DNA of 64,000 bases from contig NZ_CP127390.1 of assembly GCF_030286045.1 (NCBI RefSeq), positions 1,753,482 through 1,817,481 on the forward strand, in the 5' to 3' direction. Every line of letters starts with the position of its first letter. Within the stretch, counting starts at the first letter, position 1. The notes below the pieces were generated by a model. It was not told the origin of the DNA, did no database searches, and saw only the letters and a list, made by a program, of their open reading frames with translations. Shown in pieces: positions 1 through 64,000 of the stretch. Made by a program: the position numbers and the translations under genes. Origin of the DNA: Propionimicrobium sp. PCR01-08-3 (GTDB lineage Bacteria; Actinomycetota; Actinomycetes; Propionibacteriales; Propionibacteriaceae).

Positions 1-201
1 AAATCGAGAGTTGTCTCTCGTTGCCCCCGGCCCGTTCGCGATCTCGGCTGATCGCGCTGACCAGGGCTGCGGCAACGCCACCAGCTCGTGCGCAACCTGG
101 CCAAGGCCGCCCGTAATGACGAAGGAAGCCCCGTAGCTGCGAAACGAACTCACAGCCACGGGGCCACACCTATCGGTATCTCGATAGAGACCGGCGATTA
201 C
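1..201. other. window edge, no confident gene
   Basis: This is the DNA downstream of tyrS. Short open frames exist on both strands, but none has a recognisable product, a ribosome binding site or a family signature. The stretch holds strong hairpins (128-164 and 170-187; a third at 202-220 covers the tyrS stop codon). That makes it most likely the 3' untranslated and termination region of tyrS. A gene running off the left edge cannot be excluded. Confidence 0.4.
128..164 (-). terminator. hairpin terminator candidate after tyrS
   Basis: Arms 128-139 and 153-164 pair at 11 of 12 positions (GCCCCGTAGCTG against CAGCCACGGGGC). On the minus transcript the hairpin lies about 50 nt past the tyrS stop codon. 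Only a weak T/C-rich stretch follows it, as in many actinobacterial terminators. Two smaller hairpins lie closer to the gene: CTATCG/CGATAG at 170-187, and CCTCGG/CCGAGG at 202-220 overlapping the stop. Confidence 0.5.
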
Positions 202-210
202 CCTCGGAAA

Positions 211-1515
211 CTAGCCGAGGATCTTCACCGAGCCTACGGTGCGCTTGCCCCGGCGGAGCAGAGCCCATCGTCCACCCAGCAAATCGTCCTCACTCAAGCG
301 AGCCTCGGCGTCCGTCACTTTCTGGTTGTTCACGTAGGCGCCGCCCTCGGCGATGGCCCTGCGTCCGGCCGACTTTGAGTTCACCACTCCACTGGCAGCG
401 AGCGCGTCGGAGACTAGTGGCAATTGGCCATCGCGGCGAGTGATCTCGACCGCACCAAGTTCGGACATCACGGCGTTGACTGTCGATTCCGGGAGTGCGG
501 TCAAGTCTCCGCGCCCGAATAGTGCCTTGCCTGCCAGCTCGGCGGCCTCACGTTCGGCTTTACCGTGCACCAGATCGGTGACGTCGTCGGCAAGGGCACG
601 CTGGGCAGCACGCTTGTGCGGCGCCTCCTTTGTTTCGAGAGCCAGCTGTTCGATCTCATCATGGCTGCGCCAGGAGAAGATCTTCAGGTAGTCAATGACC
701 TTGGCGTCCTCGGCGTTCAGCCAGAACTGGTGGAAGGCGAACGCGGAGGTGAGCTCGGGGTCGATCCAGACTGTGCCGGTCTCGGTCTTGCCGAATTTGG
801 TGCCATCGGCCTTCGTCAGCAACGGGGTCACCAAGCCGTGCGCTGTGGCGCCTTCGGTACGGCGAATAAAGTCGATGCCGGCCGTGATGTTGCCCCATTG
901 GTCCTGGGCACCGGTTTGCAGAGTCGCCCCGTACTTGCGGTACAGCTCCAGGTAGTCCAACGACTGCAGGAGAACGTAGGAGAACTCGGTAAAGCTGATG
1001 CCATCGTTCAGTCGCCTGGCCACCACATCGCGGGCGAGCATCCGATTCACCGAGAAATGCTTGCCGACGTCGCGCAAGAAGTCGAGCGCCGACATCTGGG
1101 ACATCCAGTTGAAGTTGTTCTCAACGATCGCGGCGTTGCTGCCTTCGAAGCTGACGTATTTGCTCACTTGGCTGCGTAACCGTTCGGCCCATTCGGCCAC
1201 GACATTGACCTGATTCATGACACGTTCGCCGGTCATTTTCGGGTCGCCGATCATGCCGGTTGCCCCGCCGACCAACAGGATCGGACGATGCCCTGCCTCT
1301 TGTAGGCGACGGGCCAGCAGTAACTGCATCAGGTGACCGATATGGAGGCTCGCGGCGGTTGGATCGAAGCCCACATAAGACGTGACCGGCCCTGCGTCCA
1401 GGTGGGACGCGAGAGCGTCCGCGTCGGTGGATTGGGCCACAAAGCCACGCCAATTCAGTTCATCAAGCAGTGCGTTCACGAGGGCCAGACTACCGGGCAA
1501 CCACCCGACGCTCAT
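211..1515 (-). CDS. tyrS: tyrosyl-tRNA synthetase
   Basis: Class I aminoacyl-tRNA synthetase that activates tyrosine and charges tRNA-Tyr in the cytoplasm. The 434-residue product has the HIGH motif intact at residues 58-61 (context LHIGHLMQL), the KMSKS equivalent KFGKT at about 239-243, and a C-terminal S4-like RNA-binding domain (around SKSAGRRAIAEGGAYVNN). Length is normal for bacterial TyrRS. I chose the ATG at 1515; a TTG at 1539 lies inside an inverted repeat, and a GTG at residue 13 (VNALLDELNW) would match the family N-terminus best, so the start is uncertain by about 12 residues. The gene lies 140 nt downstream of argH on the same strand, as in other actinobacteria. Confidence 0.97.
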   Translation of the reverse strand: MSVGWLPGSLALVNALLDELNWRGFVAQSTDADALASHLDAGPVTSYVGFDPTAASLHIGHLMQLLLARRLQEAGHRPILLVGGATGMIGDPKMTGERVMNQVNVVAEWAERLRSQVSKYVSFEGSNAAIVENNFNWMSQMSALDFLRDVGKHFSVNRMLARDVVARRLNDGISFTEFSYVLLQSLDYLELYRKYGATLQTGAQDQWGNITAGIDFIRRTEGATAHGLVTPLLTKADGTKFGKTETGTVWIDPELTSAFAFHQFWLNAEDAKVIDYLKIFSWRSHDEIEQLALETKEAPHKRAAQRALADDVTDLVHGKAEREAAELAGKALFGRGDLTALPESTVNAVMSELGAVEITRRDGQLPLVSDALAASGVVNSKSAGRRAIAEGGAYVNNQKVTDAEARLSEDDLLGGRWALLRRGKRTVGSVKILG

Positions 1516-1528
1516 CGCCGGTTTCACC

Positions 1529-1581
1529 CGCTCGCCCAAACTGAGTCCGCTGCTGTTGCAACGCGAGCGAACTCAGTTTGG
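1529..1581 (-). promoter_or_regulatory. structured tyrS leader
   Basis: A perfect 11-bp inverted repeat (1536-1546 CCAAACTGAGT and 1571-1581 ACTCAGTTTGG) lies just upstream of tyrS. Inside its loop, 1563-1569 is also complementary to 1529-1535, directly before the likely ribosome-binding area. The leader could therefore form two competing structures. It could be an RNA switch, an attenuator, or simply a DNA operator. No T-box consensus is visible. Confidence 0.4.
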
Positions 1582-1655
1582 ATAGGCGTCTGTGAACGAC
1601 TGCGAGCGTTTGGCTGGATCGTGGCTGAGGTTTGAAGAGACGCTCAGGCTCTGGG

Positions 1656-3652
<1,997 letters not shown>

Positions 3653-3670
3653 TGGACTACCTTCCTGATG

Positions 3671-3849
3671 TCGGCGGGTGTAAGTGACTCTTTGATGCAC
3701 CCGAGTGCTGCTAAGCCACCGCCCTGCTCGCTCAACACCATGGCGGTCCAGCATGAGGTATCGGTGGGTTCAGATGACTCATTGATGCACCCGGGCTTTG
3801 CCCAGGCCACTGCCCCGCTCGCTCCACACGATGGATGCCCAACATGAAA
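3671..3849. repeat. imperfect tandem repeat, about 90 bp x 2
   Basis: Unit 1 (about 3671-3758) and unit 2 (about 3761-3849) align over nearly their whole length with a period of 90 bp and one single-base indel. The best conserved core is GACTC(T/A)TTGATGCACCCG at 3686-3703 and 3776-3793. The repeat fills the argD-argR spacer. The core is partly palindromic (TGCATCAATGAGTCA on the minus strand), so each unit could hold an ArgR-type operator. That role is inferred. Confidence 0.8.
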
Positions 3850-3860
3850 TCTGCAGCGTC

Positions 3861-5057
3861 TCATGCTGCCGCCGCATTGCTGACAACGGTGCCGAGCACC
3901 TGCGCGAATTCCCCGATGATCTGGGGTGTGATGATCAACGGCGGCGCGAGCCGCAAGACACCGGGACGCGGAGCGTTGACGATCCAGCCGCAGTCGAGCA
4001 TGCCCTGCGCAACCTGGGGCGCGATATCGGACGACAGCACGACGCCGCGCAACAGCCCGCGTCCACGCACTTCGGTGATCTGTGGCAGACCCAAGCCCAT
4101 GACCGCATCGACCAGCTGATCGCCGAGGTCGACGGCCTTGGCCAAGAGACCCTCATGCACGATGGTGTTGAGCACGGCGAGCGCGGCCGCAGCAGTCACC
4201 GGGTTGCCCGCGAACGTGCTGCCATGGCTGCCCGGGGTAAACAGCTCACCGGCCGGGCCGATCGCGATGCAGGCAGCGATCGGCAGACCGTTGCCCAGGC
4301 CCTTGGCAACGGTGATGATGTCAGGGTCCAGGCCGTCAGCCACCGAGGTCAGCCATTCACCACAACGCCCGATGCCGGTTTGCACCTCGTCCACCCAGAG
4401 CAGGGCGTCCTGTTCGCTGGCCAGCTGGCGGAGCCCCGACAGGAAACCCTCCGGTGGGCAGACCACACCGTTCTCGCCCTGGATGGTCTCCACGATGACC
4501 GCCGCGGTGTCGGAATCGATGGCCGCCGCTGCCGCGTCCAGATCGCCATAGGGCACGAAGACGACCTCGCCAGGCAGCGGCTCGAAGGGTTCACGATAGG
4601 CAGCATGCGAGGTCAGCGCGAGAGCACCCATCGTCCGGCCGTGGAAAGAACCCTCCATCGCGACGATCTTCTTGCGTCCGGTGAGCCGGGTGATCTTGAA
4701 GGCGGCTTCGTTTGCCTCGGTGCCGGAGTTCGCGAAGTAGACGCGGGCCGCCTTGCCGATGAGCCCGCCGGTGGCGAGATCGGCCAGCCGTTCGCCTAGT
4801 TCGATCTGCGGTTCGGAGGCGAACAGGTTCGAGATGTGACCGAGCGTGCTCAGCTGCTTGGTGACCGCCTCGACGATGGCCGGATGCGCATGGCCGAGGC
4901 CGCCGACCGCGATGCCACTGAACATGTCGGTGTACTGGTTGCCATCGGCGTCTTGCAGATAGCACCCCGACCCCTGCACGAACACGGTCTTCAGTTTCCC
5001 GAAGTTGTGCATCATGGTGTGGTCGTAGCGTTTGATCCATTCGGTCTGGGTCGGCAT
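3861..5057 (-). CDS. argD: acetylornithine aminotransferase
   Basis: PLP-dependent class III aminotransferase that converts N-acetylglutamate semialdehyde to N-acetylornithine. The 398-residue product shows the glycine-rich cofactor site (ANSGTEANEAAFK), the aspartate loop (LLWVDEVQTGIGR) and the Schiff-base lysine in TVAKGLGNGLPI. The ATG overlaps the argB stop by one base (TGATG), so translation is probably coupled. The same family can also act on succinyl-diaminopimelate or ornithine, but the arg context makes ArgD the sensible call. argF, usually the next gene, is absent. Confidence 0.96.
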   Translation of the reverse strand: MPTQTEWIKRYDHTMMHNFGKLKTVFVQGSGCYLQDADGNQYTDMFSGIAVGGLGHAHPAIVEAVTKQLSTLGHISNLFASEPQIELGERLADLATGGLIGKAARVYFANSGTEANEAAFKITRLTGRKKIVAMEGSFHGRTMGALALTSHAAYREPFEPLPGEVVFVPYGDLDAAAAAIDSDTAAVIVETIQGENGVVCPPEGFLSGLRQLASEQDALLWVDEVQTGIGRCGEWLTSVADGLDPDIITVAKGLGNGLPIAACIAIGPAGELFTPGSHGSTFAGNPVTAAAALAVLNTIVHEGLLAKAVDLGDQLVDAVMGLGLPQITEVRGRGLLRGVVLSSDIAPQVAQGMLDCGWIVNAPRPGVLRLAPPLIITPQIIGEFAQVLGTVVSNAAAA

Positions 5058-5971
5058 CAGGCCTCCTTCGGGGCATCCGCGGCGCGAACCATGGTGCCGA
5101 TTCCCTCGTCGGTAAAGATCTCCAGCAACAGCGAGTGCAGCACTCTGCCATCGATGATGGTGGCGCGGTCGACTCCCCCGTCCACCGCACGCAGGCAGGC
5201 CTCCATCTTGGGGCGCATGCCCGACTCCAGACTCGGCAGAAGCTGGTGGAGCTCCGCCGAATCGATCTCCTTGATGACGCTGTCCGAATTCGGCCAGTCG
5301 GCATAGAGCCCGCTGACGTCGGTCAGCATCACTAAGCGGTCGGCTCCGAGGGCGGTGGCGAGCGCCGCCGCGGCGGTGTCGGCGTTCACGTTATAGATCA
5401 GTCCTTCGGGACCCGGGGCCACGGTCGCGACGACGGGGACGCGTCCGGCTTCGATGAGGTCGACCACCGCATCCGGGTTCACCGAGGAGACGTCGCCCAC
5501 TTGGCCGAGATCGATCTCCTCGCCGTCGAGCTGGATCAGCTTGGGCGCGGCGGTGAACAGGCCACCATCTTCGCCGGACAATCCGACCGCAAACGGCGCG
5601 TCCCGGTTGATCAGGTTCACCAGTTCACGGCCGACCTGGCCGACCAGCACCATTCGCACGACATCCATCGCTTCGGGAGTGGTGACCCGCAGCCCGCCGC
5701 GGAACTCGGACTGAATGTTGAGCCGTTTCAGCATGGACGAGATCTGCGGCCCACCACCGTGCACAACGACCGGTTTCACTCCGCATTGGCGCAAGAAGAC
5801 GATGTCCTTGGCGAATGCCCCCTTGAGCTCGTCGTTGATCATCGCGTTGCCGCCGTATTTGATCACCATGATCTTTCCGGCGTAGTCCATCAGCCAGGGC
5901 AGCGCCTCGATCAGCACGCCTGCCTTGGCGATCAGGGTCGCTTCATCTCGTGTGGTTCTTTGAACGGCCAT
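5057..5971 (-). CDS. argB: acetylglutamate kinase
   Basis: Phosphorylates N-acetylglutamate; usually the arginine-feedback step of the pathway. The protein is 304 residues in the amino acid kinase fold, with [12 protein letters not shown] (phosphate-binding lysine and glycines), [11 protein letters not shown] (substrate binding) and [13 protein letters not shown] in the ATP-binding half. The N-terminal helix before the kinase core is of the kind found in arginine-inhibited hexameric enzymes. The ATG overlaps the argJ stop by one base (TGATG). Confidence 0.96.
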
Positions 5972-7122
5972 CAGGAGCTGTACTCCGCATTCTCTTTGAC
6001 GTAGTCGTAGGTCAAATCGTTGGTCCAGATCGTCGCGGCGTGAGCTCCCGCGTGCAGATCGACGAGCACGTGGCATTGGCGTCCGGCAAGATCGACGAGT
6101 TCGCGGGGATCGCCCACTCCCCCGGCCCGGCAGACCTGGACGCCATTCATGGTGACGTCGAGTTGGTCTGGGTCAAATGCGGCTTTGGTGACGCCCACGG
6201 CAGACAGCACGCGTCCCCAGTTGGGGTCGTTGCCGAAGATGGCGCATTTGAACAGGTTGCTTCGCCCGATCTCGCGGGCTACTTCGAGGGCATCTTCTTC
6301 GGTGGCGGCGTTCACGACTTCGATCTCGATGTCATGCGAAGCGCCTTCTGCGTCGCCGATCAGTTGCCGGGCGAGATCCCAGCAGACCTTGGCGAGGTTG
6401 GCCGTGAACTCTCCGAGATCGGGGGCTACGCCGGAGGCACCGGACGCCATGGCGACAACCGTGTCATTGGTCGACATGCAGCCGTCGGAATCGATGCGGT
6501 CGAAGGTCAGCGAGGTGGCCTTCTCGAGACAGGCCTGCAAATCGGCATGGGCGATCTCGGCATCGGTGGTGATCGTGACCAGCATCGTCGCGAGCGCCGG
6601 GGCCAGCATTCCCGCACCCTTGGCCATACCGCCGATGGTGTAACCAGCGCCCTGAGCGAGCGCCTGCTTGGAGTGGGTATCGGTGGTCATGATCGCCTGG
6701 GCTGCGTCCGGTCCGCCTTCTTCGCTAAGCTCGTCGACCGCGGTCTTGACACCCGAAAGCAGGGCGTCCATCGGCAGCCGGACGCCGATCAGCCCGGTAG
6801 AACAGACGGCCACATCGGCTGGCTCGCACTCAACGGCCTCGGCCACGGCCTGTGCCGTGGCCACCGAATCCTGATATCCGGGTTTGCCGGTGCAGGCATT
6901 CGCGCCGCCCGAGTTCAGCACGACTGCGTGCAACACGCCGTCGGCGATGGCCTCGCGCGACCAGGCGACCGGAGCCGCGAAGACACGATTGGTGGTGAAA
7001 GCACCGGCCGCGTCGAAGCGCGGTCCCTGGTTGACGACCAGCGCGAGGTCGGGCTTGCCGGCCTGCTTGATGCCTGCCGCAATACCTGCGGCGACGAACC
7101 CTTGAGGAGTGGTGATGCTCAC
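5971..7122 (-). CDS. argJ: glutamate N-acetyltransferase / ornithine acetyltransferase
   Basis: Recycles the acetyl group from N-acetylornithine to glutamate, so no separate ArgE is needed. The 383-residue precursor contains [20 protein letters not shown]. The AT-ML junction is where this Ntn-type enzyme cleaves itself, and the threonine becomes the nucleophile. The GTG start overlaps the argC stop by four bases (GTGA). If it also accepts acetyl-CoA it could perform the first step of the pathway; the sequence alone does not show this. Confidence 0.96.
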
Positions 7123-8147
7123 GGCGCGACTCCTATCGCCGACAGTCCGGTGGTCTCGGGCAGGCCGAGGGCGAGGTTCATCGATTGGATGGCGCCTCCC
7201 GCGGTGCCCTTGGTCAAGTTGTCGAGAACGCCGACGGCAACCAGCCGCCCGGCGGCTTCGTCCACGGTCACCTGAACCTGGAAGCCATTGCTGCCCAGCA
7301 CCGACTTCGATAGCGGCCATTGCCCTTCGGGAAGCAGGCAGCAGAACGGCTCATTGGCATAACTATCGGCATAGGCGTCTCGCACCTCGGCAACACCATG
7401 TTCCGAGATCGGCGCCGTAACGACGGCGAGAATGCCGCGCGAAATTGGCGCCAGCATCGGGGTGAAGCTCACCGTCGGGTCGACGGCGCCCAGTAGGCCG
7501 AGATTTTGCAAGATCTCGGGTACGTGGCGGTGCATGCCGCCCACCCCATAGGCGCTCAGCGAGTTGAACAGTTCACTGCCGAGCAGATGGGGCTTGGCAG
7601 CCTTGCCCGCCCCCGACGTGCCGGACGCAGCAGCCACCGTGATGTCGCGTCCGGTGACCAGGCCGTGGGTGAGTGCGGGCAACAGTGACAACGTGACATT
7701 GGTCGGATAGCACCCGGGAACGGCGATTTTCTTCGTCGCCGCTAGTTTGGCGCGCTGTCCAGGCAGCTCCGGCAATCCATAAGGCCAGGTGCCGGCATGT
7801 TCGGTGCCGTAGAACTTCGTCCACTGCGCGGGGTCCGCCAGCCGGAAGTCTGCGCCGCAATCGATCACCACCGTGTCGTCGCCGAGCGCGGCGGCGATCG
7901 GCGCGGAGGCTCCATGTGGCAGGGCGAGGAAGACGATGTCGTGCCCTGCCAGGTTTTCCGGGGTGGTATCGAGGATCTCGCGGTCGGCCAGCTCGGGCAG
8001 ATTGGGCAGATGGGCACCGAGCCTGCTGCCGGCATTGGAGTGAGCGGTGAGCGCGCCGATGGACAGTTCTGGATGCGAAGCGGCCAGGCGCACCACCTCG
8101 CCACCGGCATAGCCGGTGCATCCGGCGACCGCGATCGAATACGTCAT
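7119..8147 (-). CDS. argC: N-acetyl-gamma-glutamyl-phosphate reductase
   Basis: NADPH-dependent reduction of acetylglutamyl phosphate; first gene of the argCJBD unit. The protein is 342 residues. It starts with a Rossmann motif (IAVAGCTGYAGGEVVRL) and carries the catalytic cysteine in VPGCYPTNVTLSLLP. I chose the ATG at 8147. In-frame ATGs upstream (8153, 8168) would place coding sequence in the apparent promoter. No Shine-Dalgarno is present, but a -10 element sits 7 nt before the start, so the mRNA may be leaderless. Confidence 0.95.
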   Translation of the reverse strand: MTYSIAVAGCTGYAGGEVVRLAASHPELSIGALTAHSNAGSRLGAHLPNLPELADREILDTTPENLAGHDIVFLALPHGASAPIAAALGDDTVVIDCGADFRLADPAQWTKFYGTEHAGTWPYGLPELPGQRAKLAATKKIAVPGCYPTNVTLSLLPALTHGLVTGRDITVAAASGTSGAGKAAKPHLLGSELFNSLSAYGVGGMHRHVPEILQNLGLLGAVDPTVSFTPMLAPISRGILAVVTAPISEHGVAEVRDAYADSYANEPFCCLLPEGQWPLSKSVLGSNGFQVQVTVDEAAGRLVAVGVLDNLTKGTAGGAIQSMNLALGLPETTGLSAIGVAP

Positions 8148-8183
8148 GCGCATAACTATGCCGTGCAACTAATAGATATGCAA
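8148..8183 (-). promoter_or_regulatory. argC promoter with overlapping palindrome
   Basis: On the minus strand TTGCAT (8178-8183) and CATAGT (8155-8160) are separated by exactly 17 bp, and the argC ATG follows 7 nt after the -10. A perfect short palindrome GCATAgtTATGC (8150-8161) covers the -10, and TGCATAT covers the -35. These resemble ARG-box half sites (TGCATA-type). ArgR binding here would block RNA polymerase. The promoter geometry is directly visible; ArgR as the ligand is inferred. Confidence 0.6.
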
Positions 8184-8498
8184 ACAGCCGCGTCCATGCC
8201 GATACGAAGAACTCGCCTGTCGCGCGCAGTTTCTGTTTCTGCTGACGCTCGAGCCACGAAACGACACTCTGCGATGAACTTTCGGAGCATTCTGAGCCGC
8301 TTCGGAGGGATCAGCGAGCAGTGCCCAAGCCCCGGACTCGACCGCCCATCCACAACCGGAAGGCCACCACGCCTCGTCCGCGGCACTGTGACCCGATCTG
8401 TACATCGGATGGAATCTGGCGCCGAGAGGCATCCGTGCAGATCATCCGGCGCGTTGCGCACGAAGTGCACCCTACCAAGTAGAAATTGAGGCGCGCGT
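8184..8498. other. argC-larE intergenic region, no recognised gene
   Basis: Between the divergent argC and larE promoters. Open frames of 80-100 codons exist on the minus strand but have no ribosome binding site and no recognisable product. I see no RNA gene or repeat. At the right end TAGACT (8499-8504) sits 8 nt before the larE start and is its likely -10. Confidence 0.4.
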
Positions 8499-8512
8499 TA
8501 GACTCACAGGCT

Positions 8513-9427
8513 GTGAGGTTCGATGATCTGCAGGTGGCGACCCGCGCCGACGCTGAAGCGGTCGCTGAGCAGTTGAAGGGCGTCCACAAACTGGGCGTCG
8601 CCTACTCAGGTGGCGTCGATTCCGCGGTCTTGCTGGCGGTCGCGGTGCGTGCCCTCGGACGCGAACATGCCGTCGGTTTGCTTGCCGATTCCCCTTCGTT
8701 GGCTCGTCATGAGCTTCAGACGGCCCGCTCCGTAGCCGAACAGATGGGTGCCGACGTCGTCGAGTTCGCCACCCACGAGGGCGATCGCCGCGAGTATCAG
8801 GCCAACGGCGCCGACCGCTGCTTCTACTGCAAGGACGAACTGTTCACCGTTATCGAAGATCGTCTCGCCGATGATCTGGCCTTGGACGCGGTCGCCTACG
8901 GCGAGAACGCGGACGACGCCACGCGTGTCGATCGTCCGGGAGCCGAGGCCGCGACCAGGCACAGGGTGCTGCGTCCACTGGCCGGGGCGGGCATCACCAA
9001 ATCCCGGGTGCGAGCATTGGCCCGCGATCTGGGGCTGTCGGTGGCCGACAAACCGGCGGCGCCGTGCCTGGCGTCCCGAATTCCGCACGGCGAAGCCGTC
9101 ACCCCGGAGAAGCTGCGACAGATCGAAGATGCCGAGCAGGTGCTGCGCGACCTCGGGTTCTCTGATTCCCGGGTGCGTCACCATGGCACGATCGCCCGGA
9201 TCGAGGTTCCGCTGCCGGAACTCGGACGATTCGGTGAGCCCGGAATCCACGAACAGGCCCTGCGGGGAATCCGCGCAGCCGGATTCAAATATGTGACGGT
9301 TGACCTTGCCGGGATGCAGTCGGGCGCCTTCACGATGCAGATCATCACCCATCCCAAGGAAGGGCGGGCAGTCGAGCTTGCTCAAACTGCCGAGGCCAAC
9401 GCAGGGGTTGAAAGCGCGAAGCGCTAA
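8513..9427 (+). CDS. larE: LarE-type ATP-dependent sulfur transferase
   Basis: PP-loop ATP pyrophosphatase of the LarE/NadE-like family, 304 residues from a GTG start. LarE adenylates, then transfers sulfur to, the pyridinium dicarboxylate precursor of the nickel-pincer cofactor. Visible motifs: the PP-loop SGGVDS (32-37), CFYCK with Cys103 and Cys106, and PCLASRIPHG with Cys185, the position of the sulfur-donating cysteine in Lactiplantibacillus LarE. The extra CxxC makes a three-cysteine form, like those reported to hold an iron-sulfur cluster. No larA, larB or larC is nearby, so the substrate is open. The start follows TAGACT by 8 nt (likely leaderless). Confidence 0.8.
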   Translation: MRFDDLQVATRADAEAVAEQLKGVHKLGVAYSGGVDSAVLLAVAVRALGREHAVGLLADSPSLARHELQTARSVAEQMGADVVEFATHEGDRREYQANGADRCFYCKDELFTVIEDRLADDLALDAVAYGENADDATRVDRPGAEAATRHRVLRPLAGAGITKSRVRALARDLGLSVADKPAAPCLASRIPHGEAVTPEKLRQIEDAEQVLRDLGFSDSRVRHHGTIARIEVPLPELGRFGEPGIHEQALRGIRAAGFKYVTVDLAGMQSGAFTMQIITHPKEGRAVELAQTAEANAGVESAKR

Positions 9428-9602
9428 ACACCGGGACTGACATCGGCGCGGTCATGGCACGTCGGCCGATGCTGTGTCCGTCGTGTGGTGACATGGGTAG
9501 GTCTGATTGAGCACCGCCATCGAGTGGCGATTTCCGTTTCCCGCGCCGCCTGTCAGCGATGTTCACTGCCGACCGTGTGGGCTACGACGGTTGCTGACAT
9601 GG

Positions 9603-10157
9603 CTATTCAGGAGTTCCGGTTATTCGCGCTATACCTTCGATGAGCATCCGCAGGCCCAGCTCGAAGCCTTCTTCGTCCAATGCCTCGGACGAGGCCTGCA
9701 ACACACCGGCCGACAACAGATCTTGGCGGGTCTGTTCCTGCATGACGTGCGCGAGGATGAAGTGCACCATGGCGCGTGCGGCACGCTCGGCGTCCGGCGA
9801 AGACCACCCGGCGCGGCTCAGCAGGGCGATTGCGGCGGCGTCCGGGACACGTTCGCAAAGCCCGACCGCGAGACTGGCTGCGACGAGTTCGGCTGCGTCC
9901 CGATGTGAAAGCAGCACCTGCCGCAGATCACGAGCCCAATCCGCGAGCGATATCTGCCCGTCCACGCTTCGCTGATCGGACAAGATGGCATCGGAGACCG
10001 CCGCCAACAGGGTCTGCTTGTTGGCGATATGCCAGTAGATCGCTGCTGCCTGCACACCCAGGGCGTCAGCGATGCGGCGCATCGACAGGTCGGGGAGACC
10101 GTACTGGTCAAGAATCCCGAGAGCAGCGTCCACAATGCTTGCCTTCGTCACAGCCAC
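9603..10157 (-). CDS. TetR-family transcriptional regulator
   Basis: Dimeric one-component repressor of 184 residues. The N-terminal helix-turn-helix is clear (IVDAALGILDQYGLPDLSMRRIADALGVQAAAIYWHIANKQTLLAAV, residues about 8-54). The HTH and the C-terminal part resemble the tetracycline-repressor subclass (TetR_C) rather than AcrR types, but no ligand can be named. The GTG start follows a -10-like TAGGGT by 6 nt, and an inverted repeat lies over the expected -35, so it probably represses itself. Neighbours are larE (convergent) and an aminotransferase (divergent); either could be a target. Confidence 0.88.
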   Translation of the reverse strand: MAVTKASIVDAALGILDQYGLPDLSMRRIADALGVQAAAIYWHIANKQTLLAAVSDAILSDQRSVDGQISLADWARDLRQVLLSHRDAAELVAASLAVGLCERVPDAAAIALLSRAGWSSPDAERAARAMVHFILAHVMQEQTRQDLLSAGVLQASSEALDEEGFELGLRMLIEGIARITGTPE

Positions 10158-10163
10158 CCTGCG

Positions 10164-10200
10164 ACCCTATCCCGAATCGACATGCGTGCGCCTAGGCACG
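10164..10200 (-). promoter_or_regulatory. tetR promoter with candidate operator
   Basis: TAGGGT (10164-10169) is placed 6 nt before the GTG start of the TetR gene. The inverted repeat CGTGC-gcctag-GCACG (10185-10200) falls where the -35 would be. This geometry is typical of autorepression. Confidence 0.45.
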
Positions 10201-10468
10201 GTCTTTCCAGTGCCCATCTGCCGATTCAGCTTGCGATGGGTTCGAGTCGTTCGGCCGCATGCAGACGATCGGTCAAACCTGTCCGGATGCTCTCTCATGT
10301 GCTGTGAGTGAAACGATTGCCAGGGCATTTCCGCTATCGGGGATACTCTGCTCTAGACGCTGAGCCATCAGCCGGTGCCGCCAAGGGCGGTCCTAGCCGG
10401 TGGATCAAGGTTCAGGATCGCGCGCCGGTTGATGGCCGGTTGTGATCTCACGAATGAAAGGGCGGCAG
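10201..10468. other. leader and promoter region of the aminotransferase gene
   Basis: Within the roughly 310-bp spacer between the TetR gene and the aminotransferase there is no gene. TTGCCA near 10317 and GATACT about 19 bp later could be a weak promoter. A GC-rich stem-loop follows: GCCGCC-aag-GGCGGT at 10377-10391, with CCGG arms outside at 10372-10375 and 10397-10400. It lies about 70 nt before the start. No known riboswitch class is recognised. Confidence 0.35.
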
Positions 10469-11686
10469 ATGCCGAAGTTCGAGCAGGCGAGCAGATTGCA
10501 CGGCGTGCACTATGACGTGCGCGGAAAGAACATGGTTGAGGCGCAGCGCATGGAGGCAGAGGGCCAGCGCGTTCTGCACCTCAACATCGGCAATCTCGCA
10601 AGCTTCGGATTCGCACCGCCCGAAACCATGGTCCGCAGTATCGTCTCCCATATTCATGAATCCGACGGTTATGCCGATGCACGCGGCATCTATTCGGCAC
10701 GTACCGCGGTCGCGAATTACTACCAAACCCGCGGTCTCGAGGTCGACGTACCTCAAGTTCTCATCGGCAATGGGGTCAGCGAGCTTATTTCTCTGCTGCT
10801 GCAGGCGATGACGAATATCGGTGATGAGATTCTCATCCCGGCGCCGGACTATCCGCTATGGACGGCGCAAACCATCCTGTCAGGCGGGCATGCCGTCCAT
10901 TACGCATGCGACGAGTCGAATGGCTGGCAGCCTGATATCGACGACATAAAGTCGAAGATCACGGCCCGCACCAAGGCAATCGTCATCATCAATCCGAATA
11001 ACCCGACCGGGGCCGTCTATTCACGGGAATGTTTGCAGCAGATTGTTGATATAGCTCGCGATCATGAATTGATTGTTCTGGCCGATGAAATCTACGAGAA
11101 GATCCTTTATTCGGGTGAGCACATCAATGTTGCTTCACTGACCGGTTCCGACGTCCTGTGTTTCACGTTTTCCGGGTTGTCGAAGGCCTATCGGGCTTGT
11201 GGTTGGCGGGCCGGCTGGCTGGCGTCCACCGGGCCCTTGGACGATGCCGAGGATCTTTTCGAGGGATTGCAGCTACTGGCCAATATGCGCATGTGTGCGA
11301 ACGTGCCATCCCAGCACGCCATTCAAACCGCACTCGGCGGCTATCAGTCGATCGACGACATGGTGAAACCGGGCGGGCGTTTTCACGATCAGTTGCAGCT
11401 TGCGCACAAGTTGTTGAACGAGATTCCCGGCATCAGTTGCGAGCCGGCGCGCGGTGCGCTGTATTTGTTCCCACACCTGAACTCCGAGATGTATGACATC
11501 GACGACGACGAGGAGTGGGCGCTCGGGCTGCTGCAGCGCAAGAAGATCCTGATCAGCCACGGACGGGGCTTCAACTGGCCGCGGCCCGATCACTTCCGGC
11601 TCGTCGCACTGCCCGAGGAGTCCGTGCTGCGCGAGGCCATCGGACGCATCGCCGAGTACTGCGAGGAGACCCGCATCCCCGACTGA
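10469..11686 (+). CDS. alanine-type aminotransferase (class I/II)
   Basis: PLP-dependent aminotransferase, 405 residues, closest in motif content to the AlaA/AlaT group (glutamate-pyruvate transaminase). Motifs: YADARGIYSARTAVANYY near the N-terminus, INPNNPTGAVYS (cofactor asparagine), LADEIYEKILY (aspartate to the PLP nitrogen, tyrosine to its oxygen), FSGLSKAYRACGWRAGW with the Schiff-base lysine, and a C-terminal arginine in DHFRLVALP. The ATG at 10469 has AAGGG upstream. A GTG at 10442 lacks a site. Activity on other amino acids is possible. Confidence 0.88.
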   Translation: MPKFEQASRLHGVHYDVRGKNMVEAQRMEAEGQRVLHLNIGNLASFGFAPPETMVRSIVSHIHESDGYADARGIYSARTAVANYYQTRGLEVDVPQVLIGNGVSELISLLLQAMTNIGDEILIPAPDYPLWTAQTILSGGHAVHYACDESNGWQPDIDDIKSKITARTKAIVIINPNNPTGAVYSRECLQQIVDIARDHELIVLADEIYEKILYSGEHINVASLTGSDVLCFTFSGLSKAYRACGWRAGWLASTGPLDDAEDLFEGLQLLANMRMCANVPSQHAIQTALGGYQSIDDMVKPGGRFHDQLQLAHKLLNEIPGISCEPARGALYLFPHLNSEMYDIDDDEEWALGLLQRKKILISHGRGFNWPRPDHFRLVALPEESVLREAIGRIAEYCEETRIPD

Positions 11687-11703
11687 GCAGTACTGTTGTC
11701 GCT

Positions 11704-12624
11704 GTGCCACCGCGTTCGCCCCTGCCGCCCCGTCATGGTCTGCAGGCTGCCTGGGTCCGCACGCCTGACCGCGGCAAGGAATCACCCGACTGGGAAACGT
11801 TGTCAGACTTCCTGCTTTTCAAGATCGCGAAGCATGCCCCGACCGCGCAGATGCTGGCAGATGGCAGGTTCGTGCTGGATGACGGTACCCCGATCACCGG
11901 CCGTGAGCCTTATCGTCCGCACACGTTCATCTGGTTTCACCGGGATCGCCGTAACGAACCGGTGGTACCTTTCACGATCGAGTTGTTGTATGCCGATGAA
12001 CGCATCGTAGTGGTCGACAAGCCGCATTTCCTGGCCACCATTCCCCGCGGCAATCACGTGCTGCAGTCAGTGGTCGTCCGGGTACGCAACGAATTGGGCT
12101 TTCCGGACGCATCGCCCGCGCACCGCCTCGACCGGCTGACCGCCGGAGTGTTGGTGCTGACCACCGAGAAGAAGTGGCGCGGCGCCTACCAAGAGGCGTT
12201 CCGGCATCGCCAGATTCACAAGCGCTACGAGGCGTTGGCTCCGATCTCTGATTCGCTGGAATTCCCCCAGGTCGTGCGCAATCACGTTGTCAAAGAGCGG
12301 GGCAATTTGCAGGCCGTCGTGTACCCGGACCGTGAGCCCAACTCCGAGACGCTGGTCGAATTGGCCGAACGCCGGGGCCATATCGGACGATACCGGCTCG
12401 CCCCTATCACCGGACGAACTCATCAGCTGCGGGTGCACCTGAACGCCTTGGGTATCCCCATAATGGGCGACCCGCTCTACCCCACGATCCAAGATGTCGA
12501 CCTCGACGATTTCTCCACACCTTTGCAATTGGTAGCGCGCGAGCTGTCCTTCATCGATCCGGTGGACGGCACCAGGCGCCACTTCGCCAGCAAAATCCCG
12601 CTCGATTGGCCGACCAATGACTGA
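11704..12624 (+). CDS. RluA-family pseudouridine synthase
   Basis: Isomerises uridine to pseudouridine in rRNA or tRNA. The 306-residue product has the catalytic aspartate in HRLDRLTAGVLVLT, preceded by the strand IVVVDKPHFLATIPRG, and the ITGRTHQLRVHLNALGIPIMGDPLY motif of RluA enzymes. The first 70 residues (SDFLLFKIAKHAPTAQML...) are an actinobacterial-style extension with S4-like character. The GTG at 11704 was chosen because upstream frame is shadow of the aminotransferase gene. It overlaps trmL by 8 nt, so the two are probably cotranscribed. The target nucleotide is unknown. Confidence 0.88.
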   Translation: MPPRSPLPPRHGLQAAWVRTPDRGKESPDWETLSDFLLFKIAKHAPTAQMLADGRFVLDDGTPITGREPYRPHTFIWFHRDRRNEPVVPFTIELLYADERIVVVDKPHFLATIPRGNHVLQSVVVRVRNELGFPDASPAHRLDRLTAGVLVLTTEKKWRGAYQEAFRHRQIHKRYEALAPISDSLEFPQVVRNHVVKERGNLQAVVYPDREPNSETLVELAERRGHIGRYRLAPITGRTHQLRVHLNALGIPIMGDPLYPTIQDVDLDDFSTPLQLVARELSFIDPVDGTRRHFASKIPLDWPTND

Positions 12625-13138
12625 ATTGACTGAACCGCAGCCCTGCCCGATCACAGTGCTGTTCGAGCGGCCCTGTATTCCCAACAACACCGGAGCGACC
12701 ATGCGGTTGTCGGCGATCACCGGATGCGAATTCCGCGTAGCCGGACCGCTCGGCTTCGATCTGGACGACACCAAGCTGCGCCGGGCGGGCCTGGACTACC
12801 GCGATCGAGCCAGATTCCATGCTCACAAGAATCTGGAAGACGCCTACGCCGCATTACTCCCTGCCCGCGTGTTCGCCTTCTCCGCCCGGGCAAGGCAGCC
12901 CTTTACGAACGTGCGCTTTCGACCGGGAGACGTCCTGCTTTTCGGGCCCGAACCCACCGGTCTGGCTCCCGAGGTGCTGGAAGACTCTCGAATCACCGAC
13001 ATCCTGCAGTTACCGATGCTTCCAGGGTCGCGCTCCCTGAACCTAGCAAGTACCGCGGCGGTCGCGGTCTACGAAGTCTGGCGCCAGTTCGGGTATGGAA
13101 TGCGGCAATCACCCCACACCGACGCAAATTTGTCATAG
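12617..13138 (+). CDS. trmL: tRNA (cytidine/uridine-2'-O-)-methyltransferase, TrmL-like
   Basis: SPOUT-fold SAM enzyme of 173 residues that 2'-O-methylates the wobble base of certain tRNA-Leu. The knot motifs are present: CIPNNTGATMRLSAITGCEFRVAGPLGF, then LLFGPEPTGLAPEVL, then LPMLPGSRSLNLASTAAVAVYEVWRQ. Length matches TrmL (about 155-175). The start lies inside the end of the upstream pseudouridine synthase gene (8-nt overlap). It is the second of three RNA-modification genes in the window from the SPOUT group; the others are at 18.7 kb (SpoU) and trmD. Confidence 0.9.
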   Translation: MTELTEPQPCPITVLFERPCIPNNTGATMRLSAITGCEFRVAGPLGFDLDDTKLRRAGLDYRDRARFHAHKNLEDAYAALLPARVFAFSARARQPFTNVRFRPGDVLLFGPEPTGLAPEVLEDSRITDILQLPMLPGSRSLNLASTAAVAVYEVWRQFGYGMRQSPHTDANLS

Positions 13139-13371
13139 CTCGCCCTGACAAACTCAACAAATGAACTCCACAGCACTAGCTGCGCGGATCCCTTGATCAG
13201 GGTTTGAGACGCGGTCATCGGCGATGAATCGGCACCGCGCGGCTTTGCGTCGAGCCAGCTGACACATTCCCATAATGATGAGTTCCGGTACTGCGACGAT
13301 GGAGTGGTTTTGTGTCAAACTATCTGATAGATCTTCGCAACGTGTTAAATTTGCCCGGAATTCTTAACATG
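13139..13371. other. AT-rich intergenic stretch with short palindromes
   Basis: From 13260 onward the DNA is visibly richer in A/T than its surroundings. It holds a perfect palindrome CTATC-t-GATAG (13320-13330) and GTTAA/TTAAC arms (13344-13348 and 13364-13368). Both flanking intact genes end toward this stretch, so they do not need a promoter here. It looks like the control region of a gene since lost; see the next entry. Confidence 0.4.
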
Positions 13372-13527
13372 AAATGCGGATCTGTCGAAGGAGCTGAGTG
13401 AGGTCAGGACGGACCGGGAAGTCCTCTTCGTCAACGAGGAGTTCCTGAGCGTGCTGGCACGCCCCGAGTGGTCTGTTCCCGCGGCACTCAACTGCTTCCA
13501 CCGGGTGTGCGAGTCGGCTTCGGGCGA
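13372..13527 (+). pseudogene. possible 5' remnant of a decayed gene
   Basis: GAAGGAG at about 13388 is placed as a ribosome binding site for a GTG that opens a frame of only about 16 codons. In another frame the same DNA reads like genuine protein with strong GC3 bias (ELSEVRTDREVLFVNEEF, then LSVLARPEW), but without any start codon after the preceding stop. A frameshift near the start of a lost gene would explain both. The downstream part is cut off by the dehydrogenase gene on the other strand. No family is recognised. Confidence 0.3.
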
Positions 13528-14487
13528 CTACTCGACGATATCCACCCGGTTGATCGGATTGCCCGAGACGAATGCGCGGATGTTGTCGCCGATCATCGAC
13601 ACCAGACGCTGCCTGGTCTCCAGGCCACGCCAGCCTATGTGCGGCGTGACGATGACATTGTCCATGGCGTACAGGGGGCTCGCGTCGTCCAACGGCTCCA
13701 CTTCTTGCACGTCCAGGCCGGCGCCGGCGATCACGCCATCGTTCAGCGCTTGGATCAAAGCAGCCTCGTCGATCAGCGCACCCCGTGCCGTATTGATCAG
13801 GTAGGCGGACGGCTTCATCATCGCCAGTGTCTCGGCGTTGATCATATGCCTCGTCGACTCATTCAGCGGACAGTTGAGTGAGACGAAATCGCTCTTCTCC
13901 AAGACCTCTTCGAGGGTGGTGAAGTGGATGCCATTCACGTCGTCCCGTGCGCTCCTGGTGTTGACCAGAATGTTCATGCTCATCGCTTGGGCCACGCGGA
14001 TGATCTGTTTCGCGATGTTCCCGTATCCAACCACGCCGAGCGTCTTTGCATTGACCTCCACGTGATCGACCATCAGGTGTTTGCGAAAGTTGTCGTGGTT
14101 TCCCTGCTCGAGCATGCGGATCTGCTTCTGCAGCGAACTGGCCAGGCTCAGCATCAGCAGGATCGCGGTGTGCGCAACGCGATCACTGCTGTAGGCGGGG
14201 ATGTTGCAGACCGCGATGCCCTTCTCGCGCGCTGCATCCAGGTCGATGTTGTTAAACCCGGTGCCGGCCTCGCAGATCATCCGCACGCTGTCGGGGAATC
14301 TGCGGATGATGTGGCCGGGAAGCTTCATCTCCTTCGTGACGACGATCGTGAAACCCTCGACCCGCTCCAGGATCTGGTCTTCCGAAGTCTCGTCGTAAAC
14401 CATCACCTCCGAGCCGATCTGGTGGTAATCGACCCGTCCGTCATAATTCACGAGTCCGGCGTTCAGCACGACGGTTTTATCGTCCAT
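13528..14487 (-). CDS. D-isomer-specific 2-hydroxyacid dehydrogenase
   Basis: NAD(P)-dependent dehydrogenase of 319 residues in the phosphoglycerate/hydroxypyruvate reductase superfamily. The Rossmann motif is LGVVGYGNIAKQII. The catalytic arginine is in INTARGALIDEAAL, the glutamate in the following DVQEVEPL segment, and the histidine in VTPHIGWRGLETRQRL. The GW-x-RQRL ending of the active-site motif resembles glycerate/hydroxypyruvate reductase (HprA) more than SerA, and there is no ACT domain. GAGAGG precedes the ATG at 14487. It stands alone between convergent trmL and pheT, so the substrate cannot be fixed. Confidence 0.88.
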   Translation of the reverse strand: MDDKTVVLNAGLVNYDGRVDYHQIGSEVMVYDETSEDQILERVEGFTIVVTKEMKLPGHIIRRFPDSVRMICEAGTGFNNIDLDAAREKGIAVCNIPAYSSDRVAHTAILLMLSLASSLQKQIRMLEQGNHDNFRKHLMVDHVEVNAKTLGVVGYGNIAKQIIRVAQAMSMNILVNTRSARDDVNGIHFTTLEEVLEKSDFVSLNCPLNESTRHMINAETLAMMKPSAYLINTARGALIDEAALIQALNDGVIAGAGLDVQEVEPLDDASPLYAMDNVIVTPHIGWRGLETRQRLVSMIGDNIRAFVSGNPINRVDIVE

Positions 14488-14539
14488 GATCAGATGCCTC
14501 TCACAAGTACAGCTTCCATATCGCCCGGGCTCATCTTTG

Positions 14540-14796
14540 AAAGCTCCGGGTGTCAAAACGACTCTACGACACCCCGCTCTACCGGGCGACGGGACCAGCG
14601 CCCCGTCTGCGAACCAGCGGCGGACCGACATCTCGGCGACCTTGCGGATCAGATCGACGTGCTGGGCGGTGGACAACGCAATCCCGTGGCGATATGGCCG
14701 CCACTGCTCCGCGATCCGCAACCGACGGCGGACCCAGGACGACCGGCCATCACCGGTATTTCCTGGGCTCCGCCGCTGGTTAATTCCGCTTACCTA
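14540..14796 (-). pseudogene. coding-like remnant between pheT and the dehydrogenase
   Basis: Downstream of pheT, in the pheT frame but after its stop, an open minus-strand frame continues for roughly 100 codons and includes VRRRLRIAEQWRPYRHGIAL, then STAQHVDLIRKVAEMSVRRW. It has no ribosome binding site and no ATG near its left end, and I do not recognise a family. Its composition is like coding DNA and no gene lies opposite it, so it is not a simple shadow. It may be what is left of a displaced gene. Confidence 0.25.
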
Positions 14797-17295
14797 TCAA
14801 GCCCGCTGGACGGCTCCGCAGATCTCGGCGGCCTTGGCAACGGCTGCCTCACGGGCGACCGCTGCCTCGGCTTCGGTGAGCGTCCGGTCGGGGGCGCGGA
14901 AGCCGAGCGCGAAGGCCAGCGACTTCTTGCCCTCGCCTGCCTGGGCTCCGGTATAGATATCGAAGAGCCTGATCGCCTCCAGCAACTCCCCTGCCCCATC
15001 AACCAGCGCCTGCTGCACATGCTCGGCGGGCATGTCGGCGTCCACGATCAACGCGACATCCTGCTTGGTCAGCGGGTAGGCCGACAGCTCGGCGATCTCG
15101 CCGCCGCGCGGGGCGGCCGCGATCATGGCGTCCAGATTCAGCTCGACGGCGCAGGCCCGTTCGGGCAACCCAAAGGCCTTCACCACTGACGGATGCAGCT
15201 CCCCCGCATATCCGACCACGACCGTCGAGCCATCGGTGGACGAGGCACTCAGTTCGGCACATCGTCCGGGATGCCACGGTGTGTGGGTGGCCGCCTTGCG
15301 AGTCAGCGTCAGTCCCAGGGCAGCGGCGGCGGTCTCTGCGAAATAGACGGCGTGCGTCCAATCGGCCTTCACCGCCGGATGCTGCCATCCGGCGGGCACC
15401 CAATTCCCGGTGAGCACGGCCGCGAGCATCCGTGGCTGATCGGGCAGATTGCCGGTGACCGCGGCGATCTCGTCGTCGGTCGGGCGATGCGAAACATCGG
15501 GTACCGGAGCAGCAGGCGTGCCGTTGTTCCAGAACACCGATCCGCACTCGAACAGCGCCAGGTCGTCCTGGGAACGCGAGGTGTTGCGCGCCACTGCGGC
15601 GAACAATCCCGGCAGCAGGGTCGTCCGCATGAACGGCTGGGTATCAGCCAGCGGATTGGCCAACCGGACGACGGCCCTGCGCTGATCATCGGCAACAAGG
15701 CCGAGTTTGTCCAGCTCCGCTGTGCTAATGAACGGCAGCGTGATCAATTCGGCGAACCCGGCATTGGCGACTGCCGACAGCACCGAGCGGCGGGAACGCT
15801 GCTCGAAGCTCAGCCCGTGGCCCGCCCGACCGGTCGGCACCACCGCGGTGATCAGGTCGAGGCCGAGCTTTCGTCCGACCTCTTCGACGTAGTCATAGGG
15901 GTCAACCAGATCCGGACGCCAGGTCGGCGGAACCAGTTCGAGCAAGCCAGCGGCCGGTTCGGTGACCTGAATCTCGGAGGCCCTCAATACCTTGATGACC
16001 TGTTCGGCCGTAATCGAGGCACCAAGAATTTTGCCGGGCAGCCCCGCATCGATCTGCTGGACCGGCATCGGCACCACGGCACCGGTCAAGGTGTAATCGG
16101 CCACCAGAGTTCCACCGCCGAGTTCGACCATCAGCTTGGCTGCCTGACGTGCCGCCGCGAGCGGCAACGCCGGATCGACCCCACGCGCGAACCGGGCGGA
16201 TGCCTCGGAGGGCAAGTGATGGCGGCGGAAGGTTCGTCCGATGGGACCGGGCGCGAAGTGCGCCGCCTCCAGGACGATATTGCTGGTCGCCTCATTCAGT
16301 TCGGTGGTTTGGCCACCCATCACACCGGCCAGCCCGATCGGTCCGGAGTCATCGGTGATCAACAGGTCATCGGACGACAAGGTGCGATCGACATCGTCCA
16401 GGGTGACCAGGTGCTCGCCCTCGCGGGCCTGACGGACCACGATCGGGCCGGCCAGCTGATCGGCGTCGTAGGCGTGCAGCGGTTGCCCGGATTCGAGCAT
16501 CACGTAGTTGGTGATGTCGACGGCCAGGCTGATCGAACGCATACCGGCAGCAGCAAGCCGGTGCGACATCCACAGCGGAACCGGCGCATTCGGATCGACA
16601 CCGGTCACGCTCAGTGCGGCGAACAGTGTGCAGTTCGGCGACTCCAGCTTGATCGGGTAGCCACCGGCGGTCTCGGCGGAATCGGCGGGCGGGTAGGGAT
16701 CGGTGAAGTCCAGCTCCAAGGCCTGGGCGGTCTCGCGAGCCATGCCGCGCATGCTCAGGCAGTGCGCGGAGTCGGGGGTGACGTCGATCTCGAAGACCTC
16801 GTCGCGGGCCTGCAGCAGGTCCATGGCATCGGCACCGAGGGTGAGCGGCTTGCCGTCGATTTCGGCGGGCAGCACCAGGATGCCAGTGTGATCCTCGCCG
16901 ATGCCCAGTTCGTCCACGGCGCAGATCATGCCGTCGGATTTGTGGCCGTAGGTTTTGCGCGCGGAGATCTCGAATCCGCCGGGCAGCACCGCGCCTGGCA
17001 GCGACACCACGACGTTGTCACCTGGCTCGAAATTGTGGGCACCACAGACGATGCCGCGAGGCTCGGCCTCGCCCACGTCGACCTGGCACCAGCGGATGAT
17101 CTTGCCGTTCTTCTGCGGCTCATCGACGAATTCGAGGACGCGGCCGACCACGACCGGGCCGCTGACATCGGCGCCGGTGGCCTCGATGCGTTCGACCTGC
17201 AGACCTGCCCTGGTCAAGGCGTCGGCGATCTGCTGGGTGCTGATCTCGGCCGGAACCGTGACGAGTTCACGCAGCCATGACAACGGAACCCTCAT
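14797..17295 (-). CDS. pheT: phenylalanyl-tRNA synthetase beta subunit
   Basis: Large subunit of the (alpha-beta)2 enzyme; it carries the tRNA-binding EMAP-like domain (about residues 40-150), the B3/B4 editing region and the B5 domain, and ends with the ferredoxin-fold anticodon-binding domain (SAYPLTKQDVALIVDADMPAEHVQQAL...). At 832 residues it has normal length. It begins MRVPLSWLRELV, the family N-terminus. The ATG overlaps the pheS stop by 4 bases, so the subunits are translationally coupled. Confidence 0.97.
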   Translation of the reverse strand: MRVPLSWLRELVTVPAEISTQQIADALTRAGLQVERIEATGADVSGPVVVGRVLEFVDEPQKNGKIIRWCQVDVGEAEPRGIVCGAHNFEPGDNVVVSLPGAVLPGGFEISARKTYGHKSDGMICAVDELGIGEDHTGILVLPAEIDGKPLTLGADAMDLLQARDEVFEIDVTPDSAHCLSMRGMARETAQALELDFTDPYPPADSAETAGGYPIKLESPNCTLFAALSVTGVDPNAPVPLWMSHRLAAAGMRSISLAVDITNYVMLESGQPLHAYDADQLAGPIVVRQAREGEHLVTLDDVDRTLSSDDLLITDDSGPIGLAGVMGGQTTELNEATSNIVLEAAHFAPGPIGRTFRRHHLPSEASARFARGVDPALPLAAARQAAKLMVELGGGTLVADYTLTGAVVPMPVQQIDAGLPGKILGASITAEQVIKVLRASEIQVTEPAAGLLELVPPTWRPDLVDPYDYVEEVGRKLGLDLITAVVPTGRAGHGLSFEQRSRRSVLSAVANAGFAELITLPFISTAELDKLGLVADDQRRAVVRLANPLADTQPFMRTTLLPGLFAAVARNTSRSQDDLALFECGSVFWNNGTPAAPVPDVSHRPTDDEIAAVTGNLPDQPRMLAAVLTGNWVPAGWQHPAVKADWTHAVYFAETAAAALGLTLTRKAATHTPWHPGRCAELSASSTDGSTVVVGYAGELHPSVVKAFGLPERACAVELNLDAMIAAAPRGGEIAELSAYPLTKQDVALIVDADMPAEHVQQALVDGAGELLEAIRLFDIYTGAQAGEGKKSLAFALGFRAPDRTLTEAEAAVAREAAVAKAAEICGAVQRA

Positions 17296-18395
17296 CGGGC
17301 ACCTCCTTGCAGAGAACGGGGGAAGCGGATGTCACCCTCGACGAAGTCGCGCAGGTCGGCGGCGTTGTTGCGGAACATCACGGTGCGGTCGACGCCCATG
17401 CCGAACGCGAATCCCGAGTACACGTCCGTGTCGATGCCGGCGGCGGCAAGCACGCGCGGGTTGACCACGCCGCAGCCGCCCCATTCGATCCAGCCCTCCG
17501 ACTTGCAGGTGCGACAAGGCCGGTCGGGGTTGCCGACCGAGGCGCCGTGGCAGACGAAGCATTCGAGGTCCATCTCGGCGCTCGGCTCGGTGAACGGGAA
17601 GTAGTGCGGACGAAGCCTGGTGCGCACATCGCCGAACATCGCCTGTGCGAGGTGATCGAGGGTGCCCTTCAGGTGGCCCATGGTGATGCCCTGGTCGACC
17701 ACCAGGCCTTCGAGCTGATGGAAGACCGGCAGGTGGGTGGCGTCGTATTCGTCGGCGCGGTAGACCTTGCCGGGGCTGACGATGTAGACCGGCAGGTCGC
17801 GGCTCAGCAGGGTGCGCATCTGCACCGGGCTGGTCTGGGTGCGCAGCAACTTGTGGTCGCTGATCGGCTCGGCGAACAAGGTGTCGGAGGTGCCGCGGGC
17901 CGGATGGTCGGGACCGATGTTGAGGGAGTCGAAGTTCAGCCATTCGGATTCGAGTTCGGGGCCTTCGGCGACCTCCCAGCCCATCGAGGTGAACACGTCG
18001 CACATGTCGTTGATCAGCGCGGTGATCGGGTGCAGTGCTCCTTGCGGGTGCATCTCGACCGGAAGGGTGACATCGATCCGTTCGGCGAGCAGGGCCTGCT
18101 CGAGTTCGGCCTCGTTGAGTTCTTTCTGGCGGGCCGCCAGCGCGGCATTCACCTTGCCACGGGCCTGCCCGACGATCTGGCCGGCATATTTGCGCTGGCC
18201 TGGTTCGAGTTTGCCGATCGCCCGGTTGGCAAGGGCCAACGGTGATTTGTCGGCGGCATGATCGATACGCACCTGCTTGATTTCGGCGGTGCTGGTTGCG
18301 GCGGTGATCGCCTGCAGCGCGGCATCGACCAGGCTCATCACATGGTCGACGTCGAGCGGATTCGGCTCGGCGTCAACGGGCTGTGAGGTAGTCAT
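17292..18395 (-). CDS. pheS: phenylalanyl-tRNA synthetase alpha subunit
   Basis: Catalytic class II subunit, 367 residues. The N-terminal coiled coil (about 1-90) precedes the core with motif 2 (LRTQTSPVQMRTLL, and FRADEYDATH-like VYRADEYDATHLPVFHQLEG) and motif 3 (GFAFGMGVDRTVMFRNNAADLR). It makes Phe-tRNA together with PheT. No leader peptide rich in phenylalanine codons and no T-box is visible upstream, so control by attenuation is not evident. Confidence 0.97.
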   Translation of the reverse strand: MTTSQPVDAEPNPLDVDHVMSLVDAALQAITAATSTAEIKQVRIDHAADKSPLALANRAIGKLEPGQRKYAGQIVGQARGKVNAALAARQKELNEAELEQALLAERIDVTLPVEMHPQGALHPITALINDMCDVFTSMGWEVAEGPELESEWLNFDSLNIGPDHPARGTSDTLFAEPISDHKLLRTQTSPVQMRTLLSRDLPVYIVSPGKVYRADEYDATHLPVFHQLEGLVVDQGITMGHLKGTLDHLAQAMFGDVRTRLRPHYFPFTEPSAEMDLECFVCHGASVGNPDRPCRTCKSEGWIEWGGCGVVNPRVLAAAGIDTDVYSGFAFGMGVDRTVMFRNNAADLRDFVEGDIRFPRSLQGGAR

Positions 18396-18695
18396 GGGCT
18401 CCCCTCGTATTTATGTTAAGGACGCGCAGATCTGCTCGCACATGCCGTGCGCGCGGATGCGCCATCATCAGTTCATGGGGCCTGCTTCGCGTGACAAGAT
18501 GCGAGGCGGCGGTGGTCGGTGGTTGAGCTGCAGGCCTAGACCTGCGCAATAAAGGGGATGGCTCCGGGCCCGGCCGTGCGCACAACAGCTCCGAACGGAG
18601 GTCGGATGGACGGGCACGGTCGTCGCGAGGGTATTTCAGATTCCGGGGTGACCACAGCAGACCACTGCCTGTCCGCGCGATCTCTAAGCATGGGG
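18396..18695. other. pheS leader / intergenic region
   Basis: About 300 bp between pheS and the upstream RNA methyltransferase. I see no gene. A small hairpin GCAGG-cctaga-CCTGC (18530-18545) is the only clear structure. The overlapping long minus-strand frame has arginine-rich, shadow-like composition and no start signal. Confidence 0.4.
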
Positions 18696-19511
18696 TCATG
18701 ATATCGCATGGTGCTGGGCGACCGCGCTCGCGTACAGGCAGACGGCGGCCGCGGTGGAAAGATTGAGGCTTTCTGCGGCGCCCCACATCGGAATGGAGAC
18801 GACCTCATCAACCAATTCGATGACATCGTCGGGCAGTCCCCACGCTTCGTTGCCCATCACCCAGGCGGTCGGACGCGCAAGTTTCGCGTCCGGTAGCTCG
18901 TCGAGAGCCGTGCCGCCGGCATCCGCGGCGAAAACCTGCATACCCTGGTCATGGGCCCAATCGACCGCTTCTGCGATGCTCAAACCACTGATCACCGGAA
19001 GGTGGAAGATGCTGCCGACCGAAGCCCGCACGGTCTTCGGATTGGTACGTTCCACCGAGCCTTTGGTCAAGACGACGCCATCGGCGCCGAAGGCGTCCGC
19101 GCATCTGATGACAGTGCCGGCATTGCCCGGATCACGGACCTGAGCGCAGATGACCACCAGCCGAGCAGTCCATGGGATATCGGCCAGCCGGACAGGAACG
19201 TCCCGCACGATGGCGAAAATGCCCTGGCTGGTCACGGTGTCGGCGAGCTGGCGAATCTCGTCGGGGCCGGCCCCGACGACAGGGACGTCGTCCACATAGC
19301 CCAACAGGTCGGTATGCCGATCGGGGTCGTCGACGATCAGCAGCCTGACTTCGTCCGGGCCGAGCAGCGCCTCACGGACGGCCTGCGCGCCTTCGATGAG
19401 GAACTCGCCGGCGGCCAGCCGTCCCTTGCGTTGATGCAGTCGACGGGCCGCACGTAGCTCGGCCTTCGATATCGGCGCGAGCAGGTGCGGCCCGTCGTTG
19501 ATGTCAGTCAC
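18696..19511 (-). CDS. TrmH/SpoU-family RNA 2'-O-methyltransferase
   Basis: SPOUT methyltransferase, 271 residues. An N-terminal substrate-binding domain (RRLHQRKGRLAAGEFLIEGAQAVREAL) is followed by the catalytic knot: VVICAQVRDPGNAGTVIRCADAFGADGVVL, then WVMGNEAWGLPDDV, then IPMWGAAESLNLSTAAAVCLYA. By position next to rplT it matches the actinobacterial tsnR-like 23S rRNA methyltransferase. The GTG start at 19511 lies 4 nt after the rplT stop. The exact nucleotide modified cannot be read from sequence. Confidence 0.9.
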   Translation of the reverse strand: MTDINDGPHLLAPISKAELRAARRLHQRKGRLAAGEFLIEGAQAVREALLGPDEVRLLIVDDPDRHTDLLGYVDDVPVVGAGPDEIRQLADTVTSQGIFAIVRDVPVRLADIPWTARLVVICAQVRDPGNAGTVIRCADAFGADGVVLTKGSVERTNPKTVRASVGSIFHLPVISGLSIAEAVDWAHDQGMQVFAADAGGTALDELPDAKLARPTAWVMGNEAWGLPDDVIELVDEVVSIPMWGAAESLNLSTAAAVCLYASAVAQHHAIS

Positions 19512-19515
19512 TACC

Positions 19516-19878
19516 TCAGGCGGCAGGCTGGGCGGTCTGGGCAACCTTCACCAGAGAGGCGAAAGCAGCCGAGTCGCTGACGGCCAGCTCGGCGAGCATC
19601 TTGCGATCGACCTCGACACCGGCATTCTTCAAACCCGCGATGAAGCGGTTGTAGGTCATGCCGTTCTCGCGGCAGGCGGCGTTGATCCGCTGGATCCACA
19701 GGCTGCGGAAGTCGCCCTTCTTGGCGCGACGGTCGCGGAATGCGTAGACGCCCGAGTGCAGGGTCTGCTCTTTGGCCTTGCGGTACAGGCGGGACCGCTG
19801 CCCGCGGTAGCCGGAGGCCCGCTCGAGTACCTCGCGACGCTTCTTTTGTGCGTTGACTGCGCGCTTGACGCGTGCCAT
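19516..19878 (-). CDS. rplT: 50S ribosomal protein L20
   Basis: Early assembly protein of the large subunit, 120 residues. The sequence is typical: [20 protein letters not shown], then [16 protein letters not shown], then [20 protein letters not shown]. In several bacteria L20 represses its own operon by binding the infC-rpmI leader; the structured leader here makes such feedback possible but unproven. Third gene of infC-rpmI-rplT. Confidence 0.98.
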
Positions 19879-19917
19879 TTCGTGCTCCTTGAAAAGTGGT
19901 TCGGGTAGGGAACGGCG

Positions 19918-20136
19918 TCAGCCGCGCTTGGACTTCGGCTTGTAGCCACCGATCAGCTTGCGGACCTTCTTGGCGTCACCGGGCTCGAGGACACCGTCCA
20001 CATTGAGCCGGCGGGTGCGCTTCGACGGCTTGTGCTCGTTCAAGTGGCCCTTGCCCGCGCGCTTGTGCGTCAGCTTGCCGCTTCCGGTTACCTTGAACCG
20101 CTTCTTGGCACCGGAGTGCGTCTTCATCTTCGGCAT
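19918..20136 (-). CDS. rpmI: 50S ribosomal protein L35
   Basis: Small basic large-subunit protein, 72 residues, slightly longer than the usual 64-66. It begins MPKMKTHSGAKKRFKVTGSG and contains the HKPSKRTRRL segment. The added residues are at the C-terminus (KLIGGYKPKSKRG). The ATG at 20136 is chosen by family match; the longer upstream frame is not conserved. Confidence 0.97.
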   Translation of the reverse strand: MPKMKTHSGAKKRFKVTGSGKLTHKRAGKGHLNEHKPSKRTRRLNVDGVLEPGDAKKVRKLIGGYKPKSKRG

Positions 20137-20274
20137 TGGTGCCGCTCCATTCTCTCGATCATCCCGATGCGGAATGCCGCACCGGGGCAGGATCTGTTGC
20201 CAGATCCTTTGGCTAACATCCGGATCCGCAGGCCTGCTCACCAACGTGAGCACGACGGCCTGGGGCCCTGAGTG

Positions 20275-20958
20275 CTAAAGAACGACGTCGGGGTCCATGT
20301 TGTCTGAGGGCCCCTTCTTCTTCTTTGGTTGGCTCGTTGCCTTTGCGCGCAGCTCGGCCTCGACGCGCTTGTTCTCTTCGGCGGCCTCCTGGCGTTCGGC
20401 CATCCGCTTTTCACGCTGGACGGCCTCTTGAGCCCTGGCTTCACTCTTCTTGCGGGTGGGTGCGAGAACCATGTGCATGTTGCGGCCCTCAAGCCGGGGA
20501 GCCTGCTCCACGACGCCGTCCTCAGCGACATCCTCCGCGAGCTGCTTGAGCAGATTCACGCCGAGTTCGGGACGCGACTGTTCGCGTCCGCGGAACATGA
20601 TGGTGATCTTCACCTTGTCGCCGCCCTTGAGGAAGCGCACGACGTGGCCCTTCTTGGTCTCGTAATCGTGCTCATCGATCTTGGGACGCAGCTTCATCTC
20701 TTTGATGACGGTGTTGGCCTGATTACGGCGCGATTCGCGCGCCTTCTGGGCGTTCTCGTACTTGAACTTGCCGTAGTCCATGAGCTTCGCAACCGGCGGG
20801 CGAGCCGTCGGCGCGACTTCAACGAGGTCCAGATCGTGCTCGCGGGCAAGCTGCAGTGCTTGCTCGATACGCACGATGCCAACTTGTTCGCCCTGCGGGC
20901 CGACCAGGCGCACCTCCGGCACCCTGATCCGCTCATTGATACGAGTTTCGTTGCTGAT
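20275..20958 (-). CDS. infC: translation initiation factor IF-3 (ATC start)
   Basis: Binds the 30S subunit, prevents premature joining and checks the start codon. The protein is 227 residues if it starts at the ATC at 20958, giving the family N-terminus [26 protein letters not shown] (20964-20969) stands exactly 5 nt before this ATC. The next usable codon is the GTG at 20922, which would delete 12 conserved residues and lacks a binding site. infC using AUU, AUC or AUA as a start is a known autoregulatory device. The C-terminus carries an added charged tail (from about residue 170, [20 protein letters not shown]...), common in actinobacteria. Confidence 0.93.
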
Positions 20959-20969
20959 GACTGTCCTCC

Positions 20970-21239
20970 AATGTCGTTAGTCCGGCTGACCGGCTTGTTC
21001 CAGCCCGGTGAATGACCCGATCAAGGGCCACCGACCCAATGAAAAAGGTCTCCGCGAATGCGAAGACCTGACAGCAAGTGATCTTGCGGCATCCGGACGC
21101 CTCCGCGCCCCAGCCACATCACCCGGACATGCCGTCCGGGGTATCACTTTCAATACCGACCCGAGGCCATCGAGATACGGCCACAGGTGGAGGGTCAGGC
21201 CCTCACTTCGTTGGATCCGGCCAAGTAGGCCGATCAGCG
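20970..21239 (-). other. long structured leader of infC-rpmI-rplT
   Basis: About 280 nt lie between the predicted transcription start near 21239 and infC. Besides the terminator described separately, it has a perfect hairpin CCCGGAC-atgcc-GTCCGGG (21122-21140). No open frame with a start signal is seen. The arrangement (promoter, upstream hairpins, intrinsic terminator, then gene) is that of an attenuator. Confidence 0.55.
21042..21069 (-). terminator. intrinsic terminator in infC leader
   Basis: On the minus strand AGGTCT-t-CGC...GCG-g-AGACCT is followed at once by TTTTT (complement of 21042-21046), a complete Rho-independent terminator. It lies between the promoter and infC, so it should stop transcription before infC unless relieved. 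That is the hallmark of attenuation. Confidence 0.75.
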
Positions 21240-21245
21240 CAAGGA

Positions 21246-21274
21246 ACTATAGCCCAGACAGGTCATTTTCCCAA
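21246..21274 (-). promoter_or_regulatory. infC promoter
   Basis: TTGGGA (21269-21274) and TATAGT (21246-21251) on the minus strand are separated by exactly 17 bp. The predicted start of transcription is near 21239. This is among the best sigma-A-type promoters in the window. Confidence 0.65.
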
Positions 21275-21413
21275 ACCAGTACTCGGTTGACGCAGACCAA
21301 GAGCCCTCGGCCCGGCCGCACCCGGGCTCCCTGATGCAGCCGTACCACTCGGTCTGTTCCCGGGCACGGTGCACCGCACCCGGGAACCACCAGAGCGCGT
21401 CTACGCTGTGACT

Positions 21414-21815
21414 ATGAGCGACACAACGATCATCGTGCTGATCACTGTTCTGCTGGGGCTGGTCGCAGCGGGATGGGCAGTGCTGAAGTGGAATTCGCTG
21501 CATAGCCCCCGCCATCTGATGCGCGCCACCGGAGCGATCTTGTTGATCGTGGGCGCCGCTCTCGTCGGCCTCACCGGGCAGGTCGTCACCTGGATCCGTC
21601 ACTTGAGCGAGTTGAGCGGCCTCACCTGGGCGGGGCTGATCGTGGCCGTGCTCGGTCTCGTCGCGTTCTTCATCGGCGGAGCGATGAAGGCGCCGACCAA
21701 GGAGGAGGCCCGGCTGCGTGAGCTGGAACGCGCCACCAAACAACGCGACGAAGATGCGAAGACTGCTGCCCGCGCCGATCAAAAGGCTGATAAGGAAACC
21801 AAACGCCTGGACTAG
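21414..21815 (+). CDS. small integral membrane protein
   Basis: 133 residues of unknown function. Three hydrophobic spans are visible: residues about 5-25 (IIVLITVLLGLVAAGWAVL), about 40-60 (ATGAILLIVGAALVGLTGQVV), and about 75-95 (WAGLIVAVLGLVAFFIGGAM). A charged, lysine/glutamate-rich cytoplasmic tail follows (KEEARLRELERATKQRDEDA...). TACGCT lies 6 nt before the ATG, so the mRNA may be leaderless. It is convergent with hisG and divergent from infC. I do not recognise a family. Confidence 0.75.
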   Translation: MSDTTIIVLITVLLGLVAAGWAVLKWNSLHSPRHLMRATGAILLIVGAALVGLTGQVVTWIRHLSELSGLTWAGLIVAVLGLVAFFIGGAMKAPTKEEARLRELERATKQRDEDAKTAARADQKADKETKRLD

Positions 21816-21833
21816 CTCAAGTCGAGCGCCGCG

Positions 21834-22697
21834 CTAGAGCCGGCAGGCGGACAACTCGCTCACCAGGATGCCGCGAGCCCCCAGGTCGTGCAGGTTGTCC
21901 ATCAACAACTGGTGGCCCTTGGCGGGCACCATGACCCGCACCGCCACCCAGCCCTGCTTGGCCAGGGGTGAGATCGTGGGGCTTTCCAGTCCGGGAGTCA
22001 GGGCCATCGCCTGCTCGACGACGTCCTCGGCGATGTCGTAGTCCATCAGCACATAGTCGCGGGCGACGATGACGCCCGAGAGCCGCTGCAGCAGGTGGTC
22101 GAGAGCAACCGGGTCGATCTCGGCCCGCTCGCCGGGCCGCTGCACCAAGATGCCTTCGCTGAGCAGGATCGGGTCGCCGAAAAGTTCCAAACCTGCCTTG
22201 CGCAAGGTGGTTCCGGTTTCCACCACGTCGGCGATCGCATCGGCCACGCCGAGCCTGATGGACGATTCGACGGCGCCGTCCAGATGGATCAGCCGTGCCG
22301 TGATGCCATGTTCGTCGAGGTAGCTCCCCAACAGTCCCGGATAGCTGGTCGCGATGCGCGTGCCGTTCAGCTTCTGGAGCGTCCAGCCTTCGCCTGCCGG
22401 TGCCGCGAACCGGAACTTCGACGATCCGAAGCCCAGCGCCATGATCTCTTCGGCGGGAGCAGCGGAGTCGAGCAGCATGTCGCGTCCGGTGATGCCCAGA
22501 TCCAACGTGCCCTCCCCCACATAGACGGCAATATCGCGGGGACGCAAGTAATAGAACTCGACACCATTGATGTCGTCGACCAGCACAAGATCCTTGCTGT
22601 CGCTTCGCTGGCGGTAACCGGCTTTGCTCAACATGGCCGCGGCGGCCTCGGACAAGGCACCCTTGTTGGGCACCGCGACTCTCAGCATTTCTGACAC
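21834..22697 (-). CDS. hisG: ATP phosphoribosyltransferase, long form
   Basis: First step of histidine synthesis: joins ATP and PRPP. At 287 residues it is the long form with a C-terminal regulatory domain that binds histidine (about residues 215-287), so no HisZ is needed. LRVAVPNKGALSEAAAAML is the family N-terminus, and DAIADVVETGTTLRKAGL is the PRPP-binding loop. AAGGA lies 6 nt before the GTG at 22697, which favours it over the ATG four codons later. It is downstream of hisE on the same strand. Confidence 0.95.
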   Translation of the reverse strand: MSEMLRVAVPNKGALSEAAAAMLSKAGYRQRSDSKDLVLVDDINGVEFYYLRPRDIAVYVGEGTLDLGITGRDMLLDSAAPAEEIMALGFGSSKFRFAAPAGEGWTLQKLNGTRIATSYPGLLGSYLDEHGITARLIHLDGAVESSIRLGVADAIADVVETGTTLRKAGLELFGDPILLSEGILVQRPGERAEIDPVALDHLLQRLSGVIVARDYVLMDYDIAEDVVEQAMALTPGLESPTISPLAKQGWVAVRVMVPAKGHQLLMDNLHDLGARGILVSELSACRL

Positions 22698-22811
22698 GTC
22701 AATTCCTTTTTTCACATTCGGGTGGCGCCGCTTCGATACCACCGCGGGTCCGCGGTCCGAAATCGTCGCGCAGCGCCGCTCAATGGGCTCGATGGGCGTC
22801 CGGGTTCCCGG

Positions 22812-23078
22812 CTACAGATAGCGGTAGATGTCTTCGGGCGTCAGACCGAGCTTCACCATCATGGTCTGCACGTGGTAGATGAGCTGACTCATCTCTTCCG
22901 CGGTCTCTTCGAGACTCTGGTACTCGGACGCCATCCACACCTCGGAGGCCTCCTCGACGATCTTCTTTCCGATCGCATGGACGCCTGCGTCCAGCCGTTC
23001 GACGGTGCCCGAACCCTCGGGACGAGTCTGGGCGATCTCGGTCAGTTGCGCGTACAGCTCTTCGAAAGTCTTGCTCAC
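22812..23078 (-). CDS. hisE: phosphoribosyl-ATP pyrophosphatase
   Basis: Second step of histidine synthesis. The protein has 88 residues in the all-helical MazG-like fold, with the metal-binding EEASEVWMA segment and [21 protein letters not shown]. It is a stand-alone HisE rather than a HisIE fusion. The GTG start follows TAGGCT (23087-23092) by 8 nt, so the transcript may be leaderless and start here. hisG follows about 115 nt later. Confidence 0.95.
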
Positions 23079-23113
23079 GACCGCTAAGCCTAGTGCCTGC
23101 CCGAAGGCCGGGC

Positions 23114-25498
23114 CTACACTGCCCGAACTGCCTGCTTGATCTCGGCCACCATTCCCGGACGCACCGATAGCTCGGTGACCCCGCGTTCGATCAGTGCAGC
23201 CGTCACCTCGGGATCGCTGGCCAGGTCGCCGCAGACCGCGATGCGCATGCCGGGCAGAGCCTCGGCAGTGATCCTGATCAGCTCCAGCACCGCCGGAGAG
23301 TTCTGCCTGGCGAGCTCGCGGACAGCCGAATTCGTCCGATCGGCGGCCTGAACGTACTGGCTGAGATCGTTGGTGCCGATACTGACGAAATCTGCGAGTT
23401 CGGCGAATTCTGCAGCACGCAGGGCAGCCGCGGGAACTTCCACCATCACCCCGACAGGGACCGGATCGACACCCAGCTCCGACCGGATCGACTCGATTTG
23501 TTCCCGGGCCCAGACCATCTCCTCGGGTTCGCTGACCATCGGGATCAGGATTTGCAGTTTCACCTGCCGGCTGGCCAGTAGTGCCGCCCTGATCTGATCA
23601 CGGAAAAACTGCGGGGCCTTGCGCATCATCCGGACACCCCGCACCCCGAGCGCGGGATTGTCCTCCGGCTGGTTGGGCATGAACGCCAGGGGCTTGTCGC
23701 CGGCCGGATCCCAGGTGCGGATCGTAATGACCCCGCCCACCGTCTGGCCGATGCGGACGAAGACGTCGGTCTGAGTATCGACGCTCGGCGCGTTGTAATC
23801 CTTGGCGAAGATGTTCTCGGTGCGCACCACACCCGACCCGTCGGCGCCTTGCTTCGCTGCGGCTTCGGCGTCGTCCATCGCACCGATGTTCGCCTCGACC
23901 TTGATGACCTGACCGCCACTGGTGACAGCAGGCTCGTGGGCGCGCAGCTGCGCCCGCTCCGCCGCGTTTGTGCGTTGCTCGTTGCGGCGGTCGAGTTCTG
24001 CCGCGAGTGCGTCGTCAGGGTGTGCCCAGAACTCCCTGGTCACCGGGTCGAAGGCGACGAGTTGGCCGTCGGAGATCTGGTCGGCGTCCTGGCATCCGCT
24101 GAGCACCGGGATGCCGCGCGCCTGCGCGGCGAGCATGCCGTGTCCGCTCAGCCCGCCGGCAACCGTGATGACGCCGACGCAGATCCTGGGATCAAGGCGC
24201 ATCGCGGTCGCGGCGTCGAGTTCTTCCAGCACCCAGATGCGCGGGGCGTCCGGAGTCTCCTGCTCAAGCGGACGGCCCAGCAACGCCAACAGCAGCATCC
24301 TGCGCAGGCTGCGCAGATCCTGCCCGCGTTCACGCAGATAGGCGTCGGAGAATTTGTCGAACGAGCGGGCCAGGTCGGTCAATTGGTCGTCCACCGCGTC
24401 CACCGCGCTGAAGCCGGCCGTGATGCGGCCCACCACACCATGCTGCAGCTCCCGATCGGCGAGCATCATTTGTTGGGCCTCGAGGATGCCGGGTATCACG
24501 GCGCCCTCAGAAATGATGCCGCTCAAGAACTCGTCCACGTCGCTGACGGCCTCGTTGAATCTGGCCAGCTCGTCCTTGGGTGGCAGCGGATGGTATTCCC
24601 CGACCGGCGGACGCATCCCCACCTTGGTGACCGGAGCGATCACGGCCCGCCGTTCGGCCGCGGCGGGAATCTCGCCGAATGCCCGGACCGATGCCGAGGC
24701 GGCGTGCGCATGGGCAGCGCCGCCGGCTTCGCTCGGCCGCGCCGGTTTGGGAGTCAGGTCTTCGCCGAAGTCGTGCGCGGCCAATCCGGCGAGCACATCA
24801 CGGGCGGCATCGGCGTCCGGACCCAAGATCCGGGCCTCCAGAATCTGCCCGTAGGCCACCTCCAGGCCGGCGATACTCGACAGGCTGTCCGCCGGAGCGG
24901 AACCCTTGTCGGCCGAGGCGTTGCTGAGCGTCACGTCGGCGTCCAGGCCTCGTAATGAGGTGACGATCGCCGCCGCCGGACGCACATGAATGCCATGCGG
25001 GTTGCGCACGGTGGTGCGCCAGACCACGCGGTGCGCAGCAGTAGGCGCCTTGGCGTGTTTGTTCACTTGGAGCGGTACGGCAGGCTGATCGCCGTCGTCC
25101 AAGTGCGCGGTCTTCGCCGCGAGCCCGCGGTGGGCTTCCTGGTCGACTTCGCCCAGGGACGCCCCGGTCGAGGCGGTCACGACCGCCTGCATCAGGCCTT
25201 CGATCAGGGGCGCGGAACTGATCTTCACCCTGGATGCCAGGTCGTCGGCCAGGAACTCGATCGCGAGTTCGGCACTGAGCACGGCGCTGCCCAGGTCGAG
25301 CAGAATCAGAACGCCGTCGGGCGAATCGACCTCACCTATGGCCAGTGCGATGGTGGCCGCATCGGTACCGATCGTGCCGTCGCCCAGGCCTGCGGCAACC
25401 GCCATCTCAGGTTTGTTATCGGGAACCATCTGGCTCGCGAGATCTTGCGCGGCGACCGCCAGCGCGTGGCTGTGCGAAACGATGACGATTCCGATCAC
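23114..25498 (-). CDS. dhaM: DhaM-HPr-Enzyme I fusion phosphotransferase
   Basis: Supplies phosphate from PEP to DhaL-bound ADP for dihydroxyacetone kinase. The 794 residues hold three units. An EIIA-mannose-like DhaM domain (about 1-125) has active His9 in VSHSHALA. An HPr domain (about 155-245) has His171 in [11 protein letters not shown] complete Enzyme I (about 280-794) has His453 in [30 protein letters not shown], the PEP-site [20 protein letters not shown] followed by IGTNDLSQY, and the cysteine of [10 protein letters not shown]. coli DhaM has only a truncated EI (472 residues in all), so this form could phosphorylate itself without a separate PtsI. Alanine-rich linkers join the domains. 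The GTG overlaps the dhaL stop by 4 bases. Confidence 0.92.
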
Positions 25499-26103
25499 GC
25501 CAGCGTCCTCGCGGCTGCCTCCAAGAGGAGAGTTGAGCTGCTGGCACCCGGGTCTGCGACGCCGATGCTCCGTTGCCCGAGATAGGACGCGCGGCCTTTG
25601 CGTGCCTCCATCGGCACGGTGGCGTCGCGTCCGGCTGCTGCCGCCTCCGCAGCCGCCTGCCACGGACGATCCGGGTGTGACTCGAATGCGTCGGCGGCCG
25701 GAAGCAGCGCGTCCAGCATGGTTTTGTCTCCGGCCTGTGCCTTGCCGCGATCCATCACTCCCTGTACCCCTGCCCGCAATGATTCCAGCCAGACGGCGTG
25801 CCCGATCGGGCCGTCGGCGGGCAATGCCGCGGCCAGCCGCAGAAAGAAGGTGCCGTACAGCGGGCCGGAGGCTCCGCCGACGGTGCTGATCAATGTCATG
25901 GCTACCTTTTTCACGTAGGCCTTGGCGTCAGCGAAGTCGGCGGGATCGAGTTCAGCGACAGCCTTGGTGCCCCGGACCATGTTGGCGCCATGATCAGCGT
26001 CGCCGATCTGTCGGTCGAGATCGGTGAGCAACGCCTCATTGGCTGCGATGTCGGACGCAAACTCCTTCAGCCAGCGGGCCATGACCTGTGCGTTCAGCTG
26101 CAT
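25495..26103 (-). CDS. dhaL: dihydroxyacetone kinase subunit DhaL
   Basis: ADP-carrying subunit of the PEP-dependent kinase, 202 residues. NEALLTDLDRQIGDADHGANMVRGTKA holds the Asp and His residues that bind Mg-ADP. GGASGPLYGTFFLRLAAAL and GRASYLGQRSIGVADPGASS are also DhaL signatures. The ADP stays bound and is rephosphorylated by DhaM. The ATG lies 5 nt after the dhaK stop. Confidence 0.95.
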   Translation of the reverse strand: MQLNAQVMARWLKEFASDIAANEALLTDLDRQIGDADHGANMVRGTKAVAELDPADFADAKAYVKKVAMTLISTVGGASGPLYGTFFLRLAAALPADGPIGHAVWLESLRAGVQGVMDRGKAQAGDKTMLDALLPAADAFESHPDRPWQAAAEAAAAGRDATVPMEARKGRASYLGQRSIGVADPGASSSTLLLEAAARTLA

Positions 26104-26108
26104 TGTGC

Positions 26109-27101
26109 CTACCACCTCAATCCGCTCGTGGCGACCGGCGCGTCCCAATAGTTCAACAGTTCGTCATCGGCTTTCACCAAGGTGACCGATGCACCGGCCA
26201 TCTCCAGTGAAGTCACATAATTACCGACAAGGTTACGGGCAATCTGAATTCCCCTGGCCTTCAGCAGGTCGCTGACCTCCGCGTACAGGCCATAGAGCTC
26301 CATCAGCGGGGTGCCGCCCATGCCGTTGCAGATCACGATGACCGGTCCGTCGGTGAAGTCGAGGTCGCCCAATATCGGATCCAGCAGCAGCGGCGCGAGA
26401 TCGTGCACGGGAGCGATCTTGTGTCGGGAGCGTCCCGGCTCGCCGTGGATGCCGATGCCCAATTCGATCTCGTCGTCGGCCAGGTCGAAGGTGGGTCGTC
26501 CGGCCGCGGGCACGGTGCACGAGGTGAGGGCCAAGCCCATCGACCGGCAGGCGTCGGCGGTGCGCTGCGCGAGCGCCGTCGCCTCGGTGAGCCCGAGACC
26601 AGCTTCGGCGGCCGCTCCGGCGATCTTCTCCACGGCCACCGTGCCGCCCACTCCGCGGCGTCCGGCCGTGAACAGCGAATCGGTGACGGCGACATCGTCT
26701 TGGACGATGACGCTGGCGGTCTCGATGTCGTCGGCGGCCGCGAGCTCTGCGGCCATCTCGAAGTTCATCACATCGCCGGTGTAGTTCTTCACGATCAGCA
26801 GTGCGCCAGCACCACCGTTGGTGGCCTGCAAGGCCGCCTCCACCTGGTCGGGAGTGGGGGAAGTGAAGACCTCGCCGCAGACTGCTGCGTCCAACATGCC
26901 GGGGCCGACGAAGCCGCCGTGCAGCGGCTCATGGCCCGATCCCCCGCCGGAGATCACGGCAACTTTGCCGGGCCGGGGAGCGTCCGAACGGATGATCAGG
27001 CGATTGGTATGGTCAATGTGCAAGGTGGCTGAATGCGCAGCTTCGATGCCGCGCAACGCATCGGCGACGACGGTGCCAGGATCGTTGATCAGCTTTTTCA
27101 T
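26109..27101 (-). CDS. dhaK: dihydroxyacetone kinase subunit DhaK
   Basis: Binds dihydroxyacetone covalently through a histidine and receives phosphate from DhaL-ATP, giving DHAP. The protein is 330 residues. ISGGGSGHEPLHGGFVGPGM (residues about 51-70) is the substrate loop and IHGEPG holds the hemiaminal histidine, about residue 219. The start is MKKLINDPG at 27101 with TGGAG upstream. First gene of dhaKLM; a perfect palindrome lies 25 nt upstream. Confidence 0.95.
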   Translation of the reverse strand: MKKLINDPGTVVADALRGIEAAHSATLHIDHTNRLIIRSDAPRPGKVAVISGGGSGHEPLHGGFVGPGMLDAAVCGEVFTSPTPDQVEAALQATNGGAGALLIVKNYTGDVMNFEMAAELAAADDIETASVIVQDDVAVTDSLFTAGRRGVGGTVAVEKIAGAAAEAGLGLTEATALAQRTADACRSMGLALTSCTVPAAGRPTFDLADDEIELGIGIHGEPGRSRHKIAPVHDLAPLLLDPILGDLDFTDGPVIVICNGMGGTPLMELYGLYAEVSDLLKARGIQIARNLVGNYVTSLEMAGASVTLVKADDELLNYWDAPVATSGLRW

Positions 27102-27126
27102 GGCTCCAGTCAACCACTGCCCGCGG

Positions 27127-27143
27127 CTTGCAGCCACTGCAAG
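27127..27143. promoter_or_regulatory. 17-bp palindrome between dhaK and ftsH
   Basis: CTTGCAG-cca-CTGCAAG is a perfect inverted repeat with 7-bp arms in the 100-bp space between the divergent dhaK and ftsH genes. TAATAG upstream of it on the minus strand could be the dhaK -10, which would put the site just after the transcription start. It is a likely operator for a regulator not encoded here. Confidence 0.55.
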
Positions 27144-27201
27144 GCGAATCCGTGTCTATTAGTGAGGCCGTCTAGCATTGAGGAACCATGCAGGAGGTTT
27201 C

Positions 27202-29253
27202 ATGACCGATCCCCGCCCGTCGCGGCCATCTGATGTACCCACGCCCGAGCGTTCGACAGACGAACCGCGCCGTCCCTCGCAAGCACCTTCGGGACCTCCG
27301 CCGCTGGATTCGCCACGGCCCTGGCGCACCGAGGGGCTGCCGAATCAGGGCAAGGACGACAAAGGGGACAAGCCGAAACGATCACGGATGTGGCAGTTCT
27401 GGCTGATAGCCGGGATCGTGCTGCTCGGGCTATGGGGCCTGTTCAGCTGGCAGGATGCGCGCAATGCTCCCCCGACGGTTCCCTACACGGAGTTCGTCGC
27501 CCAGGTCGAAGCCGGTAATGTCAAGGAGATTTACGCCCAAGGCGACACCATCCAGGGCGAACTGAACAACGAGGCTCAGCTGCCCGACGACGGCGACGAC
27601 TCGACCGACGAAGGCAGCTATACCGAGTTCAGCACCGAGCGTCCGACATTCGCGCAAGACGATTTGTTGGCCGAATTGCAATCGAAGGGCGCCGTGGTCC
27701 GGGCCACCCCGCTCAGCGAGCAACGTGGTGCGGTAGCAAATATCATCTCGTCGCTGCTGTTGTGGGGCCTGTTGATCGGGGTGTCCTTTTGGGCGTTCCG
27801 CAAGATCGCGAAATCCGGCGGCGGGCTTGGCGGATTCGGTATGCAGCGCGAGATCAAGCCGATCGAGAAGACCGCTGTGCGGGTCAATTTCTCCGACGTG
27901 GCAGGCATTGACGAAGTCAAAGAACAGGTGGACGAGATCGTCGACTTCCTCAAGAGCCCCGACAAATACCGCCGGGTCGGCGCACGCGCACCTCGTGGCG
28001 TGCTGTTGGAAGGCCAGCCCGGCACCGGCAAGACGCTGCTGGCCAGGGCAACCGCGGGAGAGGCGGATGTGCCGTTCTTCAGCGCCTCGGCCAGCGAATT
28101 CATCGAGATGATCGTCGGCGTCGGTGCACAGCGAGTGCGCCAGCTTTTCGACGAGGCCAAGAAAGTGGCCCCCGCGATCGTGTTCATCGACGAGATCGAC
28201 GCCATCGGCCGGGCCCGCGGCTCGAGCCGAGCGTCCGGCAGCAACGACGAACGCGAACAGACCCTGAACCAGATCCTGACCGAGATGGACGGCTTCGACG
28301 GCACCGAGGGTGTCGTCGTGATGGCCGCCACCAACCGTTCCGATGTGCTCGACCCGGCGTTGACCAGGCCCGGACGATTCGATCGCGTGATCACGGTGAG
28401 CCCGCCCGATCAGCTGGGACGCGAGAAGATTCTGCAGGTGCACACCCGCGAGATCCCGTTGGCCGAGGATGTCAATTTGAAAGCCCTGGCGCAGACCACG
28501 CCCGGCGCGACTGGTGCCGATCTGGCCAATCTGGCCAACGAGGCGGCGCTGCGGGCGGCCCGGCGTGACGACACGGTGGTCTATCAGTCGGACTTCACCA
28601 ACGCGTTGGAGCAGATTCAGTTGGGCGTTGCCCGTTCTGTGCTGATTCCCGACGATGAGAAGCGCCGTACGGCCTACCACGAAGGCGGTCACGCGCTGCT
28701 CGGCATGTTGCAGAAGGGTGCCGACCCGGTTCGCAAGGTCTCGATCATCCCGCGCGGCCAGGCTCTCGGCGTCACCTTGTCGACCCCCGATACCGACAAA
28801 TACGGGTATGACGAGCAATATCTGCGTGGACGCATCGTCGGCGCGCTGGGCGGCATGGCCGCCGAGGCCGCTGTCTATGGCGTGGTCACCACCGGCGCCG
28901 AATCCGATCTGCGGTCGGCGACCTCCATCGCCCGCCAGATGGTCGGCAAGTGGGGCATGTCGCCGAAGGTCGGCCCGATGACCGTGCTGTTCGAAGACGT
29001 CAACCCGCGCGATCTCGGCATTTCCGATGAGACGCTCTCACTGGTGGACGCCGAGGTCCGCGCGATCATCGCCGAATGTCATACCCGTGCGGTTGACCTG
29101 CTCAACGAGCACCGGGACAAACTCGACGCGATTGCCCGCGAGCTGCTCGCGAAGGAGACCTTGGACGAGGACGAGGTCTACAAGATCGCCGGAATCGAGC
29201 GTCCGGCTCAAAGCGACTTCCATTCCGAGTCGGTGGCCGGCGCCGCTGAGTAG
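27202..29253 (+). CDS. ftsH: ATP-dependent zinc metalloprotease FtsH (variant)
   Basis: Membrane AAA+ protease that extracts and degrades membrane and short-lived proteins. The 683 residues comprise a proline-rich cytoplasmic N-terminus (1-62, unusual), TM1 (about 64-83), an extracytoplasmic domain with an acidic insert (about 128-142), TM2 (about 180-198), the AAA domain, and the peptidase. Walker A is GQPGTGKT (271-278), Walker B FIDEID (328-333), zinc site HEGGH (493-497), third ligand Asp569. The pore motif reads MIVG (303-306) where FtsH normally has MFVG, so the key phenylalanine is isoleucine. Walker A has Gln for the usual Pro. AGGAGG precedes the ATG at 27202. It may be a second paralogue rather than the housekeeping FtsH. 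Confidence 0.93.
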
Positions 29254-29262
29254 TTCCCGACG

Positions 29263-30519
29263 TTAGTTGAGCGAAATGCCCAGCAGAGCGTCCACTGCCT
29301 CGGCAACCTGGGTGGGTGACTGGACGTCCTCACCGTCTCCGGCGAGCGTGGCTGCACTCCACTCGTCCACGATCGCCAAGGCCTCCGGGGAGTTGAGATC
29401 GTCTCGCATGGCGCGGCGAAGGTCATCGAGGACCGGCCCGGTCGGAGTGCCCGCCGGGCTGGCGAAGGCAGCCGCCCATGCGTCCGCCCTGCGTTGCGCC
29501 TTGTCGATATCGGTGGCGAACCACTCCCAATCGGTGCGGTAGTGGTGGGTGAGCAGAGCCAGCCGAATCACCGGAGCGGCAATGCCCTGGCCGCGCAGCC
29601 GGGAGACCAACTCCAGGTTGCCCAGCGACTTGCTCATCTTCTGCCCGTCGAGGGCGACCATCCCCACGTGCACGTAGGCGTCGGCGAAACGCTCGCCGGT
29701 GACTGCGCGTCCAACCGCGGCACACATCTCATGGTGCGGGAACGCGAGATCGGAGCCGCCACCTTGCACCGAGAAATCCGCACCCAGGTAGCGCTGGGCG
29801 ATTGCCGTGCACTCGACGTGCCAGCCAGGACGGCCACGGCCCAATGGCGAGGGCCACGAAGGTTCACCGTCGCGGGCCATCCGCCACACCAGCGAGTCGA
29901 GTGCGTCCACCTTGCCCGGACGCTCGGGGTCGCCGCCCTTGTCAGCGAACTCGACCAGCTGCTCGTCACGGTTGAGATGGGACATCTCGCCGAAACCTTC
30001 GACCGCATCCGAGCGGAAATACCAATCGGGATGCGTCTCATCTTTGACCTGGTAGGCGAGGTTCTTGGCTTCCAGCTTTTCGACCGTGCCGGTCACCAGG
30101 TCGAGTGCCTCCGTGGCGGCGATGTAGTGCTCGGGAGGCAGTATCCGCAGCGCCGCCATGTCGGCACGGAAAAGCTCCACTTGTGAGGCCGCTAATTCTT
30201 CCCAGTCCTGGCCGGTCTGGTTCGCCCTCTCCAGCAGCGGATCGTCGACGTCGGTGATGTTCTGCACGTAGCTGACGTCGAGCCCCAGATCACGCCAGGC
30301 GCGTTGCAGCAGGTCGAAGGTCAGGTAGGTGAATGCATGCCCCAGATGGGTCGCGTCGTAGGGTGTGATGCCGCAGACATAAAGACCGGCAGTGCCGCTG
30401 GCGGGGCCGACTGCCTTCAACGCGCGAGATTCGGTATCCCACACGCGTACCCTGTCGTCGATCTCGGGGTTCGTGTTGCGCGGCAGGTTCGGGACTCGAG
30501 GGGCAGACCAAGCATGCAT
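29263..30519 (-). CDS. mshC: L-cysteine:1D-myo-inosityl 2-amino-2-deoxy-alpha-D-glucopyranoside ligase
   Basis: ATP-dependent ligation of cysteine to GlcN-inositol, the step that gives mycothiol its thiol. The protein is 418 residues and resembles cysteinyl-tRNA synthetase without the anticodon domain. The zinc cysteine lies in YVCGITPYDATHLGHAFTYL (HLGH is the HIGH motif), GGGSDLAFPHHEMCAA is in the core, and the loop is KMSKSLGN. The N-terminus MHAWSAPRVPNLP matches MshC, not CysS. The start follows TAGATT (30527-30532) by 7 nt, so its transcript may be leaderless. It places the organism in the Actinomycetota. Confidence 0.95.
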   Translation of the reverse strand: MHAWSAPRVPNLPRNTNPEIDDRVRVWDTESRALKAVGPASGTAGLYVCGITPYDATHLGHAFTYLTFDLLQRAWRDLGLDVSYVQNITDVDDPLLERANQTGQDWEELAASQVELFRADMAALRILPPEHYIAATEALDLVTGTVEKLEAKNLAYQVKDETHPDWYFRSDAVEGFGEMSHLNRDEQLVEFADKGGDPERPGKVDALDSLVWRMARDGEPSWPSPLGRGRPGWHVECTAIAQRYLGADFSVQGGGSDLAFPHHEMCAAVGRAVTGERFADAYVHVGMVALDGQKMSKSLGNLELVSRLRGQGIAAPVIRLALLTHHYRTDWEWFATDIDKAQRRADAWAAAFASPAGTPTGPVLDDLRRAMRDDLNSPEALAIVDEWSAATLAGDGEDVQSPTQVAEAVDALLGISLN

Positions 30520-30542
30520 GATGCTAAATCTAGCGTCAGCGT

Positions 30543-31133
30543 TCAATCTCGAGCGATATTCGAGGTGCGGCGGTCGAACTCGATCAAGGGTTTGCGATAG
30601 CCATTGCAGCGCGGGCACAGGTGCCCGCCGGGCCAGATCGGCTGTCCGCAGAACGGACAGCTGGGGGTATCAGTACCCAGCAATTGCCCGGTACGGACGA
30701 TGAAGTCACGCGCCTGGTCGAGAGTTATCGACACCTGCAGCGCCTCGCCCGGCTTGCTTTGGGATCCCGGCTCGTTCAGTCTCTGGTAGACACCGAGGGC
30801 GAACAGTTCGATCTGCAGCGAGGCAGGGTCCGGCACCCAGGTGATGGCCATCGTCCCGGCCCTGAAGTCTTCGTCCAAGGGAACATCGAGAGGTCCGCTG
30901 TCGTGCGGACGAGCCCGATTGGTTGCGGGTTCGGCGAAGATCCCGAATCCCTCCAGTTCTTTCAGGACCTCGCTGATGTGCTCGGCCAGTACTCGGATCT
31001 GCTGAGGTTCGCAGACCACGTTCGTCATTCGCGATCCCTGGCGAGTCTGCACAAAGAAGACCCGATGCTCGACGACACCCACTGCCCCACTGACAAACCT
31101 GTCAGGGAATGCATACCTATGGGTTGGCTCCAT
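30543..31133 (-). CDS. DUF3090 family protein
   Basis: Conserved actinobacterial protein of unknown function, 196 residues. The N-terminus (MEPTHRYAFPDRFVSGAVG) and the middle part (FRAGTMAITWVPD) are family features. It ends with a four-cysteine zinc-ribbon-like segment, CPFCGQPIWPGGHLCPRCNG. In many actinobacteria it is next to mshC and a SCO1664-like gene; here the latter is absent and uppP is divergent. A link to mycothiol is suggested only by position. Confidence 0.88.
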   Translation of the reverse strand: MEPTHRYAFPDRFVSGAVGVVEHRVFFVQTRQGSRMTNVVCEPQQIRVLAEHISEVLKELEGFGIFAEPATNRARPHDSGPLDVPLDEDFRAGTMAITWVPDPASLQIELFALGVYQRLNEPGSQSKPGEALQVSITLDQARDFIVRTGQLLGTDTPSCPFCGQPIWPGGHLCPRCNGYRKPLIEFDRRTSNIARD

Positions 31134-31375
31134 GAAACTCAGGGTAAGCGCGTTCTTACGGGTTCGCTGGGATTCGGTGATGGATGGCTGATTAGTTGCA
31201 CACCCGCCGGCCGCCGTCCGAACGATCTGCGGTCTACCTCGAACACACACGATCACCTTCAGGGCCGGTGATGTGTGCTGTACCCCGCTCGCGACTTGCC
31301 GATCGTCGACCGGGCTAGGCTTACGGGCGGGATAGGCCCAGTCGAGGGCCATCTTTTATGGCGGAAGGATCGTCT

Positions 31376-32266
31376 ATGGGTTGGCTCGAGGCCATCGTCT
31401 TGGGCATCGTTCAGGGGCTCACCGAGTTCTTGCCGATCAGTTCCAGCGCCCATCAATTGGTGGTTGGTCAGCTGTTTTTCTCCGGTCACGATCCGGGATC
31501 CGCATTCACCGCCGTGACCCAGCTGGGCACCGAGACCGCTGTGATCATCTACTTCGCCAAAGACATCGGGCGGATCATCAAGCAGTGGGTGCTGTCGCTG
31601 CTGGGCAAGGTGCCGAGCAGCGATCCGGACGCCCGGATGGGCTGGTTCGTGATTGCGGGATCGATCCCGATCGGCGCACTCGGCATCTTGTTTCAGGATT
31701 CGATCGACACCACATTGCGCAATTTGTGGATCACTGTCGCGATGCTCGGCGGAGTCGGCCTGGTGCTGGGATGGGCCGACCGTGTCGCGTCGAAGCATGA
31801 GGTCGTTCCAGGGGTCGCCAAGCGCCAGCTCGGGCCCAAGGAATTGCACGACCTGACGTGGCGTGACGCGATCATCTTCGGTCTGGCCCAGGCATGCGCG
31901 CTGATTCCTGGAGTGTCTCGTTCCGGCGGCACCATTTCCGGCGGGCTGTTCATGGGGTACTCGAGGCCCGCCGCCACCCGCTACGCCTTCCTCCTCGCCA
32001 TTCCGGCAGTCTTCGCGTCCGGCCTGTACAAATTGAAGGACATCGGCGAAGACGCATGCGTTGCATGGGGCCCGACGATCTTGGCGACGGTCATCGCGGG
32101 CGTGGTGGGGTATGCCGTGATCGCATGGCTGCTGCGTTACATCACCACCCACTCGTTCACCCCGTTCGTGGTCTACCGGGTGGTGCTGGCCCTTACCCTC
32201 GCCGTCCTGCTGCTCACCGGCTATCTCGATCCGTCCGTGCCGATCGTGACCGGCTGCGTAAGCTGA
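31376..32266 (+). CDS. uppP: undecaprenyl-diphosphatase
   Basis: Membrane enzyme (BacA/UppP) that dephosphorylates undecaprenyl pyrophosphate, recycling the lipid carrier for cell-wall synthesis and giving low-level bacitracin resistance. The 296 residues hold seven to eight hydrophobic spans. Catalytic motifs: GLTEFLPISSSAHQ near the N-terminus, and PGVSRSGGTI in the second half, including the arginine. AAGGA lies 6 nt before the ATG at 31376. An ATG 18 nt upstream is less well placed. Confidence 0.95.
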   Translation: MGWLEAIVLGIVQGLTEFLPISSSAHQLVVGQLFFSGHDPGSAFTAVTQLGTETAVIIYFAKDIGRIIKQWVLSLLGKVPSSDPDARMGWFVIAGSIPIGALGILFQDSIDTTLRNLWITVAMLGGVGLVLGWADRVASKHEVVPGVAKRQLGPKELHDLTWRDAIIFGLAQACALIPGVSRSGGTISGGLFMGYSRPAATRYAFLLAIPAVFASGLYKLKDIGEDACVAWGPTILATVIAGVVGYAVIAWLLRYITTHSFTPFVVYRVVLALTLAVLLLTGYLDPSVPIVTGCVS

Positions 32267-32271
32267 CGGCC

Positions 32272-33237
32272 ATGCAACGACGGGCAGTGGGTTCGAGCGG
32301 GCTAAGCGTCGGGCGTTTGGGGCTGGGCACCATGACCTGGGGCAGCGATGTCTCCCCCGATATGGCGCGATCGCTGCTTCGGACCTTCGTCGAAGCGGGT
32401 GGCGACCTCGTCGACACTGCTCCTGCCTACGGTGGGGGACGCGCCGAAGAGCTCATCGGCCGCTATATGCGCAGCGACCTGCGCCGCGACGACCTGGTCA
32501 TCGCCACGAAAGCCGGATTCGGGACGCATGGCGGCGCGCAAGCCATCGACACATCCAAAGGTGCGCTGCTGGACGATCTGACCGGATCGTTGCGGAGATT
32601 GCGCACCGACCATGTCGATCTGTGGCAGATACATGCGTGGGGCGATGCGCCACTCGAAGAGACACTTGCCGCCCTCGATCAGGCCGTCCATTCGGGCATG
32701 GCCCGCTACGTCGGTGTCTGCAACTACATCGGCTGGCAACTGGGCACCGCTGCCGCCTGGCAGCGGGCAATGCCCGGACGCGCCCACCTGGTGAGCGGAC
32801 AGATCGAGTATTCGCTGCTGGCCCGCCGGGCCGAGGTCGAGGTGCTGCCGGCGCTTCAGCACCACGGCATGGGTTTGTTTCCCTGGTCCCCGTTGGGACG
32901 CGGCGTGCTCACGGGCAAGTATCGAGGCGGCACTCCAAGGGATTCGCGTGGCGGCAGGGACCACATGGCCTGGTTCGTCGAGCCCTATCTCGATACCCGC
33001 TCGGACGCCGTCGTCGACGCGGTGGCCCGTGCCGCCGACGGATTGCGTTTGACGACTGCCCAGGTCGCCATGCTGTGGGTACGCGATGCCCCCGGAGTGA
33101 CCGCACCATTGCTCGGTGCCCGCACCGTGCAACAGTTGTCGTCCTTGCTCTCGGTGGACGATGTGACCCTACCCAAGCCGATCGTGCAGGCGCTCGATGA
33201 CGTGACGGGTGGTCCACACGCAGGCAGGGATTGGTAG
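32272..33237 (+). CDS. aldo/keto reductase
   Basis: NADPH-dependent oxidoreductase in the TIM-barrel AKR superfamily, 321 residues. The catalytic tetrad is visible as Asp/Tyr in DTAPAYGGGRAEELIG, Lys in VIATKAGFG and His in LWQIHAWGD. The C-terminal cofactor region (APLLGARTVQQLSSLL) is also present. The start is 5 nt after uppP, and TAAGCT at about 32259 stands 7 nt before the ATG, so it may also have its own leaderless transcript. Substrate unknown. Confidence 0.9.
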   Translation: MQRRAVGSSGLSVGRLGLGTMTWGSDVSPDMARSLLRTFVEAGGDLVDTAPAYGGGRAEELIGRYMRSDLRRDDLVIATKAGFGTHGGAQAIDTSKGALLDDLTGSLRRLRTDHVDLWQIHAWGDAPLEETLAALDQAVHSGMARYVGVCNYIGWQLGTAAAWQRAMPGRAHLVSGQIEYSLLARRAEVEVLPALQHHGMGLFPWSPLGRGVLTGKYRGGTPRDSRGGRDHMAWFVEPYLDTRSDAVVDAVARAADGLRLTTAQVAMLWVRDAPGVTAPLLGARTVQQLSSLLSVDDVTLPKPIVQALDDVTGGPHAGRDW

Positions 33238-33254
33238 CACCCACCCTGCCGCGC

Positions 33255-33506
33255 TCACGCGTAGAGCGTCGGACGTACCTTGATGATTTTGCGCCGTAAC
33301 CAGGCCTGGCGGCTGCCGTCGCGATACTGACGCAGCCGCATCAGCTCCCAACCGCCGTGCTCGGCCTGATCGGTGAGCACGCGCTGGACCTGCTTGTTGG
33401 TTACCCATCGCGGAAGGTTGATCTGGCCAACCTCGAACTCTGCACCGGAGATGAGCTCCTGCCGTAACGACCACGAAGCGATATATGTGGTGGCTGGCTC
33501 GCCCAT
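33255..33506 (-). CDS. DUF5703 family small protein
   Basis: 83 residues, conserved in actinobacteria near mshC and aldo/keto reductase genes, function unknown. Family-type segments: TTYIASWSLRQELISGAEF near the N-terminus and QAEHGGWELMRLRQYRDGSR in the middle. AGGAGG lies 6-7 nt before the ATG at 33506, a strong signal that fixes the start well inside the longer open frame. No signal peptide or membrane span. Confidence 0.82.
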   Translation of the reverse strand: MGEPATTYIASWSLRQELISGAEFEVGQINLPRWVTNKQVQRVLTDQAEHGGWELMRLRQYRDGSRQAWLRRKIIKVRPTLYA

Positions 33507-33604
33507 CGCACCTCCTGAACTCAACCTGTGTTTGATCCCCCCATCGTGCCACGAACACTCACAGAACCGAGCGGAAAGGACGCTCGCGTTCTTGACCGAG
33601 GCGA

Positions 33605-33816
33605 GTGAAGCCTGTTGACGAGCGCGGAGCGCGAGGAGCACCACCGCACAATCGGGGGGCTGGAACCGTTCGCGCGGGAGTGCCGTTCACATGCGGACAT
33701 CCGGGCCCTGGTGAGAGAGGTTCAAGTCCTCTCTGGAGCGAAAACAAGTCGGTTCGCGGTCAATGGGGGTTTGATGCTATTGTTTCCTGGCGCTCGAAAA
33801 ATGAGCGAAGACACTC
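33605..33816 (+). other. tRNA-Leu upstream region with tRNA fragment
   Basis: Gene-poor stretch ahead of tRNA-Leu. It contains 18 bases identical to the tRNA T-arm (33717-33734). A TTG-started frame from 33615 reads plausibly for about 40 codons (EREEHHRTIGGLEPFARECR, then SHADIRALVREV) but then runs through the tRNA gene, so its end is artificial. It could be a gene fragment left by an integration event. I could not fold a complete second tRNA here. Confidence 0.35.
33717..33734 (+). repeat. duplicate of the tRNA-Leu T-arm
   Basis: GAGGTTCAAGTCCTCTCT is repeated exactly at 33879-33896 inside tRNA-Leu, 162 bp downstream. It includes the whole T-loop and both sides of the stem. The next bases (CTGGAGCG) do not match the tRNA-Leu acceptor. 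It is therefore a relic of a different tRNA or a recombination scar such as an att site. Confidence 0.75.
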
Positions 33817-33902
33817 GTCCGGGTGGCGGAATAGGTAGACGCGCTAGCTTGAGGTGCTAGTGCCCGTTTTAGGGCATGGAGGTTCAAGTCCTCTCTCGGA
33901 CA
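33817..33902 (+). tRNA. tRNA-Leu(GAG)
   Basis: 86-nt class II tRNA. The acceptor GTCCGGG pairs with CTCGGAC (one G-T pair), the anticodon stem CTAGC/GCTAG encloses loop TTGAGGT with anticodon GAG, a long variable arm follows (TGCCCGTTTTAGGGCA), and the T-arm is GGAGG-TTCAAGT-CCTCT. The 3' CCA is not encoded. It reads CUC and CUU codons; in this GC-rich genome CUC is common. Confidence 0.95.
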
Positions 33903-33954
33903 CACGCGATGGCCCACTGGCCGCCGAAGAAGCCGCTCTGGCTATGCTGAATTA

Positions 33955-35403
33955 ATGAGCAATGGATCTGAGGCCGGGAGCGGAGTTTATGTCTCTGCGC
34001 TCGACCTCTTTTCTATCGGCGTCGGACCGTCGAGCTCGCACACGGTGGGGCCGATGCGCGCCGGACTAGATTTCCGGAATCGGCTGCGGGACGCAGGCCA
34101 GTTCGATTCGGTAACGCGATTCCGTTGCCGGCTGGAAGGCTCGCTGGCCGCTACCGGGGTCGGCCACGGCACACCGGACGCGGTGATCGCCGGATTGCGG
34201 GGCTATGAGCCCGAAAGCGTCGATCCCGGCGTGGTTCACGGCAATTGGACGCGGCTGTATGCGGGCGAAGTTCTCGACATCGACCATGTACCCCTGAGCA
34301 GGGACGACATCGAGTTCGCTCCCCTGTCAAGACATGGCGGACATCCCAACGCGATGATGCTGATCGCCGAGCATGCCGGTTCGATTCTTGCCACCGAGAC
34401 CTACCTGTCGATCGGTGGCGGTTTCATCCGCAGGCTCGGCGAGGAGCCGGGTGCGGGGACCACAGGCACCCAACTCAAGCATCGCTATCGAAACATGGCC
34501 GAATTGCTGGCGCTCACCCATTTCGAAACCGATCCGACAACGGTCATTCCCGCACAGACCTTCCCGGCGGACGCCGGCACCGAACGAACCACCTTTCCCT
34601 CGTGCCGTCGCACCATTGCCGAAATCGCCTGGGAAGACGAGGTCGCGCTGCACGGGGCAGATCCGGCTGTACAGGGGTTGGATGCGATCTGGCAGACCAT
34701 GCGGGAATGCATCGAGCGCGGGTTGTCGTCCGAAGGCACGCTGCCGGGCGGACTGAAGGTGCGGCGCAGGGCCGCCGCAGGCTGGCGCTCGCTGCTGAGC
34801 CAAGGCGTATCGCGCAACTCCGTTGACGCGCTCTCGATGTACGCCCTTGCCGTCAACGAAGAAAACGCGGCAGGCGGGCGCGTGGTGACCGCTCCGACCA
34901 ACGGCGCCGCCGGCGTGCTGCCGGCGGTGCTCTACGGGGCCTGCGTGGAAGAGGATTTCCCGACAGATACCATCCGGACCTTTTTACTCACCGCGACAGC
35001 CGTCGGATCAATCTTCAAAGCGAATGCCTCGATCTCGGGGGCCGAAGCAGGATGCCAGGCCGAAGTCGGCAGCGCCTGCGCCATGGCCGCGGCCGGGCTC
35101 ACCGCGATACGCGGCGGAACACCCGAGCAGATCGAGAACGCCGCAGAGATCGCCATCGAGCATCACCTCGGCCTGACCTGCGATCCGGTGGGTGGCTTGG
35201 TGCAGATTCCGTGCATCGAACGCAACGCGATCGCCGGCGCCACAGCGGTGGCCGCCAGCCGGCTGGCATTGCTCGGTGATGGACGCCACGTCGTCCCGCT
35301 CGATGTCACCATCGAAACCATGCGGCAGACCGGGGCAGACATGTCGGAGCGCTACAAGGAAACCAGCCGGGCGGGGCTGGCCGTCAACGTCGTGGAGTGC
35401 TGA
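33955..35403 (+). CDS. sdaA: L-serine ammonia-lyase (iron-sulfur)
   Basis: Deaminates L-serine to pyruvate and ammonia with an oxygen-sensitive [4Fe-4S] cluster. The 482-residue single-chain form has the beta domain first (LDLFSIGVGPSSSHTVGPMR, catalytic SSSH) and the alpha domain after it, with cysteines in GAEAGCQAEVGSACAMAAAG and LTCDPVGGLVQIPC. TATGCT (33943-33948) is 6 nt before the ATG, with no Shine-Dalgarno, so the mRNA is probably leaderless. Located just after tRNA-Leu. Confidence 0.95.
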   Translation: MSNGSEAGSGVYVSALDLFSIGVGPSSSHTVGPMRAGLDFRNRLRDAGQFDSVTRFRCRLEGSLAATGVGHGTPDAVIAGLRGYEPESVDPGVVHGNWTRLYAGEVLDIDHVPLSRDDIEFAPLSRHGGHPNAMMLIAEHAGSILATETYLSIGGGFIRRLGEEPGAGTTGTQLKHRYRNMAELLALTHFETDPTTVIPAQTFPADAGTERTTFPSCRRTIAEIAWEDEVALHGADPAVQGLDAIWQTMRECIERGLSSEGTLPGGLKVRRRAAAGWRSLLSQGVSRNSVDALSMYALAVNEENAAGGRVVTAPTNGAAGVLPAVLYGACVEEDFPTDTIRTFLLTATAVGSIFKANASISGAEAGCQAEVGSACAMAAAGLTAIRGGTPEQIENAAEIAIEHHLGLTCDPVGGLVQIPCIERNAIAGATAVAASRLALLGDGRHVVPLDVTIETMRQTGADMSERYKETSRAGLAVNVVEC

Positions 35404-35442
35404 GCTGTCCTGTATCACCCAACGGCGGCGTAGCCTGACCGC

Positions 35443-36300
35443 ATGGTCGCCGCCCACGCAGAGCAGACGTTCATCGACGCATTATGGCGAGACCATGGCG
35501 GACGCAGAGGCATGGGGAACTACGCGGGCATTTACCACGACATCTTGGACACGGACGAGTCGGTGCATGTGCTGGTGCGGGAGACCGGTGAAGATCGCTT
35601 CACCGAACAAATCCTCATGCTGACCGATCGGCGAATCGTCTTGGTCAGTGACGGGCTGTCCAATCGTTGGAAGATCAAGACTCAAATAGGCGCCGCAGAG
35701 GTACTCCGCGCCTCCAGGGTGTCGACCGTATTAAGTACCGATCGACTTGTCGTCGACAGAGTGGGTGGCGAGCCCATCCGATTGCGGTTCAGCAAGGGAC
35801 GAAGCGCAACCGAATTCATCGAGACCCTCAACCGGTTGAAGCAAACCACCGGGCCGATCCATCCGGTGATGGAGGCATCCGGGGCCTTGCCTCCTCCTCC
35901 GGCAGAGCAGTCTTTCCTTGCGGCTGCTGCGCGAACCTTGGCGCATGAGCCCTACCGGTACCGCAAATTCGCCACGATCTACCGGGAGATCCTCTCCCCC
36001 GATGAGCAGGTGCAGGTCGTCGTATGCGACTCGGCTATTCACTCCGAATACCGGCTTCTTGTCCTGACCGATCGGCGGCTGCTGCACCTCACCGATTGGG
36101 ACATGCTCATGTGGTCGGTCAAACGCCACGGAGACATCCCACGATCAAGTATCGTCTCCGCACGCTTCGAACCGTGCGACTATCACGGCGCGCTGCAGCG
36201 GATCGTCGTCCAGATCGAAGGGCGTAAGAAGCCACTCAAGATGGAGTTCGACTCGGACGATGCTGCACACGAGCTCATGTCCGCGCTGGCATCACGTTGA
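35443..36300 (+). CDS. tandem bacterial PH-domain protein
   Basis: 285 residues of unknown function built from two similar halves. The first half (about 25-135) contains IYHDILDTDESVHVLVRE, then LMLTDRRIVLVSDG. The second (about 178-280) contains IYREILSPDEQVQVVVCD, then LLVLTDRRLLHLTDWD. The spacing and the LTDRR(I/L) strand are characteristic of YokE/bPH-like pleckstrin-homology domains. The two copies are joined by an alanine/proline-rich linker near 145-165. No signal peptide or membrane span. TAGCCT (35431-35436) is 6 nt before the ATG. Such domains usually bind other proteins or lipids, but no partner is visible here. Confidence 0.7.
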   Translation: MVAAHAEQTFIDALWRDHGGRRGMGNYAGIYHDILDTDESVHVLVRETGEDRFTEQILMLTDRRIVLVSDGLSNRWKIKTQIGAAEVLRASRVSTVLSTDRLVVDRVGGEPIRLRFSKGRSATEFIETLNRLKQTTGPIHPVMEASGALPPPPAEQSFLAAAARTLAHEPYRYRKFATIYREILSPDEQVQVVVCDSAIHSEYRLLVLTDRRLLHLTDWDMLMWSVKRHGDIPRSSIVSARFEPCDYHGALQRIVVQIEGRKKPLKMEFDSDDAAHELMSALASR

Positions 36301-36318
36301 CGGGCGTCTGCTACGAGT

Positions 36319-36660
36319 TCACTGTTGCTCAAGAGCCGCCGCTTGAACGACCGCGTCCTTGGCGTCCATGATGGGCGCCTCGATCAAGAGCAGGCCCATC
36401 TTGTTGATGGTGTGCATCATGGGCTGCCCCATGTGCGCGAAGATCACGCGGTCGATCCCGTTGTCTTTCAGGAACCGCACGATGCGGGCGTGATGCTGGC
36501 CGTGTTCGCCTTGATCGTGCAGCACATCCCAACCGACCTCATGTATCTGCCAATCTTGCAGTTCTCCTTCATCGGTGACGGAGCCCACACCCATCCGCAC
36601 CGCCTTCCCGAAGCGGGGATCGATCTGGCCATCTTCGGCAACGGGAACAGTAAGTTTCAT
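36319..36660 (-). CDS. NifX/NifB-associated (dinitrogenase FeMo-cofactor-like) protein
   Basis: 113 residues of the PF02579-type RNase H-like fold. It begins MKLTVPVAEDGQIDPRFGKA (the conserved PRFGKA motif) and contains ARIVRFLKDNGIDRVIFAHMGQPM. In nitrogen fixers such proteins hold cofactor intermediates; stand-alone copies occur widely without nif genes and may bind iron-sulfur or heme. No nif gene is present. GGAGGG precedes the ATG at 36660. The histidine-rich region EHGQHHARI could bind metal. Confidence 0.82.
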   Translation of the reverse strand: MKLTVPVAEDGQIDPRFGKAVRMGVGSVTDEGELQDWQIHEVGWDVLHDQGEHGQHHARIVRFLKDNGIDRVIFAHMGQPMMHTINKMGLLLIEAPIMDAKDAVVQAAALEQQ

Positions 36661-36714
36661 GCCCTCCATTTCAGCGCACGATGCCGCGCATTCCTAATGC
36701 TTCGGCTCTCACGC

Positions 36715-37878
36715 TTACCAGATCGTCGCTTCACTTCGCTGTTTTCCCGCGGTCGGACGCTTCAGCCGCCACATGCCCTGTTCGTCTTGCTTCACCAATC
36801 CGAGGATCTCGAGTTCGACGAGCCCGGCAACCACTCGCGGAACCGTCTGCCCGCACTTCTCGGCCAACTCCGGAGGGCCTACCGCACCACGGGCCGGCAT
36901 CGCCTCACGTATCGCCAGCAAGTGGGGATCGACATCGTCAAGCACCCGATCGGCTCCGCGTTCAGGCAGATCAGGGCCCAGCCCCACCGGGGCAAGCAGC
37001 GCCTTCACATCGTCGGCGTCGCAGACCAGAGTCGCCTGCCCATCCCGGATCAGGCGATGGCAGCCAACCGACATTGCCGAGTGCACCGATCCGGGCACAG
37101 CCATCACCACGCGTCCTAACGCTGCTGCCCAACTCGCGGTATTTCGTGCTCCTGACCTGGCTGCTGCCTCGACGACCACGGTTCCCACGGTCAGGGCGGC
37201 AATCAGTCGGTTCCTCGCCAAGAATGCGGCCCGGGTCACATGTATTCCGGGTGCAACCTCTGAAACCACCACATGTTCGCCTTTCAGTTCTTCGAAGAGC
37301 CGGGCATTGCCCCGCGGATATGGTTCGTCGAGACCGCCGGCGTAGACACCGATTGTCCTGCCATCGCAGACCATTGCGCCACGATGTGCAGCAGCATCGA
37401 TGCCGTAGGCACCGCCCGAGACCACGGAGTACTCCCCGGGGCCAGACGCTAGGTGCGCGGCGAGATCGCTTGCCACGGCCTCACCGTACCGGGTCGCGGC
37501 GCGCGCCCCGACCACGGCGACGCTGGAACGCGCCCATGCCCGCAGTGACCATGGGCCTGCCACCCATAGCCCGACGGGGATACCGCCCAATCCCTGGACT
37601 TCCGCGCCGTGCTCAAGATCGTCCAATTGCACAGGCCATTCCTCATCGCCCGGTATGACGAAACGAATCCCCCATTGTTTCGCCTCGACAAGTAATGTCG
37701 CGCCGTCGGCTTTCCTGGCACGTTGCCCCCACGCTGATTCGGTGCCGCTGCACCGTAAGGCGTCGACGGTGGCGATCGGCCCGTGTTCCGAGATCAGGCG
37801 CGCCAGTTTCAGGTGACCAGGCTCACAAATGCTGGTCAGTACCGCTCTCGCCTGCCGCTCTTCATCGAGACCACTCAT
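36715..37878 (-). CDS. dprA: DNA processing protein DprA
   Basis: Loads RecA on incoming single-stranded DNA in transformation and binds ssDNA. The protein is 387 residues. The extended Rossmann domain has VAVVGARAATRYGEAVASDLA, VVSGGAYGIDAAAHRGAM, YAGGLDEPYPRGN and a conserved EVAPG loop. The C-terminal winged helix (about 315-370: AMPARGAVGPPELAEKCGQTV...) is complete. The ATG overlaps the comM stop by 4 bases. Cotranscribed with comM and yraN. Confidence 0.93.
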   Translation of the reverse strand: MSGLDEERQARAVLTSICEPGHLKLARLISEHGPIATVDALRCSGTESAWGQRARKADGATLLVEAKQWGIRFVIPGDEEWPVQLDDLEHGAEVQGLGGIPVGLWVAGPWSLRAWARSSVAVVGARAATRYGEAVASDLAAHLASGPGEYSVVSGGAYGIDAAAHRGAMVCDGRTIGVYAGGLDEPYPRGNARLFEELKGEHVVVSEVAPGIHVTRAAFLARNRLIAALTVGTVVVEAAARSGARNTASWAAALGRVVMAVPGSVHSAMSVGCHRLIRDGQATLVCDADDVKALLAPVGLGPDLPERGADRVLDDVDPHLLAIREAMPARGAVGPPELAEKCGQTVPRVVAGLVELEILGLVKQDEQGMWRLKRPTAGKQRSEATIW

Positions 37879-39398
37879 GCCGCGCACCTCCAACTGTCTT
37901 GCCGAAGTCCTAATGCCGCCGCCAGATTTCCCTTCGAGACGCGGTCATGCCCATCCAGATCCGCGAGCGTCCACGCAATCCGCAGTACCTTGTCGATCCC
38001 ACGCGCACTGAGCCGGCCAGCGCGCACCGCGTTGTCCAGAAGGGACATATCTTGTGGTTCAGGAAGCTTGCGCAATTGCGCACCAGGAACATCGCCGTTG
38101 AGTCGCCAGGGGCTGCCGGCCAGGCGACGAGCCTGCCTTTCACGCGCCTGCGCTACCCGTGCAGCGACTATTGCGCTCGGCTCCCCCGCCGAAATCCGGG
38201 ATGACACCAGCAGCGACGGCAGTAACCGATGGTGAATATCGATCCTGTCGAGAATGGGCCCGCTTAACCGCTCGTTATAGCGCCGCACGCTCATCGGCGT
38301 GCATCGGCAATTCGCACCCGGCACACCGAGCATGCCGCACTGGCAGGGGTTCGCGGCCATCACCAGCTGAAATCTGGCCGGATAACACGCCTGGCCGGCC
38401 GATCGTGCGATGGTGATTTGTCCGGTCTCCAGCGGGGTTCGTAGCGCATCGAGCACCCGTGGGCTGAACTCGGGCGCCTCATCCAAGAAGAGCACACCCC
38501 GATGGGCCAGCGAGATCGCACCAGGACGCGCCACCCGCATTCCCCCTCCGACCATCGCCGCCATCGATGCATTGTGATGCGGATTCGAATAGGGCGGACG
38601 CCTCATCAATCCGCTGTTCAGCGAATATCCGGCCAGCGAATGCACCGCTGACACCTCCAACGATTCTTCAGCGGTGAGATCCGGTAGCAACGTGGGAAGC
38701 CGTTGCGCCAGCATCGATTTGCCCACACCAGGGGCTCCGTGCAAGAAGATGTGATGCCCGCCCGCAGCAGCGACCTCCAAGGCCCAGCAGGCTTCTGGCT
38801 GGCCCCTGACATCTACCAGATCGGGCTGATACACATCGGGTGGGGACGCCGCGCGGGCGGCTGCGGCAGGCGGATCGAGCACCGGGCGCCCGTGCAATAC
38901 CTCGATCAGATCGGCCAGACAGCTCACTCCCCAGATCGAGATACCTGTCGCCAGCCCGGCTTCGGTAACTTGCCCGGCCGGTACGATCGCTCGTTCGAAA
39001 CCGGCGTCTCTGGCGGCGAGCAGGGCCGGAAGCACTCCCCGCACTTCACGGACTCGTCCGTCGAGTCCCAATTCGCCCACCAGCACACTTGAGGCCGCGA
39101 TGGAACGCGGCACTACATCGCTCGCCGCGAGCACGGCTGCGACGATCGCCAGGTCGTAGTGAGAACCGGCCTTCGGCAAGCTTGCCGGTGTCAGGTTGAT
39201 GGTCAGCAGCTGACTGGGCCAAGCCAGCCCGGCACCCGCGACAGCCGCACGACAGCGATCCCTGGCCTCATAGAGAGCAGTATCGGGCAGCCCGACGAGC
39301 ACCGTTCTGGGCAACCCGGCACCGATCGACGCCTCCACTTCGATCAGAGTGCCCTGCATGCCGAGCATCGCCACCGACCATGCGCTCGAGGTGCTCAC
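37875..39398 (-). CDS. comM: YifB/ComM-family AAA+ helicase-like protein
   Basis: Magnesium-chelatase-like AAA+ protein. In transformable Gram-negatives ComM is a branch-migration helicase that helps integrate donor DNA. The 507 residues include an N-terminal Lon-like domain (INLTPASLPKAGSHYDLAIV), Walker A in GAPGVGKSMLAQRL, the Walker B/Mg-chelatase segment GVLFLDEAPEFSPRVLDALR, and a cysteine-rich insert NPCQCGMLGVPGANCRC. The C-terminal domain is normal. The GTG start overlaps the yraN stop by 4 bases (GTGA). Confidence 0.93.
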   Translation of the reverse strand: MSTSSAWSVAMLGMQGTLIEVEASIGAGLPRTVLVGLPDTALYEARDRCRAAVAGAGLAWPSQLLTINLTPASLPKAGSHYDLAIVAAVLAASDVVPRSIAASSVLVGELGLDGRVREVRGVLPALLAARDAGFERAIVPAGQVTEAGLATGISIWGVSCLADLIEVLHGRPVLDPPAAAARAASPPDVYQPDLVDVRGQPEACWALEVAAAGGHHIFLHGAPGVGKSMLAQRLPTLLPDLTAEESLEVSAVHSLAGYSLNSGLMRRPPYSNPHHNASMAAMVGGGMRVARPGAISLAHRGVLFLDEAPEFSPRVLDALRTPLETGQITIARSAGQACYPARFQLVMAANPCQCGMLGVPGANCRCTPMSVRRYNERLSGPILDRIDIHHRLLPSLLVSSRISAGEPSAIVAARVAQARERQARRLAGSPWRLNGDVPGAQLRKLPEPQDMSLLDNAVRAGRLSARGIDKVLRIAWTLADLDGHDRVSKGNLAAALGLRQDSWRCAA

Positions 39399-39847
39399 GC
39401 CGCACCTCGCACATGCCTGATCAGTGGCGCAGCACCGGGCAGCTTGAGGATGCCAACTGCGTCCACTCGAAGGTCCGACAGCGCGGCTATCTCGGCCTTA
39501 CGCCATGCCACTGCCAGTTGCCGTAGCTTCTTCTGTTTGGCGTAGGTGATGGCTTCCAACGGATCCCCGAAGCCCCGTCCGCTGCGGCATTTCACCTCGA
39601 CGACGACACCGATCGGCAGCCTCTCCGCTGCCGGCTCCAGACAGATCAGATCGGCTTCTCCCACCGGGCAGCGCCAGTTGCGTGCAATGATCTTCCACCC
39701 GAGGGCGATGAGGTACTCCGCCGCAAGCTGCTCACCCCAATTGCCGAGAGCCCGCCGGATATCTTTCCCGGCCGGATATTCGGCACCGTGGATAGTACGA
39801 ACCTCACGCTCCGCGTTTGGTTCGGATGCCAGATCCGATGTGCCCAT
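39395..39847 (-). CDS. yraN: UPF0102 (YraN) nuclease-like protein
   Basis: 150 residues in the restriction-endonuclease-like fold. The core is LGNWGEQLAAEYLIALGWKI, then GEADLICLE, then VVVEVKCRSG, giving the E...D...ExK pattern of active nucleases. The first 30 residues are variable. Together with comM and dprA it forms an operon that is conserved in many bacteria; its exact role is unknown. GAGAGGTGAACG precedes the ATG. Confidence 0.9.
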   Translation of the reverse strand: MGTSDLASEPNAEREVRTIHGAEYPAGKDIRRALGNWGEQLAAEYLIALGWKIIARNWRCPVGEADLICLEPAAERLPIGVVVEVKCRSGRGFGDPLEAITYAKQKKLRQLAVAWRKAEIAALSDLRVDAVGILKLPGAAPLIRHVRGAA

Positions 39848-39901
39848 CGTTCACCTCTCCTTCGAGATGAATGATTGGTAAATGGGGGCCGGATCGTTCA
39901 G

Positions 39902-39910
39902 TTATCCACA
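39902..39910 (+). promoter_or_regulatory. DnaA-box sequence upstream of yraN-comM-dprA
   Basis: TTATCCACA is an exact match to the consensus DnaA box, lying about 55 nt upstream of the yraN start. A hairpin with arms AATCTCG (39915-39921) and CGAGATT (39939-39945) follows. One 9-mer may be chance. A regulatory role for DnaA at this promoter is only a possibility. Confidence 0.4.
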
Positions 39911-40043
39911 GAAAAATCTCGGCTTTCCGCGACGAGATCGCGAGATTGCCGGCTGGCCGGGCGCTGTCTTCGCATTGATCGGCAACACGGCACACCGTCC
40001 CCCGGCGATTCCCATGCGGCCCCGCGTCGTCAGTTCCCGCGGA

Positions 40044-40355
40044 TCACTCCTGGTCGGGGATCTCCAATTCGCGATGCTGCAGTTCTTCGATCGAGACATC
40101 CCGGAACGTCAGCACCTTGGCGGATTTCACGAATCTCGCCGGACGGTACATGTCCCAGACCCAAGCGTCTCCCATGGAGACTTCGTAATAGACGTCCCCG
40201 CCCTCGGTGCGGACCTTCAGGTCGACCTGGTTGCACAGATAGAAACGCCGTTCGGTCTCCACCGCGTAGGTGAAGATGTCGACCACGTCCTTGTACTCGC
40301 GGTACAAGTCGAGTTCCAGCTTGGCCTCGTAGGCCTCCAGGTCATCACTGCTCAT
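40044..40355 (-). CDS. DUF2469 family protein
   Basis: 103 residues, acidic, conserved in actinobacteria directly after rnhB; function unknown. MSSDDLEAYEAKLELDLYRE, then VETERRFYLCNQVDLKV, then YEVSMGDAWVWDMYRPARFV identify the family. Its ATG overlaps the rnhB stop by 4 bases, so it is translated from the lepB-rnhB transcript. No membrane span or signal. Confidence 0.92.
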   Translation of the reverse strand: MSSDDLEAYEAKLELDLYREYKDVVDIFTYAVETERRFYLCNQVDLKVRTEGGDVYYEVSMGDAWVWDMYRPARFVKSAKVLTFRDVSIEELQHRELEIPDQE

Positions 40356-40996
40356 TGTGAGGCCACTCTAGCCGCTGCCCGGACGTTCTCATACCGCAGG
40401 CGGTGTATCTCGCAAGGCCCCATTTCTTCGAGGTGCCGCTGATGCACGGGCGTGCAGTATCCCTTGTGACCGGCGAATTCGTAGCCGGGGTACAGCTGAT
40501 CGAATTCGCACATGATGTGGTCCCTGGTGACTTTCGCGATGATGGACGCTGCCGCCACGCACGCCGCCACTTGGTCGCCCTTCCACACGGCCAGGCCGGG
40601 GCAGCCGACACCGGCCACCGGAAATCCGTCCGTCAACACGAAATCAGGCTCGGGATAAAGCCTGAGGAGGGCGCGCCGCAGGCCTTGTAGGTCGGCCTCG
40701 TGCATGCCGAGAAGGTCGCACTCGGCGGGCGAGATCTCGCAGACCGACCACGCCACCGCGTACTGGGTGATCTGGTCGTAGAGCCGCTCCCGGGTCTTGG
40801 CGGTCAGCAGTTTCGAATCGTTCAGTCCGTCGAGATGTCGCGCCGAGCGCTCGTCCAAAACCACGGCGCCTGCCACCAGGGGCCCGGCGCAGGCTCCGCG
40901 TCCGGCCTCATCGGCGCCTGCCACCAGCTGGAAACCCGCCCTGTGCAGCGCTCTCTCGTATCCGAATATCCCCTTGCCGGGACGAATGACTGTCAT
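40352..40996 (-). CDS. rnhB: ribonuclease HII
   Basis: Removes ribonucleotides and RNA from RNA-DNA hybrids. The 214 residues have the catalytic acids in VAGADEAGRGACAGPLVAGA, FVLTDGFP and the YPGYEFAGHKGYCTPVH segment. AAASIIAKVTRDHIM is also diagnostic. Its ATG overlaps the lepB stop by 4 bases. Confidence 0.95.
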   Translation of the reverse strand: MTVIRPGKGIFGYERALHRAGFQLVAGADEAGRGACAGPLVAGAVVLDERSARHLDGLNDSKLLTAKTRERLYDQITQYAVAWSVCEISPAECDLLGMHEADLQGLRRALLRLYPEPDFVLTDGFPVAGVGCPGLAVWKGDQVAACVAAASIIAKVTRDHIMCEFDQLYPGYEFAGHKGYCTPVHQRHLEEMGPCEIHRLRYENVRAAARVASQ

Positions 40997-41814
40997 GATC
41001 CTCCGCAGGACCCCTCCGCCACTATCGGTTCGGCCGGAGCATCGATGGATGCATCGGGAACACTCGCGAACGTGTCGGGAGTGCTGAACGTCGTGATCCG
41101 TCCCAGTGGCGCCACGATAGCCTTCACCGGCCCGACAACGCTATCGATGGGAATGAAGCCATAGCTTCCCGCAGGCACATCGGCCGGCGTCGTCTCGCAC
41201 ATGTGCAATCTCGAGTCACCCGAGCGGTCGCGATGATCACCCAGCACGAAGATGTGGCCGGCCGGCACCGTGACATCGAAAGGGGTGTCCGACGGTGCCA
41301 CGGGTAGTCCGCTGGCGTCGGTGTAGAGATAGCCGGTCTCGTCGAGCGCGGTCCCGTTCACCGTGATCTGGCCCTGCTGGTTGCAGCACACGACATTGTC
41401 CCCGGGCATGCCGACAACCCGCTTCACCAGGTATCCCTGGCTGCTGTCAGGCAGCAGGTAGAGTTCCTCCAGCACGCGGCGCACCGGATTGGTCGCCTCG
41501 GGCTGCTCACCCATCCACATTGCGTCCGGGTCTTCGAAAACAACGATGTCACCGCGGTCGAAATCCGAGATCCGCGTGGCGACGATCCTGTCCTTGAGTT
41601 CCAACGTTTCTTCCATGGAACCGCTGGGCACCTGAAAAACCTGGAAGACGAAGACCCGCAACAGCGCGGTGATGACCAGGGTCACCACGATGGCCAAGGC
41701 CGTCTCACCGAGGAAAGTGAGCACCTGGCGCGGCTTCGATGGTTTGGGCGACGGGGGAAGATCGAGATCGTCGACTTCGGCGACGGACTCGTCACCCTTA
41801 CCCTTGCGCCCCAT
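40993..41814 (-). CDS. lepB: signal peptidase I
   Basis: Cleaves signal peptides of exported proteins outside the membrane. The 273 residues have one N-terminal membrane span (about 35-57, LTFLGETALAIVVTLVITAL). The nucleophile serine is in FQVPSGSMEETL, the general-base lysine in YLVKRVVGMPGD, and the conserved HIFVLGDHRDRSGDSR segment follows. A cytoplasmic tail of about 34 charged/proline-rich residues precedes the span. The C-terminal 30 residues are rich in Asp, Ala and Pro and not family-conserved. Confidence 0.95.
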   Translation of the reverse strand: MGRKGKGDESVAEVDDLDLPPSPKPSKPRQVLTFLGETALAIVVTLVITALLRVFVFQVFQVPSGSMEETLELKDRIVATRISDFDRGDIVVFEDPDAMWMGEQPEATNPVRRVLEELYLLPDSSQGYLVKRVVGMPGDNVVCCNQQGQITVNGTALDETGYLYTDASGLPVAPSDTPFDVTVPAGHIFVLGDHRDRSGDSRLHMCETTPADVPAGSYGFIPIDSVVGPVKAIVAPLGRITTFSTPDTFASVPDASIDAPAEPIVAEGSCGGS

Positions 41815-41984
41815 AGCCGACCTCTCGCTCAACAACCGCGTCCAATCTTAACGCCAGACCAAGCACCGAAAGGACACCCGTCATCGTGCGGCTTGATCGC
41901 ACCGACAGGCGGACAGCTGACGGTGCAAGACGTGTGTCATGGGCAACAGAACGTCCGGACGAGTTCACATCTCCCGAACATGCA

Positions 41985-42019
41985 AAAGCCCTGGCCAGCT
42001 GAAACTTGGCCAGGGCTTT
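41985..42019 (-). terminator. intrinsic terminator of rplS
   Basis: Perfect 13-bp arms AAAGCCCTGGCCA (41985-41997) and TGGCCAGGGCTTT (42007-42019) with a 9-nt loop, directly downstream of rplS on the minus strand and ending in TTTT. It separates rplS from lepB, so lepB needs its own promoter in the following 170 bp. Confidence 0.85.
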
Positions 42020-42037
42020 CGGAGTGAAATCGCGAAA

Positions 42038-42385
42038 CTAGACGCGACGCTCCTTGATCTTCGCAGCCTTGCCGCGCAGACCGCGCAGGTAGTACAGCTT
42101 GGCGCGGCGCACGTCACCGCGACGCTCGACCTCAATGTGGTCGATGATCGGCGAATGCAGCGGGAAGGTGCGCTCCACGCCGGTTCCGTAGGAGACCTTG
42201 CGCACGGTGAATGCCTCTTGCACGCCGGTAGCGTTACGGGCGATCACAACGCCGGCGAAAACCTGGATACGAGACTTATTGCCCTCGACAACCTTGACGT
42301 GCACCCGCACGGAGTCGCCGGGACGGAACTCGGGGATGTCACTGCGCATCGAAGCCTTGTCGAGCTCAGCAATGATCGGATTCAT
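42038..42385 (-). CDS. rplS: 50S ribosomal protein L19
   Basis: Protein at the interface between ribosomal subunits, 115 residues: [20 protein letters not shown], then [20 protein letters not shown], ending [17 protein letters not shown], all standard. GAGGAAATCATC before the ATG provides the ribosome binding site. In most actinobacteria rplS directly follows trmD; here the sdhCAB genes lie between. Confidence 0.98.
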
Positions 42386-42776
42386 GATGATTTCCTCGTC
42401 GGTGCCACAGGTCACCTCGCGGTAGAACGTGTATTCGAACTCTGCCGACCGATCAATCCCCCTGTGGCAGGAGCCGATACGCCAGAGCAACTTCATAATC
42501 ATGCCACAGAGCCGATCAATAGGGTTAATCGGCCCAGCCCCGGTTGCCGCCGCCGTGCATGTCGCCTGTCAGCTCACTCCGTCTGCCAGGCGCAGGGCAG
42601 TTCCGGTAGGTCTGGCCCCGAGGCAGCAGGAGCGGATCGGCATTCGGCGAGCGTCTCGGAACCGCGACGATCCCCCCCCCTGCATCACCACGAGCGCTTC
42701 ACTAAGCACTGCCGCGAACGCAATCTGAAATGTGATGGCGCAGCGACATCGGCACTCGAAATCTCTGGAGCACATG
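42386..42776. other. rplS upstream region, no gene
   Basis: About 390 bp. The part next to rplS should hold its promoter and leader, but I cannot point to a clear -10/-35 pair. A run of nine C (42672-42680) stands out; such tracts slip during replication and sequencing. No convincing open frame or RNA gene. Confidence 0.4.
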
Positions 42777-42817
42777 CTACGGGGACGGACCGGATTGCCC
42801 CGGCACCGCCCCCGTAG
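42777..42817 (-). terminator. hairpin after sdhB
   Basis: CTACGGGG (42777-42784) and CCCCGTAG (42810-42817) form an 8-bp stem around a GC-rich loop that can pair further (CCGG/CCGG). It lies 25 nt past the sdhB stop. There is no T-run, so it may be a weak terminator or an RNA 3'-end stabiliser. Confidence 0.5.
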
Positions 42818-42841
42818 GTTACTCGCGATGTAAAGCTCGGC

Positions 42842-43605
42842 TCAGGCCGTGAAGCCATCCTTGCGGAACAGTGACCACACCAGGTCGCGGTTCAGCTGGC
42901 TGATGGATTCCAGCGGAATGCCCTTCGGGCACACCGCGGCGCACTCACCGATGTTGGTGCAGTTACCGAAACCTTCGGCATCGTGCTGGCCCACCATGTT
43001 CTTGATCCGCAGGAAACGCTCCGGCTGACCCTGTGGCAAGTTGGCCAGATGCGTGACCTTCGCCGAGGTGAACAGCATGGCAGAAGCGTTCGGGCAGGCC
43101 GCCACGCACGCGCCACAGCCGATGCAGGTGGCGTTGTCGAAGGCACGGTCCGACTGCAGCTTCGGTGCGAGTGTCGCGTGCGCGTCCGGAGCCGATCCGG
43201 TGTTCACCGAGATGAACCCGCCCGACTGGATGACCCGGTCCAGCGCGGTTCGATCGACGACGAGATCCTTGACCACCGGAAATGCATTGGCCTTCCAAGG
43301 CTCGATCGTGACCGTGTCACCGTCGTTGAACCAACGCATGTGCAGCTGGCAGGTCGTGGTCGGCACCGGGGAGTTGCCTCGTCCGTGGGCCGTACCGTTG
43401 ATGACCAGGCCGCACATACCGCAGATACCCTCACGGCAATCGGAATCGAATGCGACCGGTTCCTCGCCGGCGACGGTCAACTCTTCATTCAGTTGATCCA
43501 GCATCTCGAGGAAGCTCATGTCTTCAGAGATGTTGTCGATCGGGTACTCGACAAACCTGCCCTGTTGCGCGCCACGCTCCTGGCGCCAGATCTTCAGTGT
43601 GAGTT

Positions 43606-43609
<4 letters not shown>
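42842..43609 (-). CDS. sdhB: succinate dehydrogenase / fumarate reductase iron-sulfur subunit
   Basis: Electron-transfer subunit, 255 residues. The [2Fe-2S] cysteines are in [20 protein letters not shown] and the following TTTCQLHM. The cysteines for the [4Fe-4S] and [3Fe-4S] centres are in [15 protein letters not shown] and [17 protein letters not shown]. It is of the type paired with a single large cytochrome b subunit, as in Bacillus SDH and Wolinella FRD. The GTG overlaps the sdhA stop by 4 bases. Confidence 0.95.
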
Positions 43610-45629
<2,020 letters not shown>

Positions 45630-45630
<1 letters not shown>

Positions 45631-46364
45631 CACGCAGTCACCAATCCAAAGTAAATCGCCAGCGGGCTTGCCATGAAGCCGAAGAACACCAGCAGGCAAA
45701 CGATCACCGAGCAGGCTTTGATGACCTTCGCGCTGAAGGCTCCGACGCGTGCACCCAGGGTGCAGAACGCGCTGTAGAAGCCGTGGTAGATGTGCAGGCT
45801 GACCAAGAGAACCCAGAAGCCGTAGAGAAGCACCATCCACAGTTCCTGGAAGCCGAGGATGACACGCATGTGCGGTTCCGCGGTGCCGTCGTAGCCGACG
45901 GTGACGGTCTGGGTGGTGAACTGCAGAATGTGGTAGATCACGCCGAGGAAGATCAGGACGCCGCTCCAGATCATCGTGCGGGCGGCGAAGCTACCTGCCA
46001 GGTAGCGCTGCTTGAGGTAGCGCCCCATGCCCATCCGCGCGTCGTAGTCACGGAAGGTGAGCCGGATGGCGGCCTCCATGTGAATGAGCAGCGCTACGAC
46101 GAGAAGGATCTCGAAGAGAGTCAGGAAGAAGCGATACGGAAGCATCGGGTACAGGAACGTCCGCAGGAAGTGCGAATATTCATCGAACTCCTGTAATCCG
46201 ACATTGGGGATGAGGAGTTTTAGATTGCCGAACATATGCATGAGCAGGAAGACCACGAACAACAGTCCTGTGACGGACATCAGCACTTTGCGGAAGACCG
46301 TCGAATGAACTGCCCTGTTGTTGGCCGTCCTGCTCGAATCGCGAGTAACGAGTTTGGTTGCCAC
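45630..46364 (-). CDS. sdhC: succinate dehydrogenase cytochrome b subunit
   Basis: Membrane anchor of 244 residues with five hydrophobic spans (about 30-50, 75-100, 125-150, 170-195, 215-240). Histidines within or near the spans ([41 protein letters not shown]) are those expected for a di-heme b558 quinone-reactive subunit. The GTG start follows TAGACT (46372-46377) by 7 nt, so sdhCAB probably has its own leaderless promoter in the 67-bp gap after trmD. Confidence 0.94.
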
Positions 46365-46431
46365 GAGCAGGAGTCTAATGGTTCGACATTTCTCGTGGAC
46401 GCCGGGCCCTGGTGTCTTGGGTTGCCCAAAC

Positions 46432-47268
46432 CTAATTCAGCAGGTCGGGGCGCCTTCGTGACGTGATCTCGACGGACTGCTCGTGACGCCATTCGGCAAC
46501 TTTGCCGTGGTGTCCACTGAGCAGCACCTCGGGCACGTCAAATCCGCGCCAACTAGCAGGTTTGGTGAAGACGGGGTACTCGAGCAGATGATCGGAAGCC
46601 GACGAATACGATTCCTCGACGAGTGAAGAGGGATTGCCGATCACGCCCGGAATCAGGCGCACAACGGCCTCGATCATAGCCAAGGCCGCTACTTCACCGC
46701 CATTCAGGACGTAGTCGCCAAGGCTAACCTCACTAACATCAAAATGCTGGTCCGCCCATTCCACCACCCGGTGGTCGATACCTTCGTAGCGCCCGCACGC
46801 GAATGCGATCCGCGACCGGTACGACAGCTCTTCGGCCGCCTGCTGAGTGAAGGGCCGTCCCGAGGGAGACGGCACCAACAGCACCGGGCGCCCGTCATCG
46901 ACCGATCGGTCGCCGAAACGATCATTTCCCGACAGCGCCGAGGCCTCGTTGGTGCCGGCCGCGTCCACGAGCGTCTCCGCGCACCGGGCCCGATCGGCGG
47001 CAGGCGCGCTAACCTGCCCGGCAGCGGCGGCGCTGTTATAGCTTGCCAGCAGCGCGTCCAGCGCCTCACCCCACGGTTCCGGCTTCATCACCATGCCCGC
47101 TCCCCCACCGTAGGGGGTGTCGTCCACCGTACGATGCCGGTCATGCGTCCAATCGCGTAGATCGTGGACGCGTACGTCGAGCAGACCATCGTCGATGGCC
47201 TTGCCGATCAGGCTGAGCCGCAGCGGCGCGAAGTAGTCGGGAAAGATCGAGAAGATGTCTATGCGCAT
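46432..47268 (-). CDS. trmD: tRNA (guanine-N1)-methyltransferase
   Basis: Methylates G37 of tRNAs with G36 and so prevents frameshifts. The 278-residue SPOUT protein shows [46 protein letters not shown] and [20 protein letters not shown]. The region at about 75-125 ([20 protein letters not shown], then [10 protein letters not shown]...) is an insertion not found in E. coli TrmD, possibly disordered. The ATG overlaps the rimM stop by one base. Confidence 0.95.
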
Positions 47269-47795
47269 CAGGCCTCCGCCACCTCGTCATCGAGGAGCCC
47301 CGGCACGTCGGCAAGCTGCACGCTACCGGCGTCCACATCGACCACGGGCACCAGGGCACGGACGAACGGCACCATGCGTTCGTCCTGGTCGACATCGACC
47401 ACCAGGAGATCCTGGGCAGGGCCATGGACGACACCGCTGATCGTCCCCCGGGCCCGGCCATCGGTGCCGAGCACCCGCAACCCCACCAGCTGACGATCGA
47501 AATACTCGTCGTGGCCGCTGGGCCGCTCATCGGGGGCGATTTTCATGACGAGGGCTCGTCCACGTAGCTTCTCGGCGGCTGTGCGATCGGCAACTTCCGT
47601 GAAGGTCACGATCAATCGGCCCGACGGCTGCCTGAAGTCTGCGACGGTCAACGACTCGCCCTGATCGGTGCGCATGGTGGACCCGGCCGCGAACCGGCGC
47701 TCGATCTCATCGGTACGGGGTTCGACGTTGACGTCGCCACGCACTCCGTGTGCGCGTCCGATGACACCCACGGTGACTTCTACCAGCTGGGCCAT
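47268..47795 (-). CDS. rimM: ribosome maturation factor RimM
   Basis: Assists 30S head assembly by binding S19 and 16S rRNA. The 175 residues include [20 protein letters not shown] at the N-terminus, then [18 protein letters not shown], and the C-terminal PRC-barrel with [18 protein letters not shown] and [17 protein letters not shown]. The start ATG at 47795 is preceded by GAGAGGACAAT. Directly downstream of a strong hairpin that separates it from khpA. Confidence 0.95.
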
Positions 47796-47842
47796 ATTGT
47801 CCTCTCGCAAATCGCGTCCCCGACCATCAAGGGCCGCAACGG

Positions 47843-47880
47843 CAGACGCCCCAACCGATCGTTCACGGTTGGGGCGTCTG
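47843..47880. promoter_or_regulatory. 15-bp hairpin between khpA and rimM
   Basis: Perfect arms CAGACGCCCCAACCG (47843-47857) and CGGTTGGGGCGTCTG (47866-47880), 8-nt loop, no T-run on either side. It lies between the khpA stop and rimM. It may terminate part of the transcripts or protect the upstream rpsP-khpA mRNA, so that S16 is made in excess of RimM/TrmD. Confidence 0.7.
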
Positions 47881-47895
47881 CGACGGTGATGAATC

Positions 47896-48153
47896 TCAGC
47901 GGCGGCCGCGTCCGGGCCTGCGGTCCACATCGACGAAGTCGACACGGATCTGCTCATGCCCGGCCAGCGCCTGCACCACGGTGCGCAACGCCGAAGCGGT
48001 GCGTCCTTGACGGCCGATGACCTTACCGATGTCGTCGGGGTTCACACGCACCTCCAGCATCCTGCCGTGACGTAGCTCCTTGTCGCGGATGCGAACGTCA
48101 TCAGGGTTGCTGACGATGCCCTGAACCAGATGTTCGAGCGCCTCGGCCAGCAT
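47896..48153 (-). CDS. khpA: KH-domain RNA-binding protein KhpA
   Basis: 85-residue single KH domain with the RNA-binding GRQG loop in DIGKVIGRQGRTASALRTVV. In other bacteria KhpA pairs with KhpB/Jag and binds many RNAs. The tail VDRRPGRGRR is basic. The start lies 2 nt after the rpsP stop, so the two are coupled. Confidence 0.93.
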   Translation of the reverse strand: MLAEALEHLVQGIVSNPDDVRIRDKELRHGRMLEVRVNPDDIGKVIGRQGRTASALRTVVQALAGHEQIRVDFVDVDRRPGRGRR

Positions 48154-48155
48154 GA

Positions 48156-48581
48156 TCAGGCCTCCTCGGAAGCCTCAGCAGCCTCGTCGGCGGCCTCGTC
48201 CTTCTTCGACTTCTTGCTGATCGCCTCGGTGACGGGCTCGCCATCGGCCTCCGCGAGTGCAGCGTTGAAACGGGCCAGCTTGTCGACCGGCTCCGGCTGA
48301 GGATCAATGCCGGCAGGCGAATCGTCGCCGGTGAACTTCTGCCAATCACCGGTGCGCTTGAGCAGCGCGACGATGGCCTCGGTCGGCTGGGCTCCGACGC
48401 CCAGCCAGTACTGTGCGCGCTCAGAATCGATGCGGATAACCGACGGCTCGTTCTTGGGATGGTAGATCCCGATTTCCTCGATGGCATGGCCGTCCCGACG
48501 GGTACGGGAATCCATGACGACAACGCGGTAGTGCGGCGAGCGGATCTTGCCGAGCCGCTTCAGACGAATCTTGGTGGCCAC
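48156..48581 (-). CDS. rpsP: 30S ribosomal protein S16
   Basis: Needed for 30S assembly. The first 80 residues are standard ([63 protein letters not shown]). The protein is 141 residues because of a C-terminal extension rich in Ala, Glu and Lys ([19 protein letters not shown]), a common actinobacterial feature. The GTG at 48581 has AGGAG about 11 nt upstream. Confidence 0.96.
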
Positions 48582-48809
48582 TTGTGTGGTATCTCCTGTA
48601 GGAAAATCCCGGGTGTTTCCCGGTTCATTCGGGTGGTGGTCGCTCACATGTGGGGCATGATCGTTTGCACCGGTGGACTGCGTCGCCAGTGATGAGAGGG
48701 CACCTGGACGCCAGACGCACCCTCTATTGTGCCAGATCACCCCAGTGGGTGCGAAATGCGGAATAGCGTGGTTGTTCAAGATTGTTGTCAGCGCAGGAGG
48801 TCAATGACT

Positions 48810-49991
48810 ATGAGCGAATATGACTACCTGATCATCGGCGGCGGCGAGGCGGCCAACGCGGCTGCCCGCGGAATCCGTGAGCAGGACCAGAACGGATCGA
48901 TAGGAATCATCAGTGCCGACACCGATGGACCCTACGACCGCACGGCGCTGACCAAGGCATTGTGGACCGATCCCGATAGCACCGAGCAGTCCATCCTGGC
49001 CGGCACCGATGCCGACACGGGCGCGACGTTGCTGTTGAACACGACGGTCAAGGTGATTCATCGCGGTTCCCACGAGGTCAGCACATCGGGTGGCGAGACG
49101 ATCGGCTATAAGAAGCTGCTGCTGGCCATGGGTTCTGTTCCCACAGCGATTTCCGGCAGCTCGGACGAACGGATTATCGCGATGCGTTCACTGTCCGACT
49201 ACCGCAAGATCCGCGAACTCATTGCGGACGACAAGACCGCGATCGTGGTCGGCGGCGGTTTCATCGGCACCGAGATCGCGGCAAGTCTCGCGTCCAACGA
49301 TGTCGACGTGACGCTGATCTATCCGGAGCGGGTGCTGGGTGAGCGAAGCTATCCGAAGGTCATCACCGACGAGATTCACCAGGCCTACGTCGATCACGGC
49401 GTCAGGCTGGTCGCCGGTCACCTCGTCGATCACGCAGTCATCGGTTCCGATGGACGCCCCGGCGTCGTCCTGGACGACGGCAGCACGTATTCGGCCGCAG
49501 TGGTGATTGCCGGTATGAGCGCCAAGCCTGCGCTTGGGCTGGCGTCCGAGGCCGGGCTCGATGTCGACAAGGGCGTACTGGTCGACGAACACCTGCGGAC
49601 CTCCGATCCCGACATCTGGGCGGCCGGAGACATCATCGAATATCGCGATGCGATTCTCGGTCGCACCCGCATCGAGCACGTCGACCACGCGCGGCATTCC
49701 GGCGCGACGGCGGGGCATTCGATGGCCGGCAGCGACGAGGTCTACGACTACACGCCGTTCTTCTGGTCTGACATCTTCGACAACGGCTACGAGGCGATCG
49801 GACGTCTGGACGCTACGCTCACCACCGAGGTCGTCGATGTCGACGATGGACATGTCGTCTACTATCTGGACGATCAGTCGCGTCCGGTGGGCGTGCTCGC
49901 CTGGAATGTCTGGGACACGATGGATCGTGCTCGCCAGGTGCTGGCGGACGCCCCGACCGATCGCGAGGCGTTACGCGCACGTATTAGTTAG
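48810..49991 (+). CDS. FAD-dependent pyridine-nucleotide oxidoreductase
   Basis: 393 residues in the two-dinucleotide-fold family of ferredoxin/rubredoxin reductases and apoptosis-inducing-factor-like proteins. The FAD fold is YDYLIIGGGEAANAAARGI, the NAD(P) fold AIVVGGGFIGTEIAASLASN, and the second FAD motif SDPDIWAAGDII. The C-terminal domain is of the reductase_C kind (YTPFFWSDIFDNGYEAIGRL). No redox cysteine pair is present, so it is not a thioredoxin-reductase type. The second ATG (48810) has AGGAGG at 9 nt; the first ATG (48804) is too close. No ferredoxin gene adjoins. Confidence 0.85.
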   Translation: MSEYDYLIIGGGEAANAAARGIREQDQNGSIGIISADTDGPYDRTALTKALWTDPDSTEQSILAGTDADTGATLLLNTTVKVIHRGSHEVSTSGGETIGYKKLLLAMGSVPTAISGSSDERIIAMRSLSDYRKIRELIADDKTAIVVGGGFIGTEIAASLASNDVDVTLIYPERVLGERSYPKVITDEIHQAYVDHGVRLVAGHLVDHAVIGSDGRPGVVLDDGSTYSAAVVIAGMSAKPALGLASEAGLDVDKGVLVDEHLRTSDPDIWAAGDIIEYRDAILGRTRIEHVDHARHSGATAGHSMAGSDEVYDYTPFFWSDIFDNGYEAIGRLDATLTTEVVDVDDGHVVYYLDDQSRPVGVLAWNVWDTMDRARQVLADAPTDREALRARIS

Positions 49992-51061
49992 CGCGGATAG
50001 AGCGCGCCGCGCAGCATCACCACAGCCGGGTGGTGCAGCGTGTCGAGATGAACACGCGGATCTTGACGGTAGATGACGAGATCCGCCGGTGCTCCCGGAG
50101 TCAGGCTCGGGGCTCCCAGCCATTCGCGGGCCCGCCAGGAAATGGCGCCGAGCGCGAATTCGGCTCCCCCGAGTCTGGCCAGCAGTTCGGCCTCTTCGGC
50201 GATACGGCCGTGACGGAGCACGCCGCCGGAATCCGTGCCGGCATACACCGGGACGCCTGCGTCCAATGCATTGCCGAGAACTTCGTAGCGCGAGGCATGC
50301 AGTGCACGCATGTGCGCCGAGTAGGTGGGGAATTTTGCTTCGCCGGCCGCCGCGAAATCGGGGAAGTGCTCCAGGTTGGTCATGGTCGGCACCAAGCTGA
50401 CCCCCCGGTGGGCCATCTGCGCGATGACCTCATCGCTCATGCCGGTGCCATGCTCGATGCAGTCGATCCCCGCCGCCACCAGTTCGCTCACCGATTGTTC
50501 GGCGAAGCAATGGGCGGTGACCTTGGCACCCAATTCATGTGCCCGGCTGATCGCCTGCTCGGCGAGCCCGGCCGGCCACAGTGGTTCCAGATCACCGGCC
50601 TCGCGGTCGATCCAATCCCCCACCAGTTTCACCCAGCCATCACCGGCCCGCGCTTGGCGCTCGACCTCGGCGACCATGGTGGCGGGGTCGATCTCGACGG
50701 CGTAGTTGCGCAGGTACCTCTTCGGACGCGCGATGTGGCGTCCGGCCCGGATGACCCTGGGCAGATCAGCCCGGGCGTCGACCCAGTGGGTGTCGACCGG
50801 GGCTCCGGCGTCCCTGATCAACAGGACGCCGGAGTTGCGATCGGTGATGGCCTGTTGTTCGGCAGTGGCCCGATCGACGGCTCCTCCCGCCCCCAAACCG
50901 ATGTGACAGTGCGCGTCCACCAGGCCGGGCATGATCCAGAGCCCGGATCCCAAAGATTCGGCGCCGGGGATGGGTTCGGCACTGATCACGCCGTCGCGGA
51001 CCCACAGATCGACCCGATCGGTCCCGGGCAGCACGACGCCGTTCAGATGCCAACTCTTCAT
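49988..51061 (-). CDS. metal-dependent amidohydrolase
   Basis: 357-residue TIM-barrel hydrolase of the imidazolonepropionase/dihydroorotase-like superfamily. The metal ligands are in MPGLVDAHCHIGLG (HxH), WVKLVGDW (possible carbamylated lysine), KVTAHCFAEQ, CIEHGTGM and VYAGTDSGG (final Asp). No signal peptide. The 3' end overlaps the convergent oxidoreductase gene by 4 bp. Substrate unknown; the family includes prolidase-like and cyclic-amide hydrolases. Confidence 0.85.
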   Translation of the reverse strand: MKSWHLNGVVLPGTDRVDLWVRDGVISAEPIPGAESLGSGLWIMPGLVDAHCHIGLGAGGAVDRATAEQQAITDRNSGVLLIRDAGAPVDTHWVDARADLPRVIRAGRHIARPKRYLRNYAVEIDPATMVAEVERQARAGDGWVKLVGDWIDREAGDLEPLWPAGLAEQAISRAHELGAKVTAHCFAEQSVSELVAAGIDCIEHGTGMSDEVIAQMAHRGVSLVPTMTNLEHFPDFAAAGEAKFPTYSAHMRALHASRYEVLGNALDAGVPVYAGTDSGGVLRHGRIAEEAELLARLGGAEFALGAISWRAREWLGAPSLTPGAPADLVIYRQDPRVHLDTLHHPAVVMLRGALYPR

Positions 51062-51223
51062 TGAGTCATCTCCCTCATCCACATGTGTTCATATCAGCCC
51101 ACCCCACAGTAAGGTGGCGCCCGGTCGCCGGAAAGCGAGCTTATCTTTTGCGCGAGCGTCGGCGACCGACGCCGCCTGAGCCAAGGGTCGCCACCGAAGC
51201 ACCGGTCGCGACGTGGCCGGAGT

Positions 51224-52789
51224 TTAGCGCGGACCCTTGTTCTGCTGGTTGAGCATCTGCTGCAATTCGGGAGGCAGCGAGAAGTCCTTCATGGCGGCCT
51301 GAGTCTCCTCGGCGCTCATCGGGGCCGCCTGCTCCTGCTGAGCGCGCAACTCGGGGTTGGCCTTGGCCTTCGCCTGGGCGGCGCGCTTGGCCGGGTTGCC
51401 CGAAACCTTCTTGCCGCCCTTGCCCTTCTTCGCCTGCTGCTTGCGCTGCTGCCGGTTTCCGCCACCCATGCCGGGCATTCCCGGCATCATCTGGCTCATC
51501 GACTGCATCATCTTGCGGGCCTCGACGAACCGGTTCACCAGCTCGTTGACGTCGCGCACCTCGACTCCGGAGCCCTTCGCGATGCGCGCCCGGCGTGATC
51601 CGTTGAGAATGCTCACGTCGGCGCGCTCGGCCGGGGTCATCGAACGGATGATCGCCTCGACCCGGTCGACCTCTTTCTCGTCGATCTCCGAGATCGCCTT
51701 CATCTGGGAGGCTCCCGGCAACATGCCGAAGACCTTGCTCAGCGGACCCATTTTGCGGATCTGCTGCATCTGGGCGAGGAAATCGTCCAAGCCGAATTTG
51801 GCGCCGCCGCCCATCAGTTTCTCGGCGGCCTTGGCGGACTCTTCCGCGTCGAACGCCTTCTCGGCCTGCTCGATCAGGGTGAGCATGTCGCCCATGCCCA
51901 GAATCCGGCTGGCCATCCGGTCGGGATGGAAGACGTCGAAGTCCGAGAGTTTCTCGCCATTGGACGCGAACATGATCGGCTTGCCGATCACCCTCGCGAT
52001 CGACAGCGCCGCGCCACCGCGGGCATCGCCGTCGAGTTTGGTGAGCACCACGCCGTCGATGCCGACGCCCTGTTCGAAGGCCAAGGCGGTGTTGACCGCG
52101 TCCTGGCCGATCATGGCGTCGACGACGAACAGGGTCTCGTCGGGTTTGGTGAGCGCCTTGATCATCTCGGCCTGGCGCATCATCTCCTGGTCGACGCCGA
52201 GCCGGCCGGCCGTGTCGATGATGACCATATCGAACAGATGATGTTTAGCGTAGTCAATGGAGTCTTTAGCGACCTGGATGGGATCGCCCACCCCGTTTCC
52301 GGGTTGCGGAGCATAGATGCCCACGGCGGCCCGTTCGGCCATCACCCTCAACTGTTCGACGGCCTGCGGACGCTGCAGGTCGGCCGCCACCAGCAAGGGC
52401 GAGTGGCCCTGTTCTTTCAGCCAGGCGCCCAGCTTGCCGGCCAAGGTCGTCTTGCCGGCGCCCTGCAGACCGGCCAGCATGACGACGGTCGGCGGTTGTT
52501 TGGCATAGCGCAGCAGCCGGGTCTCGCCGCCGAGGATCTCGATGAGTTCCTCGTTGACGATCTTGATGATCTGCTGACTCGGATTGAGGGCCCGCGACAG
52601 CTCCGCGCCCTTCGCCCGCTCCCTGATGCGCGCGACGAAGTCTTTGACCACGGCGAGGTTGACGTCGGCCTCGAGCAGCGCGATACGGATCTCGCGGGCG
52701 GTGGCGTCGATGTCGGCATCGGTGAGCCGGCCCTTGCCACGCAGTGATTTGAAGGTCGCAGCAAGACGATCTTGAAGGGTGTCGAACAC
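51224..52789 (-). CDS. ffh: signal recognition particle protein Ffh
   Basis: GTPase that binds 4.5S RNA and signal sequences. The 521 residues consist of an N domain (about 1-85), a G domain with GLQGAGKTTLAGKLG, DTAGRL and TKLDGDARGG, and an M domain from about 300 rich in methionine (RKMMQSMSQMMPGMPGMGGG). The RNA-binding segment RIAKGSGVEVRDVNELVNRF is intact. A lysine/alanine-rich linker and tail follow. The GTG at 52789 has TGAGGA upstream and gives the family N-terminus VFDTLQDRL. Confidence 0.97.
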   Translation of the reverse strand: MFDTLQDRLAATFKSLRGKGRLTDADIDATAREIRIALLEADVNLAVVKDFVARIRERAKGAELSRALNPSQQIIKIVNEELIEILGGETRLLRYAKQPPTVVMLAGLQGAGKTTLAGKLGAWLKEQGHSPLLVAADLQRPQAVEQLRVMAERAAVGIYAPQPGNGVGDPIQVAKDSIDYAKHHLFDMVIIDTAGRLGVDQEMMRQAEMIKALTKPDETLFVVDAMIGQDAVNTALAFEQGVGIDGVVLTKLDGDARGGAALSIARVIGKPIMFASNGEKLSDFDVFHPDRMASRILGMGDMLTLIEQAEKAFDAEESAKAAEKLMGGGAKFGLDDFLAQMQQIRKMGPLSKVFGMLPGASQMKAISEIDEKEVDRVEAIIRSMTPAERADVSILNGSRRARIAKGSGVEVRDVNELVNRFVEARKMMQSMSQMMPGMPGMGGGNRQQRKQQAKKGKGGKKVSGNPAKRAAQAKAKANPELRAQQEQAAPMSAEETQAAMKDFSLPPELQQMLNQQNKGPR

Positions 52790-52846
52790 GGGTGTCCTCA
52801 CAAACTGGCGGATATCACTGACCAACGATACCGTCTGGCATCCAGG

Positions 52847-54055
52847 TCAGTTGCCCAGCAGGCCGTCCACGAATTGTTCGGCGTCGAAGGGTGCCAGGTC
52901 GTCGGCGCCCTCCCCCAGCCCGATGAACTTCACCGGGACGCCGAGTTCACGTTGCACTTGGACGACGATGCCGCCCTTGGCCGATCCGTCGAGCTTGGTC
53001 AGTACGATGCCGGTGATGTCGACGACCTCGGCGAAGATACGGGCCTGGGTGAGCCCGTTTTGGCCGGTGGTGGCATCCAACACCAGCAGCACCTCGCCCA
53101 CCGGAGCCTTCTTCTCGATGACTCGTTTGACCTTGCCGAGCTCGTCCATCAAACCGACCTTGGTGTGCAGCCGGCCTGCGGTGTCGATCAGCACCGCGTC
53201 CACTTCCTGCTCGATGCCCTCGTCGACGGTGTTGAAGGCCACGGACGCGGGGTCGGCGCCCTCGTCCGAGCGGATCGTCTCGACCCCCACCCGCTCACCC
53301 CAGGTGGTGAGCTGCTCGGCGGCGGCGGCGCGGAAGGTATCTGCCGCGCCGAAGAGCACAGTCTTGTCTTCGGCGATGAGCATGCGTCCCAGTTTGCCGA
53401 CGGTGGTGGTCTTGCCGGTGCCGTTGACACCGACCACCAGCACGACCGCCGGCTGGCCGGCAGGGTGGTCGAGATTCAAGGAGCGATCGAGATCGGGGTT
53501 GACCAGCTTGATCAACTCGCCCCGCAGCAGGTCTTTGGCCTGGGCGGGGTCGGCGATGCCGTCGATGCGCAGCTCTTGACGCAGCGCGGTGACCAGCTCA
53601 CCTGTCGGTCCCACACCGAGGTCAGAGGTGATCAGTGTCGTTTCGAAGTCGTCCCAGGTCTCGTCATCGATCCGGTCGCTGGACAGCAGATCGGCCAGGG
53701 CACGGGCCAATGCGTTGTTGCTGCTCGCCAGTTTGCGGCGGAGCCTGGCCAGCCTGGACGCGGCCTTCTCCGGGGATTCGATCTCGCGCTCGGGGGCCTC
53801 CGGCTCAATCAGAGCGGTCTCTTCGAGCGGCGGCGCAGTCTCGGGCTCGACAATCTCTGCCTCGGCGGCCTCGATGTCGGCGGGCGGCTCGGTTTCGATC
53901 AGCTCGCCGGAGGCGACATCCTCAACCGCGGGAGCTTGTTTCGTCCCAAGCTCACCACGCGCCTGGGCGCGCCTCTTGCTGATGACGATCGACAGGCCCG
54001 CAATGGCTGCCACCACAAGAATGCCGATAATGACTGTCCACGGAATCCATTCCAC
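52847..54055 (-). CDS. ftsY: signal recognition particle receptor FtsY
   Basis: Membrane-associated partner of Ffh, 402 residues. A single N-terminal membrane span (residues 5-26, IPWTVIIGILVVAAIAGLSI) is typical of actinobacteria. An acidic linker (about 45-95) follows, then the NG domain with VGVNGTGKTTTVGKLGRM, DTFRAAAAEQL, DTAGRLHTK and TKLDGSAKGG. It is 57 nt upstream of ffh on the same strand. Confidence 0.97.
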   Translation of the reverse strand: MEWIPWTVIIGILVVAAIAGLSIVISKRRAQARGELGTKQAPAVEDVASGELIETEPPADIEAAEAEIVEPETAPPLEETALIEPEAPEREIESPEKAASRLARLRRKLASSNNALARALADLLSSDRIDDETWDDFETTLITSDLGVGPTGELVTALRQELRIDGIADPAQAKDLLRGELIKLVNPDLDRSLNLDHPAGQPAVVLVVGVNGTGKTTTVGKLGRMLIAEDKTVLFGAADTFRAAAAEQLTTWGERVGVETIRSDEGADPASVAFNTVDEGIEQEVDAVLIDTAGRLHTKVGLMDELGKVKRVIEKKAPVGEVLLVLDATTGQNGLTQARIFAEVVDITGIVLTKLDGSAKGGIVVQVQRELGVPVKFIGLGEGADDLAPFDAEQFVDGLLGN

Positions 54056-54244
54056 GGGCTCAGACTACCGGTTGTGTCTAAACGCGCCTTTGATGACTCA
54101 CGCTTACGACCCGTAGTGCTTCCGGCACAACTGAGCGAACCGTTGACGACGGTGATTCGAAACGGGCCGACCCGGGCCCTCCATCGGTGGGACCCGTGCT
54201 CTGCTCACCGACCACGCGCTGCCCCTGGGCAGTGCCATCGGTGG

Positions 54245-54264
54245 GTGGCCTGTCGGCAGGCCAC
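54245..54264 (-). terminator. hairpin after the small membrane protein gene
   Basis: GTGGCCTG-tcgg-CAGGCCAC, a perfect 8-bp stem with a 4-nt loop, 3 nt beyond the stop codon of the 54268-54687 gene on the minus strand. No T-run follows. Confidence 0.5.
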
Positions 54265-54267
54265 GGC

Positions 54268-54687
54268 TCACGCTGCCAGGTGCTCGCCTTCGTCCGTATC
54301 GGCGACGATCTCGCTCACTCGTGCCCGAGCCGACGATGGCTGCGTGCGATTGACCCTCGAGGCTCCGCGCGACAGGCGCGCGGTCTCGGCGTCCAGAGTC
54401 GAGGGCACCACCGATCGATCGGCCGACGGCTCCTCCATCACGGACGCAGGCAGCTGATCGGCAGTGCGTTGCCCGGCTCCGGCGTCCTCATCGGGTGTGC
54501 GACGCAGCAGAGATTCGATCGCCTGCGGCGGCCGAGCATCACCATTGAGATGACGCATGACCGAGCGGAACCGCGAGAATTGCTGCTGGTCGCTCGCGGC
54601 GCGTCCCGATGCCTCACCGGCGACCAGCACGAGCACCGCAAGCGCGCATACGACCACGAGGAATAACGTGACAAAGAAGATCGCCAT
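54268..54687 (-). CDS. small single-span membrane protein
   Basis: 139 residues, function unknown. It starts with a hydrophobic segment (MAIFFVTLFLVVVCALAVLV, residues 1-24) and continues as a polar, Arg/Ser/Asp-rich tail (QQQFSRFRSVMRHLNGDARP...), so it is probably anchored with the tail outside or inside. No lipobox. Located between ftsY and smc. The start is set by the hydrophobic segment; the longer upstream frame is not convincing. No family recognised. Confidence 0.6.
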   Translation of the reverse strand: MAIFFVTLFLVVVCALAVLVLVAGEASGRAASDQQQFSRFRSVMRHLNGDARPPQAIESLLRRTPDEDAGAGQRTADQLPASVMEEPSADRSVVPSTLDAETARLSRGASRVNRTQPSSARARVSEIVADTDEGEHLAA

Positions 54688-54789
54688 TGCGGGCCTCCGG
54701 TGCAGCTGGGAAGAGAAAGGTGCGTCTCTAGTGTGAGCCAATTCGCGCGCAACGCTGCAACGCCACGCCGCCGAGGCTGAACTACGGTT

Positions 54790-57700
54790 CTAGCGTTCGG
54801 CAAGACGTTGTGAAATCACTGTGGATACCCCGTCACCTCGCATAGTGACGCCGTAGAGCGCGTCGGCGATCTCCATCGTCCGTTTTTGATGGGTGATGAT
54901 CAAAAGCTGCGAGTTCTCCCGCAGTTCTTCATAGATCGACAGCAGCCGGCTGAGGTTGATGTCGTCGAGAGCCGCCTCGACTTCGTCCAAGATGTAGAAC
55001 GGGCTGGGCCGGGCGATGAACAGGCTGATCAAGAATCCAACCGCCACCAGGGAACGTTCGCCGCCGGACAGCAGTGACAGTCTGCGCACCTTCTTGCCGG
55101 CCGGGCGCGCCTCGACCTCGATGCCCGTGGTCAGCATGTCCGCCGGATCGGTCAACACCAATCGTCCCTCACCGCCGGGAAACAGCCTGCCGAACACATC
55201 GGAGAAGGTCGTCGCCACATCTTCGTAGGCGGCAGCGAAGACCTCCTGCACCCGCTTGTCGACCTGATCGATGATGTCGAGGAGGTCTTTGCGGGTCTTC
55301 TTCAGATCTTCCAGCTGCTCCGCGAGGAATTGGTGCCGCTCGTTCATCGCCTCGAACTCCTCGAGCGCGAGAGGATTGATCTTCCCCAGCGCCGCCAGGT
55401 TGCGCTCGGCCGTCCTGAGCCGTGACTCCTGTTCTTTGCGGACGAACGGGTAGGGCTCGGGTACCTCGTCGGTTTCGGGATCGATCGGCGTGCCGTCGGG
55501 GTTGGTGATGACGGGAATGAGCTGATCGGGACCGTATTCATCGACCAGCACGCCCTGCTCCATGCCGAGTTCGGTCATCGTCCGCTCGGCCAATTGCTCG
55601 ACCCGCATGGTCATCTCGATGCGGGCCATTTGATCCTTGTGCTCGCCCTCGACGAGTTCTTCGAGTTGCCGGGCCTTCGTCCGCGCGTCGGCACGTTGCT
55701 GACCCAACTTCGTCTCGGCCATGACGCGGGATTCTTCGGCGGCCTGCCGTTCGGCTTGTGCCGCGGCTTTCGCCTTCTCGACCCGCCCCGACAGCCATTG
55801 GGCAGCAGTGAGGACTGCTCTGGCTGCGGTTGCCTCGCGGCGTAGCTGCTCGGCTCTGGCCTGTGCCTTTTGCCTGGCCAGCCGCTCATTTTGGGCTGCC
55901 CGGCGCAGAGAGTCGGCGCGTCCGGCGAGCGAGCGGGCTCGCTCTTCTGCGGTGCGCAGCGCCAGCCGGGCGTCCATCTCTTTTTCACGGGCCTGGCGGG
56001 ACGCGACGGTGAGCCGGTCACGCTGCGTGGCGTCCGGGGCGGCCAGTTCGTCCTCGCTTTGGGCGGCTTCCAGCCGGGATTCGAGCTCGGCGAGCTTTTC
56101 ACGATTGGACGCCTGATTGTGCCCGGCCTGCTCGATGGCCTGCCGCAGCCGGTCGGCTTCCACCCGGGCGCTCTGGCCCGACTGCCGCCAGGTACTCAAC
56201 TGCTCGGTGAGCGCGGTCAGCTGTGCGTCCGACTCATTCAGTTGTTCGAAGGCGATGGCGGTCGCATTTGTGGCCTGCTGCAGCCGCTGGTTCGCCGCTG
56301 CTATCCGGAAGCGCAACTGCTCTGCGTCGTGTTTCGCAGATTCGAGTTCGGTCCGGGCCTGGTCGATACTGGCTTGCACCTCGATCACCGAGGGCTGCGC
56401 CGCGGAGCCGCCGCTGGCGAACCAGGCCGAGACCAGATCACCATCGGCGGTGACCGCGGTGAGCTCTGGGAAGTCCGCTATCAATGCCTGAGCACCGGCG
56501 AGGTCGTCCACTAGCGCGACCGTGCCGAGTAGCTGCCGGAGCGCCGATGTCAGCCGAGGATCGGCGGTGATGGCGTCCATGGCCCAGCAAGCGGCGCCGG
56601 GCAGCGTCCGGCCCGGTTGGGCATGCGACTGGGTCTGGTCTGCGGGGCCGCTGATCAGCAGCCCCGCACGCCCGAGGTCTTCTGTTTTCAGTCGGTCGAA
56701 GGCCTCGTTGACGGTCGGGAACCCCGTCGCGACGAGTGCTTCGGTTGCGGCGCCGAGAGCGACCGAGACCGCATGCTGCCAGCGCGGATCGACGGTGATC
56801 ATCTCCGGCAGCGAGCCGAGCAGGCCGTCGATCGGTTCGGACGCCAGCAGTGCGCCGGAGGCATCACGGCGTTGCAGACCTACCCGCAACGCATCGATTC
56901 GCGCACCCAGCATCGCCTGCCGCTGCTCAGCTTCCTGTTCTGCGGATTTGAGACCCGAGATCTCCTCTTCGACCTCTTGCTGTTCGGCCAGCGCCTGCTC
57001 ATAGCCCGCGTCGAGATCGAACTCGCCGTCGCTGACTCCCCCGAGCCTGGTCTCCAAGACCTTGTACTGATGCTCGGCTTCGGTCGCACGCTGTTCCGCC
57101 TCGGTCACTCGTGCGCTCAGCCGGGATTCTTCCTCGTCCGACGCCTGGAGCCGCGACTGCAAGGAGTTGACCTGCCCGGTGAGCTTCGCCAGGCCTTCGC
57201 GGCGGTCGGCTATCGCACGAAGCTGCGCCTGATAGCGCCGGGCCTCGTCGGCTTCGGCTTTCTCTGCCGCGCTGCGATCTGCGGAGGCCTGCTCCAGCCG
57301 TTGCCGGGACGTGGTCACCTCGGCTGCAAGTTCTGCTTCTTGTTCGCGGACCTTGGCCTCTTCTTGTTCGAGGGCTTCGGGATCGCGCCCGCTGGGGGTT
57401 GCGGGTTGAGCCTCGCCGTGCCGCATCCGTTCGGCGGCGACCTGACCGGTGCTGGTGACCCGCTCGGCCAAACCGGCGAGCGCATACCAGTTCTCCTGCG
57501 CGCCGGCCAGCCGGGGCTTCAGCTCGTCGAGCTGTCTCTCCAGGGCGGCTTCGGCTTCGCGGGCGGCAGCGAGTTCGTGTTCGGCCGTCTGTTTGCGGGT
57601 CTGCAGCTCGGCTTCGGCGGCACGATCGGAATCGAGTGCGAGCTGGGCCTGGGTGAGATCGTCGGCCAGCAGCCGGGCCTTGGCGTCCCGAAGCTCTGCC

Positions 57701-58356
57701 TGCACGGTGGCGGCCTTGCGGGCGACGGCCGCCTGGCGTCCGAGCGGCTTGAGTTGTCGGCGGATCTCTGCGATCAGGTCGGTGAGCCGGGCCAGGTTCG
57801 CGGCGGTCGATTCGAGTTTGCGGACGGCCTTGTCCTTGCGGCGGCGATGCTTCAGCACTCCTGCCGCCTCTTCGATGAATCCACGCCGGGCTTCGGGAGT
57901 CGCCTGCAGGATTTGGTCGAGTTGGCCCTGGCCGACGATGACATGCATCTCGCGGCCCATGCCTGTGTCGCTCAGCAGCTCCTGAACATCGAGCAGCCGG
58001 ACGCCATGACCGTTGATCGCGTATTCCGACCCGCCGGTGCGAAACAGGGTGCGGCTGATCGTCACTTCTGTGTAGTCAATGGGCAAAACGCCATCGGTGT
58101 TGTCGATGGTCAAGGAGACCTCGGCCCTGCCCAGCGGAGCCCGCCCTGAGGTGCCGGCGAAGATGACATCTTCCATCTTCGCGCCACGCAATGATTTGGC
58201 GCCCTGCTCACCCATCACCCAGGCCAGGGCGTCCACCACATTCGATTTGCCCGAGCCGTTCGGTCCGACGATGGCAGTGATTCCGGGCTCGAAGTTCAGC
58301 GTCGTCGCCGACGCGAACGATTTGAAGCCCTTCAGAGTCAGCTGCTTGAGGTACAC
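54790..58356 (-). CDS. smc: chromosome segregation protein SMC
   Basis: Condensin ATPase, 1188 residues. Walker A lies in AIVGPNGSGKSNVVDALAWV; two long coiled coils flank the hinge (about 500-660, around DGLLGSLPEMITVDPRWQHA); the C-terminal head has the signature LSGGERSLVAVGFLISLF and Walker B YILDEVEAALDD. A proline-containing insert follows the coil (PDGTPIDPETDEVPEPYPFV). It works with ScpA/ScpB, encoded elsewhere. The GTG start is 1 nt after the gtrA-like stop. Confidence 0.97.
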   Translation of the reverse strand: MYLKQLTLKGFKSFASATTLNFEPGITAIVGPNGSGKSNVVDALAWVMGEQGAKSLRGAKMEDVIFAGTSGRAPLGRAEVSLTIDNTDGVLPIDYTEVTISRTLFRTGGSEYAINGHGVRLLDVQELLSDTGMGREMHVIVGQGQLDQILQATPEARRGFIEEAAGVLKHRRRKDKAVRKLESTAANLARLTDLIAEIRRQLKPLGRQAAVARKAATVQAELRDAKARLLADDLTQAQLALDSDRAAEAELQTRKQTAEHELAAAREAEAALERQLDELKPRLAGAQENWYALAGLAERVTSTGQVAAERMRHGEAQPATPSGRDPEALEQEEAKVREQEAELAAEVTTSRQRLEQASADRSAAEKAEADEARRYQAQLRAIADRREGLAKLTGQVNSLQSRLQASDEEESRLSARVTEAEQRATEAEHQYKVLETRLGGVSDGEFDLDAGYEQALAEQQEVEEEISGLKSAEQEAEQRQAMLGARIDALRVGLQRRDASGALLASEPIDGLLGSLPEMITVDPRWQHAVSVALGAATEALVATGFPTVNEAFDRLKTEDLGRAGLLISGPADQTQSHAQPGRTLPGAACWAMDAITADPRLTSALRQLLGTVALVDDLAGAQALIADFPELTAVTADGDLVSAWFASGGSAAQPSVIEVQASIDQARTELESAKHDAEQLRFRIAAANQRLQQATNATAIAFEQLNESDAQLTALTEQLSTWRQSGQSARVEADRLRQAIEQAGHNQASNREKLAELESRLEAAQSEDELAAPDATQRDRLTVASRQAREKEMDARLALRTAEERARSLAGRADSLRRAAQNERLARQKAQARAEQLRREATAARAVLTAAQWLSGRVEKAKAAAQAERQAAEESRVMAETKLGQQRADARTKARQLEELVEGEHKDQMARIEMTMRVEQLAERTMTELGMEQGVLVDEYGPDQLIPVITNPDGTPIDPETDEVPEPYPFVRKEQESRLRTAERNLAALGKINPLALEEFEAMNERHQFLAEQLEDLKKTRKDLLDIIDQVDKRVQEVFAAAYEDVATTFSDVFGRLFPGGEGRLVLTDPADMLTTGIEVEARPAGKKVRRLSLLSGGERSLVAVGFLISLFIARPSPFYILDEVEAALDDINLSRLLSIYEELRENSQLLIITHQKRTMEIADALYGVTMRGDGVSTVISQRLAER

Positions 58357-58357
58357 C

Positions 58358-58939
58358 TCACGCGACCCCGGATATTTCGGCGTGTGGGGTGGGATCGGGG
58401 TCGGCGTCCTTGTTCTTGATGGCCCGGAAGGTCCAGACCTTGTTGACCAGGTAGTTGATGGGCATGGTCAGCACGATAGTGAACAGCTGCGCCCAATAGG
58501 CGCGGGCGCGCAGACCCTGGTGGTCGTTGAACCACGGACTGGGTAGATAGAGCGGTGAGGTGGGGTTGGTCAACAGCACCTTGATGATGGCCCCGGCGGC
58601 CGCGGCGACAGCTCCGACGAGGAAGAATGGCCAGAACTCGGCCCACCAGCCACGCATCCGGTCGCGTTTGAAGGTCCAGCTGCGGTTCAGCTGGAAGTTC
58701 CAGAGGTTCGCGACGAGGAAGGCGACGATCCAGACCAGGATGGTGAAGCGGAAGGCGAAGCGTCCGGGTAGTTGGAAGATGACGTTGTTGTCGTTGCCGA
58801 CACCGCCGTTCAGTTGGGTCATGACGTAGGCGATGATCAGATTCACCACGACACCTGATCCGCCGACGATGCCGAATTTGATGAACTGAATCAGCGTCGC
58901 CCAGAAACGTCCCCGCCGGGGTTGGGGTTCTCCACTCAT
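58358..58939 (-). CDS. GtrA-family membrane protein
   Basis: 193 residues with four hydrophobic spans (about 17-40, 70-88, 105-128, 150-170) and the family features FIKFGIVGGSGVVVNLIIAY, LVANLWNFQLNRSWTFKRD and NYLVNKVWTFR. GtrA proteins are thought to move polyprenyl-phosphate-linked sugars across the membrane. No glycosyltransferase neighbours it. It sits between mutM and smc, which are usually closer. Confidence 0.88.
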   Translation of the reverse strand: MSGEPQPRRGRFWATLIQFIKFGIVGGSGVVVNLIIAYVMTQLNGGVGNDNNVIFQLPGRFAFRFTILVWIVAFLVANLWNFQLNRSWTFKRDRMRGWWAEFWPFFLVGAVAAAAGAIIKVLLTNPTSPLYLPSPWFNDHQGLRARAYWAQLFTIVLTMPINYLVNKVWTFRAIKNKDADPDPTPHAEISGVA

Positions 58940-58950
58940 GAGTACTTAAC

Positions 58951-59826
58951 CTATCGCTGAAAGCTGTCAGTTCTTTGTGATACGCGGCGCGGACGCCGCT
59001 GGCAGCGCGGACAGCGGTAGCTCGACCGGTTCATGAATGGCTCGCGAACGATGGTCGCCCCGCACCTGTCGCATGGCTGGCCGGCCCTGCCGTAGACGTG
59101 CAGGCTTCGTCCGAAATAGCCGGAGTTGCCGTTGACGTGCACATACAGTGCGTCGAAGCTGGTGCCTCCGGCGGCCAGTGCCTGCGCCATGACGTCTGTG
59201 GACGCGGCGAGCAGTTCGATCGCTCTGCGCTGGGTCAAGGTTTCGGTCGGCTGGTTGAAGTGCAGCCGGGCCTGCCACAGCGATTCGTCGGCATAGATGT
59301 TGCCGATGCCGCTCACCAGTGTCTGATCGAGCAGAGCTCTCTTGACCGTCGTCTTACGGGCATGCATCTTCCCGGCAACCGCAGCCGGTTCGAATGCGTC
59401 GTCGAAGGGGTCGAGTGCGATGTGCTCGATCTGCTGCGGAAGATTTGCGCCGCCCGGGGAAAGCTGCAAGCCACCGAACATCCGCTGATCGACGAAGCGC
59501 AGCTGTGGGCCGCCGTCGGTGAAGTCGAAGAGGACGCGGGTGTTGGGCAGCAGCGGTGCGTCCATATCGTCGATCCGGAACTGCCCACTCATGCCGAGAT
59601 GGATGAGCAGCGCATCGATGCCGTCGAGCGGTAGCCACAGGTACTTGCCGCGGCGCTTGGGGATGCCCACCCGGCGTCCGGCAAGATCGGAGGCGAAGGC
59701 GTCCTGGCCGAGCGGGTGATAACGCACCGGCCTGGGATGCAAGACCTGCACTTGCGAGATGGTGCGGCCGGCGACCGTTTGTGCAAGCCCTGCCCGGACC
59801 ACCTCGACCTCGGGTAGTTCAGGCAT
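58951..59826 (-). CDS. mutM: formamidopyrimidine-DNA glycosylase
   Basis: Base-excision repair enzyme that removes 8-oxoguanine and FaPy and nicks DNA. The 291 residues begin [14 protein letters not shown], with Pro2 as nucleophile and Glu3 catalytic. [20 protein letters not shown] is the H2TH region. The C-terminal zinc finger [20 protein letters not shown], ending CPRCQ, is complete. The start overlaps rnc by 8 nt. Confidence 0.96.
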
Positions 59827-60574
59827 CGCCGCCGGCGGATTTGACCACCTCGGCAGCCTTCGCGGCCTCGGCCGCCAGCACCTTGTAGGCGACCGCGGAC
59901 GCCTGCTGCTCTGCGTGCTTCTTGTTGTGTCCCTTGCCCGGGCCGAAACGTCGGTCACCCAGCACCGCCCAAGCTTTGAACCGCTTGTCGTGGTCGGGGC
60001 CGGATTCTTCGATTTCGTAAACGGTCGGGTCGAGACCGAGCGACGCAGCAATCTCTTGCAGCGAGGTCTTCCAGTCGAGTCCGGCGCCCAAGGTGGCGGC
60101 GTGGTCGACCAGCGGATCGAAGATGTGGTGGACGAACGTCTCGGCGTTCTCGCGTCCGCCCGATAAGAAGATCGCGCCGATCAAAGCTTCGGTGGTGTCT
60201 GCCAGAATCGAACTCTTGTCGGCGCCGCCGGTGCTGATCTCGCCCTTGCCGAGTTTGATCATGGTGCCGATGTGGAGTTCGCGTGCGACCTCGGCCAGGC
60301 TCACGGCGCTCACCACGCTCGCGCGTAGCTTGGCCAGCTGGCCCTCGGCATGATCGGGATAGCTGCGATAGAGGTATTCGGTGACGATGACCCCCAGCAC
60401 CGAGTCGCCGAGAAACTCGAGGCGCTCATTGTTGGGGATCTGCCCGTGCTCGTAGGCATAGGAACGGTGGGTCAACGCAAGATCGAGGAGGTCGGCGTCC
60501 ATCTGGACACCAAGCTCCTCGATCAGCGATAAGAATGACAGCGACGTGGCGCTGCCGCCGTTATCGGCAGCCAC
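59819..60574 (-). CDS. rnc: ribonuclease III
   Basis: Cuts double-stranded RNA, including rRNA precursors. The 251 residues have signature [20 protein letters not shown] and the second metal site in [16 protein letters not shown]. The double-stranded-RNA-binding domain runs from about 170 to 235 ([12 protein letters not shown]..., [18 protein letters not shown]). An alanine/lysine-rich tail follows. The start is a GTG 8 nt after rpmF. Confidence 0.96.
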
Positions 60575-60582
60575 TCGCGAGA

Positions 60583-60774
60583 TCAGCCCTCAAGCACTTG
60601 GCGGCGGTCGCCACGCGGGCCGTACTGGCCGCATGACGGGCACGCAGTGTGGGGCAGGTGGGGCTTGCGGCAGGCCGGGTTGGCGCAGGTCACGGTCTGA
60701 ACCGCGGCCGCTTTCCACTGGGACCGACGAGACCGCGTGTTGCTGCGGGACAGCCTCCGCTTCGGGACAGCCAC
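60583..60774 (-). CDS. rpmF: 50S ribosomal protein L32
   Basis: 63 residues, zinc-binding form: cysteines in [40 protein letters not shown] is the standard N-terminus. The GTG start has GAAGGAG about 6-7 nt upstream. In most bacteria rpmF directly follows the DUF177 gene; here a plus-strand peptidase gene lies between, so rpmF needs its own promoter. Confidence 0.96.
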
Positions 60775-61070
60775 GATGTATCTCCTTCAATCGTTGTGCC
60801 CCCGCTTGGCGGGAGCTGCCCATACGGGCAAAGTTCTACCGCGCCCGTCAGGACGCACGCCTGTACACACTACCCCGCGGCCCAAGGCATTCGCAAAACG
60901 GTTGGCTATCGTCGTCCATACCGATAGCGAGGCGGCTGGTTAGCTCGCACCGAATCGTTCAGGGCGCTCACAGGGGTCTCGCGTCCGCGTAGACACTATA
61001 GAGCGCACCGAATGCCGCGAGGGTCATACTTGACGGCAGAACGGTATCGAGGCGAAGAGGTCTGGGGAAC
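60775..61070. other. divergent spacer between rpmF and the carboxypeptidase
   Basis: About 300 bp that must hold promoters for both genes. CACTATAGAG near 60997 contains TATAGA, a possible -10 on the plus strand. No clear -35, repeat or small gene is seen. Confidence 0.35.
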
Positions 61071-62861
61071 GTGGGTCTGACAGATGATGGACGCGGGCGA
61101 AGCGTCCGGGCGAGACGGGCTGCGCCGAGCGACGATGATCGCGATTGGAAGCGAACTATGGAAACCGGCTCACCTCACACCAAGGCAAGCGACGATCAGC
61201 GGCTGAATGCAGGTTCCACGCCCAACCCCCGGGCACCGAAGCGTCCGCTTTCTGAGCCGATAAGCCACACCACCCGGCATGTGGTGAGCGTCGACGGCAA
61301 CGACTGGGCATATGATGCAACTCTCGCCACCGTGCAGATCGAGACCACGAAGGTCCGCCCCGCGTCCAGTGTCTTTCATGCCGACTTCATTGCGCTGCCC
61401 GACGGCCGGCATCCCGACCCCTCTCGCCCGGTGACGTTCTTCTTCAACGGTGGCCCCGGCTCCGCTTCGACGTTCCTGTTGCTGGGGTCGCTCGGACCCA
61501 GACGGATCGTCACCGAGGACCCCGTCGCCGAACCGGGCGTCCCTTCGACGATTGCCCCCTATCAGCTGATCGACAACCCGCAAACCCTGCTCGCCGAATC
61601 CGATCTGGTGTTCATCGACGCTCCCGGCACCGGATTCTCCGAGATCGCCGACGAGGCCAAGCCCGAACTGTGGTCGGTCGACGGCGACGTGGCGGCATTC
61701 GTCCAATTCATTCAGAAGTGGCTGTCGGCCAACGGCCGCTGGAACTCGCCCAAGTATGTCTTCGGCGAGTCCTACGGCACGGTGCGTGGCTCGATCTTGT
61801 CGTATGCACTTTTGGACGCAGGAGTCGCGCTCAACGGCCTGATCTTGCTGTCTGACATCCTCGACTACGGCCACATCATGGGCTCCACAGATCAGGCCTT
61901 TGTCGGCTACTTCCCGACCTACGCCGCGATCGCGCACTACCACGGACGAGCAGGCAAAACCGGACGGGATGGTGCCAAGGGCGGCTCAGAGACGGGTCCC
62001 GCGAACTCGGGTACCGGCAACCACGCAGGTTCGGGACCGGTCCCTGACATCGACGCTCTCAGAGATCACGTGCAACACGCTCGGGCCTTCGCCGACACCA
62101 GCTTGCGGGCCGCGCTCTCCCGTGGCGACCGCTTGGACGACGATTCTGCCAGAAGCGTGGCTGAACGGTTCGGCGAGCTGACCGGACTCAGCCCCGACTA
62201 CGTGCTGCGCTCCAATCTGCGCGTCCTCGATCGACGGTTCCGCAAAGAACTGCTGCGTGACCGGGACTTGGTGGTCGGACGCTATGACGGCCGGGTATCG
62301 GGCTTCGACCTCGATCAGGCGTCGGACGATGAGACTTTTATTCCAGATGATGCCTTCATCTCCCCGGCCTATGCGGCGCTGGTCAACACCTACCTGCGCG
62401 AGGAGCTCGGCTGGACCGCGAGCATAGAGCGGCGTCCCTATGCAGACATCGATTTCGGCACCACGGAGCCGGGCAAATCCTGGGTGTGGACGCACAAGTT
62501 GCCCGAGCACACCAAGTCGATGTGGGACGATCCACAGATCACCCACCCGCAGGTGATGGCCGACCTCACCGCGGCACTCGTCCGCAACCCGCGGCTCAAA
62601 GTACTGGTGGCAAACGGCTACTTCGACCTGGCGACGCCGTTCTTCCAGACCGAATACGACATCGACCACCTGGGTCTACCGAAACCTCTTCGATCGAATA
62701 TCGCCTTCACCTACTACCCTGCGGGCCACATGGTCTACACCAGCCCCGGATGCCTGAAGAAACTGAACGCCGATCTCCGCCGGTTCTATGCCGCTGATTC
62801 GCCCGATTTGTCGTCGCTGGACGAGCGTCCCGCGCTGCCCACCGCTCAGCCCTCGGCTTGA
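61071..62861 (+). CDS. peptidase S10 (serine carboxypeptidase-like)
   Basis: 596-residue alpha/beta-hydrolase. The oxyanion strand is VTFFFNGGPGSASTFLLLG, the nucleophile serine is in VFGESYGTVRGSI, the aspartate in VANGYFDLATPF, and the histidine in YYPAGHMVYTS. PGTGFSE also matches S10. There is no signal peptide, so the enzyme is probably cytoplasmic, unlike yeast carboxypeptidase Y. A glycine/serine-rich insert (about 290-330) interrupts the cap region. The start is uncertain: GTG at 61071, or the ATG at 61158 (METGSPH). It lies in opposite orientation between DUF177 and rpmF, an unusual place, and its 3' end overlaps the DUF177 gene by 16 bp. Confidence 0.88.
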   Translation: MGLTDDGRGRSVRARRAAPSDDDRDWKRTMETGSPHTKASDDQRLNAGSTPNPRAPKRPLSEPISHTTRHVVSVDGNDWAYDATLATVQIETTKVRPASSVFHADFIALPDGRHPDPSRPVTFFFNGGPGSASTFLLLGSLGPRRIVTEDPVAEPGVPSTIAPYQLIDNPQTLLAESDLVFIDAPGTGFSEIADEAKPELWSVDGDVAAFVQFIQKWLSANGRWNSPKYVFGESYGTVRGSILSYALLDAGVALNGLILLSDILDYGHIMGSTDQAFVGYFPTYAAIAHYHGRAGKTGRDGAKGGSETGPANSGTGNHAGSGPVPDIDALRDHVQHARAFADTSLRAALSRGDRLDDDSARSVAERFGELTGLSPDYVLRSNLRVLDRRFRKELLRDRDLVVGRYDGRVSGFDLDQASDDETFIPDDAFISPAYAALVNTYLREELGWTASIERRPYADIDFGTTEPGKSWVWTHKLPEHTKSMWDDPQITHPQVMADLTAALVRNPRLKVLVANGYFDLATPFFQTEYDIDHLGLPKPLRSNIAFTYYPAGHMVYTSPGCLKKLNADLRRFYAADSPDLSSLDERPALPTAQPSA

Positions 62862-63385
62862 AAACCCTGCAGACTGGCCCAGCGCGGATCGGTCTGCTCA
62901 CCGTGACTGTGCTCGGGATCATCATTCAGATTGAACCCGCACTCGGGGCACAGCCCCAGACAGTCGGGTCGGCACAGCGGGGTGAACGGCAGCTCGAGAA
63001 CGATCGCGTCACGCATCGGAGGATCGAGATCGATGTGTTCGTCCACCACGAACAACGCGTCCTCTTCGGCGTCGCGGCCCGGGTAGTAATACAACTCCTG
63101 CAGGTCGAAATCGCGTTCCTCGCGGACAGCCGTCAAGCAACGCGAGCACTGCCCGACCAGTTGTGCGCTCACCGTACCGGTGGCCAACACGCCTTCGCTC
63201 ACCGATTCGAGCCGCAGATCGACCACGATCGGGCTTTCGTCCGGAACACCGATCATCTCCGTACCGAGGTCGGCCGGGGCGGGGATCTCCTGATGGAACT
63301 CCTTCATCTCGCCGGGGCGGCGAACCAGGTCGTGGATGCTTACGACCCACGGCGACCTTAGATCCAGGGGCTGGTGCTCGTTCAT
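62846..63385 (-). CDS. DUF177/YceD family protein
   Basis: 179 residues; the family is linked with 23S rRNA processing and is normally followed by rpmF. Two CxxC-type pairs are visible: GQCSRCLTAV and the C-terminal CRPDCLGLCPECGFNL. EELYYYPGR-like LQELYYYPGRD and DLDPPMRDAIVLELPFTPLC are typical. TATAGG (63394-63399) lies 8 nt before the ATG, so the mRNA may be leaderless. Confidence 0.93.
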   Translation of the reverse strand: MNEHQPLDLRSPWVVSIHDLVRRPGEMKEFHQEIPAPADLGTEMIGVPDESPIVVDLRLESVSEGVLATGTVSAQLVGQCSRCLTAVREERDFDLQELYYYPGRDAEEDALFVVDEHIDLDPPMRDAIVLELPFTPLCRPDCLGLCPECGFNLNDDPEHSHGEQTDPRWASLQGFQAEG

Positions 63386-63533
63386 CTGGCCAGCCTATAG
63401 CGGCACGGCAATCAAGAAAGTCGACCTCGGCACCGCGGGGAGCGAACGGCATTCAAGCCACAACAAAACACCTCTGCCCCGCGTAGCAGAACTCGACGCC
63501 GACGCGGACAGTAAGGCGAAAACACGCCGGCGA

Positions 63534-64000
63534 TCACGCCGACCGTGCAACCTTGGCCAGGACGGCCCGGTTGACCTCGTCGGTGACGAAGGCACTCACG
63601 TCGGCGCCGTTGTGAGCCACCTCGCGCAGCATCGAGCTGGAGATGGTGCCGAATTCACGTCCGGCCGGCAGTAAGACGGTTTCGATACCCGAAAGCTGCC
63701 TGTTCAGTTGCGACATCTGCAATTCGTAGTCGAAGTCGGAGCCGAACCGGACTCCCTTGACGATCACCTTTGCATCGTGTTCGTGGCAGAAGTCGACCAG
63801 CAGACCCTCGATCGGTGCCACCCGTACATTGTCCAGTTCGGCGACGGCATCGGCCGTCAGCTGCAGCCGCTCATCGAAGTCGAACATGTAGTTCTTGGTG
63901 GTGTTGCGTCCGACCGCAACGATGACCTCCGAGAAGACACTCGCGGCACGGCCGATGATGTCGAGATGGCCGCGGGTGATCGGGTCAAACGATCCGGGGC
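63534..64000 (-). CDS. coaD: phosphopantetheine adenylyltransferase (5' end outside window)
   Basis: Penultimate step of coenzyme A synthesis. About 155 residues are in the window; the first few (start and first strand) lie beyond 64000. Visible: PGSFDPITRGHLDIIGRAAS (nucleotide-binding T/HxGH-type motif, here RGHLD), VAVGRNTTKNYMFDFDERLQ, VKGVRFGSDFDYELQMSQLN and ISSSMLREVA. It precedes DUF177 in the plus direction but both read on the minus strand, the usual coaD-DUF177 order. Confidence 0.95.
   Translation of the reverse strand, partial: PGSFDPITRGHLDIIGRAASVFSEVIVAVGRNTTKNYMFDFDERLQLTADAVAELDNVRVAPIEGLLVDFCHEHDAKVIVKGVRFGSDFDYELQMSQLNRQLSGIETVLLPAGREFGTISSSMLREVAHNGADVSAFVTDEVNRAVLAKVARSA

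Follow-up and report, generated by a model that had tools for sequence, protein, structure and literature searches.

Results

The window, by which we mean the whole stretch of 64,000 nucleotides that was analysed, carries on its minus strand the genes infC, rpmI and rplT, in that order. The frame of infC (20275-20958), which encodes IF-3 and begins with an ATC at 20958, matches TIGR00168 infC at 2.3e-65 in a profile search; rpmI (19918-20139, bL35) and rplT (19516-19878, bL20, the proposed source of the ligand) were recognized from the open reading frame list and by profile search. The nearest named relatives of the source genome are Propionibacteriaceae, the closest of all being a Brooklawnia MAG. 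A neighbourhood check found the three genes side by side in 123 of 126 loci, and of the other three, two are cut short and one (L128, an isolated model match) is without infC. In these 123 loci, as well as in a lineage in which the genes are split, the leader precedes a unit that encodes L20. One locus (L165 in genome G177) has about 2.6 kb between infC and rplT, which is above the usual distance.

The Shine-Dalgarno sequence GGAGGA (20969-20964, minus strand) is followed by CAGTC and then by the ATC at 20958-20956, and translation from this codon restores 12 residues of the IF-3 N-terminus. Both the 5 nt distance and the restored N-terminus had been read from the letters in an earlier note, and the positions and the translation confirm them. 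The non-canonical start proposed there is also borne out by conservation: in a set of 111 loci, which includes our own genome twice along with some duplicates and near-duplicates (e.g. L001/L002 and L009/L032), 108 show ATC at this position and 3 show ATT, and two of the three ATT loci (L039, L043) have an ATC two codons earlier. The gene thus has the conserved ATH start behind a Shine-Dalgarno sequence that is expected of an infC autoregulated by IF3. Feeney et al. (PMC5472188) state that infC of Streptomyces starts with ATC, which gives IF3 self-regulation, that the annotation of most Streptomyces has this start wrong, and that IF3 represses its own translation in E. coli and Streptomyces. 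The ATC start found here is a further, ordinary instance of biology already in print.

An automatic reading of infC starts in 89 loci (88 from our phylum sample and L231) gave ATC 34, ATA 26, ATT 4, GTG 6, TTG 2 and CTG 2 times, with 14 unclear and one without a start; it is a rough picture only, as several of the GTG rows look wrong. In other classes of the phylum (L133, L141, L142, L143, L169, L172, L186 and others) the same automatic reading gives infC an apparent ATA start preceded by a Shine-Dalgarno sequence.

Upstream of infC lies a sigma-70-like promoter, TTGGGA-17-TATAGT (21246-21274, minus strand), from which transcription would start at about 21239. The site is indeed present where the earlier note had placed it, although the word "strong" used there is generous for agreement with the consensus at 9 of 12 positions. 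One promoter-like site was found versus 0.3 expected in shuffled sequences, and by eye the genus alignment, which takes in six of the eight loci available for the genus, shows the -10 box (TANNNT) in every row and TTGGG in all but one. A hairpin that we call P1 (GATCGGCC..GGCCGGATC, 21214-21235, minus strand), recognized by folding and by eye in the genus alignment, is conserved in position within the genus and not in sequence. Nearest to the gene stands an intrinsic terminator (21042-21069, minus strand) with a 10-bp stem, AGGTCTTCGC-ATTC-GCGGAGACCT, and five T at 21046-21042. Taken alone in the window it is not beyond chance, with one terminator found versus 2.5 expected from shuffles. At least one terminator-like hairpin was found within 300 nt of infC in 100 of 111 loci, in a scan run without a shuffle control, and in 98 of 111 such a hairpin stands behind the hairpin element described below, so that the complete terminator claimed at the outset has counterparts at the matching place in relatives. 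The 300 bases from 20941 to 21240 fold better than all 200 of 200 shuffled versions (z -3.95).

A perfect 7-bp hairpin, CCCGGAC...GTCCGGG (21140-21122, minus strand), to which the first reading had also pointed, exists but is local to this species. We rejected it as the core of the leader, as its stretch is unconserved within the genus; it lies outside the conserved machine and is probably a spacer.

The most conserved part of the leader is an element at 21209-21159 on the minus strand, which the first reading overlooked and which was found through the genus leader alignment followed by reading the leaders of other actinobacteria. It consists of an AA dimer (21208-21207), a hairpin P2 (21206-21189) and, directly adjoining, a hairpin P3 whose base pairs ACCUG (21188-21184) with CGGGU (21163-21159), and its general pattern is AAGYGGAG - loop - CUCCC, then ACCYG - variable hairpin - CRGGU. 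In the window, which was itself among the building sequences, a model of the element (R1) gives a best score of 40.1 bits at an E of 3.9e-07, and the next best place reaches 10.9 bits. In alignment A1, made with MAFFT from 37 chosen diverse sequences, the AA dimer and its following G, as well as two basal C-G pairs of P3, are invariant (37/37), and 96.1% of the cells pair versus at most 57.6% in slid registers. Cells changed on both sides number 34, versus 6.7 in shuffles and at most 15 in slid registers, and the number of further pair types is not unusual, being reached by 104 of 500 shuffles. The larger alignment A3, 61 sequences fitted to the model, gives the same picture: 96.2% are paired, the two C-G pairs are again invariant (61/61), and there are 79 double changes versus 21.0 in shuffles and at most 12 when slid, while the number of pairs with double changes, a weak measure, is reached by 26 of 500 shuffles. 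A second model, R2, was run on 73 held-out loci, some of them close relatives of its training sequences; it matched 70 of them, once each and always 101-237 nt before infC on the infC strand. It missed L035, L053 and L061, and gave no further match at E up to 0.05 in 402 kb.

The element and the terminator appear to be coupled. The 5' strand of P2 together with its loop (GUGAGGGCCUGAC, 21206-21194, minus strand) is complementary over 13 bases, three of them in G-U pairs, to GUCAGGUCUUCGC (21072-21060), which is made of the lead-in and an overlapping part of the terminator 5' arm, and the two are predicted to be the halves of an antiterminator. P2 and a terminator were found in this order in 98 of 111 leaders (no such pair was found in the other 13), which redundancy alone, with no other rows dropped beforehand, reduced to 83; among these pairing rows P2 is misplaced in at least two (L054, L058) and the terminator is probably misread in some Streptomyces. 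The leaders' own partners pair with a mean of -16.38 kcal/mol, which none of 20,000 permutations reaches; partners swapped between species give -13.67 (sd 0.29). When partners are swapped within taxonomic groups the mean is -15.22 (sd 0.22), and none of 5,000 permutations reaches the leaders' own value; for the loop part alone (n=72) the values are -4.82 versus -3.15 (sd 0.20), with none of 20,000. Own partners thus beat swapped ones, which indicates that the two distant strands changed together. Against shuffled partners the result is less uniform, since at most 5% of the shuffles are as good in 62 of 83 leaders and more than 5% pair as well in the remaining 21.

The folding energies were compared in two situations. 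Before the terminator 3' arm exists, the antiterminator fold of the window is ahead by 10.4 kcal/mol, and once the arm is present it is ahead by 0.5, or by 4.1 under the constraints used for the 83 leaders. Over these 83, with energies computed without a shuffle control, the full-length states differ by a median of 0.0 (quartiles -5.0 and 5.7), and in truncated folds the antiterminator is ahead in 67 and not favoured in 16. These modelled energies are arranged as in an attenuator that reads through by default, and at the level of sequence and energy the leader has a mutually exclusive terminator and antiterminator of the Bacillus type. The attenuator leader that the earlier note had proposed before infC is in this way supported by the conserved alternative pairing. 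In this species the predicted antiterminated fold contains an extra 7-bp helix, AAGTGAT/ATCACTT (21149-21143 with 21082-21076).

Searched with R1, with 48 candidates per genome scored, 119 genomes of the phylum yielded at least 15 with a single match, our own included, and 14 of the 15 matches lie before infC; the one that does not (L128, E 0.027) is probably a chance match. We also read directly 88 infC regions and two rplT regions from a sample of 100 genomes of the phylum, which includes a family (f7) that we take to be mycobacterial from its IF3 N-terminus. On these 90 regions R1 gave 32 matches at E up to 1, of which 31 are on the infC/rpmI strand, and the one off the expected strand (L159, 3347-3392) was taken as chance. 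R2, which was partly built from regions of this sample, gave 22 matches at E up to 1 on the 66 regions outside its building set, all on the expected strand, 11 having an E no higher than 0.05. One or the other model matches in 46 of the 88 infC regions and neither does at E up to 1 in 42, where the element is absent or too diverged for both. The element is well established in the class to which the window belongs and scattered in other classes. One genome (G248) has, besides its intact infC (L258), a second and fragmentary infC-like place on another contig (L264, L265), at which R2 gave no match.

Two of the 100 phylum genomes searched for both genes (G163 and G207) have infC and rplT on different contigs. 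In their class 49 genomes were searched, 45 had rplT and 30 loci were fetched, 15 of which have rpmI-rplT without infC upstream and 15 with it. In 12 of the 15 separated loci R2 matches the element ahead of rpmI at E up to 0.083 (one of these, L241, coincides with L164, a locus from the building set of the model), and by eye it is seen in 13, the thirteenth (L246) being a variant that has G-C instead of an A-U pair; no element was found at the separated loci L234 and L240. The infC locus was obtained from 13 of the separated genomes (L251-L263, from G163, G207, G243, G244, G246, G248, G253, G256, G257 and G259-G262; not from G247 and G258), and R2 gave no match at E up to 1 at any of these 13 solitary genes, two of which have only about 0.4-0.5 kb of upstream sequence. 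In the 15 linked loci R2 gave 13 matches (E up to 0.34), on the infC strand. As the element stands at most of the separated rpmI-rplT and no match to it lies by the solitary infC, it goes with rpmI-rplT and not with infC.

The solitary infC genes start, by eye, with ATG (5), GTG (4) or TTG (4) and in none of the 13 with ATH, and in this class ATC opens all 13 linked genes that could be read (L231 and L250 could not). A tree of the three proteins puts the 13 separated genomes in one clade, with a weak support of 43, and the separation probably happened once and not thirteen times; given a single event, the tie between the start codon and leaving the operon is only suggestive.

The separated loci show some variety of their own. 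G163 carries before rpmI (L162, minus strand, about 809-767) a version of the element, AAGUGGGA..UCCCCGCC..GGC, with G-C where an A-U pair is invariant elsewhere; neither model reports this version, which is followed by a clear terminator. Upstream of the solitary rpmI of L162 and L164 the neighbouring gene encodes a small protein, presumably DUF1844-like. Four loci of one family (f40: L235, L238, L239 and L241) have the element before rpmI and, by eye, no obvious terminator with a T-run, which suggests that control there may be translational.

Discussion

From these results we consider it rather probable that the leader is an autogenous attenuator through which bL20 would control transcription of the infC-rpmI-rplT operon, with the IF3 start codon as an independent second layer. 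The element, the covariation of its stems, the alternative pairing and the linkage to rpmI-rplT are read directly from the compared sequences; from them we infer the ligand, the direction of the switch and termination in the cell. During transcription the 5' strand of P2 would pair over 13 bp with the terminator 5' arm as this emerges, and the antiterminator so formed would block the terminator and let the operon be read, a state predicted as the default. Once there is more free bL20 than rRNA sites to take it up, the protein would bind the P2/P3 junction, with its AA dimer and two stacked C-G pairs, and hold P2 closed; the terminator arm would then be freed and transcription would stop before infC. 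Separately, IF3 would act on the ATC start codon, a codon that it discriminates against.

The earlier note had proposed that the two layers of control would act on the same operon. Both find support, but they probably do not share a target, since the leader follows rpmI-rplT: its place at these genes and not at infC, when the two are apart, suggests that L20 controls the transcript as a whole and that the IF3 start codon is a separate layer for infC alone.

The protein L20, named in that note only among the suggested checks, has become the best-supported candidate for the ligand. The element stands with rpmI-rplT, B. subtilis and E. coli are described as having L20 control of this operon (PMC10931766), and an AA dimer with two G-C pairs are the features that Eckert and Weinberg (PMC7247131) name for L20 leaders, which together make bL20 the best candidate. 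The AA dimer and two C-G pairs of our element form a small and generic signature, and a search of the organism's own 23S rRNA for the pattern AAGYGGRG gave one place that could not be related to the L20 site. That the same attenuator responds to bL35, to IF3 or to an unrelated factor we consider unlikely, though it is the alternative that survives best, as bL20 is itself a deduction. Linkage alone cannot separate bL35 from bL20, because bL35 is linked to the element just as tightly, and the sole counterpoint is the presence in the motif of what PMC7247131 lists as L20-site features. In favour of IF3 as a regulator here is its known self-regulation through the start codon (PMC5472188); against it, none of the solitary infC loci gave a match to the element at the threshold given above.

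We give distinctly less credit to the idea of an element working chiefly at the level of translation or mRNA stability, with the terminator as a secondary or partial stop. The four f40 loci would agree with it, and bL20 does act on translation in E. coli (PMC10931766), but the terminator arm fits the P2 5' strand of its own leader better than that of other species, a fit for which a purely translational switch has no need. Least credible of all, and very improbable, is attenuation by a leader peptide, in which translation of a short upstream frame would choose between the two folds. A 58-codon TTG frame that could serve does exist (20977-21153, minus strand), downstream of the conserved element, and speaks for it. 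Against it, the conserved positions track base pairing and not codons, and the gap between element and terminator varies widely, from 32 to 211 nt, the maximum stemming from the probably misplaced P2 of L054.

What the analysis adds is the leader, which by sequence and energy has a two-state switch common to many Actinobacteria; most likely it allows L20 to turn off its own operon, as in Bacillus but by means of a different RNA. A broader proposal, which we put forward tentatively and hold to be somewhat doubtful, is that it represents a distinct class of L20-responsive attenuators, ancestral or widespread in Actinomycetota, with the non-canonical start of IF3 tied to residence in this operon. 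On leaving it, infC would have gone over to ATG, GTG or TTG, and the leader would have remained at rpmI-rplT. It would suggest a reason why IF3 keeps its unusual start codon: if this is true, a rare start codon would serve to trim IF3 within an operon whose transcription follows the supply of ribosomal proteins. The proposed switch is defined well enough for testing by point changes, and the split lineage is a natural experiment on the purpose of the element.

A search of Rfam, which had been suggested as a check, brought no family for the leader: Rfam 15 at gathering thresholds gave no leader match, either in the window or in 18 relatives, and with thresholds relaxed the window leader and that of L119 gave none or chance-level matches only. 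For the Bacillus L20 leader itself (RF00558), none of 20 genomes scored over the 58.7 bits of the family cut-off, and our own genome gave nothing even at E 10; two chance-level matches were seen in one relative. At that cut-off the leader thus lies outside RF00558, which PMC3766115 describes as confined to Firmicutes and Thermotogales. A literature search found no description of the conserved element, and since most subscription journals lay outside it, absence from print is not established.

Among known systems the nearest in working is the L20 leader of the B. subtilis infC operon, as described in PMC6097659 and PMC10931766. It shares with ours the operon, a terminator in the leader and an alternative fold, and its L20 site at the junction of two helices has a counterpart in the P2/P3 junction proposed here; the difference is that the window leader is outside the Bacillus family. 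In the E. coli rpmI-rplT operator control likewise follows rpmI-rplT and not infC, and the site has an AA dimer and two G-C pairs (PMC7247131, PMC10931766), but there L20 acts on translation through a long-range pseudoknot and here a terminator switch is predicted. The infC start codon is known to be autoregulated as ATT in E. coli and as ATC in Streptomyces (PMC5472188), and with its ATC start and the IF3 feedback expected from it our gene shows no difference from the system as described there. Eckert and Weinberg (2020, PMC7247131) report L20 leaders in Gammaproteobacteria and Firmicutes, and their deltaproteobacterial candidate, which is predicted, belongs to another phylum and is compared here by its text description only, has the same two features of mimicry. 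If our reading is true, Actinomycetota, Streptomyces included, have an RNA that is another independent or deeply diverged way to bind one ribosomal protein.

The closest precedent within the phylum is the infC 5' UTR of M. tuberculosis, for which Arnvig et al. (2011, PMC3207917) reported a length of 326 nt and UTR/CDS read ratios of 2.6 and 4.9. The likeness lies in a long and over-represented 5' UTR. In the passages of that paper on this UTR its alignment partner is the infA UTR, and no structure, conserved motif, terminator switch or ligand test is described; by likening it to the L20 control of B. subtilis, the authors anticipate the idea of L20 control for an actinobacterial infC leader. 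Ratios of this kind fit premature termination, as attenuation predicts, and an L20-type leader could explain the over-abundant infC leader reads of M. tuberculosis.
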